Shown here in pieces: positions 1 through 64,000 of a stretch of DNA of 64,000 bases; positions within the stretch are counted from its first letter, which is position 1; each line of letters opens with the position of its first letter. The stretch is from contig FJOG01000007.1 in NCBI GenBank assembly GCA_900073065.1, positions 1,663,156 to 1,727,155 of the forward strand, written 5' to 3'. The DNA is from Phialocephala subalpina (lineage: Eukaryota; Ascomycota; Leotiomycetes; Helotiales; Mollisiaceae). Both the position numbers and the translations under genes were made by a program. The notes beneath the pieces are model-generated. The model did no database searches. It worked only from the letters and a program-made list of their open reading frames with translations, and was not told where the DNA came from.

Positions 1-1
1 G

Positions 2-764
2 GAGGAAATCAAAGACAAGAACAAAACGGACGGGTTTTCCCGAGCCGTGGCCATGTTCCAGATCCTGTGGATGGCTGTTCAAACCATCGCTCGAAAGACA
101 AGAGGAATTCCAATATCTCAACTTGAAGTTGCGGTCCTGGCGTTTGCCGTCTATGCAATTATCATATATGGGTTCAATACGGACAAGCCAAAGGGGGTTG
201 GGATGCCGACCACGTTACTGAGATACAAGTGTGCGATACCCGAAATGGTTCTAGACGTCCTTACTCGGGGGCTCTCGACATAATCACTCTGGTTTGACAG
301 CACTCATTGCTTTCTTCAAAAGGATATTGTTTGGAAAATCATGGGAGCGACGCCTCGACCACCCAGTACCGAACTCATATAGTCGGGGCAGTGCCGGCGA
401 TACCCGGGATTTCACAGGCAATTTTGAAGGCATCGTCTTTGGTGGCCTTGTATTTGGTGCCATCCACGTCGCTGCTTGGAATTTCACGTTCCCAACAAAA
501 ACGGAGCAGATCCTCTGGCGCGTTGCAAGTCTGTGGTGTACGGTCTCGGCCTTGGCGTTTTGGTTCATTTACAATCTCCCATTCTTTTCATGGCGACTTT
601 GGAAGCTTGTTCGGGCGGTGAGCATGCCGTCGATCGTTCTCATTATTGTGCTCTATATTCTTGCGAGGCTGTTTCTGATCGTCGAGATCTTCCGAACCTT
701 GTGCTTTCTGTCACCCAAGGCATATGTTACCACTTGGGCATCGAGTGTAGTGCATGCTGGATGA
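2..764 (+). CDS. Fungal multi-pass membrane protein, C-terminal part (5' end outside window)
   Basis: Read as two exons, 2-230 and 301-764, joined by a 70-nt intron ending in TTGACAG. The first exon carries the signature DKNK-x4-FSRAVAMFQILW followed by an LPIS/LE-like segment and a KP motif; the second has FGAIHVAAWNFTFP, an arginine-rich helix and a final membrane segment ending near TWASSV. The same order (DKSKAN, WFSLQC, LLIALLE, WWGKP) appears in the gene at 33803-35664, so both belong to one family of uncharacterised fungal integral membrane proteins with about seven to nine helices. No enzymatic motif is visible. The donor (GTGCGA) is weak and is the least certain point; a frameshift instead of an intron is the alternative. 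Function unknown. Confidence 0.75.
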
Positions 765-2004
765 TGTGGATTTGTTTTATGGTATTGATAGTATAGGGTG
801 GAAAGGGAGCTACTGGCAAATACTGCGGAGGTGAATGGATTGCCATGAAGTGGGGTAATGCATTCAGGTAGAAATTTCAAGTAAACCGGAGAAGCGCTCA
901 GAAACTGTAAGGACCGTACAACGAATGAAAGAAAACGGAAGGATGAAAACTCTCTCACGTGTTCCATCTGTTCATCATCGCAAACTTTCTTCATCGCCAA
1001 AAGAAAAGTACGTGCACACGAAATAACACATGCTGGCGAAACATCCCCAATGCACCACCACGCACCAGCTAGAGGGTCAAACCTCTGACATCTTCACCAT
1101 ACCACCATTATTCACTAGGCAGCTAACGAGTCCTCCAGCACAACACCATATGGCTTCCAGCTGCATCTCCTCCTTAGACTCTTCTGACTCGCCAGAGTGT
1201 GTTCTGAGTTCTGTACAGGCACATGCCGCCCACTCTTATACTCCCCTCGAAACTACTACCCCTAGCGAGGTAGCGAATGCTTCTCTCAAAGGGGAATGGT
1301 ATCATTTAAGCTCGACAATGCTGAAGGGGAGACCTGGAAGCATGAGTCAATGGGTGACACGTGACTCGGCTAAGAGTTCAGAGGAGGTTCTCGAGGATAT
1401 AAATGCTGCTTCTCCTCTCTTGTGTTTGCCCACTACAGCATATTAAGACGCGAAAAGCAGGGACATGGGATCGTGGTGCGCTGGACTACATACACCTATA
1501 CACGGACCTGACTCATACGAACTCGTGCCACAATACTAAATCCTAAGATTGGAAGTAGAATTCCTCTAGAATTGCTTCGCGGAAAATTTGGGACGGGGTT
1601 TGTTGTCAAATCTAAGCATTGTTAACTGATCTTAATCATGCTGACTAACAGATGAAAGCTCCACCAAAGGTGAGCAATCGATAATCCGAACTATCGGAGA
1701 ATGTAGCAGAGCACGAAGGCTATTGTGAAAGATGAAAACACAGAACATTGAAGAAAAGCAGAGATCATTGCTCATAGCATGTCTTAGATACTTCCCTGTG
1801 AAAATCAAAGTCGTGACCCAGAACTGCACGATGATGTGAGCCAAAAGTCTCATGTATTCCGGGAGTCAAGTACCACCAATGCAATGCATTCCATTGTAAT
1901 CATCGTGTGCAGATACATTTACATGTCCGTTTTTGTGAAGAAAGAGAAGAGCTGGGTATCCGTCACATGTAAACGCTGAAATGCAATAACACGCCGCCGC
2001 AAAA
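765..2004. other. Intergenic, no gene seen
   Basis: About 1.2 kb between convergent genes. Open frames here are short and lack family motifs or splice-supported extension. No repeat or RNA gene was recognised. Confidence 0.6.
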
Positions 2005-3080
2005 TTATTCTTCCTTAACGATCAAGTTGTCAGATGGCTTGACCCGTTGTGCCCATTCCCTGCGAAACTCGTCAGTATGTTGACCTTAGAAATTAGAAGA
2101 GCTACTTACGTCCAGCTGCCGTCATATAATCTCCGATTGCTGGGTTCACCATATCCTGCCTCACTTAACGCCGCATCGATAATTGCCGCCGTCACACCTG
2201 TACCGCAACTGTTGATAATTGGCTTGTTTGGGTCAACTCCCTTCTCCTCGAATATCTTCCTCAATTGGTCTCCTGGCAGAATGGTCTTCTTGACAGGATC
2301 CAACAGATCAGACACCGGAACCGAGATACTGCCTGGGATATGTCCTGACGACAAGCCCGGTCTTGGTTCAGGGTCCTTTCCAGTCCATCTTCCGTGTGAC
2401 CTCGCATCTAGAATCTGCACACCCTCCGCGCCCTCCTTATTGTAGTCCTTAGCCACCTCCCTAACCTCCTCGAAATCGATGACCCTGCTGGCCTCGAATT
2501 CAGGTATAGGATAGCCGCAAGTATCAACATCCCAGAACTCCCCACTTTCGGTAGGATATCCTTCCTCAACCCACAGCTTGAAATTATTCAACACATGTAC
2601 CGAATCGTGTCCGAATGCCTTCAATGTCCATCCCACTCTCGGCGCGCTGAATATGCCTAGCTCCTGTGAGTCATACACCACCACGGTATCATCCCTCTTT
2701 ATGCCGAGAGCACTCATTGCCTTTGCGAAGTCGGAAGCCGAGGGCAACATGTGAGGGTAGGGAGACCGCTTGTCGATGACTTTGTCGAGATCGAAGAATC
2801 GAGCACCGGGGACACGCTTCTCGCGGAAGGTATCTAAGCCATTGCGGCCGTCGTTGGGTAGGAACCAAGAAGCGCAGACAGCGACCGTTTTCGGAGCTGT
2901 CGAGATTTTGCTAGGAGAGTTCTTCTTCAATGCTGCTGAGAGCTCAGCGGGGGTGACGAGGTAGGAAGAGAGGGAGCGAGAGTAGCCCATATTGAATGAT
3001 CTGTGAAGGGATTGAGGCCGACATCTTGGGAAGTGGAGGGGAGTGTAAGCTCTCCTAGAGAGCACTGCAGCTACCGCCAT
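2005..3080 (-). CDS. TUM1: Thiosulfate/3-mercaptopyruvate sulfurtransferase, mitochondrial (TUM1-like)
   Basis: Two exons, 2110-3080 and 2005-2059, separated by a 50-nt intron with a GTAAGT donor; the product is 341 residues. It has two rhodanese domains: an inactive N-terminal one (about residues 40-170, with VPGARFFDLD) and a catalytic C-terminal one (about 210-330) with the active loop CGTGVTA, Cys292. The downstream exon restores the family ending GSW-TEWAQRV. The first 30-40 residues are rich in Arg/Ser with few acids, as in a mitochondrial presequence; a second Met at residue 31 could give a cytosolic form. The enzyme moves sulfane sulfur from mercaptopyruvate or thiosulfate to acceptors; in yeast Tum1 feeds tRNA thiolation. 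It is divergent with APC11, sharing the 370-bp promoter interval. Confidence 0.93.
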
Positions 3081-3450
3081 GGCGTGCTAAATAATTCTGG
3101 GTCTTTATTGATCGTGCATGAAGAGGTGGAGAGAGGAGTCGTCGCAAACCAATATTCACGGTCGGCGAAGCTGTAGATGTCGACGACGGACTCCAAATAC
3201 AAATGAAAAGGTGACTCGAAAGAGGGGTTGGGGATCAATGGAGGTGGAGGTTGCACTTGGGTGGTTGGCCTGTGATAAGAAGATCTCCACGTGACAGCCG
3301 CGTCTCCGGCCGGGCATTCGCTTGAGGCGCGATTTCAGTGTCAACAACTCCTCTTGCAACACTTTACTCAAGGACAACGACACTTCGAATCCTCTACCAC
3401 CACAAGCCAGGATTCTCCCCATTGACGAGACTACAGAAAGGAACGACAAC
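3081..3450. promoter_or_regulatory. Shared upstream region of TUM1 and APC11
   Basis: 370 bp separate the two divergent start codons, so both promoters must lie here or overlap. No clear TATA box was seen on either strand. This is an inference from spacing. Confidence 0.5.
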
Positions 3451-3898
3451 ATGAAGGTCAGGATCAAGAAGTGGAATGCAGTAGCGACGTGGCGATGGGA
3501 TATCCCAGACGACGATGTATGCGGTATCTGTCAAGTACACTTCGATGGCACCTGTCCGACGTGCAAATATCCAGGAGATGATTGCAGTCTGTGTATGTCT
3601 CTTTCCTTCGATTCTGGCTTTGCAGAAGTTAACGTTTGAAATACAGTGTCTGGCAAATGTGGTCACAACTTCCATATGGTTTGTAAAATCTTACACGATG
3701 CAGGAGGAGAGGAGCTGACATTTTCTAGCATTGCATTGTGGAGTGGATCAAGCAAGAGTCTTCGAAAGGTCAATGTCCCATGTGCAGACAAAGTATGTTG
3801 AGCAGATCAGATATTGGAATAGAGACTGACTTTGAGGTGCAGAATTCGAATGGACAGACAACCCCGCTTTGAACGCCCCAGCAATAGTGGCAGGATAA
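3451..3898 (+). CDS. APC11: Anaphase-promoting complex subunit 11 (RING-H2)
   Basis: Four exons: 3451-3592, 3647-3678, 3729-3792 and 3843-3898, giving 97 residues, normal for the family. Read through, the RING-H2 ligands appear in order: CGIC, CPTCKYPGDDC, GKCGHNFHMHCI, and CPMCRQK, followed by the typical FEW tail. The N-terminus MKVRIKKWNAVATW is also characteristic and fixes the start. APC11 is the catalytic RING subunit that with APC2 recruits E2 enzymes to the APC/C ubiquitin ligase controlling mitosis. All three introns (48-54 nt) have GTATGT or GTTTGT donors. Nothing odd; the very short 32-nt second exon would be missed by simple gene callers. Confidence 0.96.
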
Positions 3899-4706
3899 GC
3901 TAGAACATGAGTTCAGTTGGACAGGAGTCTGGGAATCAAAAACATATGCATGGGTGGAGTTTGGCGCATCGATGATACCCTCGAGTCCTAGGAGCAGGAA
4001 TGCATGATGGATGTCGGACATGGATCTTTGTTGAAGGGTGGGAATTACCATACTGTAGCTCCCTGAGCTGCACCGAGTACGGCAAGACACTAACCCAAGA
4101 AGTCGACTACCTTTATTCTACGGACATTCTTCCTGGGAAGCAATCTGATCTGGCCATGTTCTCGTCCTTTTCGCCGCCCTCCGATCAACGAGGAGGCGCT
4201 TCGAACCTGACATGCTATACATCTGATTTGGGAAAGTTGGACCTGCGTAAGCCAGCTATGTCTTCATATCTGGCGACTGCCATAAGGGACTCAATGATCT
4301 ATCCTCGCCGAGAGCAATTCGTAGGTAATCCTGGCTGAAGTTCTCGCTTCATTACTTTCAATGCTACCTGGCTACGAACCAATGCTACACTTTACATCTC
4401 CTCTACATTATAAAGGTCGAAGCTTTCATTAAGTGTTTGATCTCACAAACACCAGGAACGAGTTCTTGATTTCATTCTAGTTCTTGACATTGTTTCTGCA
4501 ATGATTGTGTTACGGCCCTCGTAGCATCAATCCCTTCATTTGACTGTTATTCACAACTATAACAATGAACCTGAGCTCTGGGATAAGGATCTCTGTACCT
4601 GTATGTAAACTCTGGCTTCTAAGTTCTTGCTTTAAAATTTCCATATTGCCTCAACAAACCTCAACACCTTGTTGATCAAGCATTTAATTCAACTAGAATT
4701 TTCATC
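3899..4706. other. Intergenic, no gene seen
   Basis: About 0.8 kb between APC11 and the next small gene; only short frames without motifs. Confidence 0.55.
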
Positions 4707-5544
4707 ATGCCAGACATCCCTACCTCTGACTGGATATGCTGCCAGGTTCGTCCCTTCCCAATCAAAGATATCTATCTCATCATTAAGATATTCTAGTGCG
4801 GAGCCCAGCACTCAAGGTTCTGGAAGCATTGCTTCAACCCCGTAGGTAAGCCTACCTTTTCAGAGCAATCTTCCACTTTCCACTTTGAATCGCTTGAAAT
4901 GGGAGACTGACACCGAGATCCTGTGTGTAGTAAGAACTCCGAGTAGTCTTGAACCTTGTGGACATGAGAGATATACGCATTGCGAATATATTACGGTTTT
5001 GGATCTACGACCGGGTATAGAGAGAAGAGGTAGTGGTAGGCTGCGAAGCAATGTCCTAGGGCTCAAAGCCCATGGTTTGAATTGTGCTTTGGAATCTAGG
5101 CACAGGTGCTATGGGCTGCAGATTGGAAGCAGGAGTAGAGTCGTGGAGACGAGTTTTGAGGCTCGCAGTCATCGGAACTCACAGACGTTTGGCCCATGGC
5201 TCATGATCACAGTCAATGAACATGCCATTCAAGGCTTGCAGTCACTGGTCCTCACGGTTGTTCAGATCGTGAATCAGCGTCACATCCACAGTCATTCAAC
5301 TCTCAAAAACAGTACATGTCACCTCTCTCCATCCCATCATCTCCACACCACCCAACTCAATCCAACCAAACCCCCCACCGCCACCTCATGCCAAAATGGA
5401 AATACCCAATCCTCCAGTCCTACTACTCCGACCCGTAGCCAGCTTCATGAGACTACCGCCCATCTTAACCACCACCGAATCTTCCAAACCTCCCCCCTCA
5501 CCATCCGAATCCAAGCTTATGCTCCCGCATACCTCGGAAAATGA
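4707..5544 (+). CDS. Small Cys-rich protein with W-x-C-C-x-C / CGH-x4-HC motif
   Basis: I read exons 4707-4745, 4797-4845 and 4931-5544. The joined N-terminus is MPDIPTSDWICCQCGAQ, continuing to HCFNP and then LEPCGHERYTHCEY. The Cys/His spacing W-x-CC-x-C ... C ... CGH-x(4)-HC looks like a zinc-binding ribbon; a matching arrangement recurs in the next gene. Introns of 51 nt (ends ATTCTAG) and 85 nt (GTAAGC...GTGTAG) keep the frame. The last 130 residues are low-complexity Ser/Thr/His/Pro and run into the promoter of the next gene, so the true end may be earlier by an unrecognised intron. No known function; zinc or nucleic-acid binding is only inferred. Confidence 0.5.
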
Positions 5545-5692
5545 AGAGCAGCCGGGGAGACAAAGTGAGTGGAAATGTTGTCGGTGCTATATGTGGAATG
5601 GGAGAGGGGAGGGGAGGTGTGAGAATTATCGAGCGTTGGAGAGGTGGTGGGTTAGTGAGGGGGCTTGTGGGCATGGAGTTGTGAGGGGTTAG
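5396..5692 (+). CDS. Small Cys-rich protein, paralogue of the preceding gene
   Basis: 98 residues. The start at 5396 sits in a good context (CAAAATGG) after a C/T-rich leader. After a Pro/Ser-rich N-terminus comes SEWKCCRCYMWN, then a Cys about ten residues on, and ACGHG near the end, matching the W-x-CC-x-C ... CGH order of the gene at 4707. The protein stops eight residues after the CGH, where the sister gene continues to a final Cys; in the +1 frame the sequence would read a Cys at the expected place, so a one-base deletion may have truncated it. The two genes overlap by about 150 bases as annotated, which suggests the 3' end of the first is over-extended. Confidence 0.5.
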   Translation: MEIPNPPVLLLRPVASFMRLPPILTTTESSKPPPSPSESKLMLPHTSENEEQPGRQSEWKCCRCYMWNGRGEGRCENYRALERWWVSEGACGHGVVRG

Positions 5693-5706
5693 GGAAGAGA
5701 GGCGCC

Positions 5707-5940
5707 GTGAAGTTATACCCTTAGTCGACCATGATTGCCCACTGTACGAGATGCCATGAGAACTTGATGATCTAATATGTCATTTGAGGAGTACAGAGAT
5801 TCGCGATCAGAGTGAAGGCACCATCCTCAAGGAATGGTTGGAGCGTAGCTTTGTGGATCCAGCGAGGGCATGCTCGTCAAAGCTATAGCGTTAGCCGGCT
5901 AGGATTGTTCATTATACGAGAGATCTTGAGGACTTTGTAA
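5707..5940 (+). repeat. Imperfect direct repeat, two ~64-bp copies 170 bp apart
   Basis: Positions 5707-5770 and 5877-5940 align along most of their length (for example TTAGTCGACCATGATTG with TTAGCCGGCTAGGATTG, and GTACGAGA with ATACGAGA). No coding or splice signal is linked to it. Confidence 0.5.
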
Positions 5941-6450
5941 GTCAGCTGTCTGTATTTTGGGAGTCCAGACATCCTCGAGCCAGCTTTGAAAATGCCTATG
6001 TCGTGCCTGACGTACCCCACACCTAGAGTTGCATGAAAATTTCAAGGACTTCTCATAAGCTGACTCGGTTTCAGAGGTCAGTCTCTCACTTCAATCACAA
6101 CACATGACTCGAAGACGTGCGTGGATGATTAATTTGGATCTTCCTGGAGAAGTACGAATAAGCATAAGATCTGAAAGGCTATCGTTCGCAGCTGATGCCA
6201 ATCAAGCTGACCAAACCGCGGCCGACTCTCGACTCGTGAACATTTCGAAAACAAGATGTTGCTTTCCTAGGAATAGTTACATGTGATCAGAGCCTCTAAT
6301 ATATAAAGCACACTCGATCTCGGACAGCGAGTACTTTCTCTCTCTCAAACAAAATTCAAACCAACTGCATTCACCCCACAAGCCAACTCACCCCTCATCC
6401 GGTCACACAACTCATATTCCCAGACCCAAACAAAACAGCTTTAAACAAAC
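5941..6450 (+). promoter_or_regulatory. Upstream region of the 6451 gene, with TATA box at 6300-6307
   Basis: TATATAAA lies about 145 bp before the start codon at 6451 and is followed by a long C/T/A leader with CAAACAAAATTCAAACC-like sequence, a usual fungal promoter and 5' UTR layout. Confidence 0.5.
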
Positions 6451-6903
6451 ATGGGCAAGTCAATCAAAGTAGAAATCGATAACTTCGCAGACGAGGACCT
6501 CAAGAAAGGCGAATTCCTCTACGCAAACGACCTCTCAGGCTGCACCGTCTTCTGCGCCATCTGGTCTCCATCCCATCAAACCTATCCCTCCTTCTTCGCC
6601 CACTTCGGCGGCTCCACGATCCAAGACCCAACCGCCGGCCCAGAACTAATGGAGAAAATGAAAGAAGGATTGGATGTCCCAACGTCTGGGTATCAAACTG
6701 CGCCTGATAAGGCTTGGTTAGTTATCGCTTATGAGAATGGGAGCGAGATGCATAAGGTGGGAAACGAGAGGATTAGGAGCATGTTGAGGGATGCTGGGAT
6801 CCAAAAGTGGAGTGAGGAGACGTATGTGACGGGGTCGTCGCAGAGGGTTGATCAAGTTGTTGAGTTGAGGCCTGGGACTGGGGATGAACTTATTAAGCCT
6901 TGA
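6451..6903 (+). CDS. Unknown 150-residue cytosolic protein, single exon
   Basis: Starts MGKSIKVEIDNF after a TATA-containing promoter and an A-rich leader, so the start is well supported. No signal peptide or membrane segment. The core reads LSGCTVFCAIW followed about ten residues later by FFAHFGG. A GC-T... strand followed by a His-containing strand resembles the Cys-His arrangement of the CheD/CNF1-type deamidase fold, and other fungal proteins share a GCT...AH pattern; this is a weak structural guess, not an assignment. The C-terminal third has an amphipathic KVGNERIRSML helix and a TYVTGSSQRVDQVVEL strand. Codon use is C-rich in the first half, as in normal expressed genes here. Confidence 0.75.
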   Translation: MGKSIKVEIDNFADEDLKKGEFLYANDLSGCTVFCAIWSPSHQTYPSFFAHFGGSTIQDPTAGPELMEKMKEGLDVPTSGYQTAPDKAWLVIAYENGSEMHKVGNERIRSMLRDAGIQKWSEETYVTGSSQRVDQVVELRPGTGDELIKP

Positions 6904-7594
6904 GGGGTGGATGGTGGATGGCGATAGTGGAGGCGGTGCAGGTTCTTGCTTGAATTCGTTGTTAGTAGTGAGAAGAATTGAGAAAGCCTATGCATAGCAA
7001 CAGACATTATTGTGTGATGATTTGATGGTATCTAGAAGGCTGGACTAGAAACAGATTGTCTCAGCTTGAGCTAATCAATCTTCTCGTCTTTGATACGTCG
7101 ACGGAAAATTTGGTTGTGGTGGTCTCTGATGCAGGTACGAGTAATTCGACGAATCATATTGGGCATACTTATGCTGTAGCAATTCCAGGAACACGAAACA
7201 AAAACAACATCGAAAGGAATCAAAGATTGAAGAAGGTGCCCATAAGCACCAAGTATCATTGCGCTACTACTATTACAATAGAAGCTGAAATCAAAGTCGT
7301 ACCTCATCATAAGGTGTCGTGACTGCCTGCCATCCCATCCCATGCAATCCCAAGTGCCAACCAAAAACGCCTTCTGTTTAAACAGCCTCGCCAATATCAA
7401 AGATCCAACATGGGGCGAAACATATCTCCGAGCTGACACAAACGGCCTTAGGAACAAAAATCCCTCACCAAGACCCAGCGCGCCTAGCTCTAAGCGACCG
7501 GATCCCTGTGTCGAGGCTTTTCGAAAGCCTCGCGCTTCAATATCAATTACAACCACAGAATGCCATCTCGGTAGTATGCCTCGTCCTCCCCTAT
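6904..7594. other. Intergenic, no gene seen
   Basis: Convergent 3' regions of the genes on either side. Open frames are short and lack motifs. Confidence 0.5.
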
Positions 7595-7966
7595 TTATCT
7601 CCTCGGGTAGTATTCTCGATCCTCCCTGCGCTGTTGATTTTGGTATTGGTACGCCTCCGAAGATCTCGGTTCTTGAGCATCGTATCTGCGAGCTTCGTGG
7701 TTATGGATTTTATTGCCGTTGGTGGATGTAGTGGTTGTCATATAATGACGAGCATTGTCTGGAACTCGTCTCTTCTCGCTCCGATCCTTCTTGTAGTCGC
7801 CGTTTGCCATTGTGCTTGTGGAAGTGTAGTAGGTGGGAGATCTGTTGTCGAAGGTTTCTGATGAAGATCTGTAGGAGTCCCGAGATTCTATGCTCGAGGA
7901 GCGGGAGTAATCGATGATGGGTTTTTGGCTGGTGTAGGTGTATCCGGTTGTTGTGGCGTAGGACAT
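7595..7966 (-). CDS. Low-complexity Ser/Tyr/Arg-rich protein, function unknown
   Basis: 123 residues from the ATG at 7966 (MSYATTTGYTYTSQKP). The open frame extends upstream without support, and this Met has the better context. The protein is almost entirely disordered: Ser/Thr/Tyr repeats in the first 60 residues, then a charged half rich in Arg, Glu and Gln ending EDREYYPRR. No domain, signal peptide or membrane segment. Tyr-Ser-Arg-rich composition is compatible with an RNA-associated or stress protein, but nothing specific supports this. The absence of stops over a biased composition favours a real gene; confidence is moderate. Confidence 0.5.
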   Translation of the reverse strand: MSYATTTGYTYTSQKPIIDYSRSSSIESRDSYRSSSETFDNRSPTYYTSTSTMANGDYKKDRSEKRRVPDNARHYMTTTTSTNGNKIHNHEARRYDAQEPRSSEAYQYQNQQRREDREYYPRR

Positions 7967-9274
7967 TCTTCGAATTCGAGGGAGGTTTGTGCTTTGTTCA
8001 GTTCGGCAGATGTGGTCGTGATCGCTCTTTGCAGGGCGGAAGTGAGGTGTGACTGCAGATTCAGTAGAGAGTAGAATGTGGCCGTTTATGGCCTTGAAAC
8101 TGAGAAGGAAACTGGGAGATATATACTCGTAAAATAACAGCAATTGCAAGATGATTGGCCCCAATCAGGAGCCTGGAGTAGGGCACTTAGACAAGAACAG
8201 CCCCAATGCCCTATTGCCCCCTTTCCTTCGGTATGGCGTTGCCTCCGTCTCTAGACGACTGCGCCAGGTTGCCTTAACATCTTTGAGACTATTCAGTCAT
8301 TAAAGATGGATCCTTGAGTCACATTCTCTTCGGTGAGAGAGGTTGCGAACGGTGTCGGCAAGGGAAGGAATCGTAAAGCACGGAAAGGAAAGGGATTTCC
8401 GTGAATGGCACTTGACATTTTAAGGTATTTGCCAGGCTGCAGTGTTTCCTCGATCAAGCACTGGCTAGTGCAAGAAGAACGATTGGCAGCTTTCAATCGT
8501 GTACCTAGATCCGTCTGAACTTTTGGAGCGAGTGGGTGGTCATTGGAACGGCATTCTGGGGGCTGAGGTCGTGGCCGTGCAAAAAAAGTGCAAAGACAAA
8601 CTCCAAGGCTCCCCGAGGCCTCCCGCCGGGCTGAATTGTGGTCGAGGCTGTCGAGGCTGTCGAACGCAAACAAAGATAAGAACGGAGCCTTCCCACCATT
8701 CTGTCATTTCGAAATGATGGCTGCGGTGAACATTGGGGAACATGATTGAAACTTGTTGCCTGGAATCGAGGGCGAGGTTGGGCCAGCTGAAAACAGTGCT
8801 GACGGATTCTGTGCCCTTGGCAGCCTCCACATTTGTCTTATTTCAGTGTAGTCGGCGAGGCCAAATCAACCGGTGACTCAACTCGTGACCGTGACTGCTT
8901 GAATGAAGAACTCGGTGTGAAATGTGTTCCGGAGCGCGCCGTTTCCTCGTCGTCGTTGATGTCTTCGGTGTACTTAATAGAGGATAAGGAGGAGAAGTGG
9001 GAGTCGGGAGGTGAAGAAGTGTCAGCGAGCAGGGCGCCTAAGGTTATGAGGCTCGGTCTAACCCTCTTTGTCTTCCCCGCTAGAGCGTCATCCCAGTAAA
9101 TGCAACGGTCTCCAATTCATCAATTCGCGGTGAAGCAAGGAAGAGGAACAGACAATTCAACGTGTCCAGATCTCCATCTCAACTTTGTACGCATTGCCTC
9201 TCCCTTTCCCCACAATCTGCCTTTACAATTGCTCACATTCATCAATTACAGTTCTCCAAACCCAATTGAACACC
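7967..9274. other. Intergenic, no gene seen
   Basis: 1.3 kb with several overlapping short frames on both strands and none with a recognisable family. A short tandem TCGAGGCTG duplication is at about 8643-8662. The last 200 bases are the C/T-rich leader of the FKBP gene. Confidence 0.5.
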
Positions 9275-9984
9275 ATGCGTTTCCTCACGCTCGCCGCTCT
9301 GGCCGCAGCTGCCACCTCCGTCCTCGCCGCCGAAGTCAAGATCGATGTGACCCGCGCCGTCGAATGCGACCGCAAGTCGAAGAAGGGTGACAAGATCTCC
9401 GTGCACTACCGCGGAACCCTTGAGAAAGATGGCTCCGAATTCGACGCAAGCTACAAGCGCGGCACTCCTCTCGACTTCGTTGTTGGCAAGGGCTCAGTTA
9501 TCAAAGGGTTAGTCCCGTCGTATATCCCACTTCCAAAGATCTTGAAGACTGGAGGGTGGGTATACTTATTTGTGCTGAATGGGGCTGATATGCTGGTAGA
9601 TGGGACGATAACTTGCTCGATATGTGCATTGGCGAGAAGAGAACATTGACCATTCCTCCCGAGTTTGGCTATGGCGACAGAGCTATGGGCCCGATCCCAG
9701 CTGGTAGCACATTGAGTATGTTCCACATTGGAGGTCAATTGGACGTCTGCTAATAAGGAATAGTCTTCGAGACTGAATTGATGGGCATTGCCGGTGTCCC
9801 CAAGCCAGAGTCGATCATCGAGAAGACTACAAGCAGTGTTGCTAGCGAGGCCTCTGAGGCAGCGAGTGAAGCCACTGAAGGTGTGAAAGACACTATCAAA
9901 GAGAAACTTGCTGATGCAGCTGAAGCCGTTAAAGTTGTTTTGGCTGACAGTGACGGTGATGGACAGGAACACAACGAGTTGTAG
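9275..9984 (+). CDS. FPR2: ER-type FKBP peptidyl-prolyl isomerase with HNEL tail
   Basis: Three exons: 9275-9507, 9600-9715 and 9764-9984 (introns 92 and 48 nt), 189 residues. A cleavable signal peptide ([18 protein letters not shown]) is followed by the FKBP domain, about residues 22-135: [63 protein letters not shown] and FETELMGI. These are the usual rotamase-pocket residues. Beyond the domain lies a 50-residue Ala/Glu/Lys helix, then [12 protein letters not shown]. The C-terminal HNEL resembles the HDEL ER-retrieval signal, so the protein should act in the ER lumen on secretory folding. Symbol given by analogy to yeast Fpr2/FKBP13. Start fixed by the signal peptide. Confidence 0.93.
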
Positions 9985-10755
9985 ACGAAAACAAAGGCGA
10001 ATTGTGAGGGAGATCATACACATCATATCAGAGATCTGCGGGGCCATGCAATGGATAGACATCTGAAGGCGCGATGGATCGGGTCTGTAAGGCATGACTT
10101 CTGGCATAAAATTGGGTGGGACAATGAATACCTCTACCTCTATCTGATCGATAGGGTGGTCTCAATGCCTGTGATCCTGACAAAGATGGCTACTCTTCTT
10201 TCCTTCGTCCTCAATTCCTGTGCAAGGCACAAACATTCGATGTGGTCTGGGATATTGCGATATACTGGGACATCTCAGACTTTGATACGGGAAACGGCTT
10301 CAATGCCCTGCCTTCAAGTGGAGCAACGACATATCTAGCATAGATTTTCTCAGACTCCATCCTGATTTCTGAACAATTGGCATTCTTTTGCCTCAGTACT
10401 TATGCAGATGGAGGACATTGGAGGAGCATGTTGCGTCAATAACCTTTTGGAGTACCAGTTGCTTCCTATTCTTCCTGAACCAACATGATGATGTACTATA
10501 CACAATCCTTTACTATCTGAAGCACAAACTCGGCAGCGAGGGATAGGAGGTGCGGTTAGCGAATGATTGGCTCCTAGAAAGGGGTTGTTCTTGCCTTCAG
10601 AAGTGGGGCATCCTCACGTGCTACCGTGTTTTGCATGAGCTCATCAGACATAACGCTTTCCCTCTCGGTCATTTCAAGCTTTTCATCTCTTGATCCCACC
10701 CTCTATTCCTCCCACCTTCAAAATCATTCATTTATTTCAAGCATTCACATCCAAA
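9985..10755. other. Intergenic, no gene seen
   Basis: Only short unsupported frames; the final 100 bases are the pyrimidine-rich leader of the SDR gene. Confidence 0.55.
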
Positions 10756-11741
10756 ATGTCCGTCCTAGTCACAGATCTCAAACCCCACTTAGCCCTCGTC
10801 ACCGGCGCAAGCGGAGGCATCGGAAGAGCAACATGCCTAGCATTAGCCAACTTGGGGTGCTCAATAGCCGTGCATTACCACTCTTCGAAAGACAAAGCTG
10901 ATTCTCTTATCGAGGAACTGAAGAAGAAAGGTGTTAGAGCTGAAGCTTTCAAGGCCGATTTGACGAAATATGAAGAGGTAGTTACCCCGCTACCCCGCAC
11001 TTTGTGGAGTCAAATGCTCTCAATTCCAACTCTCTCAACTTTTGATATACTTTACCTCCTCAATGTACCTTTCGAGTGATAATTATGATTGGGATGTGTT
11101 CTAGGTCCGCGCATTGCACAAAGCAGTCATCTCCTCCCTCGGCCCACCGACAATCCTCTTCAACAACGCAGGCCTAACTCTAAAATCCGGTATAAAATCC
11201 ATAACCGAAATCTCAATCGAAGACTTCGAGCACACATGGCGGGCGAATTGCGGTTCAGCATTCCTCATGACGCAGCTTTGTTTACCTGAGATGGAGAAGA
11301 ACGGATGGGGAAGGGTGATTTTCTGCTCGAGTGTGGCGGGTTTTAATGGGGGGGTTGTTGGACCGCATTATGCGTATGTATTCCGTCTACCAGCTTTTGA
11401 TCATTTCGGACACTGATAATATTTGGGGACAGATCTTCAAAATCAGCACTGCATGGGTTGGTTCATTGGCTTGCGGGTGCGTATGCTAAGAGTGGTGTTA
11501 CGGTTAATGGGGTTGCTCCGGCGTTGATTCAGGATACTACGATGTTGCCTGGGAATAATGAAGATCTGGCGAAGAGTGAGTGGCCCCGAAGTTGGTTTCA
11601 AGATACTAACAGGAGGTAGAAATCCCAATCGGACGACTAGGTTTTCCGGATGAGATTGCCGAAACTGTGCTCTGGATGGTTAAGACTGGCTATGTCACGA
11701 ACAAGGTCATTGGTGTGGATGGAGGTTTCTTTGTTCAGTGA
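10756..11741 (+). CDS. Short-chain dehydrogenase/reductase (FabG-like)
   Basis: Four exons: 10756-10977, 11105-11373, 11433-11575 and 11620-11741, total 251 residues, the standard SDR length. Visible motifs: cofactor loop TGASGGIG near residue 16, NNAG near 94, catalytic Ser149/150 (CSSVAG), Tyr163 and Lys167 in HYASSKSAL, and the C-terminal VIGVDGGFFVQ. The N-terminal glycine loop and acidic/basic residues after the second strand fit NADP(H). The closest named activity is 3-oxoacyl-ACP reductase, but fungal SDRs of this type act on many ketones, so the substrate is open. No signal peptide; expected cytosolic or mitochondrial. Confidence 0.92.
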
Positions 11742-12622
11742 ACCGAGATTACTAAATGACATTGTTCGACACAATCCATGAGTCTATATTATCGTCTTTG
11801 AAACTGTTCTAAATGCTTTGTTGTCTTTGTTGGCAATTGTGAATGTCTTATCTCGCTTGTACTTGTCCTCGTAAACAATAGACATTCAAGCGCAATGGTC
11901 TCGTTGTTTCGAACGCTAGTGCTCTGGGGTTGAACAAGATGCGCTAGCGCTTTACATAACGGGTCTCTAGCTCGACATCTACTATACTAACTGACGTCCC
12001 TGTGAGGCGAGATCCCTATCATTTCTAACTCTCGCCATTAAATCACAAATATCTCAGTATAAAATAATATTATTCTCTTTACAATACTTTAGACTTATTT
12101 CGAGCTATCCGAGTCTAATTCCTACCTCCGTATTTTCTTTTAAATAACTTATCTAGAAATTCCTTAATTATATTTTAATCGTTTATTATTTCAAACGTTA
12201 TAATTTTAAGGTATACTTTTTCTATGTTTTAATAATATTCTCGTGGCTTAAAACTCTAGTAAACTTAGGAAAATAAGTCTAATTAATTTATAATAATTCT
12301 TTTGAATTCACTTTCAAAGGGGGAAAGTTTCGTTGCAAGAAGATTTGGACGATCTATGAACCAGCGAAACATTGATCGGCTATATTTGCTTGTTTCTAAA
12401 TTTAAGGCCTCAGGCATGAAAGATCAACTGTGGCTGGAAGCTCAGGAGGCGAGTTCGTTAAAATGATCTTTCTGCCTTAGGCGACAGCATTCTACCACAC
12501 AGGTTCGTACGCGAGACGAGCTAACGTCATCACAATCAAATGACGTCCATCAAAGAGATTAAGCTTATACATCAGAACGTCGTCATTGTACATTAGCAGA
12601 AACAGCGATAAGCCTCTCCGAG
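11742..12622. other. Intergenic with a small AT-rich block (about 12030-12310)
   Basis: Roughly 280 bases become strongly A+T-rich with TAA/TAT runs, unlike both flanks. It looks like an old RIP-mutated repeat fragment, but no terminal repeats could be matched. No gene seen. Confidence 0.5.
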
Positions 12623-14332
12623 ATGCAAAGCACAATCTGTGACCGGTTATACATTATCCAAGAGATCCCTGGCAAAGACTATGGCCTTGTCGCAGCAACG
12701 ACGGTCACCAAAGGCACGCGCATTCTCTCCGAATCCCCATTGTTCAGGGTGCCTCGAGGCGGGAACTCTAAGGAGTAGCTTCGTAACCCCATCTCTAAGA
12801 AGGTTGCTACCCTCTGGGAAGAACAGCGACAGGCATTTCTCTCTTTGCGCAACTCTTTCGAGGATGAAGACGGCCTAGAGCTCGGAAGAGTTCAGACTAA
12901 TGCGCTGCCTCTTGGATCTGATGCTACGACAAGTGGTATCTTGTTAGACTCGTCCCGCATCAATCACTCCTGCAATACCAACACCCAGAACACTTGGAAT
13001 GAGAATCTTCAGAAGCTCACGATCCACACCATTCAGGACATTACGAAAGGCGACGAAATCATAATCTTCTCACTACCCGCCGAAACCGCAGCGCCCGCCT
13101 GCACGCTCTGCAGACCGACTTCCACTTTACTTGTTCCTGCTGTCTCTGCTCCCTGCCCCTTGACCAGCGCAAGACGAGCGATAAAAGATGGGACGAGATC
13201 CAGAGGCTTGACAACTCAATTGGTAACGGAACAGGGGTTTTATCTGCCCTGTTGCAGACGCTACACGACGTACATAAACTGTTGAATCTCCTCGATAGCG
13301 AAGGGCTCGTTGATGCGAGTGTTCCGAGAGCCTACTATGATGCCTTTCAGATTGCCATCACGCATGGAGATATAACAAGGGCAAAGGTTTCTGCTGAGCG
13401 AGCGGCTTCTACTCGGGAAATTTTGGTAGGCAACGACAGTCCAATGGTACAAAGGATGAAGAGCTTGGCTAGAAACCTTTCTCAGCACATGGCAGACGGC
13501 TATTCGATGAAATGGAGAACAGCAGAGGATGATATCCCAAGAGAACTCAGTAAGAACGAGTTTGAACCTTGGCTCTGGAAGAAGGAAATCGCAGAGGTCC
13601 CGCAGTACGCTGACTTGCGGAGCGAGACAGCCTTTCCTGCGTTCGATAGCCTGCTCGAAGAGAACGAGATTAGCCTAGAGTTCTACGAGAGCGCAGATGA
13701 GGTTTCATACCGTCCGCGCAAAAATTGGTGCTCCCTTGCCGAGATTATTGACGTCGAGAAGTTTTTGCGCCTAAGGCTCATCGTCAAGGGTAAGTCCGGT
13801 CGTGCAGTTCCGATTGCTTTCTACACTGACGATCGTGGTCTTGAACTAGACCCATCATATGCCCAAGAAGGCTTCACAGTTGGCGATTCTCTACGCTAAG
13901 CAGCATGGGTTCCTAGATCTCTCTGTGGGGATTCGCTACGAGGATCCAACGGTAATGAAGGTAATACCGCTGGAACCGAGGATTTTTTCGCTTAATACTA
14001 ATCAAATTTTCGTGACAGATTTTCTCCCTCTCGTTGGGTGAATTGTTGACCCTGAACAACAAGATACAGCAATACGCAACGGAGCCGAAGGGCATAAGGA
14101 CATGCCAGGGATGTAATCAGAAAGCGACCTCTTTGAAAACTTGCTCGAGGTGCGGCTTGTCCTAGTACTGTAATAAGGTATGGAAGCTTTTTTTTGCCAT
14201 CGGTGGGTTTGAGGCAGCTCTAACTCTTGCAGTCATAACTAGTCCTGTCAAATTACTGGCTGGAATGAGAAGGGTCACAAAGAAGATTGCAAGCTACTCA
14301 AGGATCCTGATTTGCGGAGACTGTTCTCGTGA
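12623..14332 (+). pseudogene. SET-MYND (SMYD-like) protein methyltransferase, broken
   Basis: Reading across breaks gives an almost complete SET-MYND protein. The N-terminal SET part (KDYGLVAATTVTKGTRILSE) ends at TAG 12776-12778; the same frame continues with the post-stop helix and the SET core INHSCNTNTQNTW ... GDEIIIF. Near 13075-13090 a single base is missing and the reading moves to the next frame (HALQTDFHFTCSCCLC). Near 13880 one base is extra. An intron near 13962-14018 leads to a MYND finger (CQGCNQ ... CSRC ... YCNK ... CQITGW ... HKEDC) interrupted by TAG 14163-14165 where Trp is expected; a second intron is 14178-14242. Both stops fit C-to-T or G-to-A change at CpA. The intact homologue would methylate lysines of histones or other proteins. 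Recent decay, since homology is strong throughout. Confidence 0.88.
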
Positions 14333-14425
14333 AACGGGACGTTTTTGAAAATTGCTATAGATTTGGTCTGGATCTCCCAGGAGGAAAAGAATAATAGGGC
14401 GGGCTTTTTGCTAATCGCTGCGCTT

Positions 14426-15676
14426 TCATGTTTGTCCTTCGTGCTTCTTGCCATCGGCTTTGGTTTCCACTCCGTCGACATGCTTTACAGCACTCTCAGC
14501 TCCTGCGTCTTCAGAATTGTCCACACCGTCCCATTTGGAATACAAGTCCTTTGGTAGCATCGTTTCCCCGTCGGCCTTCCAAACTACCAATTTATCCCCC
14601 TTATCGTCATATTTGACAGTAGCATTTCCACCACACCCCTTTACTATGTTGAGAATCTTGCTAATCAGTGCAGCCAATTTCCTCAGATCATTCTGGTTGC
14701 CTTCTTCCCATCTTTTGACCTGAACCGCTACATCTTCAACCTCTGGTACTTGAAACGTACCCCTGGTGTGGTAAGCCCGCACAAGCTTCGGAGTTTGAGA
14801 TACCCAGAGCTGTGGTACGACCTCTTGAAGCCGAAGAGGCTTATGGGAGACACGGGTTTTGAGTTCAAGGGTTGATTCGAGCGGGACTGCCCGGCCCTCT
14901 TCTCTGATCGTCAATCTGGACCCAGCTGGAGTGGTAGTAGGAGGGCTGTTGGTCGGAGATAGAGACAACGATTCTAGCAAGCTGGAGAGACTGTCGTTTT
15001 CTTGCTTTTTGCTATTCGGAGAAGGGATGATTGTATCAGCGTCGAGCATGACATATCCGTCCGTTTCATGGCGGACAATAAGGTTGAGATCGCTAAAGCG
15101 GTATGAGATGATTCTGTGATGTCCAGTACCACCTCTGATCTGGTTAGTAGTGTTTGCCTTCTCGAATTCATGGCCATAGCCCCTGAATTCATGTGGTCCG
15201 ATGAACTCGTGGGTAGCCGCCTCCTTGCGACAGAAAATTGCAGTGTTTTTCGTGACCTCGATGTTGATAGTGAATGTATCGAGTCCGTTTCCAGTTGAGC
15301 TGGGGTTGATAAATGAGAGGAGTTTACGGATATTGTTTCGGTCGGTCACGACATCAATCGAACGGATGTCATATGAAGGATTTGCGATGTACAATGCGCG
15401 GAACAGGGGTTCCAGCGGACTGTCCGGATGGCGAGCTGCATTTTGGGCGATGTAGATAAGGCCAGAATCCTTTTTTAGCCGCCTGGGAACTCTTAGAGCG
15501 GACCAAAGAGGTGGGCAGCCCGGGACGGCAATGGTGGGCGTGGGTGCCTCAATCCAGTTGTAGGAGGAGAGATGTTTGACGTTAGTGATTGACGCCAGAG
15601 AAGGAGTATTGAGGTCTTGGAGATCTAGGCGAGAGATCTCGGCTATGGTGGTGGAGGTCATTGTTGAAGTTGGCAC
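14426..15676 (-). CDS. Conserved fungal protein (family often labelled geranylgeranyl pyrophosphate synthetase)
   Basis: Single exon, 416 residues. The first 210 residues contain conserved blocks I recognise from a large Pezizomycotina family: LSSYNWIEAPTPTIAVPG, DSGLIYIAQNAARHP, LFRALYIANPSYDIRSIDVV, TDRNNIRKLLSFI, and GFGHEFEKA-like GYGHEFEKANTT with STGHHRIISYRF-like text. Databases often name this family geranylgeranyl pyrophosphate synthetase, but no DDxxD prenyl-transferase motif is visible, so I treat the name as unreliable. The RHETDGYV segment and preceding blocks suggest a nuclease-like fold, which is a guess. The C-terminal 200 residues have a Ser-rich linker and a KRWEEGNQNDLRKL helix region. 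Its 3' end lies 94 bases from the SMYD pseudogene's. Confidence 0.85.
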   Translation of the reverse strand: MPTSTMTSTTIAEISRLDLQDLNTPSLASITNVKHLSSYNWIEAPTPTIAVPGCPPLWSALRVPRRLKKDSGLIYIAQNAARHPDSPLEPLFRALYIANPSYDIRSIDVVTDRNNIRKLLSFINPSSTGNGLDTFTINIEVTKNTAIFCRKEAATHEFIGPHEFRGYGHEFEKANTTNQIRGGTGHHRIISYRFSDLNLIVRHETDGYVMLDADTIIPSPNSKKQENDSLSSLLESLSLSPTNSPPTTTPAGSRLTIREEGRAVPLESTLELKTRVSHKPLRLQEVVPQLWVSQTPKLVRAYHTRGTFQVPEVEDVAVQVKRWEEGNQNDLRKLAALISKILNIVKGCGGNATVKYDDKGDKLVVWKADGETMLPKDLYSKWDGVDNSEDAGAESAVKHVDGVETKADGKKHEGQT

Positions 15677-15739
15677 AAACCAGGCGATCTAGAGACACGG
15701 TAGAAGGCCAGGCATCAAACTTGCCGGAGATAAAAACCC

Positions 15740-15777
15740 AGGAACTAGAAAAGATGGCAGGAACTAGAAAAGATGGC
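15740..15777 (+). repeat. Tandem repeat, 2 x 19 bp, exact
   Basis: The unit AGGAACTAGAAAAGATGGC occurs twice head to tail. Confidence 0.9.
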
Positions 15778-15892
15778 GACGAAATCTCGTTACGTCTTAT
15801 CCAGCCTGACTCCTTTCTTTGCTTGTGCAGCTAGAAGCATCTAAGTTCCACACGGTCGCACAGCTTCAAGCTTCAGCCATTTAGAGTAGCTT

Positions 15893-15960
15893 CAACACAT
15901 ACTTCGTGCCAACGCATACTTCGTGTCAACGCCTACTTCGTGGCAGCGCATACTTTGTAC
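15893..15960 (+). repeat. Tandem repeat, 4 x 17 bp
   Basis: Unit CAACGCATACTTCGTGT with one to four substitutions per copy. It is 260 bp before the broken secreted-protein locus. Confidence 0.88.
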
Positions 15961-16223
15961 CGAGGCCTCAAAGTTCATTGGCACGGATTCCTTTTGCTTG
16001 TCAGTGGCCCGTCGTAAAGTCTCATCAGACCCCTCGTGACTCGCGACCACGTGCCTCATATCTTGTATGTGCAGCTTGAGCTTTCTCTATTTACTAGGGG
16101 ATTCTCGCCACGCAGGGATGTCGGTTACCTTCGTTCAACCTGCATTCAAGGTTCGAACTCACATTCCGCAACAAGATCTTACCATAATCTACATATTCCC
16201 TCAACGTCCACACCATCAGCCTC

Positions 16224-17106
16224 ATGCTCCTCCTCCTCTTCACCACCAACGCAATCGCGTAATCCCTCTACGTCCTGAACTGCAGAACCGGCATGCCTGC
16301 GCAAATGTGCCAACACATCTACCACCTCGGCTGCACCCAAGATGAAACTCTCGTCAACGCTGCTCCCGAATCCGACGATAACGGTTACTGCAGCTCCGCA
16401 TCCTGCTCCTGTATCCCATTCAATGAATCACTCGGGGCCGGCTTCAACGTAACAGTCCATCCGTGGTCTTCAACAATGACTCTCCAACCTTCGGGAACAC
16501 CTACAGCAGAAATAGACCCAACTTTCAGTTCGATTCAAAGCTTCGTTAAATCAATGTCTGAAATCGTCGCGACTACGAGTTCGCTAGCAACGGAGACTAT
16601 TGGCTTCAGTCTGATTCCGACCTCCATGCCTAGAATCGAGACGGACAATATGACGAAAAGGTACTCACATATACACTCAAGAATCGCAACGAGGAGTATT
16701 CACTTCTCACGTACCATGGAGACCAAGACGAGAAACTCAACCAGAACCTACTGTCCCTCCATCTGAGCCAGCCCCTTCCTCGCCATTTCTTTCTGGCTTT
16801 GTTGGTATCTCGCCCTTTCCTTCTATGACGATCAGCACCAAGAGTGCATCTTCGGAGACATTCTCACCGTCCCTCTCGGGCTTCGTGGGTATCTCTCCTT
16901 TCCCTTCCTTGACGACTAGCACTGAGTCGCTGGAGGCCTCCTCAGAGACACTATCACCATCCCTCTCAGGCTTTGTCAGTATCTCGACCTTCCCAGCTCC
17001 GACGTCGAGAACTAAGTTCTCGGCCAGATCGGATCTTAATGTGGGGATGACGAGATCAACTTCTGTCCCTTCCGCTTCGCAGTCTGAGTCTACTTATGAT
17101 TACTGA
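16224..17106 (+). pseudogene. Secreted Cys-rich protein gene, disrupted (copy 1 of a tandem pair)
   Basis: The upstream part aligns with the leader of the intact gene at 17668. From ATG 16224 the frame reads a short hydrophobic signal sequence (MLLLLFTTNAIA), then TAA at 16260-16262, and continues in the same frame with a Cys-rich module: NCRTGMPAQMCQHIYHLGC and YCSSASCSC. A CAA-to-TAA change would explain the stop; an intron is unlikely because the next AG gives only 27 nt. After about residue 150 the frame stops and a Ser/Thr/Pro-rich repeat tail continues in another frame to TAG-flanked YDY-stop at 17106. An intron between the two parts (GTACTC donor at 16661) does not restore frame, so a second break is likely. 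Confidence 0.6.
16771..17025 (+). repeat. Coding-type tandem repeat, about 2.9 units of 84-90 bp
   Basis: Segments beginning near 16792, 16876 and 16966 encode near-identical text (SPSLSGFVGISPFPS, SPSLSGFVSISTFPA). The period is a multiple of three (84 and 90), which suggests past selection as protein. A single similar segment (STSLPSFVGLTSSPAP) is in the gene at 17668. Confidence 0.8.
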
Positions 17107-17667
17107 GCTGGCTACAGTATCTGAGAACAGATGGCGAGTACCTTTCGATTTTTGCATATAATATGAACAATAAATTTTCCTTTCTCCTTGAAACATTTCC
17201 AATGAACTTGGTGATCTTTTGCTCTATGCTCGCTCGCCAGGACTTTCTTCCCTCCCATACTAACCTCTTCTCTCCATAGTACATGCTTCAATACCCTTGG
17301 CCTGCCTTTATTACAATGTATTTTTGCTGGAAACTTCTCAGAAGTAACAAAGGAGTCCTTCCAAGGTACCCCGCTATTGTCTCCGCCATAACACAAGTCT
17401 AGCTTTGTTCACATTGTTCCTGTCTTGAAAACAAAAGCACTTATTTCAATTGTTCCGACAGACAAGAAGCACTCAAGTGGTTCGTTTTTTTTAGCTCCCA
17501 AGTATGCATATACAGTGTTTAGACACTTGAACAAGATGAGCGATGGTTCTATAAGATGCGTCCCTCGGCTGCCTCGTTCCGTTTTCATTCAATTCATATC
17601 CTACATCAGACCACAACAACTACACATCTACAACACAGCTAGCATGTGTTCTTTCAACATCCATAAC
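17107..17667. other. Spacer between the duplicated secreted-protein loci
   Basis: No gene seen. The sequence just after the stop codon here (GAGCTGGCTACAGTATCTGA) matches that after the stop at 18003, marking the duplication boundary. Confidence 0.6.
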
Positions 17668-18003
17668 ATGAGCCTCACGCTCCTACTCCTCCTAACATCC
17701 ATGGTCGTCTCCCACCCGCCGGCCGAGAATGGAACGCATACCCCCTGCCGCTCTCCCACGTGCACCATCAACCCCTCCACTCTAACCATGCTCTCCGTGT
17801 CAAGAATCGGGGACAAGAAGACATCGAGAACCGAGCAAGCCTCGTTTTCGACAAGTCTTCCTAGCTTCGTGGGCTTGACTTCGTCTCCTGCGCCCTCAAA
17901 TGAGGTGCAAGCGAAGGGAATGATGCTGGATGTGGTGGTGACGAGGAGTGAGGAGAGGGTATGGCTAAGGCCGAGTCCTATGGAGTCTGCGCGTGATTAC
18001 TGA
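17668..18003 (+). CDS. Small secreted Ser/Thr-rich protein (copy 2 of a tandem pair)
   Basis: 111 residues from ATG 17668; an alternative ATG at 17644 adds eight residues and weakens the signal peptide. The N-terminus MSLTLLLLLTSMVVSHPPAE is a classic cleavable signal, followed by a short segment with two Cys (CRSPTC), a Ser/Thr-rich stretch with one copy of the SFVGLTSSPAP motif, and the ending ESARDY. The leader, the stop-codon context and the motif match the disrupted locus at 16224, so this is a shortened tandem duplicate that has lost the Cys-rich module. Expected extracellular or wall-associated; no enzyme motif. Function unknown. Confidence 0.6.
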   Translation: MSLTLLLLLTSMVVSHPPAENGTHTPCRSPTCTINPSTLTMLSVSRIGDKKTSRTEQASFSTSLPSFVGLTSSPAPSNEVQAKGMMLDVVVTRSEERVWLRPSPMESARDY

Positions 18004-18666
18004 GCTGGTCTCGGTATCTGAATAGAGCTATTGTAAGTTTGGATTTTGATAAATGTCAATATTTTTCATGCTTGTAGTTTTGAGTAATGAATTTTTTTCC
18101 CTTTTGACAGTACGGTTTTGTGATGCATGTGTGATATAAATAAAGCATAATATTTACAGCTAATTTTGTAATAATTGTGTTTTCCTTTCCCTCATGCTTT
18201 CTATCTCAAGAAGAATAGCAGGGAGTTGAAGGACTTGAAAGATGTGGGCAACTCTTTTAAAGTCCGAGGAATCGTAGATTGTCATGCTCGCGACCCGATG
18301 CCCAAACCTTTACGTCAAATTTTCTCGTTGTTCTTGTGATTTCTAAACCCCCAATCGCAGAAACATCGGTCGCCGCCGAGCTCGCCAAGCTGCAAGAGCA
18401 TGGAGGGGATGCACCTCGAAAGTCAAATCTCCACCTTTTTGATAACTCCGAATTCCACCCCCTCCTTCTCGGAGACCCCTACACATACATTGGCAAATCG
18501 GATATCTTGGGAGCCGCGTTGAGCTTTGACATCCGAGGAGCCTTGCTGTCTATCTTTGAAGCATATGTCCGAAGTTCTCATATAAATCAGATATAATTGC
18601 TGTCTATACTTCCTTTCCTTGACTCCCAACCCCGAACTTTCTTCTCCTCCAATCTTTCTATCACTT
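18004..18666. other. Intergenic, no gene seen
   Basis: Upstream of the second SDR. Contains an AT-rich 3' UTR-like stretch and no supported frame. Confidence 0.5.
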
Positions 18667-19490
18667 ATGTACTGCGCAGTACCAATAATGCACAACAAAG
18701 TATTCGCCATCACTGGCGGTGCCAGTGGCATCGGCTTCGCACTTGCCAAAAGCCTTCTCGCTAAAGGAGCAAAAGTCTCCGTGTGCGACATCTCCCAGCA
18801 AAATCTCGCCACAGTTTCAAAGCAACTCGTCTCGGACAACATCCTCTTTTCAATCTGCGATGTAGCAGAGCAATCATCAGTCAAGACCTGGATTCAGGAT
18901 ACCATCAAGCACTTCGGACGTCTAGATGGTGCAGCGAACGTCGCGGGTTCATTGGGCAAATCGAATCAATACGACAGTCGAATCGTCAACATTGATGAGT
19001 CTGATTGGGACAGAATTTTGAGAATCAACCTCACTGGAACGATGTACTGTGTTAAGGAACAGTTGAAGAATATGTCTAGAGGCGGCAGCATCGTCAATGT
19101 GACATCCTATGCTTCTCTGCAAGGGGTGCCGAATTTCGGTCCTTATAGTGCTGCGAAGCATGGCGTTATTGGGTTGACGAAGACTGCGGCGAAGGAAATG
19201 GGGCCTGATGGTATCAGACTTAATGTCGTCGCACCGTAAGCTTGAACCTAGATTGTCCGTACAGAGAAAGTACAAGAGCAAATGCTGACATGTGCGGTAG
19301 TGGAAACATTGATACACCGATGCTGCGGGCTTTGGGTGATGCGGCGGTCGTTCGAGTTGTTAAAACTCAGCCCATTCCTCGTCTTGCTACCCCAGAGGAG
19401 GTTGCTTCCGTGATCAGCTTTTTGCTTGGGCCCGAGTCCTCGTTCGTTACGGGTTCAGTCTATACTGTGGATGGTGGCCTTACTGCATAA
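18667..19490 (+). CDS. Short-chain dehydrogenase/reductase
   Basis: Two exons, 18667-19235 and 19301-19490 (65-nt intron, GTAAGC...GGTAG), 252 residues if the first ATG is used, 245 from ATG 18688. Motifs: ITGGASGIG, acidic CDIS after the second strand (points to NAD rather than NADP), NVAGS in place of NNAG, catalytic Ser147 (TSYAS), Tyr160 and Lys164 (PYSAAKHG), and [12 protein letters not shown] at the end. The splice restores [13 protein letters not shown]. Together with the cupin, hydrolase and MDR reductase that follow, and the bZIP gene ending 57 bp downstream on the other strand, it may belong to a small catabolic group. Substrate not predictable. Confidence 0.92.
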
Positions 19491-19546
19491 GTATTGAGAA
19501 AAATTGCAGCGAAGTTGGGAAAATCAAGTCCTTTGTATTGCTTCAA

Positions 19547-20636
19547 TCAAAATCTGGGAATATCAATCTCTGCGACATCCTGAAAAGTCAAAACGTCCTC
19601 GCCCCGCTTTGATCGCCAGTAATTCGTTGAAAGAAAAAGTTCTGTGCAACCTTCAAGCACCCATTTCCATTCTCTCGAAAATGCCTCGGTGACTTCCCAA
19701 TTCGAAGGATCCCAAGCCTCACCCCAAACAGCAATACCTGTTAGTTCGCCTGTCTTGTGGTCCCGTCCAACTAGATCTCGACACAGCTTCATTTCGTCAA
19801 ATGAGCTGCCTGCTTGTATCAAATTGTCCCTCATGCGTGGTATTGGAAATAGGTCAAGCCATGGATGATGAAGTATGGTCCTCTGTATCGAAGTAGGCTG
19901 CAGACTAGGTGGAATGTGTGACAACTCAGTGTTGAGTGTATTAAATGGAGATATGGCGCCATCATCATTCGTACCCGCAACTGTCAGGTGAAGAGCATGT
20001 ATGTTTCTAACAAATGCTCTGTACATATTATAATGGATCAGGGTGAAGAGATTGTTGGATGTCGGGTCATCGAGACTGGCCTGCCGTGTCCATTTTTCGA
20101 ACTGGATTATCGCATTTTCGTGGCAACCTCGAGATTCATCCCAAGGGTCAGTGCTTGAGGGGGTGCTAGTGTGGCATATTCGGGGCGGGGATTCTGACGA
20201 AAACGACGACGATGTATGTGCATGGTGGCTATTACGGTCGCCATGCCCACCCGATTCTCGTAATCGCTTTTGGTTAGGCATAGCAATGCGTGAGAAGGTA
20301 GACGATGTATTAGAAGAGCAGGCATTGGGCGGGCTGGGGAGCCGACGTCCATCCTGCTCAACTCTACTATTCTCGTTCGGTGCTTTACTCCCGTTGGCTA
20401 ATCGCAGTCCTGTATGGGGAATTAGAGCTTGCCACAACCACGTAATTAATAGCGGACTAACTGCGCGCCCTCTGGTTTACACGATTCTGTAATGTTCTGC
20501 GCTTTGGGGGGCTTTGAATCCCGGTCCAGTCCTCATCCTGAGCTCCTACGGCGTTCTGTTGAGGCATCGACTCAAGGAGTATCATTTGGCTATTTCCGGC
20601 TCCAATTTGGCTGAAGAATGAAGGTCTAGACTCCAT
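19547..20636 (-). CDS. bZIP transcription factor with DUF3425 domain
   Basis: Two exons, 20462-20636 and 19547-20409, with a 52-nt intron inside the basic region; 345 residues. Joining the exons gives KRRTLQNRVNQRARR, a bZIP basic region (N-x3-R-x3-R-like spacing); it would be missed if only the long exon were called. The leucine zipper is weak. A disordered Ser/His-rich middle is followed by the fungal DUF3425 domain: HHPWLDLFPIPRMRDNLI, ELTGIAVWGEAWDPSNWEVTE, and LSTNYWRSKRGE. Proteins of this architecture act as pathway-specific or stress regulators in ascomycetes. Its position amid oxidoreductases makes it a candidate regulator of them (inference). Confidence 0.9.
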
Positions 20637-21292
20637 AATTTGATGACCAGGGTCGAGCTAGAGCTGTTCCAGGCTGGAGTAACCGCTGAGAGTCCACGTT
20701 TGTTTACAAGGGTGGGAGGGATGAGACCGGCGATAAGGAGTAGGATTATGTCTGTCAGCGGAAATTGTTGAGCCCAAACCGCTTCAATCTCTCGTCCGGA
20801 GCACGTAATGAATCTGAGGGTAGGGTACTGAAGGTGGCGATTCAGGAAGCGTCAACTGGAGATCAGAAAAAGATCATGCAAGTTGATGACAAGCTAAGGG
20901 CTTAAATCCGGCCAGCCAAAATGATGCGCATGCCCCACTCTTAAATCCGGTTGTCATCGCCAAGCCATTTTAGAAAGCTTAACTCCTCACTAATACAAGT
21001 CTGGATTAGAGCGTAAGCAGATCGCAGAATATCTGTATTTATCGGTTGAAATGATTGGCGAATCGTCCTTTTGGGTTTTTGCCCCTGAATCAGCCGATTT
21101 TGCTCCTCGCTTGATGACTTCATGCATCTGAACACCACACTACCTGAGTAGAAGTATACATACAGCTTGGCCAAGTCTTTTCGAGAAGGTAACACGCCAG
21201 CTTATTTCACCACCAACCAGCTTCAAAATCGCTAGACACCTTCCATCCCATAAGTTCATCCTACAGTACGCAACCGTCAAGAAAGATTCATC
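20637..21292. promoter_or_regulatory. Divergent upstream region of the bZIP and cupin genes
   Basis: 656 bp between divergent starts. No site could be assigned by eye. Confidence 0.45.
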
Positions 21293-21877
21293 ATGCCATC
21301 CACCGTCGTCATTCGCAACTCCCGCAAAGAAGGAGGCTCAACAGTTAAGAACGCCCCAACCTTCAGCGGTGGCGATGTGTATCTTGATATGATACATGCC
21401 GACAGCAACGTCGCGATAGCCAATGTCACTTTCACCCCATGTGCCCGAAGTTACTGGCACACCCATGAAAAGGGACAGGTCTTGAGGGTCACCATGGGAT
21501 CTGGATGGGTATGCGACAAAGGAGGCAAACCGCAGCCCATCAACATTGGAGACTTGATCTACGCACCGCCTGGTACTACCCATTGGCATGGGGCTGGAAA
21601 AGGCTGCGCGATGACACACTTAGTGATTGGTCTTGGGGAGACAAAGTGAGTTTCTTATTTCTATTCTAACTCGCCATGTCATTTCACGAAAGTCCGACAG
21701 AGGGGGCTGTCCAGGAGTCTGTCATGCAAACAGGGCATGTTTGTTGTCCTTGTCTCGGCTCCTCGAACAGTTCCCAGCTCCAAAGCTCCTCTTGTATGCC
21801 AGTAATTTACAGTGCTAATTCAATGAAGGTGGTTGGACGCAGTTAGTGATGAGGAGTACAAAAAGATCGAGGCTTGA
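21293..21877 (+). CDS. Small single-domain cupin
   Basis: Two exons, 21293-21645 and 21829-21877; the 183-nt intron is long for this window, but joining gives K-WLDAVSDEEYKKIEA, the usual ending of these proteins. 133 residues. Cupin motif 1 is RSYWHTHEKGQ with G-x-GW following (HxH plus Gln in the Glu position), and motif 2 is GDLIYAPPGTTHWHGA. The two His pairs should bind a metal such as Fe, Mn or Zn. Similar cupins occur next to or fused with carboxymuconolactone-decarboxylase-like proteins, and small cupins can be isomerases, decarboxylases or dioxygenases. It is divergent from the bZIP gene. Confidence 0.9.
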
Positions 21878-22279
21878 TCTGATCGCCCAAGGAACGATCA
21901 TTAGTCAGGAAGCGTGAGCGAGGATTATTGGTGAATGGTCGGCAAAAGAGTCTAAATGGCTTTGAATGGGCATTGGATGGGATTTAGAGAGTGCGCACGA
22001 CCACGTCTTCAAATTGGTTCTCTTCAAAGCCGAATTCAAGATTTCATCATGCCACGTGCACCTGCAGCTGTGTAAAGTCTTATTGTGCTTCTTGATATGT
22101 GAAATTGTTTTAGGTCTTCATCTTGTTGGAGTTATTGCTCCTGCTGCGTTTTGGACCTTTGACAACCGTACATAGACGACGGAGTGAGCTTCTAGAGTGG
22201 TACATGAAATTCTATCTTGCAGATACTAAGAAATAAAGTTCTGATGCCGGAGAAATTGACTGACCCGTCCATGCATGTT
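21878..22279. other. Intergenic, no gene seen
   Basis: Stretch between the cupin and the inverted-repeat element; no supported frame. Confidence 0.5.
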
Positions 22280-22544
22280 ACGAGCCGGGCTTCACGGGTC
22301 TGTGCGCTCAGGGTGTTTTCGAAGAAAATAGCGAATAAAATCTTGAATTATAAAGGTATTAATAGACACATATACAATTTATCTAAAATGAAACGTAAAA
22401 CCGAGATATTAAATGATATTAATTAGCGGTGCTTGTAAACTTTAGAAGTGATAGTCGTGACTTTTGAAGTTCATAGGCAAAAAAGGGACTCGCTAAAGCC
22501 GAAAAAATGCCCTGTGGAGCACAGACCCGTGAATCCCGGCTCGT
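22280..22544. mobile_element. Non-autonomous inverted-repeat element (MITE-like), 265 bp
   Basis: The left end ACGAGCCGGGCTTCACGGGT... and the reverse complement of the right end ACGAGCCGGGATTCACGGGT... match over about 45 bp with few differences, through GTCTGTG and on to a TTTTCG end. The interior is AT-rich and has no open frame. Flanks are T/TA-like on both sides (GTT before, TAG after), so a TA-type duplication is possible but not clean. The first bases are shared with the 36107 element, so they are a family. Likely mobilised by a transposase encoded elsewhere. Confidence 0.85.
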
Positions 22545-23086
22545 TAGCTAGATGCTGGTGGAGCGAGCCACGGCAGCTACAAGGCTCATGCCATAATGGC
22601 ATGATCCCGGTGGCATGGATGGCAATAATTCCGATCGGATATTAACCAGGCGCTAGACGCACATTGCTGACATCCCCAATCGGAAATTTCCCTGGACGTG
22701 TCTTAGATTTTGGCCGATTGGCGTGCGCTGAACTTAATATCGCAGAGCACTGACTCGCATGTACTCTGACCACAACAATTTTGCTTAAACCCGAAATTTC
22801 CTGCATGTCGAACGCGATGAGGTATTCTTTTGACAAATGATGCCTCCGAATTATTTTCATGAATAGTGGCATACGTTATATTTCGATGTTTGAAAGTATT
22901 TGAGAACATCTTTCTCCTATCGCCGAGCTTTCGGACTTACCGAGGACAGATGTACCTACATGACATTCTATGTATGAAATTGATATTAATAGGGCATACG
23001 AAACCTTTACTGATATCAACAACAACACAAAAAACCCTTCCAAATTTCTCTGGGCTACTAGTCAGACACTCATTTGTCTCGTCAAC
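22545..23086. other. Intergenic, no gene seen
   Basis: Upstream of the hydrolase. An in-frame upstream extension of 39 codons exists but has no family support. Confidence 0.5.
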
Positions 23087-23995
23087 ATGTCCTGCACAAG
23101 TGTACCGTTTAAGAGCAATAACTTCACCCTCGCTGGCAACCTTTTCACACCTGCAGGCTCCTCTGCAGACAGTGTCTATGCCGCGATCGTGGTGGCACAT
23201 CCGTGGGGAGGTGTGAAGGAGCAGACCGCAGGGAGATACGCCAAAGAACTTTCAGACAATGGATTCATCACTCTTGCATTCGATGCCGCCTACCAAGGAG
23301 CTAGCACAGGCGAGCCACGATACCTCGAAGACCCTCGCCAGCGTGCTGAAGACGTCAAGGCAGCCGTCACATATCTCAGTACGTTGAAGAATGTTGATCC
23401 TAAGCGGGTTGGGGCACTGGGTATCTGCGCGTCTGGAGGCTACGTACCATTCGCTGCCCAAACGGACTTGCGAATCAAGGCTGTAGCAACTGTCAGTGCA
23501 GCTGATGTTGGATCACTTCTGACGAGACCATTTGGAGGAGGGCCCATCAAGGACGACCTCGCACAATCACTTGAGAATGCTGGCCAGCTTCGAATTGCTG
23601 AAGCGAAGGGAGAGGCACCACACTTAAGCAACATCGTTCCTCCAACAAAGCCGCCTGCGGAGTTTCCAGACCTGTACAAGGAGGGTTACGATTACTATCG
23701 CACATCCCGAGGCGAACACAAGAATTCTGCCAATTTCTTCGTTACGAGAAGCATCGATTTGATCGCCAACTACGATTCCTATGCATTCAATGCTCTCATC
23801 TCTCCACGCCCTCTCTTGATGATTGCTGGAACTGTCGCGGACACTCTTTACTTCAGCGAGGATGCTATTGCAAAGGCCAAAGAACCCAAGGAGCTTTTCC
23901 TCATTGATGGAAAGACACATGTTGGTCTCTATGATGACACATCTATCTCGGTACCAAAGCTCGTGGACTTCATGAACAAGGCGTTGTCCGGTTGA
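23087..23995 (+). CDS. Dienelactone-hydrolase-like alpha/beta hydrolase
   Basis: 302 residues from ATG 23087 (MSCTSVPFKSNNFTLAG); an earlier in-frame Met adds 39 residues that look like leader. Alpha/beta-hydrolase features: oxyanion region VVAHPWGGVKEQ, nucleophile elbow RVGALGICASGGYVPFAA, acid and base candidates in LLMIAGTVADT and IDGKTHVGLYD. In the elbow, Cys114 lies where dienelactone hydrolases carry their Cys nucleophile, with Ser116 the alternative. Related bacterial and fungal proteins are annotated as DLH or S15-type peptidases. Expected cytosolic. Single exon. It could open lactones from ring-cleavage pathways, consistent with the cupin next door (inference). Confidence 0.9.
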   Translation: MSCTSVPFKSNNFTLAGNLFTPAGSSADSVYAAIVVAHPWGGVKEQTAGRYAKELSDNGFITLAFDAAYQGASTGEPRYLEDPRQRAEDVKAAVTYLSTLKNVDPKRVGALGICASGGYVPFAAQTDLRIKAVATVSAADVGSLLTRPFGGGPIKDDLAQSLENAGQLRIAEAKGEAPHLSNIVPPTKPPAEFPDLYKEGYDYYRTSRGEHKNSANFFVTRSIDLIANYDSYAFNALISPRPLLMIAGTVADTLYFSEDAIAKAKEPKELFLIDGKTHVGLYDDTSISVPKLVDFMNKALSG

Positions 23996-25099
23996 TTGAT
24001 GGACAATATCACGGGGGACTAGGGAAATGTTCTGAAGCAATGTCAAATCTTAAGTCTTTGACTGAAAACTTTTTCCAAAGTACAAAATTGCCAGGTGACA
24101 TTTGTGCTTGATAATTTAAACAATTGCAAGAAGATAAATTGACCCGCATGAAGGCTCATTAAAATGAAATCTTCGAAGTGATATAAACTGACACTTTTCA
24201 TTACGACCCTTCTTTACTGTGATGAGAGACTTGATGGTGATAGTGTGCTGCGGGGTAAAATTCGCATAGCTGCGGGGCTTGTCCAGGGGTACAGCAACGA
24301 GTGAATGCAAACCCCAATAGGAATCGTTGAATATCGTAACTTCAGACTTGAGCTGGCTCTTATATTTGGTTAAAGTTGTTCCAGTAGGCTTTCATCGCCA
24401 TAGGAAAAGGGGCTGCTGCGGGGTTTGCATAGCTCGCTAAGCGAGGGGCTCGCTTAGGGGACAGGAGAAGTGAAGGGTAACATTTGCACAAATCCTTTCT
24501 AAAAGCAATTTTGCTGATATCATTCAGATAGCTTCAGCATTTGAGTAGAGTATATATTGTTGAAACCCAAATACATGACGAACAACGTTCATTTCCGTGG
24601 TTGGAACCATCCTATTGCGACCGGAATTTCGGAAAGTAAAATTCCCGGGAGTTGTCCCGTCCACCGAATCGAACAACCAGATATGAGATTTCGAGAAGTT
24701 CTCGATCATTTCAGCGTTCAGATAAGAGTGGGATCATGTTCCTTTCCGCGCCTCGCACTGGAGAGACCAATCGATCTAGGAGAGTCGTTTAGCAAAGCGA
24801 GCTGAGACATTGGTAAGATCTTACACTAGCGGCCGCATCACATACATGATATAAAGAGCCTCAACCATTCGTATGCGGAACAGACGTCTAGGATCTGCGG
24901 CTATAGCCTCCATTAGCGACGCCAAACCAATTACCACAGTCCATCCTCAACCATCTCGGCTTTGGTAAGCGAACGCCGAACGGCGAACCTGAAATGATCA
25001 CCTGATCAATTCGCCCTCTACGCCGAGTGAGACTTCGTTAAGAGTTCTATCTTCTCCCAGAACTTCTCAACGTGTTCAAACACTCTCAAAGAAGAGACC
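23996..25099. other. Intergenic with GC-rich repeated motif
   Basis: No gene seen. Two related GC-rich segments, about 24245-24295 and 24413-24465, both begin GCTGCGGGGT, include GCATAGCT and end near CAGGGGTACAG or TAGGGGACAG. The second contains a GCGAG/CTCGC hairpin. A TATA-like GATATAAAG is at about 24849, 250 bp before the next gene. Confidence 0.5.
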
Positions 25100-26300
25100 A
25101 TGGCGCCTCAACCCAGGCAAGGATTGCCTTCGCCAAAAACCATGCGAGCCTGGACACACATCCGCGCCGGTCTCCCCTCTGAAGTCCTCCACCTCTCGTC
25201 CGACATCCCAATACCAGCAACCCTCAAACCAGACGAAGTCCTCATCAAAATCTCCCACGCAGCCCTCAATCCTGGCGCCTCAGTCATGCTCCAATTAATC
25301 CCCATGTTCTTCCGTACCAAGCCCTCAATCCCTGAGCTCGATTTCTCCGGCACCATCGCCGAACTCGGCTCCTCCGTTGCTTCATCTCGAAAACTCTCCC
25401 CTGGAACACGAGTCTTTGGTTCTGTCGGACCTTTAGGCCAACACGTGAATAAGGGCAAAGGCGCTTTGGCTGAGTATGTTGTGCTTTCGTCGGAACAGGT
25501 GTATCCGACTCCTGAGGGGATGAAAGATGAGGAGGCAGCGGGGTTGGGAGTAGCTGGTTGTTCGGCGTTGGCGTATCTGGATATTGCGAAGATTAAAGAG
25601 GGAGAGAGAGTCTTGGTTAATGGGGCGAGTGGTGGGGTGGGGAGTTTGTTGGTGCAGATGGTGAAAAATGTTGTTGGAAGTAGCGGGCACGTGGTGGCAG
25701 TTTGTTCGGGGAGAAACGAGGAGTTGGTCAGGGGTTTGGGTGCTGATGAGGTTAGTGAGCTCAATCTGAAGGAGATGAGATGTGATTTGCTGACGAAAGT
25801 CAGGTCATTGACTACCGAGAACATGCTCCAGTTCACAAGTATCTGACAGAGAAGTATAGTCAGAACAAATTTGACTGGGTTCTCGACGCATACGGGATCC
25901 AAGATCTTTGGTTCAATTGTCCTTCGTATCTCAAGCCAGGAAAGCCGTTCCTGTCGATCGGTATTCAGGTTCCTGGTTATAAGTATTCAAGTCTGCTATG
26001 TGCAATTGGAAAGCTTATGAGCAATATGCTGTGGCCGAGATTTCTCGGAGGTGTTGATCGGTCGTATGCTCAGGTGAACGGGATTGCCAACTCGAAGGCG
26101 ATGGAGCGACTTGCTCGCATGGTCGATGAGTGGAAGTTGAAAGTTCCAATTGATTCTGTTTGGAGCTTCGAGGATGTTTTGCAGGCAAGTTCAACGCTTT
26201 TCGTTGTGTTCTTAGCTAACAGATGTAGGCATACGAGAAAATCATGAGCAAGCATGCAACAGGAAAGATCATTGTACGTGTAGATAATGTACGAAAATAG
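25100..26300 (+). CDS. MDR-family NAD(P)H-dependent oxidoreductase (RTN4IP1/quinone-reductase-like)
   Basis: Three exons: 25100-25750, 25804-26184 and 26229-26300, 367 residues. The first intron is 53 nt. The second, 44 nt, has a GC donor (CAG|GCAAGT) and restores FEDVLQ-AYEKIMSKHATGKIIV, the standard family ending. Features: GroES-like N-terminal domain (DEVLIKISHAALNPGA, ELDFSGTIAELG), Rossmann loop VNGASGGVGSLLVQMVK, then GADEVIDYREHAP with D-Y pair and FDWVLDAYG. The zinc-binding Cys of alcohol dehydrogenases are absent, so it should be a zinc-free reductase or quinone oxidoreductase using NADPH. Substrate unknown. Confidence 0.93.
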
Positions 26301-26599
26301 TTGAAGGAACAGAATTTAATGCCCAGAACATTCTCGGACTTTCGGAGTTTTCCAATTCGACGACCTTGGGTTCTCACATGTCAACGAAGAGCTCACTTGA
26401 GCTGCACCTCCCTCCTGCTCTTCAGACAATTCAGTACTTCATTAATACCGCAGAAAAATTTAACGCTTCTATTCAAAAATCAGGGCCTCCCAGCCCAACC
26501 AATGCGCCATGTCCGAATTTCAAATGGGTATCCACGTGACCATAACGTCCTCTTACCATCCAAGAACGCCGAGTCTAAAGTTGCGTCCCTAAAGATGCC

Positions 26600-28168
26600 T
26601 TACATCTGCCCAAAGGTCGTTCGCGATGTTTGGTACTCGTCAAACCAACTCGTACCACTCGATATATTCTCCTCCCACTTGGAGACTTCATCCTCAACCT
26701 CAATTCTCATACCCTGGTAGTCACCATAGTCCTCCTCGTCGTCAGACGTCTCACCAATCTCTTCAATGACAAACGAAGTACCGGTAGCGGGTCCATAGCC
26801 ATATGGGAAGTATTTCGAGGCAGCTGCCTTTCGTGCTGCCTTCGCAGCCTCGACGTCCGCGGGAGAGACATAGGTTTGCTTCTCGATCTTCGCTCTCGCA
26901 TTCTGCGATCGTCGAACCCACTTCCAAGGATCTTCTGGGAAGCTTTCCAGCTCTTTCTTCGCAAAGTCGACGCCGAAGTCTAGATGAATGACATAGCAAG
27001 GGATGATCTGCGCAGCGTCAAATACTATGTACTCCAGGTTGTTGGGCGAAACGTGAGAATGAGCGGTCTCGTCTGCGATCTCGGTGGTACGTCTGGTCTC
27101 GTCTCTGGTGACAGGAAGTGCTAGACCCATGACGGTGGCACAGACAATGAGTCGAATTCCAGGAATGGCTTCAGGCTGTATTCTTCTTCCGAAGTTGAAA
27201 GCAGGATCCGAATACCATAGTGCATACTCGACGTCAGGGGATGTGTAGATGCCGACACCAAATGATGCTCCACACTCGACATCAATCTTCGTTTTTCCTG
27301 CTTTATCTCCAGGTTTCACAAAGCCATAGCGAACAATAGAAGAGACCTTGTGGCGCTGCGTTCCGTGAAACGTGACTCGTGGTTTGCATATCTCCTGAGC
27401 CAGGCCTTCCTGGGTGTCGAGAGCACTTCCGCGTCGAATCTTCATAGGGTCCACAGACTTTCGCAACTCGCCTTTTGATAGCTTCGCCACGTCGTCGTAT
27501 ATCGATTTTTGTCGTTTTTGAAAGCGATTTGTTAAGTCCGCACGAGTGACAGGCTCAACGTGAAGGATGCGATACGTCTCAGGGAAACTCTCGCAAATCT
27601 TCTTGATCGACGTGCCAAGCAGCTCATCAGCAGAAGTTTCGATTGTGCTGAGATCAACGCCCTTCGAATTGCTTGTAATGAGCTCTCTGACGTTGCGTCC
27701 ATCGATCTCGGCCAGATTCCAGCCGGCGTCAGGTGCTCGCTTTGCACCTGGCTTTGCGCTTTTCCACTCCTGGAGAAAGATGTTGGCTTCCTCGGCAAGG
27801 CGGAGCAATATCATCGCAAATCCTTTCATGTCGGATCTGCTCTCCAAAGGAGAAGATAAAAGATATCGAAGATTCCGCCGTAGAGGGTCGATATATGATC
27901 GTGACATTGTCCACGATGAGGCACGAACATGGACAGGATCCAGTACAGAATGGATGACGTCCAATGTCAGATCATCGAACTCGAAAGTCCATCCACTTTC
28001 GTCCTCGCAGCCCCAGCGGGTGATGCTTCTGGGGAGATGGCAATCAAGAATGTTGTTGAACTCTTGCGCTTCTCTAGCTCTGAGGTCGACGAACGTCCGC
28101 GCTTGGTTGAGCCATGGAGGATAATCTTCATATTCCTCATCCCCGTTTGACGGTGACGAAAAGTCCAT
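26600..28168 (-). CDS. PARP-fold ADP-ribosyltransferase with complete H-Y-E triad
   Basis: Single exon, 522 residues. The central region reads VTFHGTQRHKVSSIVRYGFVKPGD, then ECGASFGVGIYTSPDVEYALWYS, then LEYIVFDAAQIIPCYVIHLDF. These match the PARP catalytic core in order: His268 (HGT), Tyr308 (GIYTS) and Glu379 in the EYIVFD strand, at the place of the catalytic Glu of PARP1. Thus all three triad residues are present. N-terminal residues 1-250 contain no zinc finger, WGR, macro or WWE motif that I can see; the C-terminus is acidic (SDDEEDYGDY) and ends with a WFDEYQ motif. It may modify proteins or nucleic acids with ADP-ribose. No signal peptide, so intracellular. Confidence 0.87.
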   Translation of the reverse strand: MDFSSPSNGDEEYEDYPPWLNQARTFVDLRAREAQEFNNILDCHLPRSITRWGCEDESGWTFEFDDLTLDVIHSVLDPVHVRASSWTMSRSYIDPLRRNLRYLLSSPLESRSDMKGFAMILLRLAEEANIFLQEWKSAKPGAKRAPDAGWNLAEIDGRNVRELITSNSKGVDLSTIETSADELLGTSIKKICESFPETYRILHVEPVTRADLTNRFQKRQKSIYDDVAKLSKGELRKSVDPMKIRRGSALDTQEGLAQEICKPRVTFHGTQRHKVSSIVRYGFVKPGDKAGKTKIDVECGASFGVGIYTSPDVEYALWYSDPAFNFGRRIQPEAIPGIRLIVCATVMGLALPVTRDETRRTTEIADETAHSHVSPNNLEYIVFDAAQIIPCYVIHLDFGVDFAKKELESFPEDPWKWVRRSQNARAKIEKQTYVSPADVEAAKAARKAAASKYFPYGYGPATGTSFVIEEIGETSDDEEDYGDYQGMRIEVEDEVSKWEENISSGTSWFDEYQTSRTTFGQM

Positions 28169-29394
28169 CGTACAAGAAGTGCAAGGAGAAAATCAGAAGC
28201 GGGGTCGGGTATGACCAGACCACAAAGAGTGTGTGGGAGTAGAGATGCATGAAAGCCATCAGCGAATCGTCGTGAATGTTCTTTGATATCGGTTGTGCGT
28301 ATCCCCGATGGATTGGTCCTCGGCGGCGTCTCCCGAATGTCTTCGCCTTCGATTGCACCTGGATGATCTCCAGAGATGAAGTGGTTCTCAAGATATTGTT
28401 GTGAATGTTCTTTGTGGTCAACGATCAAAAATTGTCTAAGCCTGAGGAGGCTTCGGCGAGGACTCACGCGGCAACCCAAAGACATCATCGGGTAAATGTC
28501 CGTGTCGAAGGTAGCAAGCGGGATCGTAAAAGGTTTGTTCCGCGCACTTCAAAGTAAACAAATCGAGTATTGAATGTTGTTAGGTCTCATCTCGAGCATC
28601 GACGACCTCATGAGCGCCGTTCGGGAGGCTTCCATTGAGCAATCAAGACTTCAAAAACTTAGCCACAAATGGATAAATGACCAGTGCAATGCATTTGGAA
28701 GTGATGAAAGCAGATAGATGCTATATTTGAAGGCAACACGCAAACACAACTTGCCATCGTAATGGTCCAGCTCGTCGGCTTTGAGAGTCGGCGTGAGGGG
28801 GCGTGACTTTCCCGTGACCGTGCGACACGAGCCACAGCAATAACGTCTCGGGGGACAAGGACATCTTTGGAATAGATTCTGAGACAAAATATGCATTCAT
28901 AAGGACATTTGCTCTGGAGTCTAAGGCTGAGAGAGCGTGTATATAAAAGTGAGAAGCAAAATGAGGAGGAGAGAGAGAGTGAGCGTCGGACGAAATGCCT
29001 GTAAAATTGCAGGCGAAGGACCTATTAATCAGCGCCAGGCGCTAAAACTTGGCACCAACCCCCTGAAATTTTTAACTCAACATTGAACTCTGCTATCAAC
29101 CACTGCGGCTACAATTCATATGGCATCATCGACAATGCACGATAGCCTCATGAATGCGCGACTGCGGCGATGGCATCGAGAGGTAGATGTCACTTACGAG
29201 CATCGAGATGAGATTCGTGGGTTGACCGGACATCCTGCCCACCCAAGTGAGGGGCATGCATAGTCCGGTCCAGGATCTGCAAACTCTGTCGTCGGCAATC
29301 TCAAATTTTGAAGGGCATATATTGGCATCTTTCTCTTTCTTAATGTACTGCTGTTATTGATGTTTGTTGATTGTTCTTGAAATTCTCGCTCATC
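28169..29394. other. Intergenic, no gene seen
   Basis: Contains a GA-rich run near 28960-28985 and a TATATAAAAG box at about 28939, 450 bp before the hydrolase gene. Open frames on both strands have no motif. Confidence 0.5.
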
Positions 29395-30623
29395 ATGCTT
29401 GTGCGATCTTTTGCTGTTTTGATATGGCTACTGCTGGCTGAAACTGGTGTCGCGGGGCCACTTCCTCCAAGGTCGTCCAGTGGAGAAGCATTGGCAAGAC
29501 GAGAATATTTCTATGTTGGAGGAAACTATGTTACTACGGGAACTCAGCATTTATTCGCAGATCAGATGTATGTGGAGAAATTGAGTCCTGAGAAACCATA
29601 TCAGCCATATCCCCTGGTCTTCATTCATGGCCAAGGACAGACAGGCACCGTAAGCCACTACCGGTCCCAATCTTCGAAACGAAACTAATCATCGAAACAC
29701 CAGAATTGGCTTAACAAGCCAGATGGAGGATCTGGATGGGCTACTTTCTTCCTCAACCAAGGTTATGTTGTGTACATCATCGATCAAACGGAGCGGGGAA
29801 GAAGTGCCTGGAACCCGACTGGAAACACAACATTGACGACATATTCGGCGGAAATCATCGAACAGAGATTTACTGCGACTCAGAATTTCAGCCTCTGGCC
29901 ACAGGCCACTTTGCACACGCAATGGCCGGGAGTGAGTTATCCGTGGGCTCCATAATTCTCAGAATGCTGACTCTCAAGTAGTCAGGGCTCATGGGTGATT
30001 CCATTTTTGATGCGTACTATGCCTCTACAGTTCAGTTCCAGTCAAACACCGTCATCCAGGAGACGAAGATGCAAGCAGCAGGCTCAGCTCTCCTAAAGAA
30101 GATCGGCCCCGCAGTCTTGATCTCTCACTCCCAGGGTGGACTCATGCCATGGGTCATCGCAGACGTCGTTCCAGATCTCGTGAAAGCGATCGTCGCCATC
30201 GAACCTACAGGTCCACCATTCGTCGACGCTATCTTCACCACTGGACGAACACGCCCATACGGCCTAACCGACACCCCTCTCACATACTCGCCTGCTCCCT
30301 TAAATGCCACTGTGCCTTTGAGCACTCAGCAAATCCCAAACAATTCGTCAGGTCTAGCGACTTGCATTGTTCAGGCCGAGCCAGCGAGGCAGTTGGTTAA
30401 TCTTGCGAACATCCCGGTGCTTTTGGAGACGAGTGAATCGAGTTATCATGCCGTTTATGATGATTGTACGTTTTATTTCTTGAGGCAGGCTGGGGTTCCG
30501 GCTGAGAGGTTGAAGTTGGAGGACGTTGGGATACATGGGAATGGGCATTTGCATTTTATGGAGAAGAATAGTGATGAGATTGCTGGAGTGCTTGAGAGTT
30601 GGATTAAGAAGACTGTCGGCTAG
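29395..30623 (+). CDS. Secreted alpha/beta hydrolase (esterase-like)
   Basis: Three exons: 29395-29649, 29704-29931 and 29982-30623 (introns 54 and 50 nt), 374 residues. The N-terminus [20 protein letters not shown] is a signal peptide; a Met eight residues upstream gives a less tidy one. Conserved blocks: [22 protein letters not shown] (oxyanion), [15 protein letters not shown], nucleophile [11 protein letters not shown], and a catalytic His in [14 protein letters not shown]. Two Cys in the lid region (CIVQ, DDCTF) may form a disulfide. The family is common in saprotrophic fungi but few substrates are known. Its neighbour, the peroxidase at 31244, is also secreted. Confidence 0.93.
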
Positions 30624-31243
30624 GGCCATCAAAGTATCTTGTCTGACAATCATATATCTCGAGATGTTTTCAGGTGGGTGTCTATGACGTGCCCCTCACT
30701 TCTCTCCATTGCCCAAGCGAGGCCTCTTTGCAGGACCCCGTTTTTGAACATTTTTGCCGATGCACAGCAGTTCATGCACGCGAACAAGACCGTGTCAATT
30801 CCAGATCTGACTTGCATGAGGTTAAACTGGACTCCATTGAACGCCGATGCATGCTTGAGCTTTTTCAATGTTCCGACCCGAGTCCGTGAACCAACACTCC
30901 TCAACGAGATTTCTGGATTTGAAGCCATACATTCTTATTGTACAGCAAATCGTCATGTACAGTACAGGTGACCAAAGCACCTTGCAAGTATCAACAGGGC
31001 CTGCCATTGTCATAATTTTCGTAAACTCAAAGACTCCTACCCTATGCATATACCCATCCACCATCAAGAAAGTAAACAACTTGTTGGAAGCAACTTTCCC
31101 CAGTGCACGCGAGCTCGCTCTCAAGCTAAAGAAAGGCTACAGCATCGAGTAGCTCGCGAATGAGACCAATCCCACCATGTACCCCAAGCCATATCGGTTC
31201 TACTTTTGCCTTCTAGTAAAGGCGTCCCTACACTCCGTCGCAT
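30624..31243. other. Intergenic between convergent genes
   Basis: Two partly overlapping frames of about 95-110 codons on the plus strand (30639-31152) have no recognisable motif, start context or splice support. I do not annotate them. Confidence 0.45.
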
Positions 31244-32283
31244 CTAGATGATGAGACCACCAGAATGCAAGTCCCGAACAAGATTGCGACGAGAGAGAAC
31301 TGCCTGAGCCGCAGCAGGCTGAGAAGCAGTGATAAGACTGGTAGCATTGCTGATCAACTGTGAAGTGGTACCGACCTGATCTAGGTTGATAGGTGTTGCC
31401 TGCTTCGTCCATCCCAATTCAGTTGGAAGCTTTTCGTTCTCTGCATCAAAAATCAGCCACACTCTTCTCCCCCAAACTCCGAAAAATTGAAAACTTACCA
31501 AAGAAGAATAGGACCAAGCTTTTGTTGACAGTTCCAGCAGGGATGTCACCAAAGATGAGGATGGGAGCAGACATCTCGCCGAGAGAGAACGCCTCGGTTG
31601 TCGAGGTGAAGGTGTAGTTGGGGTTGAATGCCTTGGATTGGAGTTGGCGGAAGATTTTTCCGTTGGCTAATTGGTTCGCGTCGAGGGTTTCTTCGGTCCA
31701 GTAGGCGGTTGTGGTGTCGAAGATAGTTTGGTTAAAGACGTGGTTGTTGCCGAAGGCGGCGTCGGAACGACTGTAGTCCGAGGTTAGCATCCGCAGTTCA
31801 ACATTTGGTGGCAATGAAAAATATTCCCAGATGGGAAGTAGCGGGTTAAAAGACTTACCTTATGCTTGCATCGTGCTCTAAGACGTTGTGTCGGTTGAGG
31901 TTATCAAGAGTGAAAAAGGTGGCATTCGGCTCTGGGTTGGCAATGATAGCCTGCTCCCACATGATGTTCGCAACTGAGGCGTTGAAGTTGAGTCCCTCAG
32001 TCAAAGCATAGACTGCATTCTCGCGAGTGATGTTTCCGCCGTCGCGTGGAAGGAAGCCATGGTTGGCCAAAGTGTTCATCATTGGGCAAGGTCCTCGGAC
32101 TGTGGAATATCAGCATTATGAAATGTGAGAGATGAAAATGTGCCATCACTTACGGTCATCTGGACCGGCTGCAATGAACGCGCCAGTATCACTAGTATTA
32201 ACGGCATCTCTGGAAGAGATGATTGAAGGGTGGGCAGAGGCCAAGGTCAAAGCCAAGGACGCGGAAATAATTGAAGCCTTCAT
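31244..32283 (-). CDS. Secreted heme-thiolate peroxidase (chloroperoxidase/short unspecific peroxygenase type)
   Basis: Four exons: 32154-32283, 31859-32099, 31499-31770 and 31244-31440 (introns 54, 88 and 58 nt), 279 residues. Signal peptide MKASIISASLALTLASA. Joining exons 1 and 2 gives GPDD-LRGPCPMMN, the PCP motif whose Cys48 is the axial heme ligand. EHDASISR (Glu118-His119-Asp120) is the second family motif and the EHD form is typical of chloroperoxidase-like short peroxygenases. Several N-x-T/S sites fit secretion. The enzyme uses hydrogen peroxide to oxygenate or halogenate aromatics and alkyl chains. Fits extracellular attack on lignin-derived or plant compounds. Confidence 0.95.
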
Positions 32284-33802
32284 GTTGATCTGTTCGTAGT
32301 TGATCACTGTGTGACGAATTGGTAAGAGGCAAAGTCTAATTAGTGAAAGAATGAATGATGTTTCCGTTTTTGGATGGAGATTTGAAGGCAATGCAGGACG
32401 GGATACTTATATCCCTTGGCGCCAGAACGCCTCCTTCAGATTTTGTTGACTTCCCCTGCGTCGTTGCATTTTCTGTGTAGTAGCCGCAAATATCTGACCT
32501 ATCGACATATTATCCGAATTTCTCGTTTGAAACAGGACCGAACCGAGCTCTTCGGAAGAGATCTCCCTGCACTACCGGCATGGCTGAGCTAGGAGGAAGT
32601 GATCTACCGGAGCATCACTGCGGAGAATGTCTTGCTGCGCTGTGTTTCTCCTGAGAAATTCTCCGCTGCGGAGAACTTGCAACCAATGAAAAGCTGGACA
32701 ATGATAATCTGTCCATCTGATTCCTGAATCAACCTTGTCTCGAAACATCACACAGCCACTAAATCGACCTCGATTAACAATCCGAGTGCGAGGTGGGTGC
32801 GCTCGTATAAGCTTAACGAGAACGAATGACAACCGACGTACCCCTCCCGACTCCCGAGCCCATCGTACACCATTGCCATGCATCCGATTTGTTATTGTTG
32901 CATTGATCAATTGAAAAACTCGCCCCTGATGATGCACATATGCTTGGCTACCGCACCATGACGGTGCACATAGTCGGCAGTTTGATCTTTGCGTCGCGGT
33001 CCGTCAACATGCTAAGAATGTTCGGATGATGGAGTTAGGAAATAACTTCAGCAGGTCAAATGAAACATCCTTCTCCATCTTTACTGCTCTTCCGGGAAGT
33101 TGAAGAGGTGCTGCGCCCGTTCTATCTCGGGGACCAAGGAGTCATGCACCGATGCGTTGGCAGAATATAATGAGTTGAAAATGTATACGACTCCGAGATA
33201 TGTGAGAAGTGATAACTCGATAAGATGGGAGGATTGGAGTGTTGTTAAAGTCGGAGGCCGCTCAAGATGTGCGGTTGCCTTCCATCGTATTCAGCCCATT
33301 CAAACTGAAGTCAAACTTTCACAGACAAGAGAAGAAAATCAAGTACTTAAGGGTGGTCACCGCAGTAAGGATTCTTGGTAGAATGTTCTGTCTTCCAAAA
33401 GCCTAGAAATTTTATTGATATCAAGACAAGAATTCATTGCGAATCCTAAACTTCCCCTAAGCGTCTACCATGCATTTAAAGAATATGTGGAAAGTTGTTT
33501 GCCATATTCGCGACCTGATAAGCCCCATCGGGCAAGTAATACAAGTCCTGCAGAGGAATAATTACAGGGAAGACTTTTGACGCTGCAATCATATTGAAAC
33601 AAATGCAAACAAAGAGCCATTGAAATGCGCCCTTCTCAGACCAAGGAGGATATCTCAACGAAAAGATCTTCTGAAGAGCAGAGTCCAGTTTTTCGAGGAC
33701 AGGAAAACACCGAGAGATTGCATTCGACAAATATGTAATTCTAACACAAAACAGAATAGATGCTAAAGGTACGATTAAAAGGAGAATACTTCGGTGCAGA
33801 AA
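32284..33802. other. Intergenic, no gene seen
   Basis: Upstream of the peroxidase; contains the palindrome at 32659-32675 and otherwise only short frames without support. Confidence 0.5.
32659..32675. promoter_or_regulatory. 17-bp perfect palindrome TTCTCCGCTGCGGAGAA upstream of the peroxidase
   Basis: A CCG-N3-CGG everted pair inside a longer perfect palindrome, 376 bp before the peroxidase start. Zinc binuclear cluster regulators bind pairs of CGG triplets, so this may be a binding site (inference). A half copy (GCGGAGAA) is at about 32622. Confidence 0.4.
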
Positions 33803-35664
33803 TTATTTATTCTTGGCATTATTGTCCTCAGAGAATGAATAATTCCATACCCAAATGTACGACAGACTTTGAAGTCCGCTGATCAGAGCAGGTTTCCAGA
33901 TGATCGGCCTTGAGGACTTGAAAAACATTTGCCAGGGCCGGGTCTTAGGGAAAACTGAGTTCTGTAATTCGACATAATCCGTAGGAACCAGAGGCGGGGC
34001 TGGAAGTCCGTATTTTGTGATAGCTAAAGATGCGAGATACCATCGCTGGGTGTCGCAACTTTCGAGATAGATCTCCTGTGTCAAATAACGTTCGTTTATA
34101 TCGTTAGGGTTAAAGTAAAGGAATCGACCGCTGTCAGGCCGCAAACAGAATCCAGTCGAGGCTAGAAATTGCCCAGGAAGTAGGTGTACCTTGATACTGC
34201 TTTGTGACCGGTGAATCTTAGAAAGGCGTCTCTTGGCAGGCATTGTTGGACATGAAACACCACAACATTTGCAACTCCAAAAAGAATTGGAGCTTGATTC
34301 CTGCAAAATATTTGATGTCGAAGATGAAACTTCCGATGCTGTAGAAGTGCTCTGATGGTGGAGGTTGGCGTCCATGAGGCGATTGCTCGATGGTCGTGAC
34401 ATCGATGGATGTGTTGGGAAGTCATTGCCAATGCTCACTATGCTAGTCGAGGACAGATTGTCCAAGGGGCCGATACTTCCATCCTGCACCAAGTCTTGAC
34501 TGTTTGTGTGGTTGTGCGAATGAGAACAGAGCGATACAGCATATGGTAAAGCCCCTTCCTCTACCATGTTGGGGCAAAATCGCATAGAATCAAACTCAGG
34601 GGAGTTCAAGAGACTATCGAAAGGGCAACTAATAGCACTTGACATCCAAATATAAGCCAGTATAGCACCCATTTTTTCTCCACTTATGACGCGAGTGGTA
34701 GGCTCCTCGACACTGAAAGGCTTTCCCCACCACAAGAAGTGTATTATGAGAACATACATACACTGACATATCGTAGTCATCTCGAGTAAAGCGATTAGCA
34801 AGCCATAGGTTGATCTCTCTAAGCACTGCAAAGAGAACCACAAGACTTGAATGCATGCGAATATCTTTGTCGTGTTGTTTGCTTTGCTTTTGTCCCTGAT
34901 CTCCGAGAGGGTCGGAAGGTCAGGAAGCATCTCCGGTGCATAGGTCGCGAGAAACTGAAGTCCTTCGGCAGTTAACGCTACTCTTGTTACAGCACGAGGC
35001 AGGAACTGATCTTCGCAAAGGTTCGTTTCCAGGGCAAATCCTCCCATGAGGGCATAAAAGCCATGAGTTTGCGTAAATTCCTCCTTGGTGGGCGGCAGAG
35101 CCCGTGACTCGTTCATCTGGTAATCTTAATTAGTTCAAGGGCTTGAAGCTTGTGGAGTGTGCGTACTTCAACATCCACAGACCTAGACTTGCGACAACGG
35201 AACCAGTTCTTCCACAACCTTTTCATTCTCATGTACCAGCGTGTGCGTAACGACAAAGCGGACTCGGGATGAGAGCTTAGACTAGTTCCCATAGCTCTGC
35301 TCAAGTTTTGTGCAACCATCCTCTGCTCCAATGCCTGATACGCGATTACATCTGGAAAGAACATGCCCCAGAACAACCACAGACATTTCTCTGCCCACTG
35401 CCACGTTGCCCGTTTTTTGCTGGGAATATTGAGATGGATTGCAGACCACATAAATGGGCCCCATGTAAGCATGCAACTTGAAAATATCGAGTATGTGCCA
35501 CGTGTTATCGGAGGTGATTTCTAGTTGACGGTGCGATTCAATGCAGAATCTTCGAAAGATCTATCGTTCCTCTCGTCATGCTGCGGAGGAACGCAGAAAA
35601 CCAATAATAATACAAGAGATAAAATAGGAGCAAATTGCGTGAAATAGTGGTAGGAATTCATCAT
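33803..35664 (-). pseudogene. Fungal multi-pass membrane protein, paralogue of the first gene, with in-frame stop
   Basis: Exons read 35167-35664 and 33803-35116, joined by a 50-nt intron (35117-35166). From ATG 35664 the frame begins with a signal-like hydrophobic segment (FAPILSLVLLLVFC), then reaches TAG at 35521-35523 and continues in the same frame with the family signature RGTYSIFSSCMLTWG and HLNIPSKK. A TGG-to-TAG change explains it; no plausible intron removes it. Downstream, DKSKAN, LWFSLQC, LLIALLE and WWGKP match the gene at position 2. The rest is intact for 540 codons, so translation from Met 35472 without the signal segment is possible. A Ser-rich loop with CKCCGVSC is inserted in the middle. 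Function unknown. Confidence 0.75.
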
Positions 35665-36106
35665 GAATACATCAGTCGAGTATGACTACGTTTCAATATT
35701 CGAACTTATTTCAGAGTCGGAATGAAATATAGATGCGCGCGGGTTTGGCTTTGGGCCTCATTGGAAGAGCTCGGGTTTGCGACTTCCTTTATTATAACCT
35801 GCTATGTAAGGCTAACTTACCGCTGGCTGACACTAGTATTTTTGATGAAGCGGCCTTGAAGTACGGATGTCCAAAGAAAAAGAAAAGCACACGTTCCGGA
35901 AAAGAGTTCCGAACTGCCTATCATTCGGGAAACTACGCCCAGCTGCTGAAGAAAAGAGCACACCGCTAGATACGCACGGACATGAATGAATATTGGTTGC
36001 AGGCAACAAATCCTTCAAAGCTGATTCATGTTTCACCTGCGATCTAGAGCAGTTCGGGTCATCCAGTCAAGGCCTCGCTAAGCCCGTGCCGTGACGTACA
36101 TAGCTT
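35665..36106. other. Intergenic, no gene seen
   Basis: A single small frame (35733-35969) has no family support. Confidence 0.5.
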
Positions 36107-36367
36107 ACGAGCCTGGTGAGATAAGTCTAGGTATTAGTGCATTTTTAGGCGATTTTCAGGCTGTGCGACCCTATTTTTCAGGCTTCCGAACATCAAAATT
36201 ATCGCAAACACTAGAACATTTTAAAAGAACTAGAAAGAATTATATTATAAGATTTGATATTTAAGAATTTTACAAGTCAAATAAACTTCTTATAAAAAGG
36301 TTTCCGGTTTTTATTTGTAATTACTAGAGAAATGCCCTAATACCTAGACTTATCTCGCCAGGCTCGT
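36107..36367. mobile_element. Non-autonomous inverted-repeat element (MITE-like), 261 bp
   Basis: Left end ACGAGCCTGGTGAGATAAGT... and the reverse complement of the right end ACGAGCCTGGCGAGATAAGT... match over about 40 bp, through CTAGGTATTAG and GCATTT. The interior is AT-rich with no open frame. The outermost ACGAGCC and a GCATTTT inner edge are shared with the 22280 element, while interiors differ. It lies 440 bp from the disrupted membrane gene. Confidence 0.87.
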
Positions 36368-39300
36368 TACAGTAGCATCTGCCCCGAGACGATCCCTAAC
36401 TTCACCACCTGCCTCGGCTGCCACTTCATCGCCAATATTATTGGCATGTATTCGAAGCTTCAAATCAAGGATTGAAAAGCACCTGCAAAACACATAGGTA
36501 TCAGGACATAGGTATACAAAACAACTCTTAGGATACATAATACAAGAAAGAAGGAAGAACAAAGCCCACACTTTTCCAGATCTCAATGTCGTCCGCAGAA
36601 TTGCAGTCATCACCGGAATCTTTGCTAGAATAGTGTCCGACAAGACTATTTGTGCACAAAGTCAAAGCGCAAGAGATGAATGTCATAGGCATTGCTTGCC
36701 TCAGTTTGCGATGAGCAAATGTCTGAAGGATGTTCAGGCAGAATAGAAAATATCAGTGCTCATTTACTTGGCCATACTTGGGAGAATCGAGTAGTACCTG
36801 CTCATGCGGATCCAATAGGCGAATGAGCCTCGACATCTTGACAGTCGCCCTTCAATTGATAGCCGTCCCTTCACTTTCAAGTAATCACACGTCTAACCTG
36901 AAAACGTCTATGAAACGCAGACATCTAGCATTTCATTACTATATCCAGCGAACACTGAAAGAGCAGGAGGTGCATGCTGGAAGCCTGACTTTACGACCAA
37001 GCATACGATCATGGCAGCAATAGCGAACTCGTGTTGCCATTGGCAAAGGAAAGAAAAGAGTTTCTTTTATACCCTTCCACCCCTTCCAAATCACAGATAG
37101 CGCAAGGCTCTAGAATGGCGCACCGCAGCCTCCTGTGTGCGGGGTAGAATGCGGGGCAAGGAGGTGAATCCATTTGAGAAGGAAGGCTGCGCGGCTGCAT
37201 CTCAAGACAAAACGATCACTCATGATAACTTCACAATGTAAACGCTCGAGATTGGAAGAGAAATCTGATGTTGGGAAGCTGGTGCTTCGTGTGTTTGACG
37301 ATCTGTACTGTACGTTTCTGCTCCCTTTCTAGGTTCAACGTTCTTGCTATAGAAGCTAACGGAGATGTTTACGTAGCGGGGTCGGGTAGCAGACTATGCA
37401 ATACGGATGAGAAATAAGGAGTTGACAGCTAGAGATGGTATGACAGCCGCAATGTGTGGACAGACGAATGTAAAGTCTCGCTATGGACATCAGCGGGGAG
37501 CTGCATCGCCAAAATGCACACCCGACGAATGTAATGTAAAGACTTGACAGCAGTATAGCATGCAAGAAGCAAATAGACGAATGGAACACAGAAGTTGACA
37601 GCCGCCAGCGAAAAACAGGAGCAACAAACCTCAACAAGATTATAAAAGAAGAGGGAGCTACAAACTATCGAATCTCTAAGTGGTATAACGAGCAGGTCTC
37701 CCACTTTGTATAAGAGGATGAAGAGGGATGAGCAAACAGATCTGACCTATTGACTGCTACTGTGTAGTTCGTTGTGCTTCGTTTCCAATGATGCGAGAGA
37801 CGGATTTACGTGCACTAGCACCATGCCACTTTAGCAATCCTTCTTCCTGTCTTTGAGCGATTTAAAAATTATGATATTGACAAACAGGATTGTATATTGA
37901 TTTTCAAAATGGAGAGTATGAAGTAAATCAAGCTAAATATAGACTTCCGCATAGTAAAAAAGCACCCTGTGGCAGCCTTTCAAATGTGGGGTAAAGTGCG
38001 GGGTTAAAAGTGAATATTTCCAAGCAAGCAAGTTGCACATAGCATCGTTGTATACAAGCACTACTCTTGACGACTTTACAAGTCACTAAATGCCTGATCT
38101 CCGAAACAACTTTGATTTTGAGGAGGACGGTGCGATGAGCCACCATGACGATGCAAGCTTCACTTGCACATTATGAGTGTCACGCGCGAAACAGCTGGTG
38201 GAAGCAGCTGCCTAGCAAAATGAACCTGTAGGATCCACAAAGAAGATGAGCTATGTAGAATTAAAAGCGGCAAGGTTCGAACGGACGACTTTAAATTTGA
38301 GGTACAGTACAGACATCAGCGAGAAACTACACTATACCCGACGAATGCAACCCAGCACCTGACAGCGCTATAGCAAACGATAACAAAGATCGCAACAGAC
38401 GAGCTGATTTTGGAAAACACAAACCAGACATCTCAAGCCAGCTGGCAGCAACACCAGAACAAAGGAGGATCAGGTCGCTTCCTAACCCTGGCCATTAACT
38501 CTAGTCCACAAACAGTAGCTCCAGTGACATGCTTAGAAGGTACGGGTAAATGATGAGGATTTCATGCTTGACTTGCGGGGCGTATTTACAGGCACTGGTG
38601 CGGCGCCGTTTTAAGCCTCTTTTCTGTCTTTAAAGACTTTCCATTTTTGGACGAGGCTGTGAGGATTTACTGTGGTTGCGGGGTAAGTGCGGGGTAGCGA
38701 GCTTGCTCGGAGACCACTCTTTAAGTATAAAAGAAATGGGAGGCACAACGATTGCCCGGCAGCCCACATACTTGACAACCATCACAGATTCAGACACGGG
38801 CAGTAGATGAGAATTTTGGGAACGATGCTCAACCGAGTTTTCTCCATGTTCACGAGTATACAGGCTCCGAAACCAAGACTGAGATGCTATGAGAGATGCC
38901 AGAGAACAAGACAAAGGCAGGAATGTTAACAACAATAGATGAACAGAAAGTGTTTGATAGCAGCAGGCATAATTTTGGACGAAACGAGCTTAGAAGCATG
39001 TTGAACCAAGGTATCAGAACGCGCCAGGGTGCAGTAGCAACATGTTCGAAATACAAGGAGGACTCAAGAGCGGCGCCGAATATCAAGCTTGGCAAGGACT
39101 TCCTTGAAGAAGACGAATGATCCATGAGTCCGAGGACAATGACTTCTGCTCGAAGGCAGCTTGGCACAAGATTTTCATTGAACGCCTCTATACCAATGCC
39201 CACATCCAATGTCTATCTCCAAGACATCGCACCCGATATCCAAGGTCTTCCAATGCGCCATCAACAGCATCTTCCCTCCTTCCCCATTCGCAATCTATAA

Positions 39301-39382
39301 ATGGAAGAAATCACGACCGCCCTCCCAATTCCGTCATTCCTCTCCTCCACCAACACCAAACTCTTTTCGTCTCGTTAAAGGC
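36368..39382. other. Gene-free, repeat-rich 3-kb stretch
   Basis: No open frame with support. Two diverged segments, about 37430-38000 and 38280-38700, share blocks in the same order: GACATCAGCG, CCCGACGAATG, CTATAGCA-like, then TTTAC-x-GCACT, CTGTCTTT and the GCGGGGTAA-x-TGCGGGGT motif. A third such motif is at about 37138. TATAAAAGAA-like boxes occur at 37638 and 38722. It may be remains of a tandem, non-coding or decayed repeat. Confidence 0.5.
37430..38700 (+). repeat. Diverged direct repeat, two copies about 0.7-0.8 kb apart
   Basis: Blocks listed for the surrounding stretch pair at offsets between 690 and 810 bp (CGACGAATG at 37531 and 38338; TTTAC-x-GCACT near 37806 and 38585; GCGGGGT near 37990 and 38680). 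The changing offset means insertions or deletions between copies. Confidence 0.45.
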
Positions 39383-42102
39383 CTAAACAACACTTCCCCT
39401 CCTAACCCTCTCCCTACTCACCCCAAAACTCCCTATCCGCCTCAACTGTCTATCCTCATCCTCCCACCCCTCCCCCCGTCCAACATCAACCTCTCTACCC
39501 CCATCATCCACCCTCTCCACCCCCTCCGGCAACCTCACCGCCCTATCCAGCGCAACGGGCAACCCCCTATGTCTCCCCCTCAACATAACCGCACAAAGAA
39601 TAACCTTGGACGCTTTATGCCACCCCCCTGAGAAACTATACGCTTCATTCGGCAATCCAGTTGAGATGCCGACGCAACCGTAGCCGGAAACGACTTCGAA
39701 AGCTATGTTGAAGACGGAATAGGTGACGGGGTCGCGGTTGAAGTTTGATACTTCGATGCAAGATATCAAAAGGATGGCGAGGACGAGCCACCAGAGGTCG
39801 TGGGCTAATTGGCCACGGAGTTGGAGGCGGACGAATTGTTTCCCTGTTGTTGTGCCGTCGCCTTTCTTTGGGGCGCGGCCGGGAGTTACGGTTTGTGAGG
39901 AGAAAGGGGTGGAGAGATTATCGAGGGTGGTGGTGAGAGTGCGTCTGAATTTCCCTGCTAGAGAACCGAGTTTCGGGAGTTCAGAGACGGGTTGAGGGCG
40001 TGTCCCTATGGCGGATTCTTCATCTGAGGAGTCGGAGTCGTCATCTGCGTAGATACCGAGACTGCGCTCTTCGTAGACGTTTGAGTGCCGCATTGTGATT
40101 ACGACTGGGTAGACGGAGATGTACATCATGATCACATAAAGGACTTGCAGCCCAATCCTTAAACTTGTGATGGAGATCACGTAGAATCCTCCGGATCGAA
40201 CAGCGAGGGCTTGGAAGAGACCATCGAGAACGCGGAAGTGGGTGGGTATAGCTGCTGTTGCTGCGTTGCCGATGTTGAGGAGTTCGAATGCGGCCCAGTC
40301 GATACCGTTCAGGACAACCACCATAAAGAGAAGCCACCAGGTTGGTGCGCTGGGGAAGAGGTTGGTATAGACGCGGCGGGGGTAGCGGAGGACGAAGCGG
40401 AGGGTGGCTTTATGTTCTGGGAAGGAGTCGGGGTTGGGGTAGATGAAACAGAGGAGTTTTAGGAATGTCCAGAGGATTAGGCGGAGAAAGAGAGGGTAGC
40501 TGTCAAGTCAGTACGATGAGACAAACGTAGGAAGGAGCTTACGCAGTGTTTCCAGCAAGAATGAGCAGACCCATAGTGATGAGGGTATAGACTGAGGTTT
40601 GGAATGGAATCTGATAATTGTCAGTAGAGCTTCCTAGACAGTAATTATGTTTTGACTTACCATGTTTGCATCCAACAAGCTCATTCCCGAATTGTTAAAA
40701 GCACTCACAGCATTGAAAACGCCCAGCCACCTGTCCATACGTCAGTTCCGTCCTTTCACATCCCATCACGCCACCACATCCATCCCAGAGTTTCATGCCA
40801 TGATATAACGAAGAAAGCGTACCAAGGATTAATCCCATTCTCCTCCGTTACGTTCCTCTTGTTGTTAGCCATGTACCACCCCAGGCCGATGCACCCAAAA
40901 AGCTGGAAGCACACAAAATATATCGGCACAATCCAAGCCAACAAACTAATAGCTCTATACTCCACACCTCCAAGATGCTCTCTTTCTGCCTTCGTCAATC
41001 CATAGAATTGTGCATTTCGTCCTGTCGTATGGCGTGTCAAATATGTTGGGTATAGAGAATGATCCAAGTGGTCAGCTTCTTGTCCACCCTTTTTCTCAAT
41101 CTTATTCGCTTTTGCGCCCATGCGAGAGGCAAGTCCTTCGGAGCGTGGAAATTGATAGGCGGATGTTGCGGTTCTGGTGTTGCCTCTGCGGAAACTGAGG
41201 ACGCGATTGCGTTCTGTAAGGCGATGGGGCGAGGGTGCGTATTGAATGTGTTCCGAGTCTTTGCTCAACTTCCTACCTCTCGCACCAACCTGAACACCTT
41301 CATCCACAACATCATTACCATTGACTTTCTCATGCCCCACGATCGCGGTGTCAGCGCTGCCTCCGCTCTCAGTGCTAACTTCCTTCCGCCCATTCTCCAT
41401 CCCGCTCACCGCCCCAACTTCCGCCCCTACCCCTGTCTCCGGATCCAATGTCTGTTTTCCCTCTACGTTTGCAGGAGAAACAGGACGATTCGGAGACACG
41501 CTCTCCTTCCCCGAAGTCGGGTCCCTAGGCCCCGAGTGCCTGCTCTCAAACTCATGCCTCTCAATCGGCTCATCCGGCTTCTTGGCCTCATCTAAGCGTC
41601 CCAATGCATCCACGTCCGTTTCTCCAGTCATCGCTCTCCTCATCCACGGTCCTCGAGACCCACTCATACTCCGTCTTCGCAGCCTCTTTGACTCTCGTTG
41701 ACGCCTGACAAGGTCTCTGAAGCGGCGCTCAAAGACACGTTTTCGAGCGTGGACAGTAGCGATGGAGACGAAGATCGAGGAACCGATGACGATTAGGAAC
41801 CAGAGGAGAACTTGCTGGAATGTGGTCATTTGACTCAAATTCACCGTGTTCAGTCCAGCTTCCGTCATAGCGCTCACAACGAGGAAAAGAGAGTCCGTGT
41901 ACGAGATCGAGTATTGGGGTGTCGAGGTCCCCCAGAAGATGAGAGAGGTGATCAAGACAGTTGTGATGAAGTAGGTGTAGTGCAGTGTGATAAAATTCCA
42001 TTGTGGAAAAAAGGGACTGAATTTTTGGTAGGTGGGAGACTCTTTGATGTCCTGATGGAGAGTTTTGACGCGAGACCAGAGGGATGGTGAGCGTGGTACC
42101 AT
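39383..42102 (-). CDS. TRK1: Trk-family potassium transporter
   Basis: Four exons: 40823-42102, 40661-40730, 40543-40610 and 39383-40499 (introns 92, 50 and 43 nt), 844 residues. Four pore loops of the Trk/Ktr type are visible: VSAMTEAGLNTVNLS, VSAFNNSGMSLLDANM (spanning exon 2), LFQALAVRSGGFYVISI, and FEVVSGYGCVGISTGLP, each with the selectivity Gly. A 230-residue hydrophilic, Arg/Ser-rich cytoplasmic loop between the first and second pore units is typical of fungal TRK1. The end keeps VMLRGRHRGLPVALDRAV. The protein imports potassium across the plasma membrane. Splicing restores NPW-WLGVFNA and AGNTA-YPLFLRLILW. Confidence 0.96.
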
Positions 42103-42742
42103 TTTCGCGATTGCTTATGCTGTTGCGTGATAGACAGGGTGTTCGACGAAATCGTTTGATAGCTAGATGAGAAGTATATCCAAAAGATGTGATGCGCGAC
42201 CTGATACTGTCCCGTGATGTTGTTCACCGACAATTGTATCTTTCTCATCGAAGGTTGACGCGCCGCCGCTGGCAAAAATTCTTGGCCGCATACGCTAACT
42301 AACGCGCTCTATCACGGTTCGGCCCGAGAATTATCCTCATATTTGGAGATGCCGAGAAGAACATCAGATAAGATTGATGTTGAAACAGTTGGAGTCGTTT
42401 TAGAAGGCTTGAATTGTGGTTCGAGATGGATGCGTCAAAGAAGGGCGAGGCTGACAGCGCGTCATTTCGCCAACCTCACGATTTGGTGGCGCAGTAACCT
42501 TAAATGAGGCGTTTTAGCTGAGAAGAGAGGCTGCCTGCAGGTTGCTGACTGGGCCACTTTAAAACCTCACATCTCTTCTGTATATGCATCAATAACACAT
42601 TTAGCTCTCATATTTACCAACAAAATCATCAAATATGGCACAATTCTTAGGTCGAAGTGTTCTTGATTTTTGAATGTTCTTTTCCATTTCTATCAAGTCT
42701 AAAAACTCGGCAACTTCCCTTCCCTATCGACCCTTCCTTTTC
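42103..42742. other. Intergenic, no gene seen
   Basis: Upstream of the Trk gene and downstream of the hydrolase; no supported frame. Confidence 0.55.
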
Positions 42743-43612
42743 TTACAAGAAAGCCTCAACAGCAGCCGCAAACCCAACCGGATCTTGAACCGGAGCAAAA
42801 TGACTAACATCACTTAGCATCACCAATTGACTCCCTGTGATAACAGAGTTCAAATGTGCTGGAACAGCCAAATTAACCGCTTCATCATGATCCGCTCCGG
42901 CAATCATCACTTTTGACCCATCAATCTTCGCCAACTCAGCATCGCTCCAATCCGGCAACGTCCCCTCCAAAGTCGCCACTTTCGTCGCGAAGTCCGTGAA
43001 GTTGGCGCTGGGTTGGAGGGTTGCGTATTCCGTCGCGCAGCGGGAGACGAAGGTTGAGTAGATGGCTGTGTCCGTAAATGTAGTATTGCTGTCTGAGACA
43101 GATTGGAAGCCAGCAAAAACAAAAGCCTTCGTAATCATAGCATCAATAGTACTGTTCATCAATGCCGCGAGCGTTGTTGCTGCACCATCTGACCAGCCCA
43201 CGAAGACTGCCGACGTGACGCCTTCGGATTGGAGCAGGGAGTAGGTGTCTGAAGCGAACATGTCGAAAGTAAACACATCATCGGCATTATAAGTACTCCT
43301 CCCATGCCCTCTCCTATCAACAGCAATGACTTGATGCGTCTGAGAGAGGATGTCGATTACGGAACCGAAGTAAGCGGAGTAGCCGAGTCCGCCGTGTATC
43401 ATGACGATGGGTGTTCCGGTTGCCGCGGTGTTGTACTTTTGGTACCAGAGGGAAGTGCCTTCATGGGAGAAAGTTGCTGTATTGATTGGCGTTGGGAGGG
43501 CGGGAGTGTCGGGGAGGGTTTCCCATCTGTTGGTTGTTGTGGTTTGTCTTGGAGCAAGAGGGGTGCTTTGGCCAAGAGAGAAGAGAGAGGCGAGAAGGAA
43601 GAGGGAGAGCAT
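42743..43612 (-). CDS. Secreted alpha/beta hydrolase
   Basis: 289 residues from ATG 43612, chosen because MLSLFLLASLFSLGQSTPLAPR is a clear signal peptide with a basic residue at its end; the open frame extends 34 codons further upstream without support. Alpha/beta hydrolase fold: IVMIHGGLGYSAYFG (oxyanion), VIAVDRRGHGRS, nucleophile elbow VGWSDGAATTLA, acid near IAGADHDEA, and His in LSDVSHFAPVQDP. The elbow is G-W-S-D-G, as in many fungal esterases and lactone or haloalkane-type hydrolases. Single exon. It has no visible operon-like partner. Confidence 0.92.
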   Translation of the reverse strand: MLSLFLLASLFSLGQSTPLAPRQTTTTNRWETLPDTPALPTPINTATFSHEGTSLWYQKYNTAATGTPIVMIHGGLGYSAYFGSVIDILSQTHQVIAVDRRGHGRSTYNADDVFTFDMFASDTYSLLQSEGVTSAVFVGWSDGAATTLAALMNSTIDAMITKAFVFAGFQSVSDSNTTFTDTAIYSTFVSRCATEYATLQPSANFTDFATKVATLEGTLPDWSDAELAKIDGSKVMIAGADHDEAVNLAVPAHLNSVITGSQLVMLSDVSHFAPVQDPVGFAAAVEAFL

Positions 43613-44796
43613 CGTGAAGGCCGGAAACTGTGATGAAAAGGCGGCTGAAAGTGAACGAGAGACTGGAGGAAAATGACGAAGCGAAGTCGAACGAGAAGCG
43701 AGTGTCAAAGGCACTAACGAAAGGAAAAGAGGAAGACGAAGGCGGGACGAGGTGAGGTGAGGTGAAGAAATGTGATGTGAGTTGATTGTCTAGATATATA
43801 TCTACACATTTAGACTTTCGGTACGGAGTATCATGGCATCCGACCTCCTCACCCGAGACGCAGCAGTCCGGTTCGAGCTGCGAAAACTCTAATTAAATGA
43901 ACATCTCAAGCAAAACTCTGTAAACGAACACGCCAAACAACGCTCTCCCAGTAAAAGCCAATGCTAAGCAGTTTGAAACATCCTAAGCACTTGGGAGAAG
44001 ATGCGCCTTCACTCTTGTAAGGCTGAGATCTCGTTCATCGCATATCAACGAGTCAGGACGAAACGGAAGTAATTTTAGGACAGCCGACATGCTCTTAATT
44101 TCACCTCTTCGCTCATCTATATATGCAAGTCATTCATCCCATCAATGACACATCCCATCCCATCGTTCATCTGTTCACACATGGCAATTTTCCATGCCTT
44201 CATCTCTTCCATGCGATAACGATCCCAACACCACATATGCTCATCCAATTCCATCCCATCCCATCCATCTCCCTAATCAACAAAATAAAAAATAGATAAG
44301 TCAAAAAAAAGATTTGTCTGTCAAAAAAGTATGGGTCATATAGAAACCCCGTATGTCCGTACCAGAACGCCGCTGTATACCAGCCTCGGATGCCACCGAA
44401 GCACAGCTAAATCCCTCCCAAATCAATTCTTTGATGATGATGTTGACAAAATAAAATTATAATGATATCTTTCTCCTGAAACGCCGCGACATGACATAGT
44501 AAATCCCAGTGAATGCGTGATGCATCGTATAGCGTACACACCCGGAGGCGGAAAGTGTTTTGGTATAGATGACCAAGGGGTCTGTAGATTAGAGAATCTA
44601 ACTCAAGGCGGTCGTAGGCATGAGTTGGGGCGTATCATTGAAGGTGATTTTGATACTGGGCGCTGGTACTGATATTCCGGCGCGGCTTGAAGCGAATCGC
44701 TTCGGAGCTGTAGCTCGAAGAATAACGAGCCTTAGCTCGAACGTCAACCTTGAGTCGGTAGTGGTGTTGGACAATTGTTATTGACAATTATGTCCT
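43613..44796. other. Intergenic, no gene seen
   Basis: Includes a TATATATA stretch (about 43793-43802) 180 bp upstream of the hydrolase start, an imperfect CCATCCCATC-type low-complexity run (44145-44275) and an A-rich run. Confidence 0.55.
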
Positions 44797-46230
44797 TCAA
44801 TGTCCGCGTTGCGATGGATCTCTTGGCGGCTGATGGCGACGACCGTTCTCTCCTCGAGCATTCACCCATTCTTGAGCACCACTCTGTCTACCAGGCTGCT
44901 CAGCAGGCAGTTTCTGATCTTCTGGTGTCCTTGGTCGCATGCCGCTCATTGATGGCTCGCCTGGTCGAAGTTTGGAAACAACCGATTGAGCAATGGATGC
45001 TACAACGTATCCTCGAAGTTCCTTGTCCTCCCGAGCATCTTCCTTCTCAAGTCTGAATCGTTCGTCCTTGGCCATGTTGGATCGTCGCAAGTTGCGAATT
45101 TCGTTCTGGATGTAGAGCATCACCTCCTCGGGACATCGGTTACGCTCAAGAGCATGATCCGTCTTGCGCACATATCGTCGAGTGACGTCTGTCGCGCCGT
45201 CCATCGAGAAAGCAATACAGTATGACATCTTCTTTCCCCATCCATCAGAGTACAGCCGTGGGTTGTCCCAAGCTTCTTCACAAGCGTCAACATGGATCCA
45301 TCGCTTTTGCATTTCCGAGTAGACCTCAGTCCAAACGTGATCCTCAGCGTTCCAGACCCATCTTACACGTCCACCAACTGCTCGGCACAGCATGCTGAAG
45401 ACATTGGCCCATTCTCCGCATCGTCCTTTCCGTGTCTGAAGTAGGCGCCACACATCGCCGTATCGTGGAAATCGTTCATAGGCTCCGCAGTCTGGAGCTG
45501 AGCATCGGTATAATTCGACTCGAAGTGCGCCGTATGCTGATTCTTCGGGTGTTGGCGGTGTCATTCCCTGCGCGATACTTGGTGACAGGCAGACTGAACA
45601 TGGGGGATTATTGACCCATGAGAAGAATGATCGCTTGAACCACCTATCTCGAAGTTAGAAATTATCCAATGATGAATTGGAGCAGATAACATACCTCAGT
45701 AATGCGCGGATGACGCAGTCTTGGTATCCCCATTCGGGTTTTCGTCCATCGCCCATACTCTCTGCCTGTGCTTGGAGCACTTGGCTTTCTTCTTCGGCCT
45801 CGCCATATATCCTATCCAGTGGAATGACTTGCAATGCCTCGTCCAAAAGACCCGGGTTCTCATATTTTGTTGGTGTCAATGATAATGAGATTAATAAGTT
45901 TCGAAACTTTTGCGATTGCGCATCGGTCGGTGGTGCAGGTATCTTCGGCAGGTTTCGTAACGAAGCGTACGAGGGAGGTGTTGGCATTTGCTGAGAACTA
46001 CTCGATGTTGAAGGTCGGTATCCAGGCGATTGTGGTGGGTTGCCTGCTGCTCCTCTGAGGTTGGATGAGGAGGATCGCTCTCGAGGTGAGGGCGACGACG
46101 TGCGCGAGCGATCGAGTTCATTCAGTCGTTTCGTCCGTAATAACCCCTCGAATTGTACTCTCAGATCCTTTGCCCATCTCTCGTCGTAGTCCGCATTCTG
46201 CGATGACCCATATCCCGATGAGTCGGCCAT
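44797..46230 (-). CDS. PNG1: Peptide:N-glycanase (cytosolic deglycosylating enzyme)
   Basis: Two exons, 45695-46230 and 44797-45643 (51-nt intron), 460 residues. The start is ATG 46230 ([10 protein letters not shown]); the open frame upstream has no ATG. A disordered Ser-rich N-terminus is followed by a transglutaminase-like core. Zinc site: CSVC and, later, YRCSAPDCG. Catalytic triad: Cys254 in [10 protein letters not shown], His281 in EDHVWTEV, Asp298 in [14 protein letters not shown]. The domain ends near [12 protein letters not shown]. The enzyme cleaves N-glycans from misfolded glycoproteins exported from the ER, before proteasomal breakdown. The PUB and PAW domains of animal homologues are absent, as normal in fungi. 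Confidence 0.96.
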
Positions 46231-49200
46231 CGTGTCGTCCTCGAGGGTGGTGTGGAAGGTGTCGAGTAGCTCTCCCACTCCGGCTGTCCTGTTGCTCCGG
46301 TCCTAATTATTTCTACCACACAATCTGCTAATGTTGTTGTTATCGATACTCCTTACAGGAGCGCCTGAATTGAGAGTTCGAAGAAAGAAAGAGTTGTTCA
46401 AAGAGTGTGATGTTCGTTCTTTCCTAGCACAGCCCTCCGCGCAGTCGTTCGCCACAGTCTTCGCTTAGCTTAGGCTTCGTCGCAGTCCAGGCATCCAGAA
46501 TTAGAAAGTCCGAATTGAGGGGAAGATACTTGGGTTATTATCTTAACAGCAACCCGCACAAGGAGTGATGCTGTCGTAGTGAATCGTGTGCGGCGACGTC
46601 GAGGTCTTGGAAGGTGGAAGGTAGTCGTAGTTGGAAGATTAAGGTCGGGGGAGAAAATGAGGTCCAGTCGTCGTGGCTGCTGCTCCGTCAGAAGGAGACC
46701 CGAAGTGGATGGCAAGCACGACGCGTGTGCGGAGGAGTCGAAGGCTTTGCTTGTGGGACATGGTCCTGCAGGGTGCTCTGTTTGGCTGTGAGTGCGTGGT
46801 GGGTCTCCCGATTGTGAATGGTGATAGGCTCTCGAAGAGGTCTGGCGTGTTGCGTCGTCAGCTCATTGTGAGTGCCTGAGCTTGAACCTGAGGACAGTAG
46901 CAGTTGTGCTTATGTGGGACTCCGACCGATTTTGACTGGATCCCTAAATAGAATTAGAGACTTCCAGCCAATGGCCGGAGAGATTTTACTAGAGGTGGCC
47001 AATCAAGTGTTGAATATCACTCTATTACTAAGTCAGGTAGACTTTTGCTGCCGTTGAGAAGTCGCAAGCTGGAGGTCCTCTTCGTGGACCCTCCAATTGT
47101 CGATGTCACGATGCTGCTTCTCGTGCACCTGGCCTCGAAGAACGCTTGGCGTAATATCAAAAGAGGAGTTTCGCCGAAGGGAATATTTGGTATGACGGTG
47201 AGGAACAACGGAGACGACGTCAGTCCAATCACGACATTAGACGGGGCGTATATCGAGGTCGATTATTGCTGGAGTTCGTCCTGAGCAAGGATGGAATAGA
47301 CCAATTAACCCCAGTACTGGTCGTTTCTCGTCGCAGCCTTGTTCGAAGATTTGAGTTCTATCACGTGTGTATCCAGTTTCTGCCCACCTCAGGGGATGTT
47401 TTAGGCTGGCTCGAGTATGGGGTAAAGTCCGTTCAGTATCTGCAACATCAACAGTTTGGGGCGCAGACCAGTAACTGAGCCTCACACACTGAATGGGCCA
47501 CGAATTTCGAGTCGATCAAGATACAGATCTTCGGATCTCATAGCAGCCGTGATGGTTAAAGTAATGCGCCCAGCCTCTACAGTCCCAGAACTCCATCTTT
47601 TCTCTGCTGACAGCTACATTGTTCAGAATGTTGCCCCTCAGGCAAGCTTTGGATACGCAAGCAAAGACAAAATCTCTCTATCTTACAGTCTTACGCAGTC
47701 TGGCCAGTGGCCACCCGCGCAAGCCATACCGACACATCCTATCGAGGACCCGAGACTCGAAATCAGTCAGCGAAAGCAGTTCCAGTAAATGTCAGACATC
47801 GATAACGACGACGATGCGATTGCCAAGCGGTTGTCATTTCCTCTCCAATATAAGGATTAATTGTGCACCTGGGGCCCTCCACACCACTCCAACCACCCGA
47901 CCTCACCGTCGCTCTGCCTTTCTCATTTTCACTTTGTGAGATGGACGCGCGTAAAATGCTTGGCATTGGCTAGCGCAATGCGTGTCGGCAGCGATCAAAT
48001 TTAAATTTAAAAATTTAAGCCTGAGTGCTGCACATCAAACACCACACAAAAAGCTTGACCATCTCGCTCATTTATCTGCGACAGGAACACAAATCTTCCG
48101 GAAAGATGTTATTGCTGCATCTCTGCACAAATCTGTATAATTTACTCAAAGTTAAGATAGGGATTGCAGATTGTTTCAGTCTTGGCGTCATATGTTTGAA
48201 AACAATCTGAAGTGTGTGGTGTCGTGGATGATAGGGGCATAGTCAGCTACTCGTACCGAACTACCAACCGACCACGACGGCGTTTGACAGCTGCCACGAA
48301 AGCTCACCGGCGCGAGTGCCTGACTAATAAGTCAACAGCCGGGTAAAGTTCAGAATCGGGATCCTGCTCAGTGCATCAATTTCCGATGCCTCTCCGCCCC
48401 TCTTCCTCCCACTTCCTCTTCAGCCTTCTTCTCCGCCAAATAAGATTGATACTCCACGTCTGCATTCCCAGCAGCGGGGCCCTCGTACGGCATCCCAGAC
48501 ATGATTCTGCTTCGTCACATGAGTATCATCGGAGTGACATCCCTTCATAAACATTTTCCCTTTTCTCCGAGACCTCGAATTTAACTTTTCGGGTCCGAAC
48601 CGAGAGTTATCAAAAGGCCCTATTAACGAGGATGCGGATACGGTGATAGAGACGTTACTGGTACGAGAGAGGAGAGTGGAGCTTGCAAATCATACATCAC
48701 TGCAATCTCCTCCCACGTGCGTGTTCTCTGCTCCACGTCACGGTGTCTCGGCACGAGTCCGAGGTTTGACTTGAGCCGCATCGACTATCGATTTCGTCCA
48801 CCGCAACGAATCCAACGTCGATCCGGACGTCCACTCACTCAAACTGGACCTTTGTCAGGAATTACGAGTGCAAGCCACAGCACGAGTCGGGCAACTGTCA
48901 TATGGGCGAAGGAGAAAGGAGGTGGTGATTTGCAAGTAGACGCGCGTTTAGATGGACGGATGCAGTATGTCTATCGCTGATGCGAAGACACGACATCTTG
49001 CAGTATTGCCTGCAACAGGCTGCCACGATATGCAATTCTGCATACGTTTCTAGGACAAGTTTTGGGACATGCATACGGAACTTCACTTCGGGACTGACTC
49101 AGACACTTGCCCACTCGAACACTTGAACCCTCGAAGCTGGTACCAACAGTGAAGCCATTGATGTCTACAATGTCTCTTCTACTGCTTGAAGTTGAGGCAA

Positions 49201-50411
49201 TATCATGAGAATGTCCCATCTTGCCATAGGGAAGGAGATTTCCAGCCGGAAAGTCCATGGAGTCATGGACACGGTGTAACCTGACACAATTTCTCAAATG
49301 TCTCCAACAGGCAAAATACTCGCCCAACAAATCACATCCCACACATCTCAAATCCTTCCTCTTTCAAGTTCCCACTGACGCGTACCCGAGCCGATCCTTC
49401 ATCATCCTCCAGCCTTGGTGCCGACCCGATCCTACAGCACTTAACGGAATGGCTGCCTACAATCCTTCCTATTCGCAACTTACACCTCAGCTCTTCTTAT
49501 CAGGCGACAAACAGTCCTTCTCAATTCCTCGTGATCGAGGAGACGTACTCATAAGCACTCTATCCATCCTTATTTTTCAAGTCCTGACTGAGTCACGTGT
49601 ATTGCCACCGACCACTGAACAACACGCGTATTTCACCGCGACCATCCGCGATTCAACGTCAACCAAATCGAAAGCTCCATTGAATAAAGTGTTCCTTCTT
49701 GGGGGGAGGTTTACTTACGCCGGCCGCAAGACGACTTGCTCGCCGATATTTAATAGACCTCGGATTACAGCTCGGGAAGAGACCGAGGGAGGCTCGGTTT
49801 CTTCCTGGCTTTTTGTAAGCGAGTATTCACGACAACGAACAAGTGAGAAACATGGACATGGAAAATGACCAAGTGAGTTTCAAGGCTTATAGGTTTCGCA
49901 CACCGTCTTCTACCAAGCACTCGACGCCCGAGATCGATATCATTTCGTAGCAGCCTCACCTTACCGCTGTCAATAATTAGGCAGGAGTTGCGGCGGATGA
50001 GTACAAGTTCCTGGCTACGGTGTTGGATTCGAGCCCGCATGGTAGCGTGCTGGGATGCAGGAAATGGCGTTCGATGTCGAGCTCCAGGGACCGATGGTAC
50101 TATATAGGATCGTGAAGTTGGTAGATTTCGTGGTTAAATGTTTTGGAGGAATGAAGAAAGGTGCGATTGCGATATTGTGACAAGGTTAATAGCACACCCA
50201 CGTTAGCTACTTCGGGTAAGGGGTTGCATTTATGCATTCCATGCTGTCAGCTATGTAGACACCCAGTTGCAGACAACTCACGGCCAGTAAACGCGACACT
50301 TGAGCTCAGCCTTTCCTCGTGGAACGACAGCATGGATAGTTGCCTGCAGGGGTTATCCCGCAGACGCGCTGGACGAGGCTACAAATTCCCAGAATTTTGT
50401 TGTCAAAATGA
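46231..50411. other. Gene-poor 4.2-kb stretch
   Basis: The longest frame (49257-49868, 203 codons) has no domain, no homologous block I know, and a poor start. A short AAATTTAAA palindromic run is near 48000-48018. Other frames are short. A small gene with several introns could be hidden but cannot be supported by eye. Confidence 0.5.
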
Positions 50412-53400
50412 GCTTCAACTCATCCTGGGAAAAATTCGAAAAGACCAGACCACAGTCCAGCTATGGCAAGCCCCAGCTTTTCCCGGCGACGAAGTTATGG
50501 TTACAGTGGTCGATCTGATGGGAGCGCTGATAGTACCGGCGAGAAGCAAGCCCTCCATACAAGTCCACAGCGAGCTTCTTCGATGAGCAGCGAATACGCG
50601 CCAAAACTGGCCCCCGAGTTTTGAGCTCCATGCCAGATCTCTTAATTGTTCTAGCAAAATCCGGCATTCAAGGTCCCAAAGACCTCAGGGCTCTGAACCT
50701 TGACGGTCGTAGTATGCAGATTGGAAGCGGGTCTCAGTTCAACGTTTTCAAAAGTCATCCATCTGCTGGAAGCCTGGCAGGGAATGGATTCCCTGATCTC
50801 GAAGGACTGGTTGTCAAAAAAGTCAAAGTGAAAAGTTTCAGAGAGGATGGAAAGGATTTGGTCGAAGGTGACAATCATCGCCACCATTTGATGAGCTTGG
50901 AATTGGAGATTCTCGCTCTCTATCATTCGGGCATACGGAAGAATCGGAACATTGCTTGCCTTGTAGCTTGAGGCCGCGACTATCTAAATCCAGAAACACC
51001 TCTCCCGGTGCTCTTTGTGGAAGCGACAAAGTGCTCGTTGGATCAATTGCTCCACCAAGAAAGTCACTGGGGATCAAACATCAAATCGCCCTTGATATTG
51101 CACCTGGGCTTGAGGTCCTTCACAAATATCACATTGTCCATGGGGACATGAAACCTGAAAACATCCTCGTCTTCGAGTGCCATGACACAAAAGTTCCATT
51201 CGTCGCAAAATTGAGCGACTTTGGCCTCTGCATTGATCTGTTCAATTCGAAATCAGACCTTGGTATAGACGATTACCTTGGAACTCCAGGCTGAAACGCG
51301 CCTGAGCTGTTGAAGAAGGACTAATTCGAAATTCTCACAGGGAAGCCATTTGAAGCTCGTACTATGTTCCAATTCAGCACTTGTAACTATGAGCTAGTGC
51401 TTGTTTCGATCTTTTGTGCCTTGGGCAATGTCCTCAATTGAACGCCGGAGAAGGAACCCGTGCAGAAGCAGTGGTAAAGCTCATTATAGACAGACCGGAA
51501 CTGCCTTCGACTTTAAAGTCCAAATTATGTTACGCGATTCGAAGTCTCATAGACAACATACCGTTCAAGCGACTTTCTCCTACTCCTGATCTATTGAGAA
51601 CCGATGAACTGACATCTTATCGAGAATGGTTTGTACAGAGCATCACAAACACGATTACTACCCCTGCTGACTCGCTATAAGGGTAATTTCAAACGCTGTT
51701 CCATCCAATGTCGCTATACCAGGAGTAACAGACCCGGAATTCAACCAGGGGCCGTCATTCTGGGCAAGATTAGACATAACACTTCTTCAGGAAATGGCAA
51801 CAAATGCATCATCGCCGAAAGGAGGAAATCTACCATTAGTCTATACTGAGACTCTTTTCGGTATGGCTATGGGACTGAGTAGTCAGTCCAGTTCGGAATA
51901 ATTCGATCAGGTAGTTGATTTCGTTGAGAGAGCAGCGTCTCTTGGTTATGAGCCAGCTCAAGCTATTTGCCATCAGCGAGCCCATAGCAAACCACTTCCC
52001 TCGAGGGAAAGTCTTGTGCGATGGCAAAGTAATTCTCTCAAATCTGGATGTATGTTTATAATTGGACCCGCCCCGCTTTCCTTAGAAGACGTCAAAGCAG
52101 CAAAGGATTTATTTCGCAATGCTGGAGGAGACGGCAGCAATGGATTCATGTCAATTCCAAAAATCCTTGGGATAGCTCGCGAGCCCTCACAAGTGGCGAA
52201 GATGATCTTGGTGCAGGGACCCGCTGTGGCAGTTAACCTTGAGGGAAACTCAATAGCGCACATCGTGGCGGCTTTGGGCATCTCCCAGTCGCTAAAAATG
52301 ATTCTGAGCAGATTCCCAGAGCAGATACTGGCCAGGAATGACAATGGCGAGACGTTGCTCTACAAGGCTTGTCAAGCTGGCCAGATTAGCATTCTCCGAG
52401 TCTTGAGAGAATTCGGCGCAGAACTTTCGACAATTGCAACGTTGAAGGAAAACTTAACTCCTCTTCACTGGCTGTTCATGTACAAGGACACTGATCTCGC
52501 CAGGCGTGCGAGTATCTCGTTGGGCCAAAGCAGGAGATCATCAACTCTCAAATGGCATCAAAGCTGAGCGTTCCGAGCAGCTCGAACACAATTCATATGT
52601 CACATTTTCCGATACTACTCTATTGAGTCTGCCATTGTTACCAAACCATACTTTGACTGATTCTCAGCAGCCCCTTCGAACTTCCATACGGGACTCCTTT
52701 TCACTGGGCTTGCGCAAGTCGAAACTTCGCAGCAGTGGACATTCCCCTCACTCATGGCGCCGACATCAATGCCAAGTGCTTCAACAATCAACCACACTCG
52801 ACCCCTCTAGCGTTGGTCGTTCACTTTGGTGACGTGGAAGTTGTCTCATTTCTTCTCAGACATGGAGCCAATCCCGGAGTCAAGGAACCCAAAGACCGGA
52901 CGCTCTTACATCGATCGTCATAAGAGTTAGGGGCACAGCTAACCGGCACCTGAAGCGAAATACAGCAAAAATAGCCGTTTTTACTCCTTTTTTACAACCG
53001 TTTATTTACTTTAAATATTTATATTTTAATTTCAAATTTTAGTGTTCCTATACAAATTTAAGCGAATTTATATGGGAACACCAAAATTTTGAACTTATAC
53101 CCACTTTAAAAGCATTTATTTTAATTATTTATTAATAATACTTTAAAAATACAAATATATGCAAAATTTTAAGTAAAGTTTTATTATATATTTTGATTTG
53201 AAAGAGAATCATCTGTAAAGTAAAATTTTATTAATATTTTAAAAAGGGGTAAAAACGACCATTTTCGCTGTATTTCGCTTAAAGTGCCGGTTAGCTGTGG
53301 CCGCAACTCTTACAATATCCCATAGCACCATGGCTTGTTTCCTCGTCAGTGGCATTATTGGATTCGAAATGGCCATTAGGAAGAACTCAGGTCAGAGACC

Positions 53401-54823
53401 TCGAAGATTGTAGAACTTCTTCTCCATGCTGGTGTTAACCTGGAATCCTCCTCAACTAGTTATCCTCCTCCCACCCCTCTGCTCATGGCTGCTGAATTAG
53501 GCATTTGTGATGGAGGTGTAATGCGTGCCTTGTTTAATGCAGGTGCTGATACAAACGATGCAAAGGCCGCCTGTAACGATTCTGTTCTCATGTTGTGAAG
53601 CGGCGTAGCAGCGGAAAAGCTCTTCTATCCGAATGGCTACTCGGAAGTAATGAGAGCTATCCTCAACCGGACGAAAGACTTGGGCTATTCAAAGACCAAA
53701 AGCAAACAGCACTTCATATCGTTGCGAGCATCGACAGTAGCCAAGAACAGTTCAAATCAAATGTTTCTGCTCTTCTTTTCACGAGCTCACCACCGAACAT
53801 AAACGCAGTAGATTGGATGGAAACACTCCACTGCTGCTGGCTCTTATGGGTAAGACTGATGCAATCTTTCAAGCCAAACTTCTTTTTGATTATGGAGCCA
53901 ACATTTATGTCGGCAATTCGCGTGGCGAGAACGTCTTTGGAGTTACTTCGCGTAACAAGTTCTTCATAGATGAAGACTCTGCCTCACACATCAAAACACT
54001 TCTCCTTCGACTTGACTATTCCGCCGAACTTGCGTTCCAGGCATTCGAGGAATCAAGCAAGGCAGCTCTGTGAAACGCCTCCACTTTCTCTAGACCAAAG
54101 ACATTGCAATTCCTACTGGACCTTGGACTGAGCAAATATATTAATGCGATCCAAATCAAAGCCAGAGAATCAGACAAGAGAGCCCTTGATCTTGTTCTGG
54201 ACTATGGAGAAGCATCTCGCCAAGCCTACATCAAGAACTTTGCAGCGTATGGAAAGACACCCGATCCCAAGTAATAGGAGACTCCTCCTATCAGCTCTAT
54301 GACGACAAACAAGGAGGCCCGAAGCGTGAACGTAAGTCTGCCCAAATCCCACAATTGCAGTAGACATGCTAACAGTTATTCCAGGCGAGGCATACTGGGC
54401 GTTTCCTATCACAATCGAAATTTTAAGAAAGCATGGTGCGAAGCGTGCAGGGAACTGGGACCGGAGTACAATTGTCAGAACATTGAGTAACCAGCGGAGT
54501 ACGACCTGGACAATATCTACCTCAAAGGTTTCACGCCCAATACACAGCCACGTCGTGAACACTGTTCAGTGCTCTATGAGCTGGCTAATTACAAACCAAC
54601 CTGGATGAAGGAGCAACTTGATCTTTTGCTTCCGTGGTATGACGAAGGAACCTTCAGGCCTGGTGTTGATGTGCTGAAGAATTGGCCTGAGCTTTGCGAG
54701 GAGCTTCAAAAGATGTCTGAGGATGGCTGGATCAAAGCTTCGTCGACAGAAAATCTGATGGTCGAAGTACGAGTGAAGGATGGAACTATTGTGGAAAGCA
54801 AAGGTGCGAGTATTGTTAGATGA
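50412..54823 (+). pseudogene. Protein kinase-Sel1-ankyrin repeat protein, broken and split by an insertion
   Basis: A 4.4-kb relic readable only across stops and frame changes. Kinase part: glycine loop IGSGSQFNVFKS (about 50727), VVKKVKVKSF, stop TGA 50969-50971 where Trp is expected, frame change near 51075, catalytic loop HGDMKPENILVF (about 51139), DFGLC (about 51216), then YLGTPG-stop (TGA 51292-51294) and APELLKKD-stop (TAA 51322-51324). A Sel1-like unit (AASLGYEPAQAICHQ, about 51930) precedes ankyrin units: NGETLLYKACQAGQISILRVLREFGAE, GDVEVVSFLLRHGANPGVKEPKDRTLL, KIVELLLHAGVNLES, FNAGADTN, and GNTPLLLALMGK. It ends with VKDGTIVESKGASIVR at 54823. The HGD loop replaces HRD, a fungal variant. 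The start near 50412 is uncertain. Such proteins occur in large fungal families of unknown role. Confidence 0.82.
52921..53312. mobile_element. Inverted-repeat element inserted in the ankyrin pseudogene, 392 bp
   Basis: Left end TAAGAGTTAGGGGCACAGCT and reverse complement of right end TAAGAGTTGCGGCCACAGCT match for about 70 bp, continuing through AACCGGCAC, GCGAAATACAGC and GTTTTTAC to a CCTTTTT run. The interior is very AT-rich (TTTAAATATTTATATTTTAA type) with no open frame. It sits inside an ankyrin repeat: coding text stops at its left edge and ankyrin-like sequence resumes about 110 bp after its right edge. Ends differ from the ACGAGCC family, so it is a separate element. Confidence 0.9.
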
Positions 54824-54997
54824 AATTGGGAGAGTTGGGGTTCTTTTGGTGTTCATTAATTCGTCCATTTCTCTTCTACAGCGATTGGAGTTATGTGAGA
54901 GTCCGAGTACCATAAGTGCCACCTGGATTTGATTGATACGGTTGTTTGTTTTAGTCTCAACTAATAGATGTAGGTCATCGCACTGATCACTGCTGTC

Positions 54998-56328
54998 TCA
55001 GATCGCTGCGGTACTACCAGGAACAAAAACAACTAGCACGGTCGCGTATCTAAAGACAGATCAGTCAGTACCCTCAAGTCGGGTTTAAAACTCAAAAGCC
55101 GGCCGAGCACCAGGCATCGGTGGAGAATATTCAACTTACGTGGCACCTCCCAGGAACATTTCCCAGGTCTTTACCTTCGTCATCAAAGCCAGCGTCATAA
55201 TGACGACAGCAGACGCCACGACTATTACTCCCATTCGTATCGCAACTTTGGAAACAGCGTTGATAATTATGACTGGAATGAGAAGTATAAGAACGACAAT
55301 CCAGGCGATGAGGCTACGAGTGATGCGCTTTAAAAGCGGGCTCGAGAAGATGAATACGTTGGGATCGCGAGAGAGATCGATTTTCGGACGCTAGATTGGA
55401 AATTTTAGCTTAAGCAACCAGACTCAAAGACGAGAAAGGTGTGCCAAGAGAGAAAAGAAATCTTTGGTAAGCGATAGATATACTTACCTTCTTGAAAATC
55501 CTATAGCAGAACATGATTACCTTTTCAAGAAAAAGTTCTACTTGAGCCAAAGGTTCATCGCTAGGTGTTCCTACGCTAAGAAGGTCTGACTTCGAGAGAT
55601 ACGCTGTTTCGTCCGTTGCAAGATTGGCGCTATTTTCGATCCAATTCGTCAAGTTCTTGACATCTCTTCGCTTTGGAACCTGATAGCTGAGCATTTTATT
55701 ATTTCTTTCGACGAGTTCGTCTGTTCCGATTATCAATTCTGCCGAGGAGCGGTTCTGCCATAATGCACATACCGTATTCCCTTAATTATACCTCTATGTC
55801 GGACAGTATTTGCTTTCTCGCAGGATTTACGTCTCTGCGTGCATTACCTAAGAAGATGGGCTGTTTCTCAGAATGGTCGATCTGTTATAATTGGCCTTCG
55901 AGAAGTGATAATCGATCTTGCTTGAAAAGTAGTAGGCAAGCCGCATGTGAGTAAAGCGCCGACAGATGTGGTACGGACTGTGGGCCGAAATAAGGGAGCA
56001 AAATTGCGGGTAACCTGGTGTGCAGTCTTCAACTAGGTAGAAAATCAGGTACAGGTATCTGGATGGTAGATTAGTTGGTGGTACTTTGTTTTCTTCCAAT
56101 AACCTCCTGTTCGTCTTGGTCATCCGTGTCGGCTTGATCGCGTAAAAATATTCTAGACCCGGCTTGGCTTATTCTTCGTATTGCTCGTCGGTATCTTGAA
56201 CCTTGGATACTTTGAACTGTAGCTGTAAGTTTCGCTGAGTTGAAAAATAGGGTGTTCGATATATTACTGTCTTGGGTACCACCGTCAGAGGAAATTGCAG
56301 TAGGGGCAATATTGACCCTTTGAGACAT
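54998..56328 (-). pseudogene. DUF6594 membrane protein, broken in exon 2
   Basis: Five exons: 56085-56328, 55773-56032, 55488-55738, 55140-55390 and 54998-55049. The text matches DUF6594 proteins: GYPQFCSLISAHSPYHICRR, SEKQPIFLGNARRD, LSYQVPKRRDVKNLTNWIE, ATDETAYLSKSDLL, and three C-terminal membrane helices (ITRSLIAWIVVLILLIPV, then two more) finishing VVFVPGSTAAI. Exon 2 is damaged: one base is missing near 55940 (after HMRL), and TAA codons lie at 55885-55887 and 55786-55788 where Gln or Lys is expected. All splice sites are intact, so decay is recent. Function of the family is unknown. Confidence 0.88.
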
Positions 56329-56889
56329 TTTACCTGCTAAGGCTTATCCTCGTTGATCTTCAGAGTACTGTTTATCTCGAAGATCACGAAAGGCCATGCC
56401 CATCTTAGCCCAGAGCGAAGAGTTGCGCCGCAATGCTGACCTCAAAAATTAAACAGGGATTAAGACCATGAGAAGGCTGTGTCGCTGGACATGGCCGATT
56501 GGCCCTCAATGCATGCAAGTTGATGTAGCTGCTTTGAGAAGGCAGTGCTTTGTGATCACCACTATTGGCTATTGGTTTTCATTTCGCATTAGGCTGCCAT
56601 ACCCGTTGATTCTCTCGGGCGCAATAAAATAATGCGCAGCGCTCTCGCTGAATAGCTCCATTTATCCTACCGGGCCCACCGGATCCACGTTTTGCTGAGA
56701 CACGTTTCGAGCAATGACAGAAGACGAGTACGTAAATTTTGATTATCGCTTTTGCTGGCAGACTTGAGTTGCTAAAGAGACGGCAGGCACAAGGAAAAGG
56801 TTGACAGCGGCGACGATGGGCGTGCCACAGTGAAAAAGGGACAGGTAAGCCTGGCCAAACCTAGGTCGAAATAGATTATATCGCCTGGT
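56329..56889. other. Intergenic, no gene seen
   Basis: Mixed sequence leading into the AT block. No supported frame. Confidence 0.5.
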
Positions 56890-57735
56890 TTCTAATTTTT
56901 TTATCAAAAAATTATATTAAAATTAATATTAGTATTATAATAACTTGCTAATTAGCTTTTTGAATTATTATAAATTATATAAATATTACTTTCTTTTTCT
57001 TATTATTATATTCTTGAATAATAAATTTGGATTTCTTATAAAAATTATTTATAATTTTATTTTTAATTTTATTAATTAATTTATTTCTTATTTTTATAAT
57101 ACTTTGAATAATATTTTAAAAATAATAATTTTATTCTCGTATTATAAATTCAATAAAAGTTTTATATTAAAGTTTTATTTCTTTAATTTTAATTATAATA
57201 ATAAATATATTAATAAAATTTTTATTATAATACTCGAATATTAATTTATTAATTGGGTTTTCTTTATTTAATTTATTTGATAAAGAAAATCAAAAAGAAA
57301 AATTATCGAAAATTAGTTTTTTATTTATTAATTTTTTAATTTGAAATTTAAAATATAAAATAATTAATAAAATCAAAGATTTTATAATTTCTTATAAAAA
57401 TATTCTTATAAAATTTATAAAATTAAAATAAATAATTATATTATTTTTAATTATAATTATAATAATAAATTTTTTTAATATTTTAATATTTAATTATAAT
57501 TAAATTTAAATTTTTATTTATAAATTATATTATAAATTTTAAAATATTTAATTAAAAAAATAAATTTTTTTTGGAATTTAATATTTTTATTTATAAAAAA
57601 TATTATATAAATATATTAATTAATTTATTAATAATTATTAAATCGATTTAATTATAAAATAAAAATGAAAAAATAAATTTTTTTTTATAAATTCTATTAT
57701 AAAATTTCGAAATTATTATTTTTATTCTCTGTGGT
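56890..57735. repeat. Extremely AT-rich block, about 850 bp
   Basis: Nearly all A and T, with abrupt edges to normal composition on both sides (57735 to GTGGTTACATTC). Stop codons in all frames. Consistent with a repeat destroyed by RIP; the original element cannot be identified. Confidence 0.8.
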
Positions 57736-58633
57736 TACATTCGTCAACACAATAAAATCCTTTCCCAATCAGCTCACAATTGTACTTGAGTTCCACTAAC
57801 GACTTACTGTGATAGATGATTCAAGGGGAGGTCCCTGAGTGAGAGGCCCCGTTTCCTGCATCACGGAATATAGTAAGCCAGTGGCTAGGTGAACCGCGAC
57901 CGAGCATGCGTGGTCCCCCACATCGACCCCGAGCCAGTCTTAAGAATTGGACTGGACCAAAAGCCCAAGGAGCCCACCTTACCTTGTACGATTCGGCTGG
58001 CGCGAACACAACGATGTGATCCTTAGTAAACGCTTCTCGAGAAACAAGCAGTGCTATTTCAACTTCAACCCAATCACCGAAGCGCTACTCCTACATGATG
58101 TATCCGAGAAGAATGACACGGAACTCTGCGACATCCTCGTCACCTGCCAAAACGGCAACCGAGACCCATTTTGTTCCTTGACCCGAAGCTCCAGGTACCG
58201 CCTGCTTTGACCGCGAGGTCGACTGAGGACGGCAAACCAAGACAAGGGCCAGCATGCCTACACCCTATCGCTGCTCCGAAGGTTTTCGTCCGCAACTCAT
58301 CCGAACCTCAACTGCCATCACCCTGTCGTTGCCACCACGCCGAAATTTAGTTTAACCTGTTTCCATTTCAGCTAAATCCACAACATTAGACATTTTGAAA
58401 CTCAATCTTGCGGTGAGCCAACACGAGGCAGTTGTCGGGTCAGTGAACGGACAGGATGGGGGCGGGGCGAATTCATGCTTGCGAATCCGAGTGTAGTACG
58501 GCAATTTTGCCATTGGCTGTAGCACGCTCGTGAGCATAACCCAAAGCTCGATGTCGGACGGCCACCGAGGGACCGAGATTTATAGACAACGAGCAACACC
58601 ATACCTCGAAGTCCCTTTGCCACAGCGGAGTCG
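57736..58633. other. No intact gene; probably upstream part of the Myb-like relic
   Basis: Moderately GC-rich. Short frames break often. It may be a degraded extension of the following pseudogene. Confidence 0.4.
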
Positions 58634-59022
58634 GTGCTGGCTGCTGAGTACGAGGAGTGGCCCCTCCATGGCTTCCTCAAACATACCCGGATCGGAAGTA
58701 CAACGCGGTTCAATCTACAGTTTCATCTGACCCATATCCCCGAGCACCTGGAGCTATCTGGTCTTTCCGAAGCGTTGCGCAGTAGCATCGAAACGTCAGC
58801 ACAGCATCAGACCTCTCACAGCGCTGTTGCGCATTCCAAGACGCGCCATGTCGAATTGAGGCATCTAACGAAGCGCATTCCATGGACCAAAGAAGAAGAC
58901 GAGACTTTGGTGAAGATGAAGGAGGAGGATGGCTGTTCGTGGGAAGAACCTCAGGGACAATTCAAGTACACTACTCTACGAAGCTTGGTGGTGGTACCGG
59001 ATCGAGAAAACGCACACGGTGA
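58634..59022 (+). pseudogene. Myb/SANT-like protein fragment, degenerate
   Basis: The frame starting near 58634 reads YEEWPLHGFLKHTRIG and FNLQFHLTHIPEHLELSG, which is common in a fungal multicopy protein family, then RIPWTKEEDETLVKMKEEDG and SWEE, a Myb/SANT repeat start (W-T-x-EED). After SWEE the reading moves to a second frame with SGTIQVHYSTKLGG and a basic tail ending TGA 59020-59022, as expected for the end of the same family; about 20-30 bases and the frame have been lost between. The upstream part is not recognisable. A broken copy of a dispersed gene, near AT-rich DNA and inverted-repeat elements. Confidence 0.6.
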
Positions 59023-59805
59023 TGAAAGGTTTAAGCATAGAGGTTATATTGTTACTATGATAGAATATGATGCTGATACCTAGTCCTCCATATGTATTTG
59101 CCCTGCCCTCTGTTCCCAAATGGCTGATCGCTTCGTTGAATGCACTGATCATTCCGTCGTACATGATGTTGCGATCTTTGTAGGTTCCTGTGAAAAGCTT
59201 ACCCCTAATTGCAAAGAGGACGTCTCTTATATGATTCGAGGCTCCCTAAATCCATACCCTAAGGCAGCATTCAAGCTCACGGATCGCTGGAGACGACGAC
59301 TCGCAGTTCCCGCCCCTGCATGTAACCTCTGCGGGGAGAATGCAGATCCCCCGCATGCAGGAAAGTCAATCCTTCACTAAACCCTGTTCAATCTGGAGCC
59401 GCCTCCACTTTCTCGCATCACTATTCCTTTGCGGCATAGCTTGCTCACGACCTCACCTAGCTCTACCAAATTTCTACCAAATTTCTACCAGATGGCAACG
59501 GGAAAAACCTCGTCCTAGGAAAGACGGGAAGAGCCCAAATTACAGTGGCTGCTCTATGCGGAACCTGAAACCAAGCCGCGCGTAAGCCACACTGCTTACA
59601 GAACAACTACCGACTCCTTGTATTTACAGTGGGCTTCAGCCTGGTTGACCAGTCATGATCGTAGATTGCAGTGGAGATGGAGATTGACATGATCGCACGG
59701 TCCTGTTCTATGCTTAGCTGATCGCCTAAGTAAAGACGACCCCCTTTTAAGCCACGGCCGATCATATTCAATAGCTCTACTTTTTTGAAACATGCTATAT
59801 CATAG
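59023..59805. other. No supported gene
   Basis: Short frames only (for example one ending with CNLCGENADPPHAG near 59370). It contains a CCTGCATG/CATGCAGG inverted pair at about 59315-59362. Ends at the assembly gap. Confidence 0.45.
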
Positions 59806-60482
59806 NNNNNNNNNNNNNNNNNNNNNNNNNNNNNNNNNNNNNNNNNNNNNNNNNNNNNNNNNNNNNNNNNNNNNNNNNNNNNNNNNNNNNNNNNNNNNNN
59901 NNNNNNNNNNNNNNNNNNNNNNNNNNNNNNNNNNNNNNNNNNNNNNNNNNNNNNNNNNNNNNNNNNNNNNNNNNNNNNNNNNNNNNNNNNNNNNNNNNNN
60001 NNNNNNNNNNNNNNNNNNNNNNNNNNNNNNNNNNNNNNNNNNNNNNNNNNNNNNNNNNNNNNNNNNNNNNNNNNNNNNNNNNNNNNNNNNNNNNNNNNNN
60101 NNNNNNNNNNNNNNNNNNNNNNNNNNNNNNNNNNNNNNNNNNNNNNNNNNNNNNNNNNNNNNNNNNNNNNNNNNNNNNNNNNNNNNNNNNNNNNNNNNNN
60201 NNNNNNNNNNNNNNNNNNNNNNNNNNNNNNNNNNNNNNNNNNNNNNNNNNNNNNNNNNNNNNNNNNNNNNNNNNNNNNNNNNNNNNNNNNNNNNNNNNNN
60301 NNNNNNNNNNNNNNNNNNNNNNNNNNNNNNNNNNNNNNNNNNNNNNNNNNNNNNNNNNNNNNNNNNNNNNNNNNNNNNNNNNNNNNNNNNNNNNNNNNNN
60401 NNNNNNNNNNNNNNNNNNNNNNNNNNNNNNNNNNNNNNNNNNNNNNNNNNNNNNNNNNNNNNNNNNNNNNNNNNNNNNNNNN
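59806..60482. other. Assembly gap (677 N)
   Basis: Unknown sequence; any reading frame across it has no meaning. Confidence 0.99.
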
Positions 60483-60529
60483 TTTTGCGGCCTTTCGACG
60501 AATGGGAGTCTTTCCGTGGGCTTGCTGCG

Positions 60530-60721
60530 TACGGAGGTACAGCCCATAAGTAATCCAACAGCACTAGTAGGGGGTACCCTGGTGTCAACAACACTTTGCC
60601 CGATCTGACAATATATACCCTCACTTCCACAACAATTATGACCAAATCGGGGAAAGCTTTGTTTATATCTGGGGTACCCCTTACTAGTGCTGTTGGATTT
60701 CTTATGGGCTGTACCTCCGTA
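60530..60721. mobile_element. Foldback/MITE element with near-perfect 50-bp terminal inverted repeats, 192 bp
   Basis: The left end TACGGAGGTACAGCCCATAA and the reverse complement of the right end are identical for 21 bases, then differ by single bases through CCAACAGCACTAGTA and a GGGGTACC end. Interior also has an inverted pair (TTTGCCCGAT / ATCGGGGAAAG). TA at both edges fits a TA target duplication around a CGGAGG terminus, as in Tc1/mariner-type elements. Low divergence implies recent activity. It starts 48 bases after the gap, so a repeat may have caused the gap. Confidence 0.93.
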
Positions 60722-60914
60722 ACCTTACGCATCCGTACAGTAAATTTAGGCTAAGATTGCGCCCCTAAGAGAATTCGGGAAAGCCTAGCGTACGGACCCT
60801 TCCTCTCCACTCTCTGCGGTCGTCGATACCGTACAGTATATCTTTGGCGACCCGCACCGCTATGCTAAAACTTTGGAATTCGCCTCCTTACCTCACAACG
60901 GCATCAAATCGATC

Positions 60915-62236
60915 ATGGACAGCAATCTTTCACTCCAGAATTTGCAGCCACATATCTATGCTGCACTCATTACAACCACTACCCTAGCAATTGTTGCTGT
61001 CTGTTTACGTTTCCTTGCACGGCGACTAGTTCACGCTGAACTATGGCTTGACGATTGGTTGAGTCTTTTGGCTCTGGTATGCTCTTTCCTCACCCTATCT
61101 AAAAATTCCTATCGCCTAGATAATAACGTCGTTATAAGATTACTACACTGGGTTGGGACATTTGCGTAGCCATTAGTAAGTCTGATTTTTATCACTACTA
61201 GAACAACGTAGCTCAAAATTGCCCTAGTTCTTAGGTTTGGAATGGGCCGACATATCGAAACCATTGAACAACCTATTTCAACAATATACCGCAACGTCCT
61301 GCTAATGCTCTGGATTGGAGAATTGTTTTACGGATTCGCTCTTGCTCCTGCCAAGCTCTCTCTCCTTGCCTTCTACTGGCGCATTTTCCAGGTTTCGAGT
61401 ATCCGGCTACCAATCAAGATGATGGTCGTATTAGTTGCACTCTGGTCTATTATTAGAGCAAGTATATCCTATATCTCTCTATCTATACTAGACTAATTAC
61501 TAAGTAGGTTTTCATGATTGTATTTCACTGCTACCCTGTTCAAGGCTACTGGGACAAGTCTATACAAGCGACATGTAATATTAACGATCAAAAGTTTTTT
61601 GGCGGTACAGTAACGACTCATCTACTGATGGATTTCATAATTTTGGCAATCCCAGTACGATATATCCTGAAGCTGCATACGTCCTTGTCTCAGAAACTAT
61701 CTATTCTTGCAATGTTTCTTTTTGGTAGCTTGTAAGTTGAAAATACTATTCGTTGTATAATTCTCAATTAATTTATAATAATAGTATTTGCTTTGCAACT
61801 ATTATTCAGATAGTTATCTGTTTAAAACTTGATAGCACATCACCAGATATTACATGGACTTTCGCACGAATAGCTCTTTGGGGAACTGTTGAGGTGAATC
61901 TAGCTGTGATAGCAAGTATGTAGAGATGAACTCTGTTTCTAATTAGTGCTAACTAGTATGATTATAGCCTGCCTTCCGTCGCTTCGTCCTATATATCGCA
62001 TGGTGGTAACTCGATCTTTGAAAAATCTCCAAAGCACACAAGAAGGTGGCTATAGTTCAACAGAATGGAAGGGCAGATCAAACTTTCATGTAGTGGGTAT
62101 CAGCAAAGGTGCAGATTCAGACTCTACAAAGAAGTTTGCAGCTAGAGATGGAGATGGTAACTATAGCTTTGCTGAGGCTATTGATGCTCATAGTCGAAGT
62201 ACTAACGCGACATATGAGTTGGACAATATTGGTTGA
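60915..62236 (+). CDS. Fungal rhodopsin-like seven-helix membrane protein (Pth11-type)
   Basis: Multi-exon gene. Certain parts: exon 1 from ATG 60915 to 61076 (MDSNLSLQNLQPH, first helix, LDDWLSLLAL), 61235-61457 (FGMGRHIETIEQ, LAPAKLSLLAFYWRIF), 61508-61731 (VFHCYPVQGYWD, ILAIPVRYILKLH), 61785-61915 (DITWTFARIALWGTVEVNLAVIA) and a last exon to 62236 (IIACLPSLRPIYRM and a hydrophilic tail). These are the conserved blocks of the fungal rhodopsin-like family. Two splice regions are problematic: exon 2 (61077-61234) could not be resolved, and the in-frame choice for the final intron (61916-61946) is only 31 nt. The 61458 intron appears to use a GC donor. Mild decay is possible. The family includes surface sensors. 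Confidence 0.75.
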
Positions 62237-62583
62237 GAGTCACGAGACTACCAGATTAGGTTGGCCTGATACTGTTCATTGTCACATCATGGAACTGCAC
62301 CTGTACTTTAGCTGGACTCCTTAGATATCAACACATCACTGGTTTGACCAACACATGCATCATCATCACGTCCAGGAACCTTCCAAACTGACAGTTGTGA
62401 GCCCGGCGAGGCGGTAATTGAATTGAGAACAACTCTATTCGACGCCCTGCGTTATATGCTGTCAGCCCTACGATTAGGCACATCCTACCGATCAAACCAC
62501 AACCCTGATATCTCCACTCGAAATCAACACATTACCGATTTCGCGTGCTAATACCACTTTATACGACTGTATTTCGACTCACA
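62237..62583. other. Upstream region of the gag-like ORF, no gene seen
   Basis: Could hold the 5' part of a retroelement, but no LTR or primer-binding site could be recognised. Confidence 0.4.
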
Positions 62584-63522
62584 ATGGCCACGATGACGTC
62601 TCGCACTCCTTTAGTCTTGTCAACTAGCAATGACTGGGAACCATGGCTTGAACTCATCAAAATAGCCACAATCGAGTACGATATATGGAAGTATATCAAT
62701 CCAAATCAACCAATCGGAGCGATTCCTACCCTAGTCAAACCTGTGGAGCCGTCTCCTGCCAACGTTAAGGCCAACATACGTGTTCCAAGCGCGTCTGGCC
62801 CAGATACTTATCGAGAACCTACTTACCTCGATCTTAACTCAGAAGAACGCGAGTATTTACGATGGCTTACGAACAAATACGACAATGGTCATCGAATCTA
62901 CCGTCGACAATTCGAAGCACTTGGCAAACTACGTGTCAAAATCCAAGAAACAGTCAATCCAAAGTATTTCATCTATACACGAGCAGAGTCTGCGTACGAG
63001 GTTATGGTGAAGCTCAAGGAGCGATTCAAACCAACAGATTACGCAAAAGCAGAGGAGCAACGCGCCAAATGGCTTGGGTTACAGCAATCAAGGACTGTGA
63101 CAGACGTCGATGGCTGGCTTCAACTATGGGAAACAACGTACGATGAGTGTCACGAGATAGGACTACCTAAAGTACAGGGAAATTGGCCTGTCAACTCATT
63201 CATTAACGCCTTACGGAAGATATCTCCTTCTTTCGCAGACAGCGTGAGCTACAAGCAAGCCAAGGGCGACCTTCCAAGCTTCAAGGAACTGCTCTACCGC
63301 TACCGAACCTGGCATCGAAACACGGACGTTAATACCTCATTCAGCCAAGTTAAGAATGCTATATTCTCCACATCAACGGCTGGTGCGCCCACGCCAACAC
63401 CAACACTCCAAGGCAAAGATCGTAACGGTAACGACAAGCCAAGGAAGAAAACCTGCCTTTGTAGAAAAGAATACGCCTGGTCAAAATGCGCTTATTTATT
63501 CGAATTTATAAAAATAAAATAA
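62584..63522 (+). CDS. Ty1/copia-type retrotransposon gag-like protein
   Basis: 312 residues from ATG 62584 (MATMTSRTPLVLSTSNDWEPW). The start motif (S-x-DWEPWLELIK), the RAESAYEVMVKLKERFKPTDYAK block, the W-x2-LW-x-TYDECH segment and a final zinc-knuckle-like CLCRKEYAWSKC are the known signs of copia-type gag from ascomycetes. In the knuckle Tyr replaces the usual His (C-x-C-x3-H-x4-C), so zinc binding may be lost. The frame is uninterrupted and of normal base composition, yet stops 38 bases after the knuckle where the DNA turns AT-rich; pol (protease, integrase, RT) is not readable. Either a truncated element or a kept gag gene. Confidence 0.85.
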   Translation: MATMTSRTPLVLSTSNDWEPWLELIKIATIEYDIWKYINPNQPIGAIPTLVKPVEPSPANVKANIRVPSASGPDTYREPTYLDLNSEEREYLRWLTNKYDNGHRIYRRQFEALGKLRVKIQETVNPKYFIYTRAESAYEVMVKLKERFKPTDYAKAEEQRAKWLGLQQSRTVTDVDGWLQLWETTYDECHEIGLPKVQGNWPVNSFINALRKISPSFADSVSYKQAKGDLPSFKELLYRYRTWHRNTDVNTSFSQVKNAIFSTSTAGAPTPTPTLQGKDRNGNDKPRKKTCLCRKEYAWSKCAYLFEFIKIK

Positions 63523-64000
63523 AAGAATTTACTTTTTAATAATTTATTTAAAAGAATTATATTATAAATAAATAATATTCTTAAAGAATTTTTTTAATTA
63601 TAAATTATTTCGTTTCAATTAATTATATATAAAATTTCATTATAATATAATATTAATTTTTTTATTTTTTAATCAAATAAAATATATTAATTTTTTATAT
63701 TTTTTAATAATTAATAATCGAAAATAATTTTTTTTTTTATAAAATATATTAATTTTTTATTTTTTAATCAAAATAATAAAATTTTAATAAATTATTAAAA
63801 GAAATTAATTAAAAAAATTAAATTTCTTTTATTTATATTATATTATTCATATAAATTACTTTCTTTTAATTATTTATTAATAAAAATTATTATGAAAATT
63901 ATTATAAATATATATATAAAATAAAATAAAATTTATTATTATATTATATAATTAAATATTATAGTTTTAATTATTAAATTCGATTGATTTTATTACTATT
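63523..64000. repeat. AT-rich block running off the window end
   Basis: Almost purely A/T from about 63485 on, in the place where copia pol would follow gag. Probably a RIP-destroyed repeat. Confidence 0.75.

What the first reader, a model, noticed from the sequence alone, without database searches (positions are those of the whole stretch)
26600..28168. Orphan PARP-fold ADP-ribosyltransferase with all three catalytic residues
Seen: HGT, GIYTS and EYIVFD blocks in correct order and spacing (His268, Tyr308, Glu379). Known: this H-Y-E set defines PARPs able to bind NAD and often to extend chains. No accessory domain of known PARP classes (WGR, zinc finger, WWE, macro) is visible in the 250-residue N-terminus or the acidic C-terminus with WFDEYQ. 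Inference: a fungal-specific branch with unknown targets.
Basis: partly seen in the sequence, partly recalled or inferred. Interest (0 to 1): 0.75.

Follow-up and report, generated by a model that had tools for sequence, protein, structure and literature searches.

The report
Fungal RWD-domain PARP-type ADP-ribosyltransferase
This is a gene for an uncharacterised fungal enzyme that probably tags other proteins with ADP-ribose; it is not a one-off but one of a large fungal family that also seems to carry a partner-docking domain and has an unexplained, unusually constant tail.

Summary

Two parts of the interpretation fail. It is not an orphan: at least 285 homologues exist; five named sources that I looked up fall in five classes of Pezizomycotina. 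It very probably has an accessory domain: residues 29-139 model as an RWD domain, the non-catalytic E2-like fold (Foldseek alone was not significant). The "acidic tail" also holds the most conserved stretch of the protein, residues 446-485, more constant than the catalytic core and modelled with low confidence.

It lacks the hallmarks of the two PARP classes reported in fungi: Clade 1 (no WGR or regulatory domain) and Clade 6 (no Cys-rich motif or UBC domain, and it has the Glu that Clade 6 lacks). Best reading: an active, perhaps mono-ADP-ribosylating enzyme steered by its RWD domain and a linear tail motif. Targets and chain-forming ability are not shown. New variant of a known kind.

The parts
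26600..28168 (-). Whole coding sequence, 522 aa, no intron needed; RWD-like domain - linker - PARP-type ART - conserved linear tail
   Evidence: ORF; single genomic match over all 522 residues; aligns along its length with homologues
27752..28084 (-). RWD domain, as modelled (residues 29-139; helix, four strands, helices)
26963..27658 (-). PARP-type ADP-ribosyltransferase (ART) domain, residues 171-402
27365..27367 (-). His268 of the H-Y-E set (HGT block)
   Evidence: 147 of 147 aligned sequences
27245..27247 (-). Tyr308 of the H-Y-E set (GIYTS block)
   Evidence: 145 of 147 aligned sequences
27032..27034 (-). Glu379 of the H-Y-E set (EYIVFD block)
   Evidence: 138 of 147 aligned sequences; aligns with the Glu of PARP4 DDEFVVYK and opposite Ile in PARP12 and Leu in PARP15
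26714..26833 (-). Conserved linear tail motif, residues 446-485 (RKAAASKYFPYGYGPATGTSFVIEEIGETSDDEEDYGDYQ)
   Evidence: mean majority-residue fraction 0.777 over 147 sequences, the highest 40-residue stretch in the protein; block-mean pLDDT 44-56 over residues 451-490, with residues 436-453 modelled as helix
26630..26647 (-). WFDEYQ element near the C-terminus (residues 508-513), less conserved across the family
   Evidence: alignment; tail rows

Best explanation
It is an active NAD-dependent PARP-type ADP-ribosyltransferase of a Pezizomycotina family with the order RWD - ART - constant tail. Shown by computation: the PARP fold, the conserved H-Y-E set, an RWD-like N-terminal model, no Pfam match to the PARP regulatory domain, and a tail motif that is better conserved than the catalytic core. 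Inferred: His268 and Tyr308 hold NAD, Glu379 activates its ribose, and ADP-ribose is passed to a protein. The RWD domain is a non-catalytic docking module (no majority-Cys column in it) that brings the enzyme to a partner of the ubiquitin/SUMO-E2 or GCN1 type, and the 446-485 motif binds one constant partner or lies in the active site as a regulator. The product is more likely mono- than poly-ADP-ribose, because the nearest solved relatives by sequence (PARP12, PARP4, PARP15) are named mono-ADP-ribosyltransferases in most of their listed entries, but this is weak.
Confidence: 0.6

Rival explanations
1. A chain-making (poly-ADP-ribose) polymerase like the tankyrases: H-Y-E set, no regulatory helical domain, recruited by an N-terminal protein-binding domain.
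Against: By sequence profile tankyrase-2 scores 15.3 bits against 26.5 for PARP12 and 26.3 for PARP4; H-Y-E enzymes can be mono-transferases (PARP3 makes only mono-ADP-ribose: PMC10789625 passage; its H-Y-E is recalled); the genome's own Clade 1 PARP (L001) would explain a PARG-type gene.
Confidence: 0.25
2. A catalytically inactive or weak PARP that works as an NAD sensor or scaffold through its RWD domain and tail.
For: The tail is more conserved than the catalytic core; nine of 147 rows lack an aligned Glu379 and two of 147 lack Tyr308.
Against: His268 in 147, Tyr308 in 145 and Glu379 in 138 of 147 is not the pattern of a dead site.
Confidence: 0.12
3. A derivative of the fungal Clade 6 (PARP6/8, FPE-PARP-UBC) proteins that lost its UBC half but kept the RWD-like N-terminus.
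For: Clade 6A proteins have an N-terminal FPE domain with some likeness to RWD (PMC2964712, passage) and human PARP6/8 have predicted RWD domains (PMC10450202, passage); profile comparison with the genome's own Clade-6-like rows gives probability 96 over 109 columns.
Against: Clade 6 is described as lacking the catalytic Glu (PMC2964712) while this family has it in 138 of 147; the Cys-rich CX2CX9-19CX4C motif is in 0 of 147 family rows but in 2 of 5 own-genome Clade-6-like ORFs and 5 of 8 homologues tested; no UBC match in 62 sequences; in a 27-row tree the ten Clade-6-like rows form a branch of their own, 97/99, without the family (long branches, 13 of 147 family rows used).
Confidence: 0.07
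4. An RNA 2'-phosphotransferase (Tpt1/KptA), which shares the ART fold.
For: Weak matches: PTS_2-RNA in 5 of 62 sequences, best E 0.017; PDB matches at E 0.36 and 0.43, the only two of the single-sequence search; NCBIfam 11.5-14.9 bits against cut-offs of 231-239.
Against: All far below cut-off and centred on the region up to the HGT block; PF00644 is over its cut-off with the full H-Y-E set.
Confidence: 0.02

Closest known systems
Animal Clade 3 PARPs (PARP12, PARP15, PARP14, PARP10)
   Different: PARP12 and PARP15 have Ile and Leu at the place of the Glu (a non-Glu in PARP14 and PARP10 is recalled), while the family has Glu in 138 of 147; no CCCH, WWE or macro match in 62 sequences
PARP4 (Clade 5)
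   Same: Second-best sequence-profile score, 26.3 bits; Glu at the same place
   Different: No vault-type accessory domain (VIT, vWA) match in 62 sequences
Tankyrases (Clade 4)
   Different: No ankyrin or SAM match in 62 sequences; much lower sequence-profile score, 15.3 bits
Fungal Clade 6A PARPs (FPE - PARP - UBC) and human PARP6/8
   Same: RWD-like domain joined to a PARP domain (PMC2964712, PMC10450202, passages)
   Different: The family has the Glu, lacks the Cys-rich motif (0 of 147) and the UBC domain; apart in the tree
Fungal Clade 1 PARP (PARP1 type; L001 in this genome)
   Same: PARP catalytic domain with the final Glu (NEYIAYD)
   Different: No BRCT, WGR or PARP_reg match here; L001 has all three
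RWD domains of GCN2, RNF25, RWDD1
   Different: Known without an ART domain (recalled); 10-12% identity

Membership tests
PARP-type ADP-ribosyltransferases (PF00644) | Sequence match over the curated cut-off | tested here: met
   33.5 bits against 26.7
PARP-type ADP-ribosyltransferases (PF00644) | PARP fold of the catalytic domain | tested here: met
PARP-type ADP-ribosyltransferases (PF00644) | H-Y-E residues conserved in the family | tested here: met
   147, 145 and 138 of 147
PARP-type ADP-ribosyltransferases (PF00644) | NAD-dependent ADP-ribosylation | not testable with these tools
   Needs an enzyme assay
Poly(ADP-ribose) polymerases (chain formers) | Chain elongation | not testable with these tools
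   Glu379 is compatible with it but not sufficient
RWD domain | Helix - four strands - helices fold matching solved RWD domains | tested here: met
RWD domain | Pfam RWD match over cut-off | tested here: not met
   No RWD match in this protein; 1 of 62 sequences matches, at 17.5 bits, cut-off 22.8
Clade 6 PARPs (PARP6/8/16 and fungal 6A) | Lack of the final Glu | tested here: not met
   Glu in 138 of 147
Clade 6 PARPs (PARP6/8/16 and fungal 6A) | Cys-rich CX2CX9-19CX4C motif before the PARP domain (PARP6/8 type) | tested here: not met
   0 of 147; control rows 2 of 5 ORFs and 5 of 8 homologues
Clade 6 PARPs (PARP6/8/16 and fungal 6A) | UBC domain (6A only) | tested here: not met
   No UQ_con among the 20 families matched by any of 62 sequences at E <= 1; found at L003
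Clade 1 PARPs | WGR and regulatory helical domain | tested here: not met
   No WGR or PARP_reg among the 20 families matched by any of 62 sequences; both found at L001
Clade 3 PARPs | Catalytic domain branches with Clade 3 | tested here: inconclusive
   High profile scores with PARP12 and PARP15, but also with PARP4; tree joins the family with PARP12 and PARP15 at 87/91 on long branches

The most novel reading that the evidence does not exclude
A third, unclassified type of fungal PARP beside Clades 1 and 6: an H-Y-E ADP-ribosyltransferase that arose or was kept in Pezizomycotina, tied by its RWD domain to a ubiquitin-like or translation-stress machinery, and controlled by an apparently unstructured motif that evolves more slowly than the active site, as a constant binding partner site or built-in pseudo-substrate.
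Probability: 0.4. Interest if true: 0.62.

Novelty: new variant of a known kind. Interest (0 to 1): 0.45.

Why it matters
A 2010 survey states that fungi encode only Clade 1 and Clade 6 PARPs (PMC2964712, passages). This family fits neither by the features tested, occurs in at least five classes of Pezizomycotina, and seems to join ADP-ribosylation to an E2-like docking domain outside the Clade 6 lineage. If the tail motif binds a fixed partner, that partner can be fished out directly, which would make fungal ADP-ribosylation beyond DNA repair testable. As a protein family it is already in the databases under names such as 'PARP catalytic domain-containing protein' and 'ADP-ribosylation', so the surprise is moderate.

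Tried and rejected
Pfam and NCBIfam scans for an accessory domain: only sub-threshold RWD in 1 of 62. YbjQ_3 matches 11 of 62 (best E 2.9e-5; 18.3 bits against a cut-off of 27 in this protein) inside the ART region (residues 333-406) and is taken as a chance or fold-level echo, untested; EAD8, Mis14, phage tail-tip J and others look like chance matches. RNA 2'-phosphotransferase: weak and local, rejected. Search of the genome with the C-terminal 87 residues alone: only this gene, so no second carrier of the motif was found there; carriers outside the genome were not searched for. Canonical PARG (PF05028): no match, but the control rang nowhere, so absence is not shown. Single-sequence PDB search: nothing better than E 0.36; the family profile was needed. 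Profile comparison with the genome's PARP1 (probability 31) used one sequence twice and lacks its last exon, so it is not comparable. PARP1, PARP2, PARP3 and PARP16 are not among the 50 rows; that does not exclude them. Rows left out of the tree: 134 of 147 family rows (picked 20 diverse ones from the 143 of fitting length, and I used 13 of those), P0152 (no HGT/HGS), L003; tankyrase, PARP10, PARP14 and PARP16 were not included. Papers: searches listed 3, 5, 8 and 2 papers, one search listed 20 of 129, searches found none; I saw no paper on this family in those listings. Seen of papers: passages of PMC2964712, PMC10450202, PMC10951314 and PMC10789625, and passages plus section 12 of PMC4245714; the cells of its Table 1 were not in what I saw, so a fungal Clade 3 mark there cannot be excluded. 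PMC2964712 mentions one fungal protein, of Nectria, in Clade 6E that I could not compare.

Full report
Observation. The stretch 26600-28168 is one open reading frame on the minus strand, 522 aa, the coordinates including the stop. H268, Y308 and E379 fall in HGT, GVGIYTS and EYIVFD as described (codons read). The genome (68.1 Mb in 119 contigs) gives one match to the protein at E <= 0.001, the gene itself, over all 522 residues without a stop. The nearest named relative is an Acephala macrosclerotiorum protein (77% identity), so the source is probably a helotialean fungus near Mollisiaceae; that is inference.

Family. A search found 285 proteins at E <= 0.001, 120 of them listed, with candidates capped; a profile search found 286, again 120 listed. 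Together the lists gave 146 distinct proteins (counted). I looked up five named sources: one each in Leotiomycetes, Orbiliomycetes, Dothideomycetes, Lecanoromycetes and Sordariomycetes, all Pezizomycotina. The other named genera look like Pezizomycotina from memory, and many rows have no name. Whether the family exists outside this subphylum was not tested, because only the best 120 rows of each search are shown.

Tail. Residues 446-485 have a mean majority-residue fraction of 0.777 over the 147 rows; the next non-overlapping 40-residue stretches, 365-404 and 272-311 in the ART domain, reach 0.677 and 0.664. The model is unsure there: block means of pLDDT are 44-56 over residues 451-490, and only the first residues of the motif belong to a modelled helix, 436-453. 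Low pLDDT suggests but does not prove disorder. Such constancy in a stretch without confident structure points to a binding motif under strong constraint; what it binds is unknown. The C-terminal 87 residues match nothing else in the genome at E <= 1. The SDDEE core looks like a kinase CK2 site (recalled, untested).

Placement. The ART profile's best solved matches are PARP12 26.5, PARP4 26.3, PARP15 25.6, PARP13 18.9, PARP14 18.8, tankyrase-2 15.3, PARP1 13.7, PARP10 13.3, PARP2 11.2 bits (60 of 64 rows shown). The genome scan with PF00644 lists five other places, four over the cut-off, and misses this gene, so it is a lower bound. L001 has BRCT, WGR, regulatory and catalytic domains; L003 has a UBC match in the next ORF; the ORFs taken from L002, L004 and L005 show PARP alone (L005 at 23.9 bits is below the cut-off). 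Clade 6 is described as lacking the final Glu, with FPE and UBC domains in fungal 6A (PMC2964712, passages), and its PARP6/8 homologues as having a Cys-rich motif (PMC4245714, passages). The motif is in 0 of 147 family rows and in L002, one of the two L003 ORFs and 5 of 8 Clade-6-like homologues; L004 and L005 do not fit it either. A 27-row tree (224 columns; 13 of 147 family rows, P0152 and L003 left out) keeps the ten Clade-6-like rows together at 97/99; the family is one side of a branch at 71/88, and sits with PARP12 and PARP15 at 87/91. The program warns of long branches meeting. Profile comparison with the Clade-6-like rows gives probability 96, which only shows a shared PARP domain. So: not Clade 1, most likely not Clade 6, perhaps nearest Clade 3, unresolved.

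Mechanism. H and Y hold NAD and the Glu activates its ribose (general mechanism: PMC10789625, passages). With no match to the regulatory helical domain, control by DNA breaks is unlikely. RWD domains are protein-docking modules: RWDD3 binds the SUMO E2 UBC9 (PMC10450202, passage), the RWD of the E2 UBE2Q1 binds a bacterial protein that removes ADP-ribose (PMC10951314, passage), and the RWD of GCN2 binds GCN1 (recalled). I therefore favour an enzyme brought to a ubiquitin/SUMO or translation-stress complex by its RWD domain, with the tail as second, constant contact. The steps after fold and residues are inference.

Prior work. Searches listed nothing on this family (one search showed 20 of 129 papers). 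PMC2964712 says fungi have only Clades 1 and 6 (passages). PMC10450202 predicts RWD domains in human PARP6/8 (passages), so RWD plus PARP is not new as a pairing; RWD plus an H-Y-E PARP domain with this tail is what I did not find.

Noticed in passing
window 26714-26833 (-), residues 446-485: The most conserved stretch of the protein family lies outside the enzyme domain, in a part modelled with low confidence. Its role is unexplained.
   Followed up: partly
P0001 (Acephala macrosclerotiorum) against window 27740-27934 (-), residues 79-143: The database gene model of the closest relative (457 aa) lacks about 65 residues of the second half of the RWD domain and the linker; probably a wrongly predicted intron, since 132 of 147 rows keep at least 70% of the RWD segment.
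   Followed up: partly
L001, L002, L003, L004, L005 (own genome): Five further PARP-domain places: one PARP1 type with BRCT, WGR and regulatory domains, one beside a UBC domain, three with PARP alone in the ORFs scanned.
   Followed up: partly
L008-L012 (own genome): Four macro-domain matches and one microbial-type PARG match, possible erasers of ADP-ribosylation.
   Followed up: no
window 25100-25843 (+) and 29991-30620 (+): Neighbours are an alcohol-dehydrogenase-like gene (ADH_N) and an alpha/beta-hydrolase-like gene just below its cut-off; no visible functional link.
   Followed up: no
P0036, P0038, P0055, P0056, P0085, P0094, P0104, P0116: Eight relatives have Q, V, K or A in place of the catalytic Glu within an otherwise similar block; P0085 also has His for Tyr308. 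Possibly changed or lost activity in some lineages, or faulty gene models.
   Followed up: no
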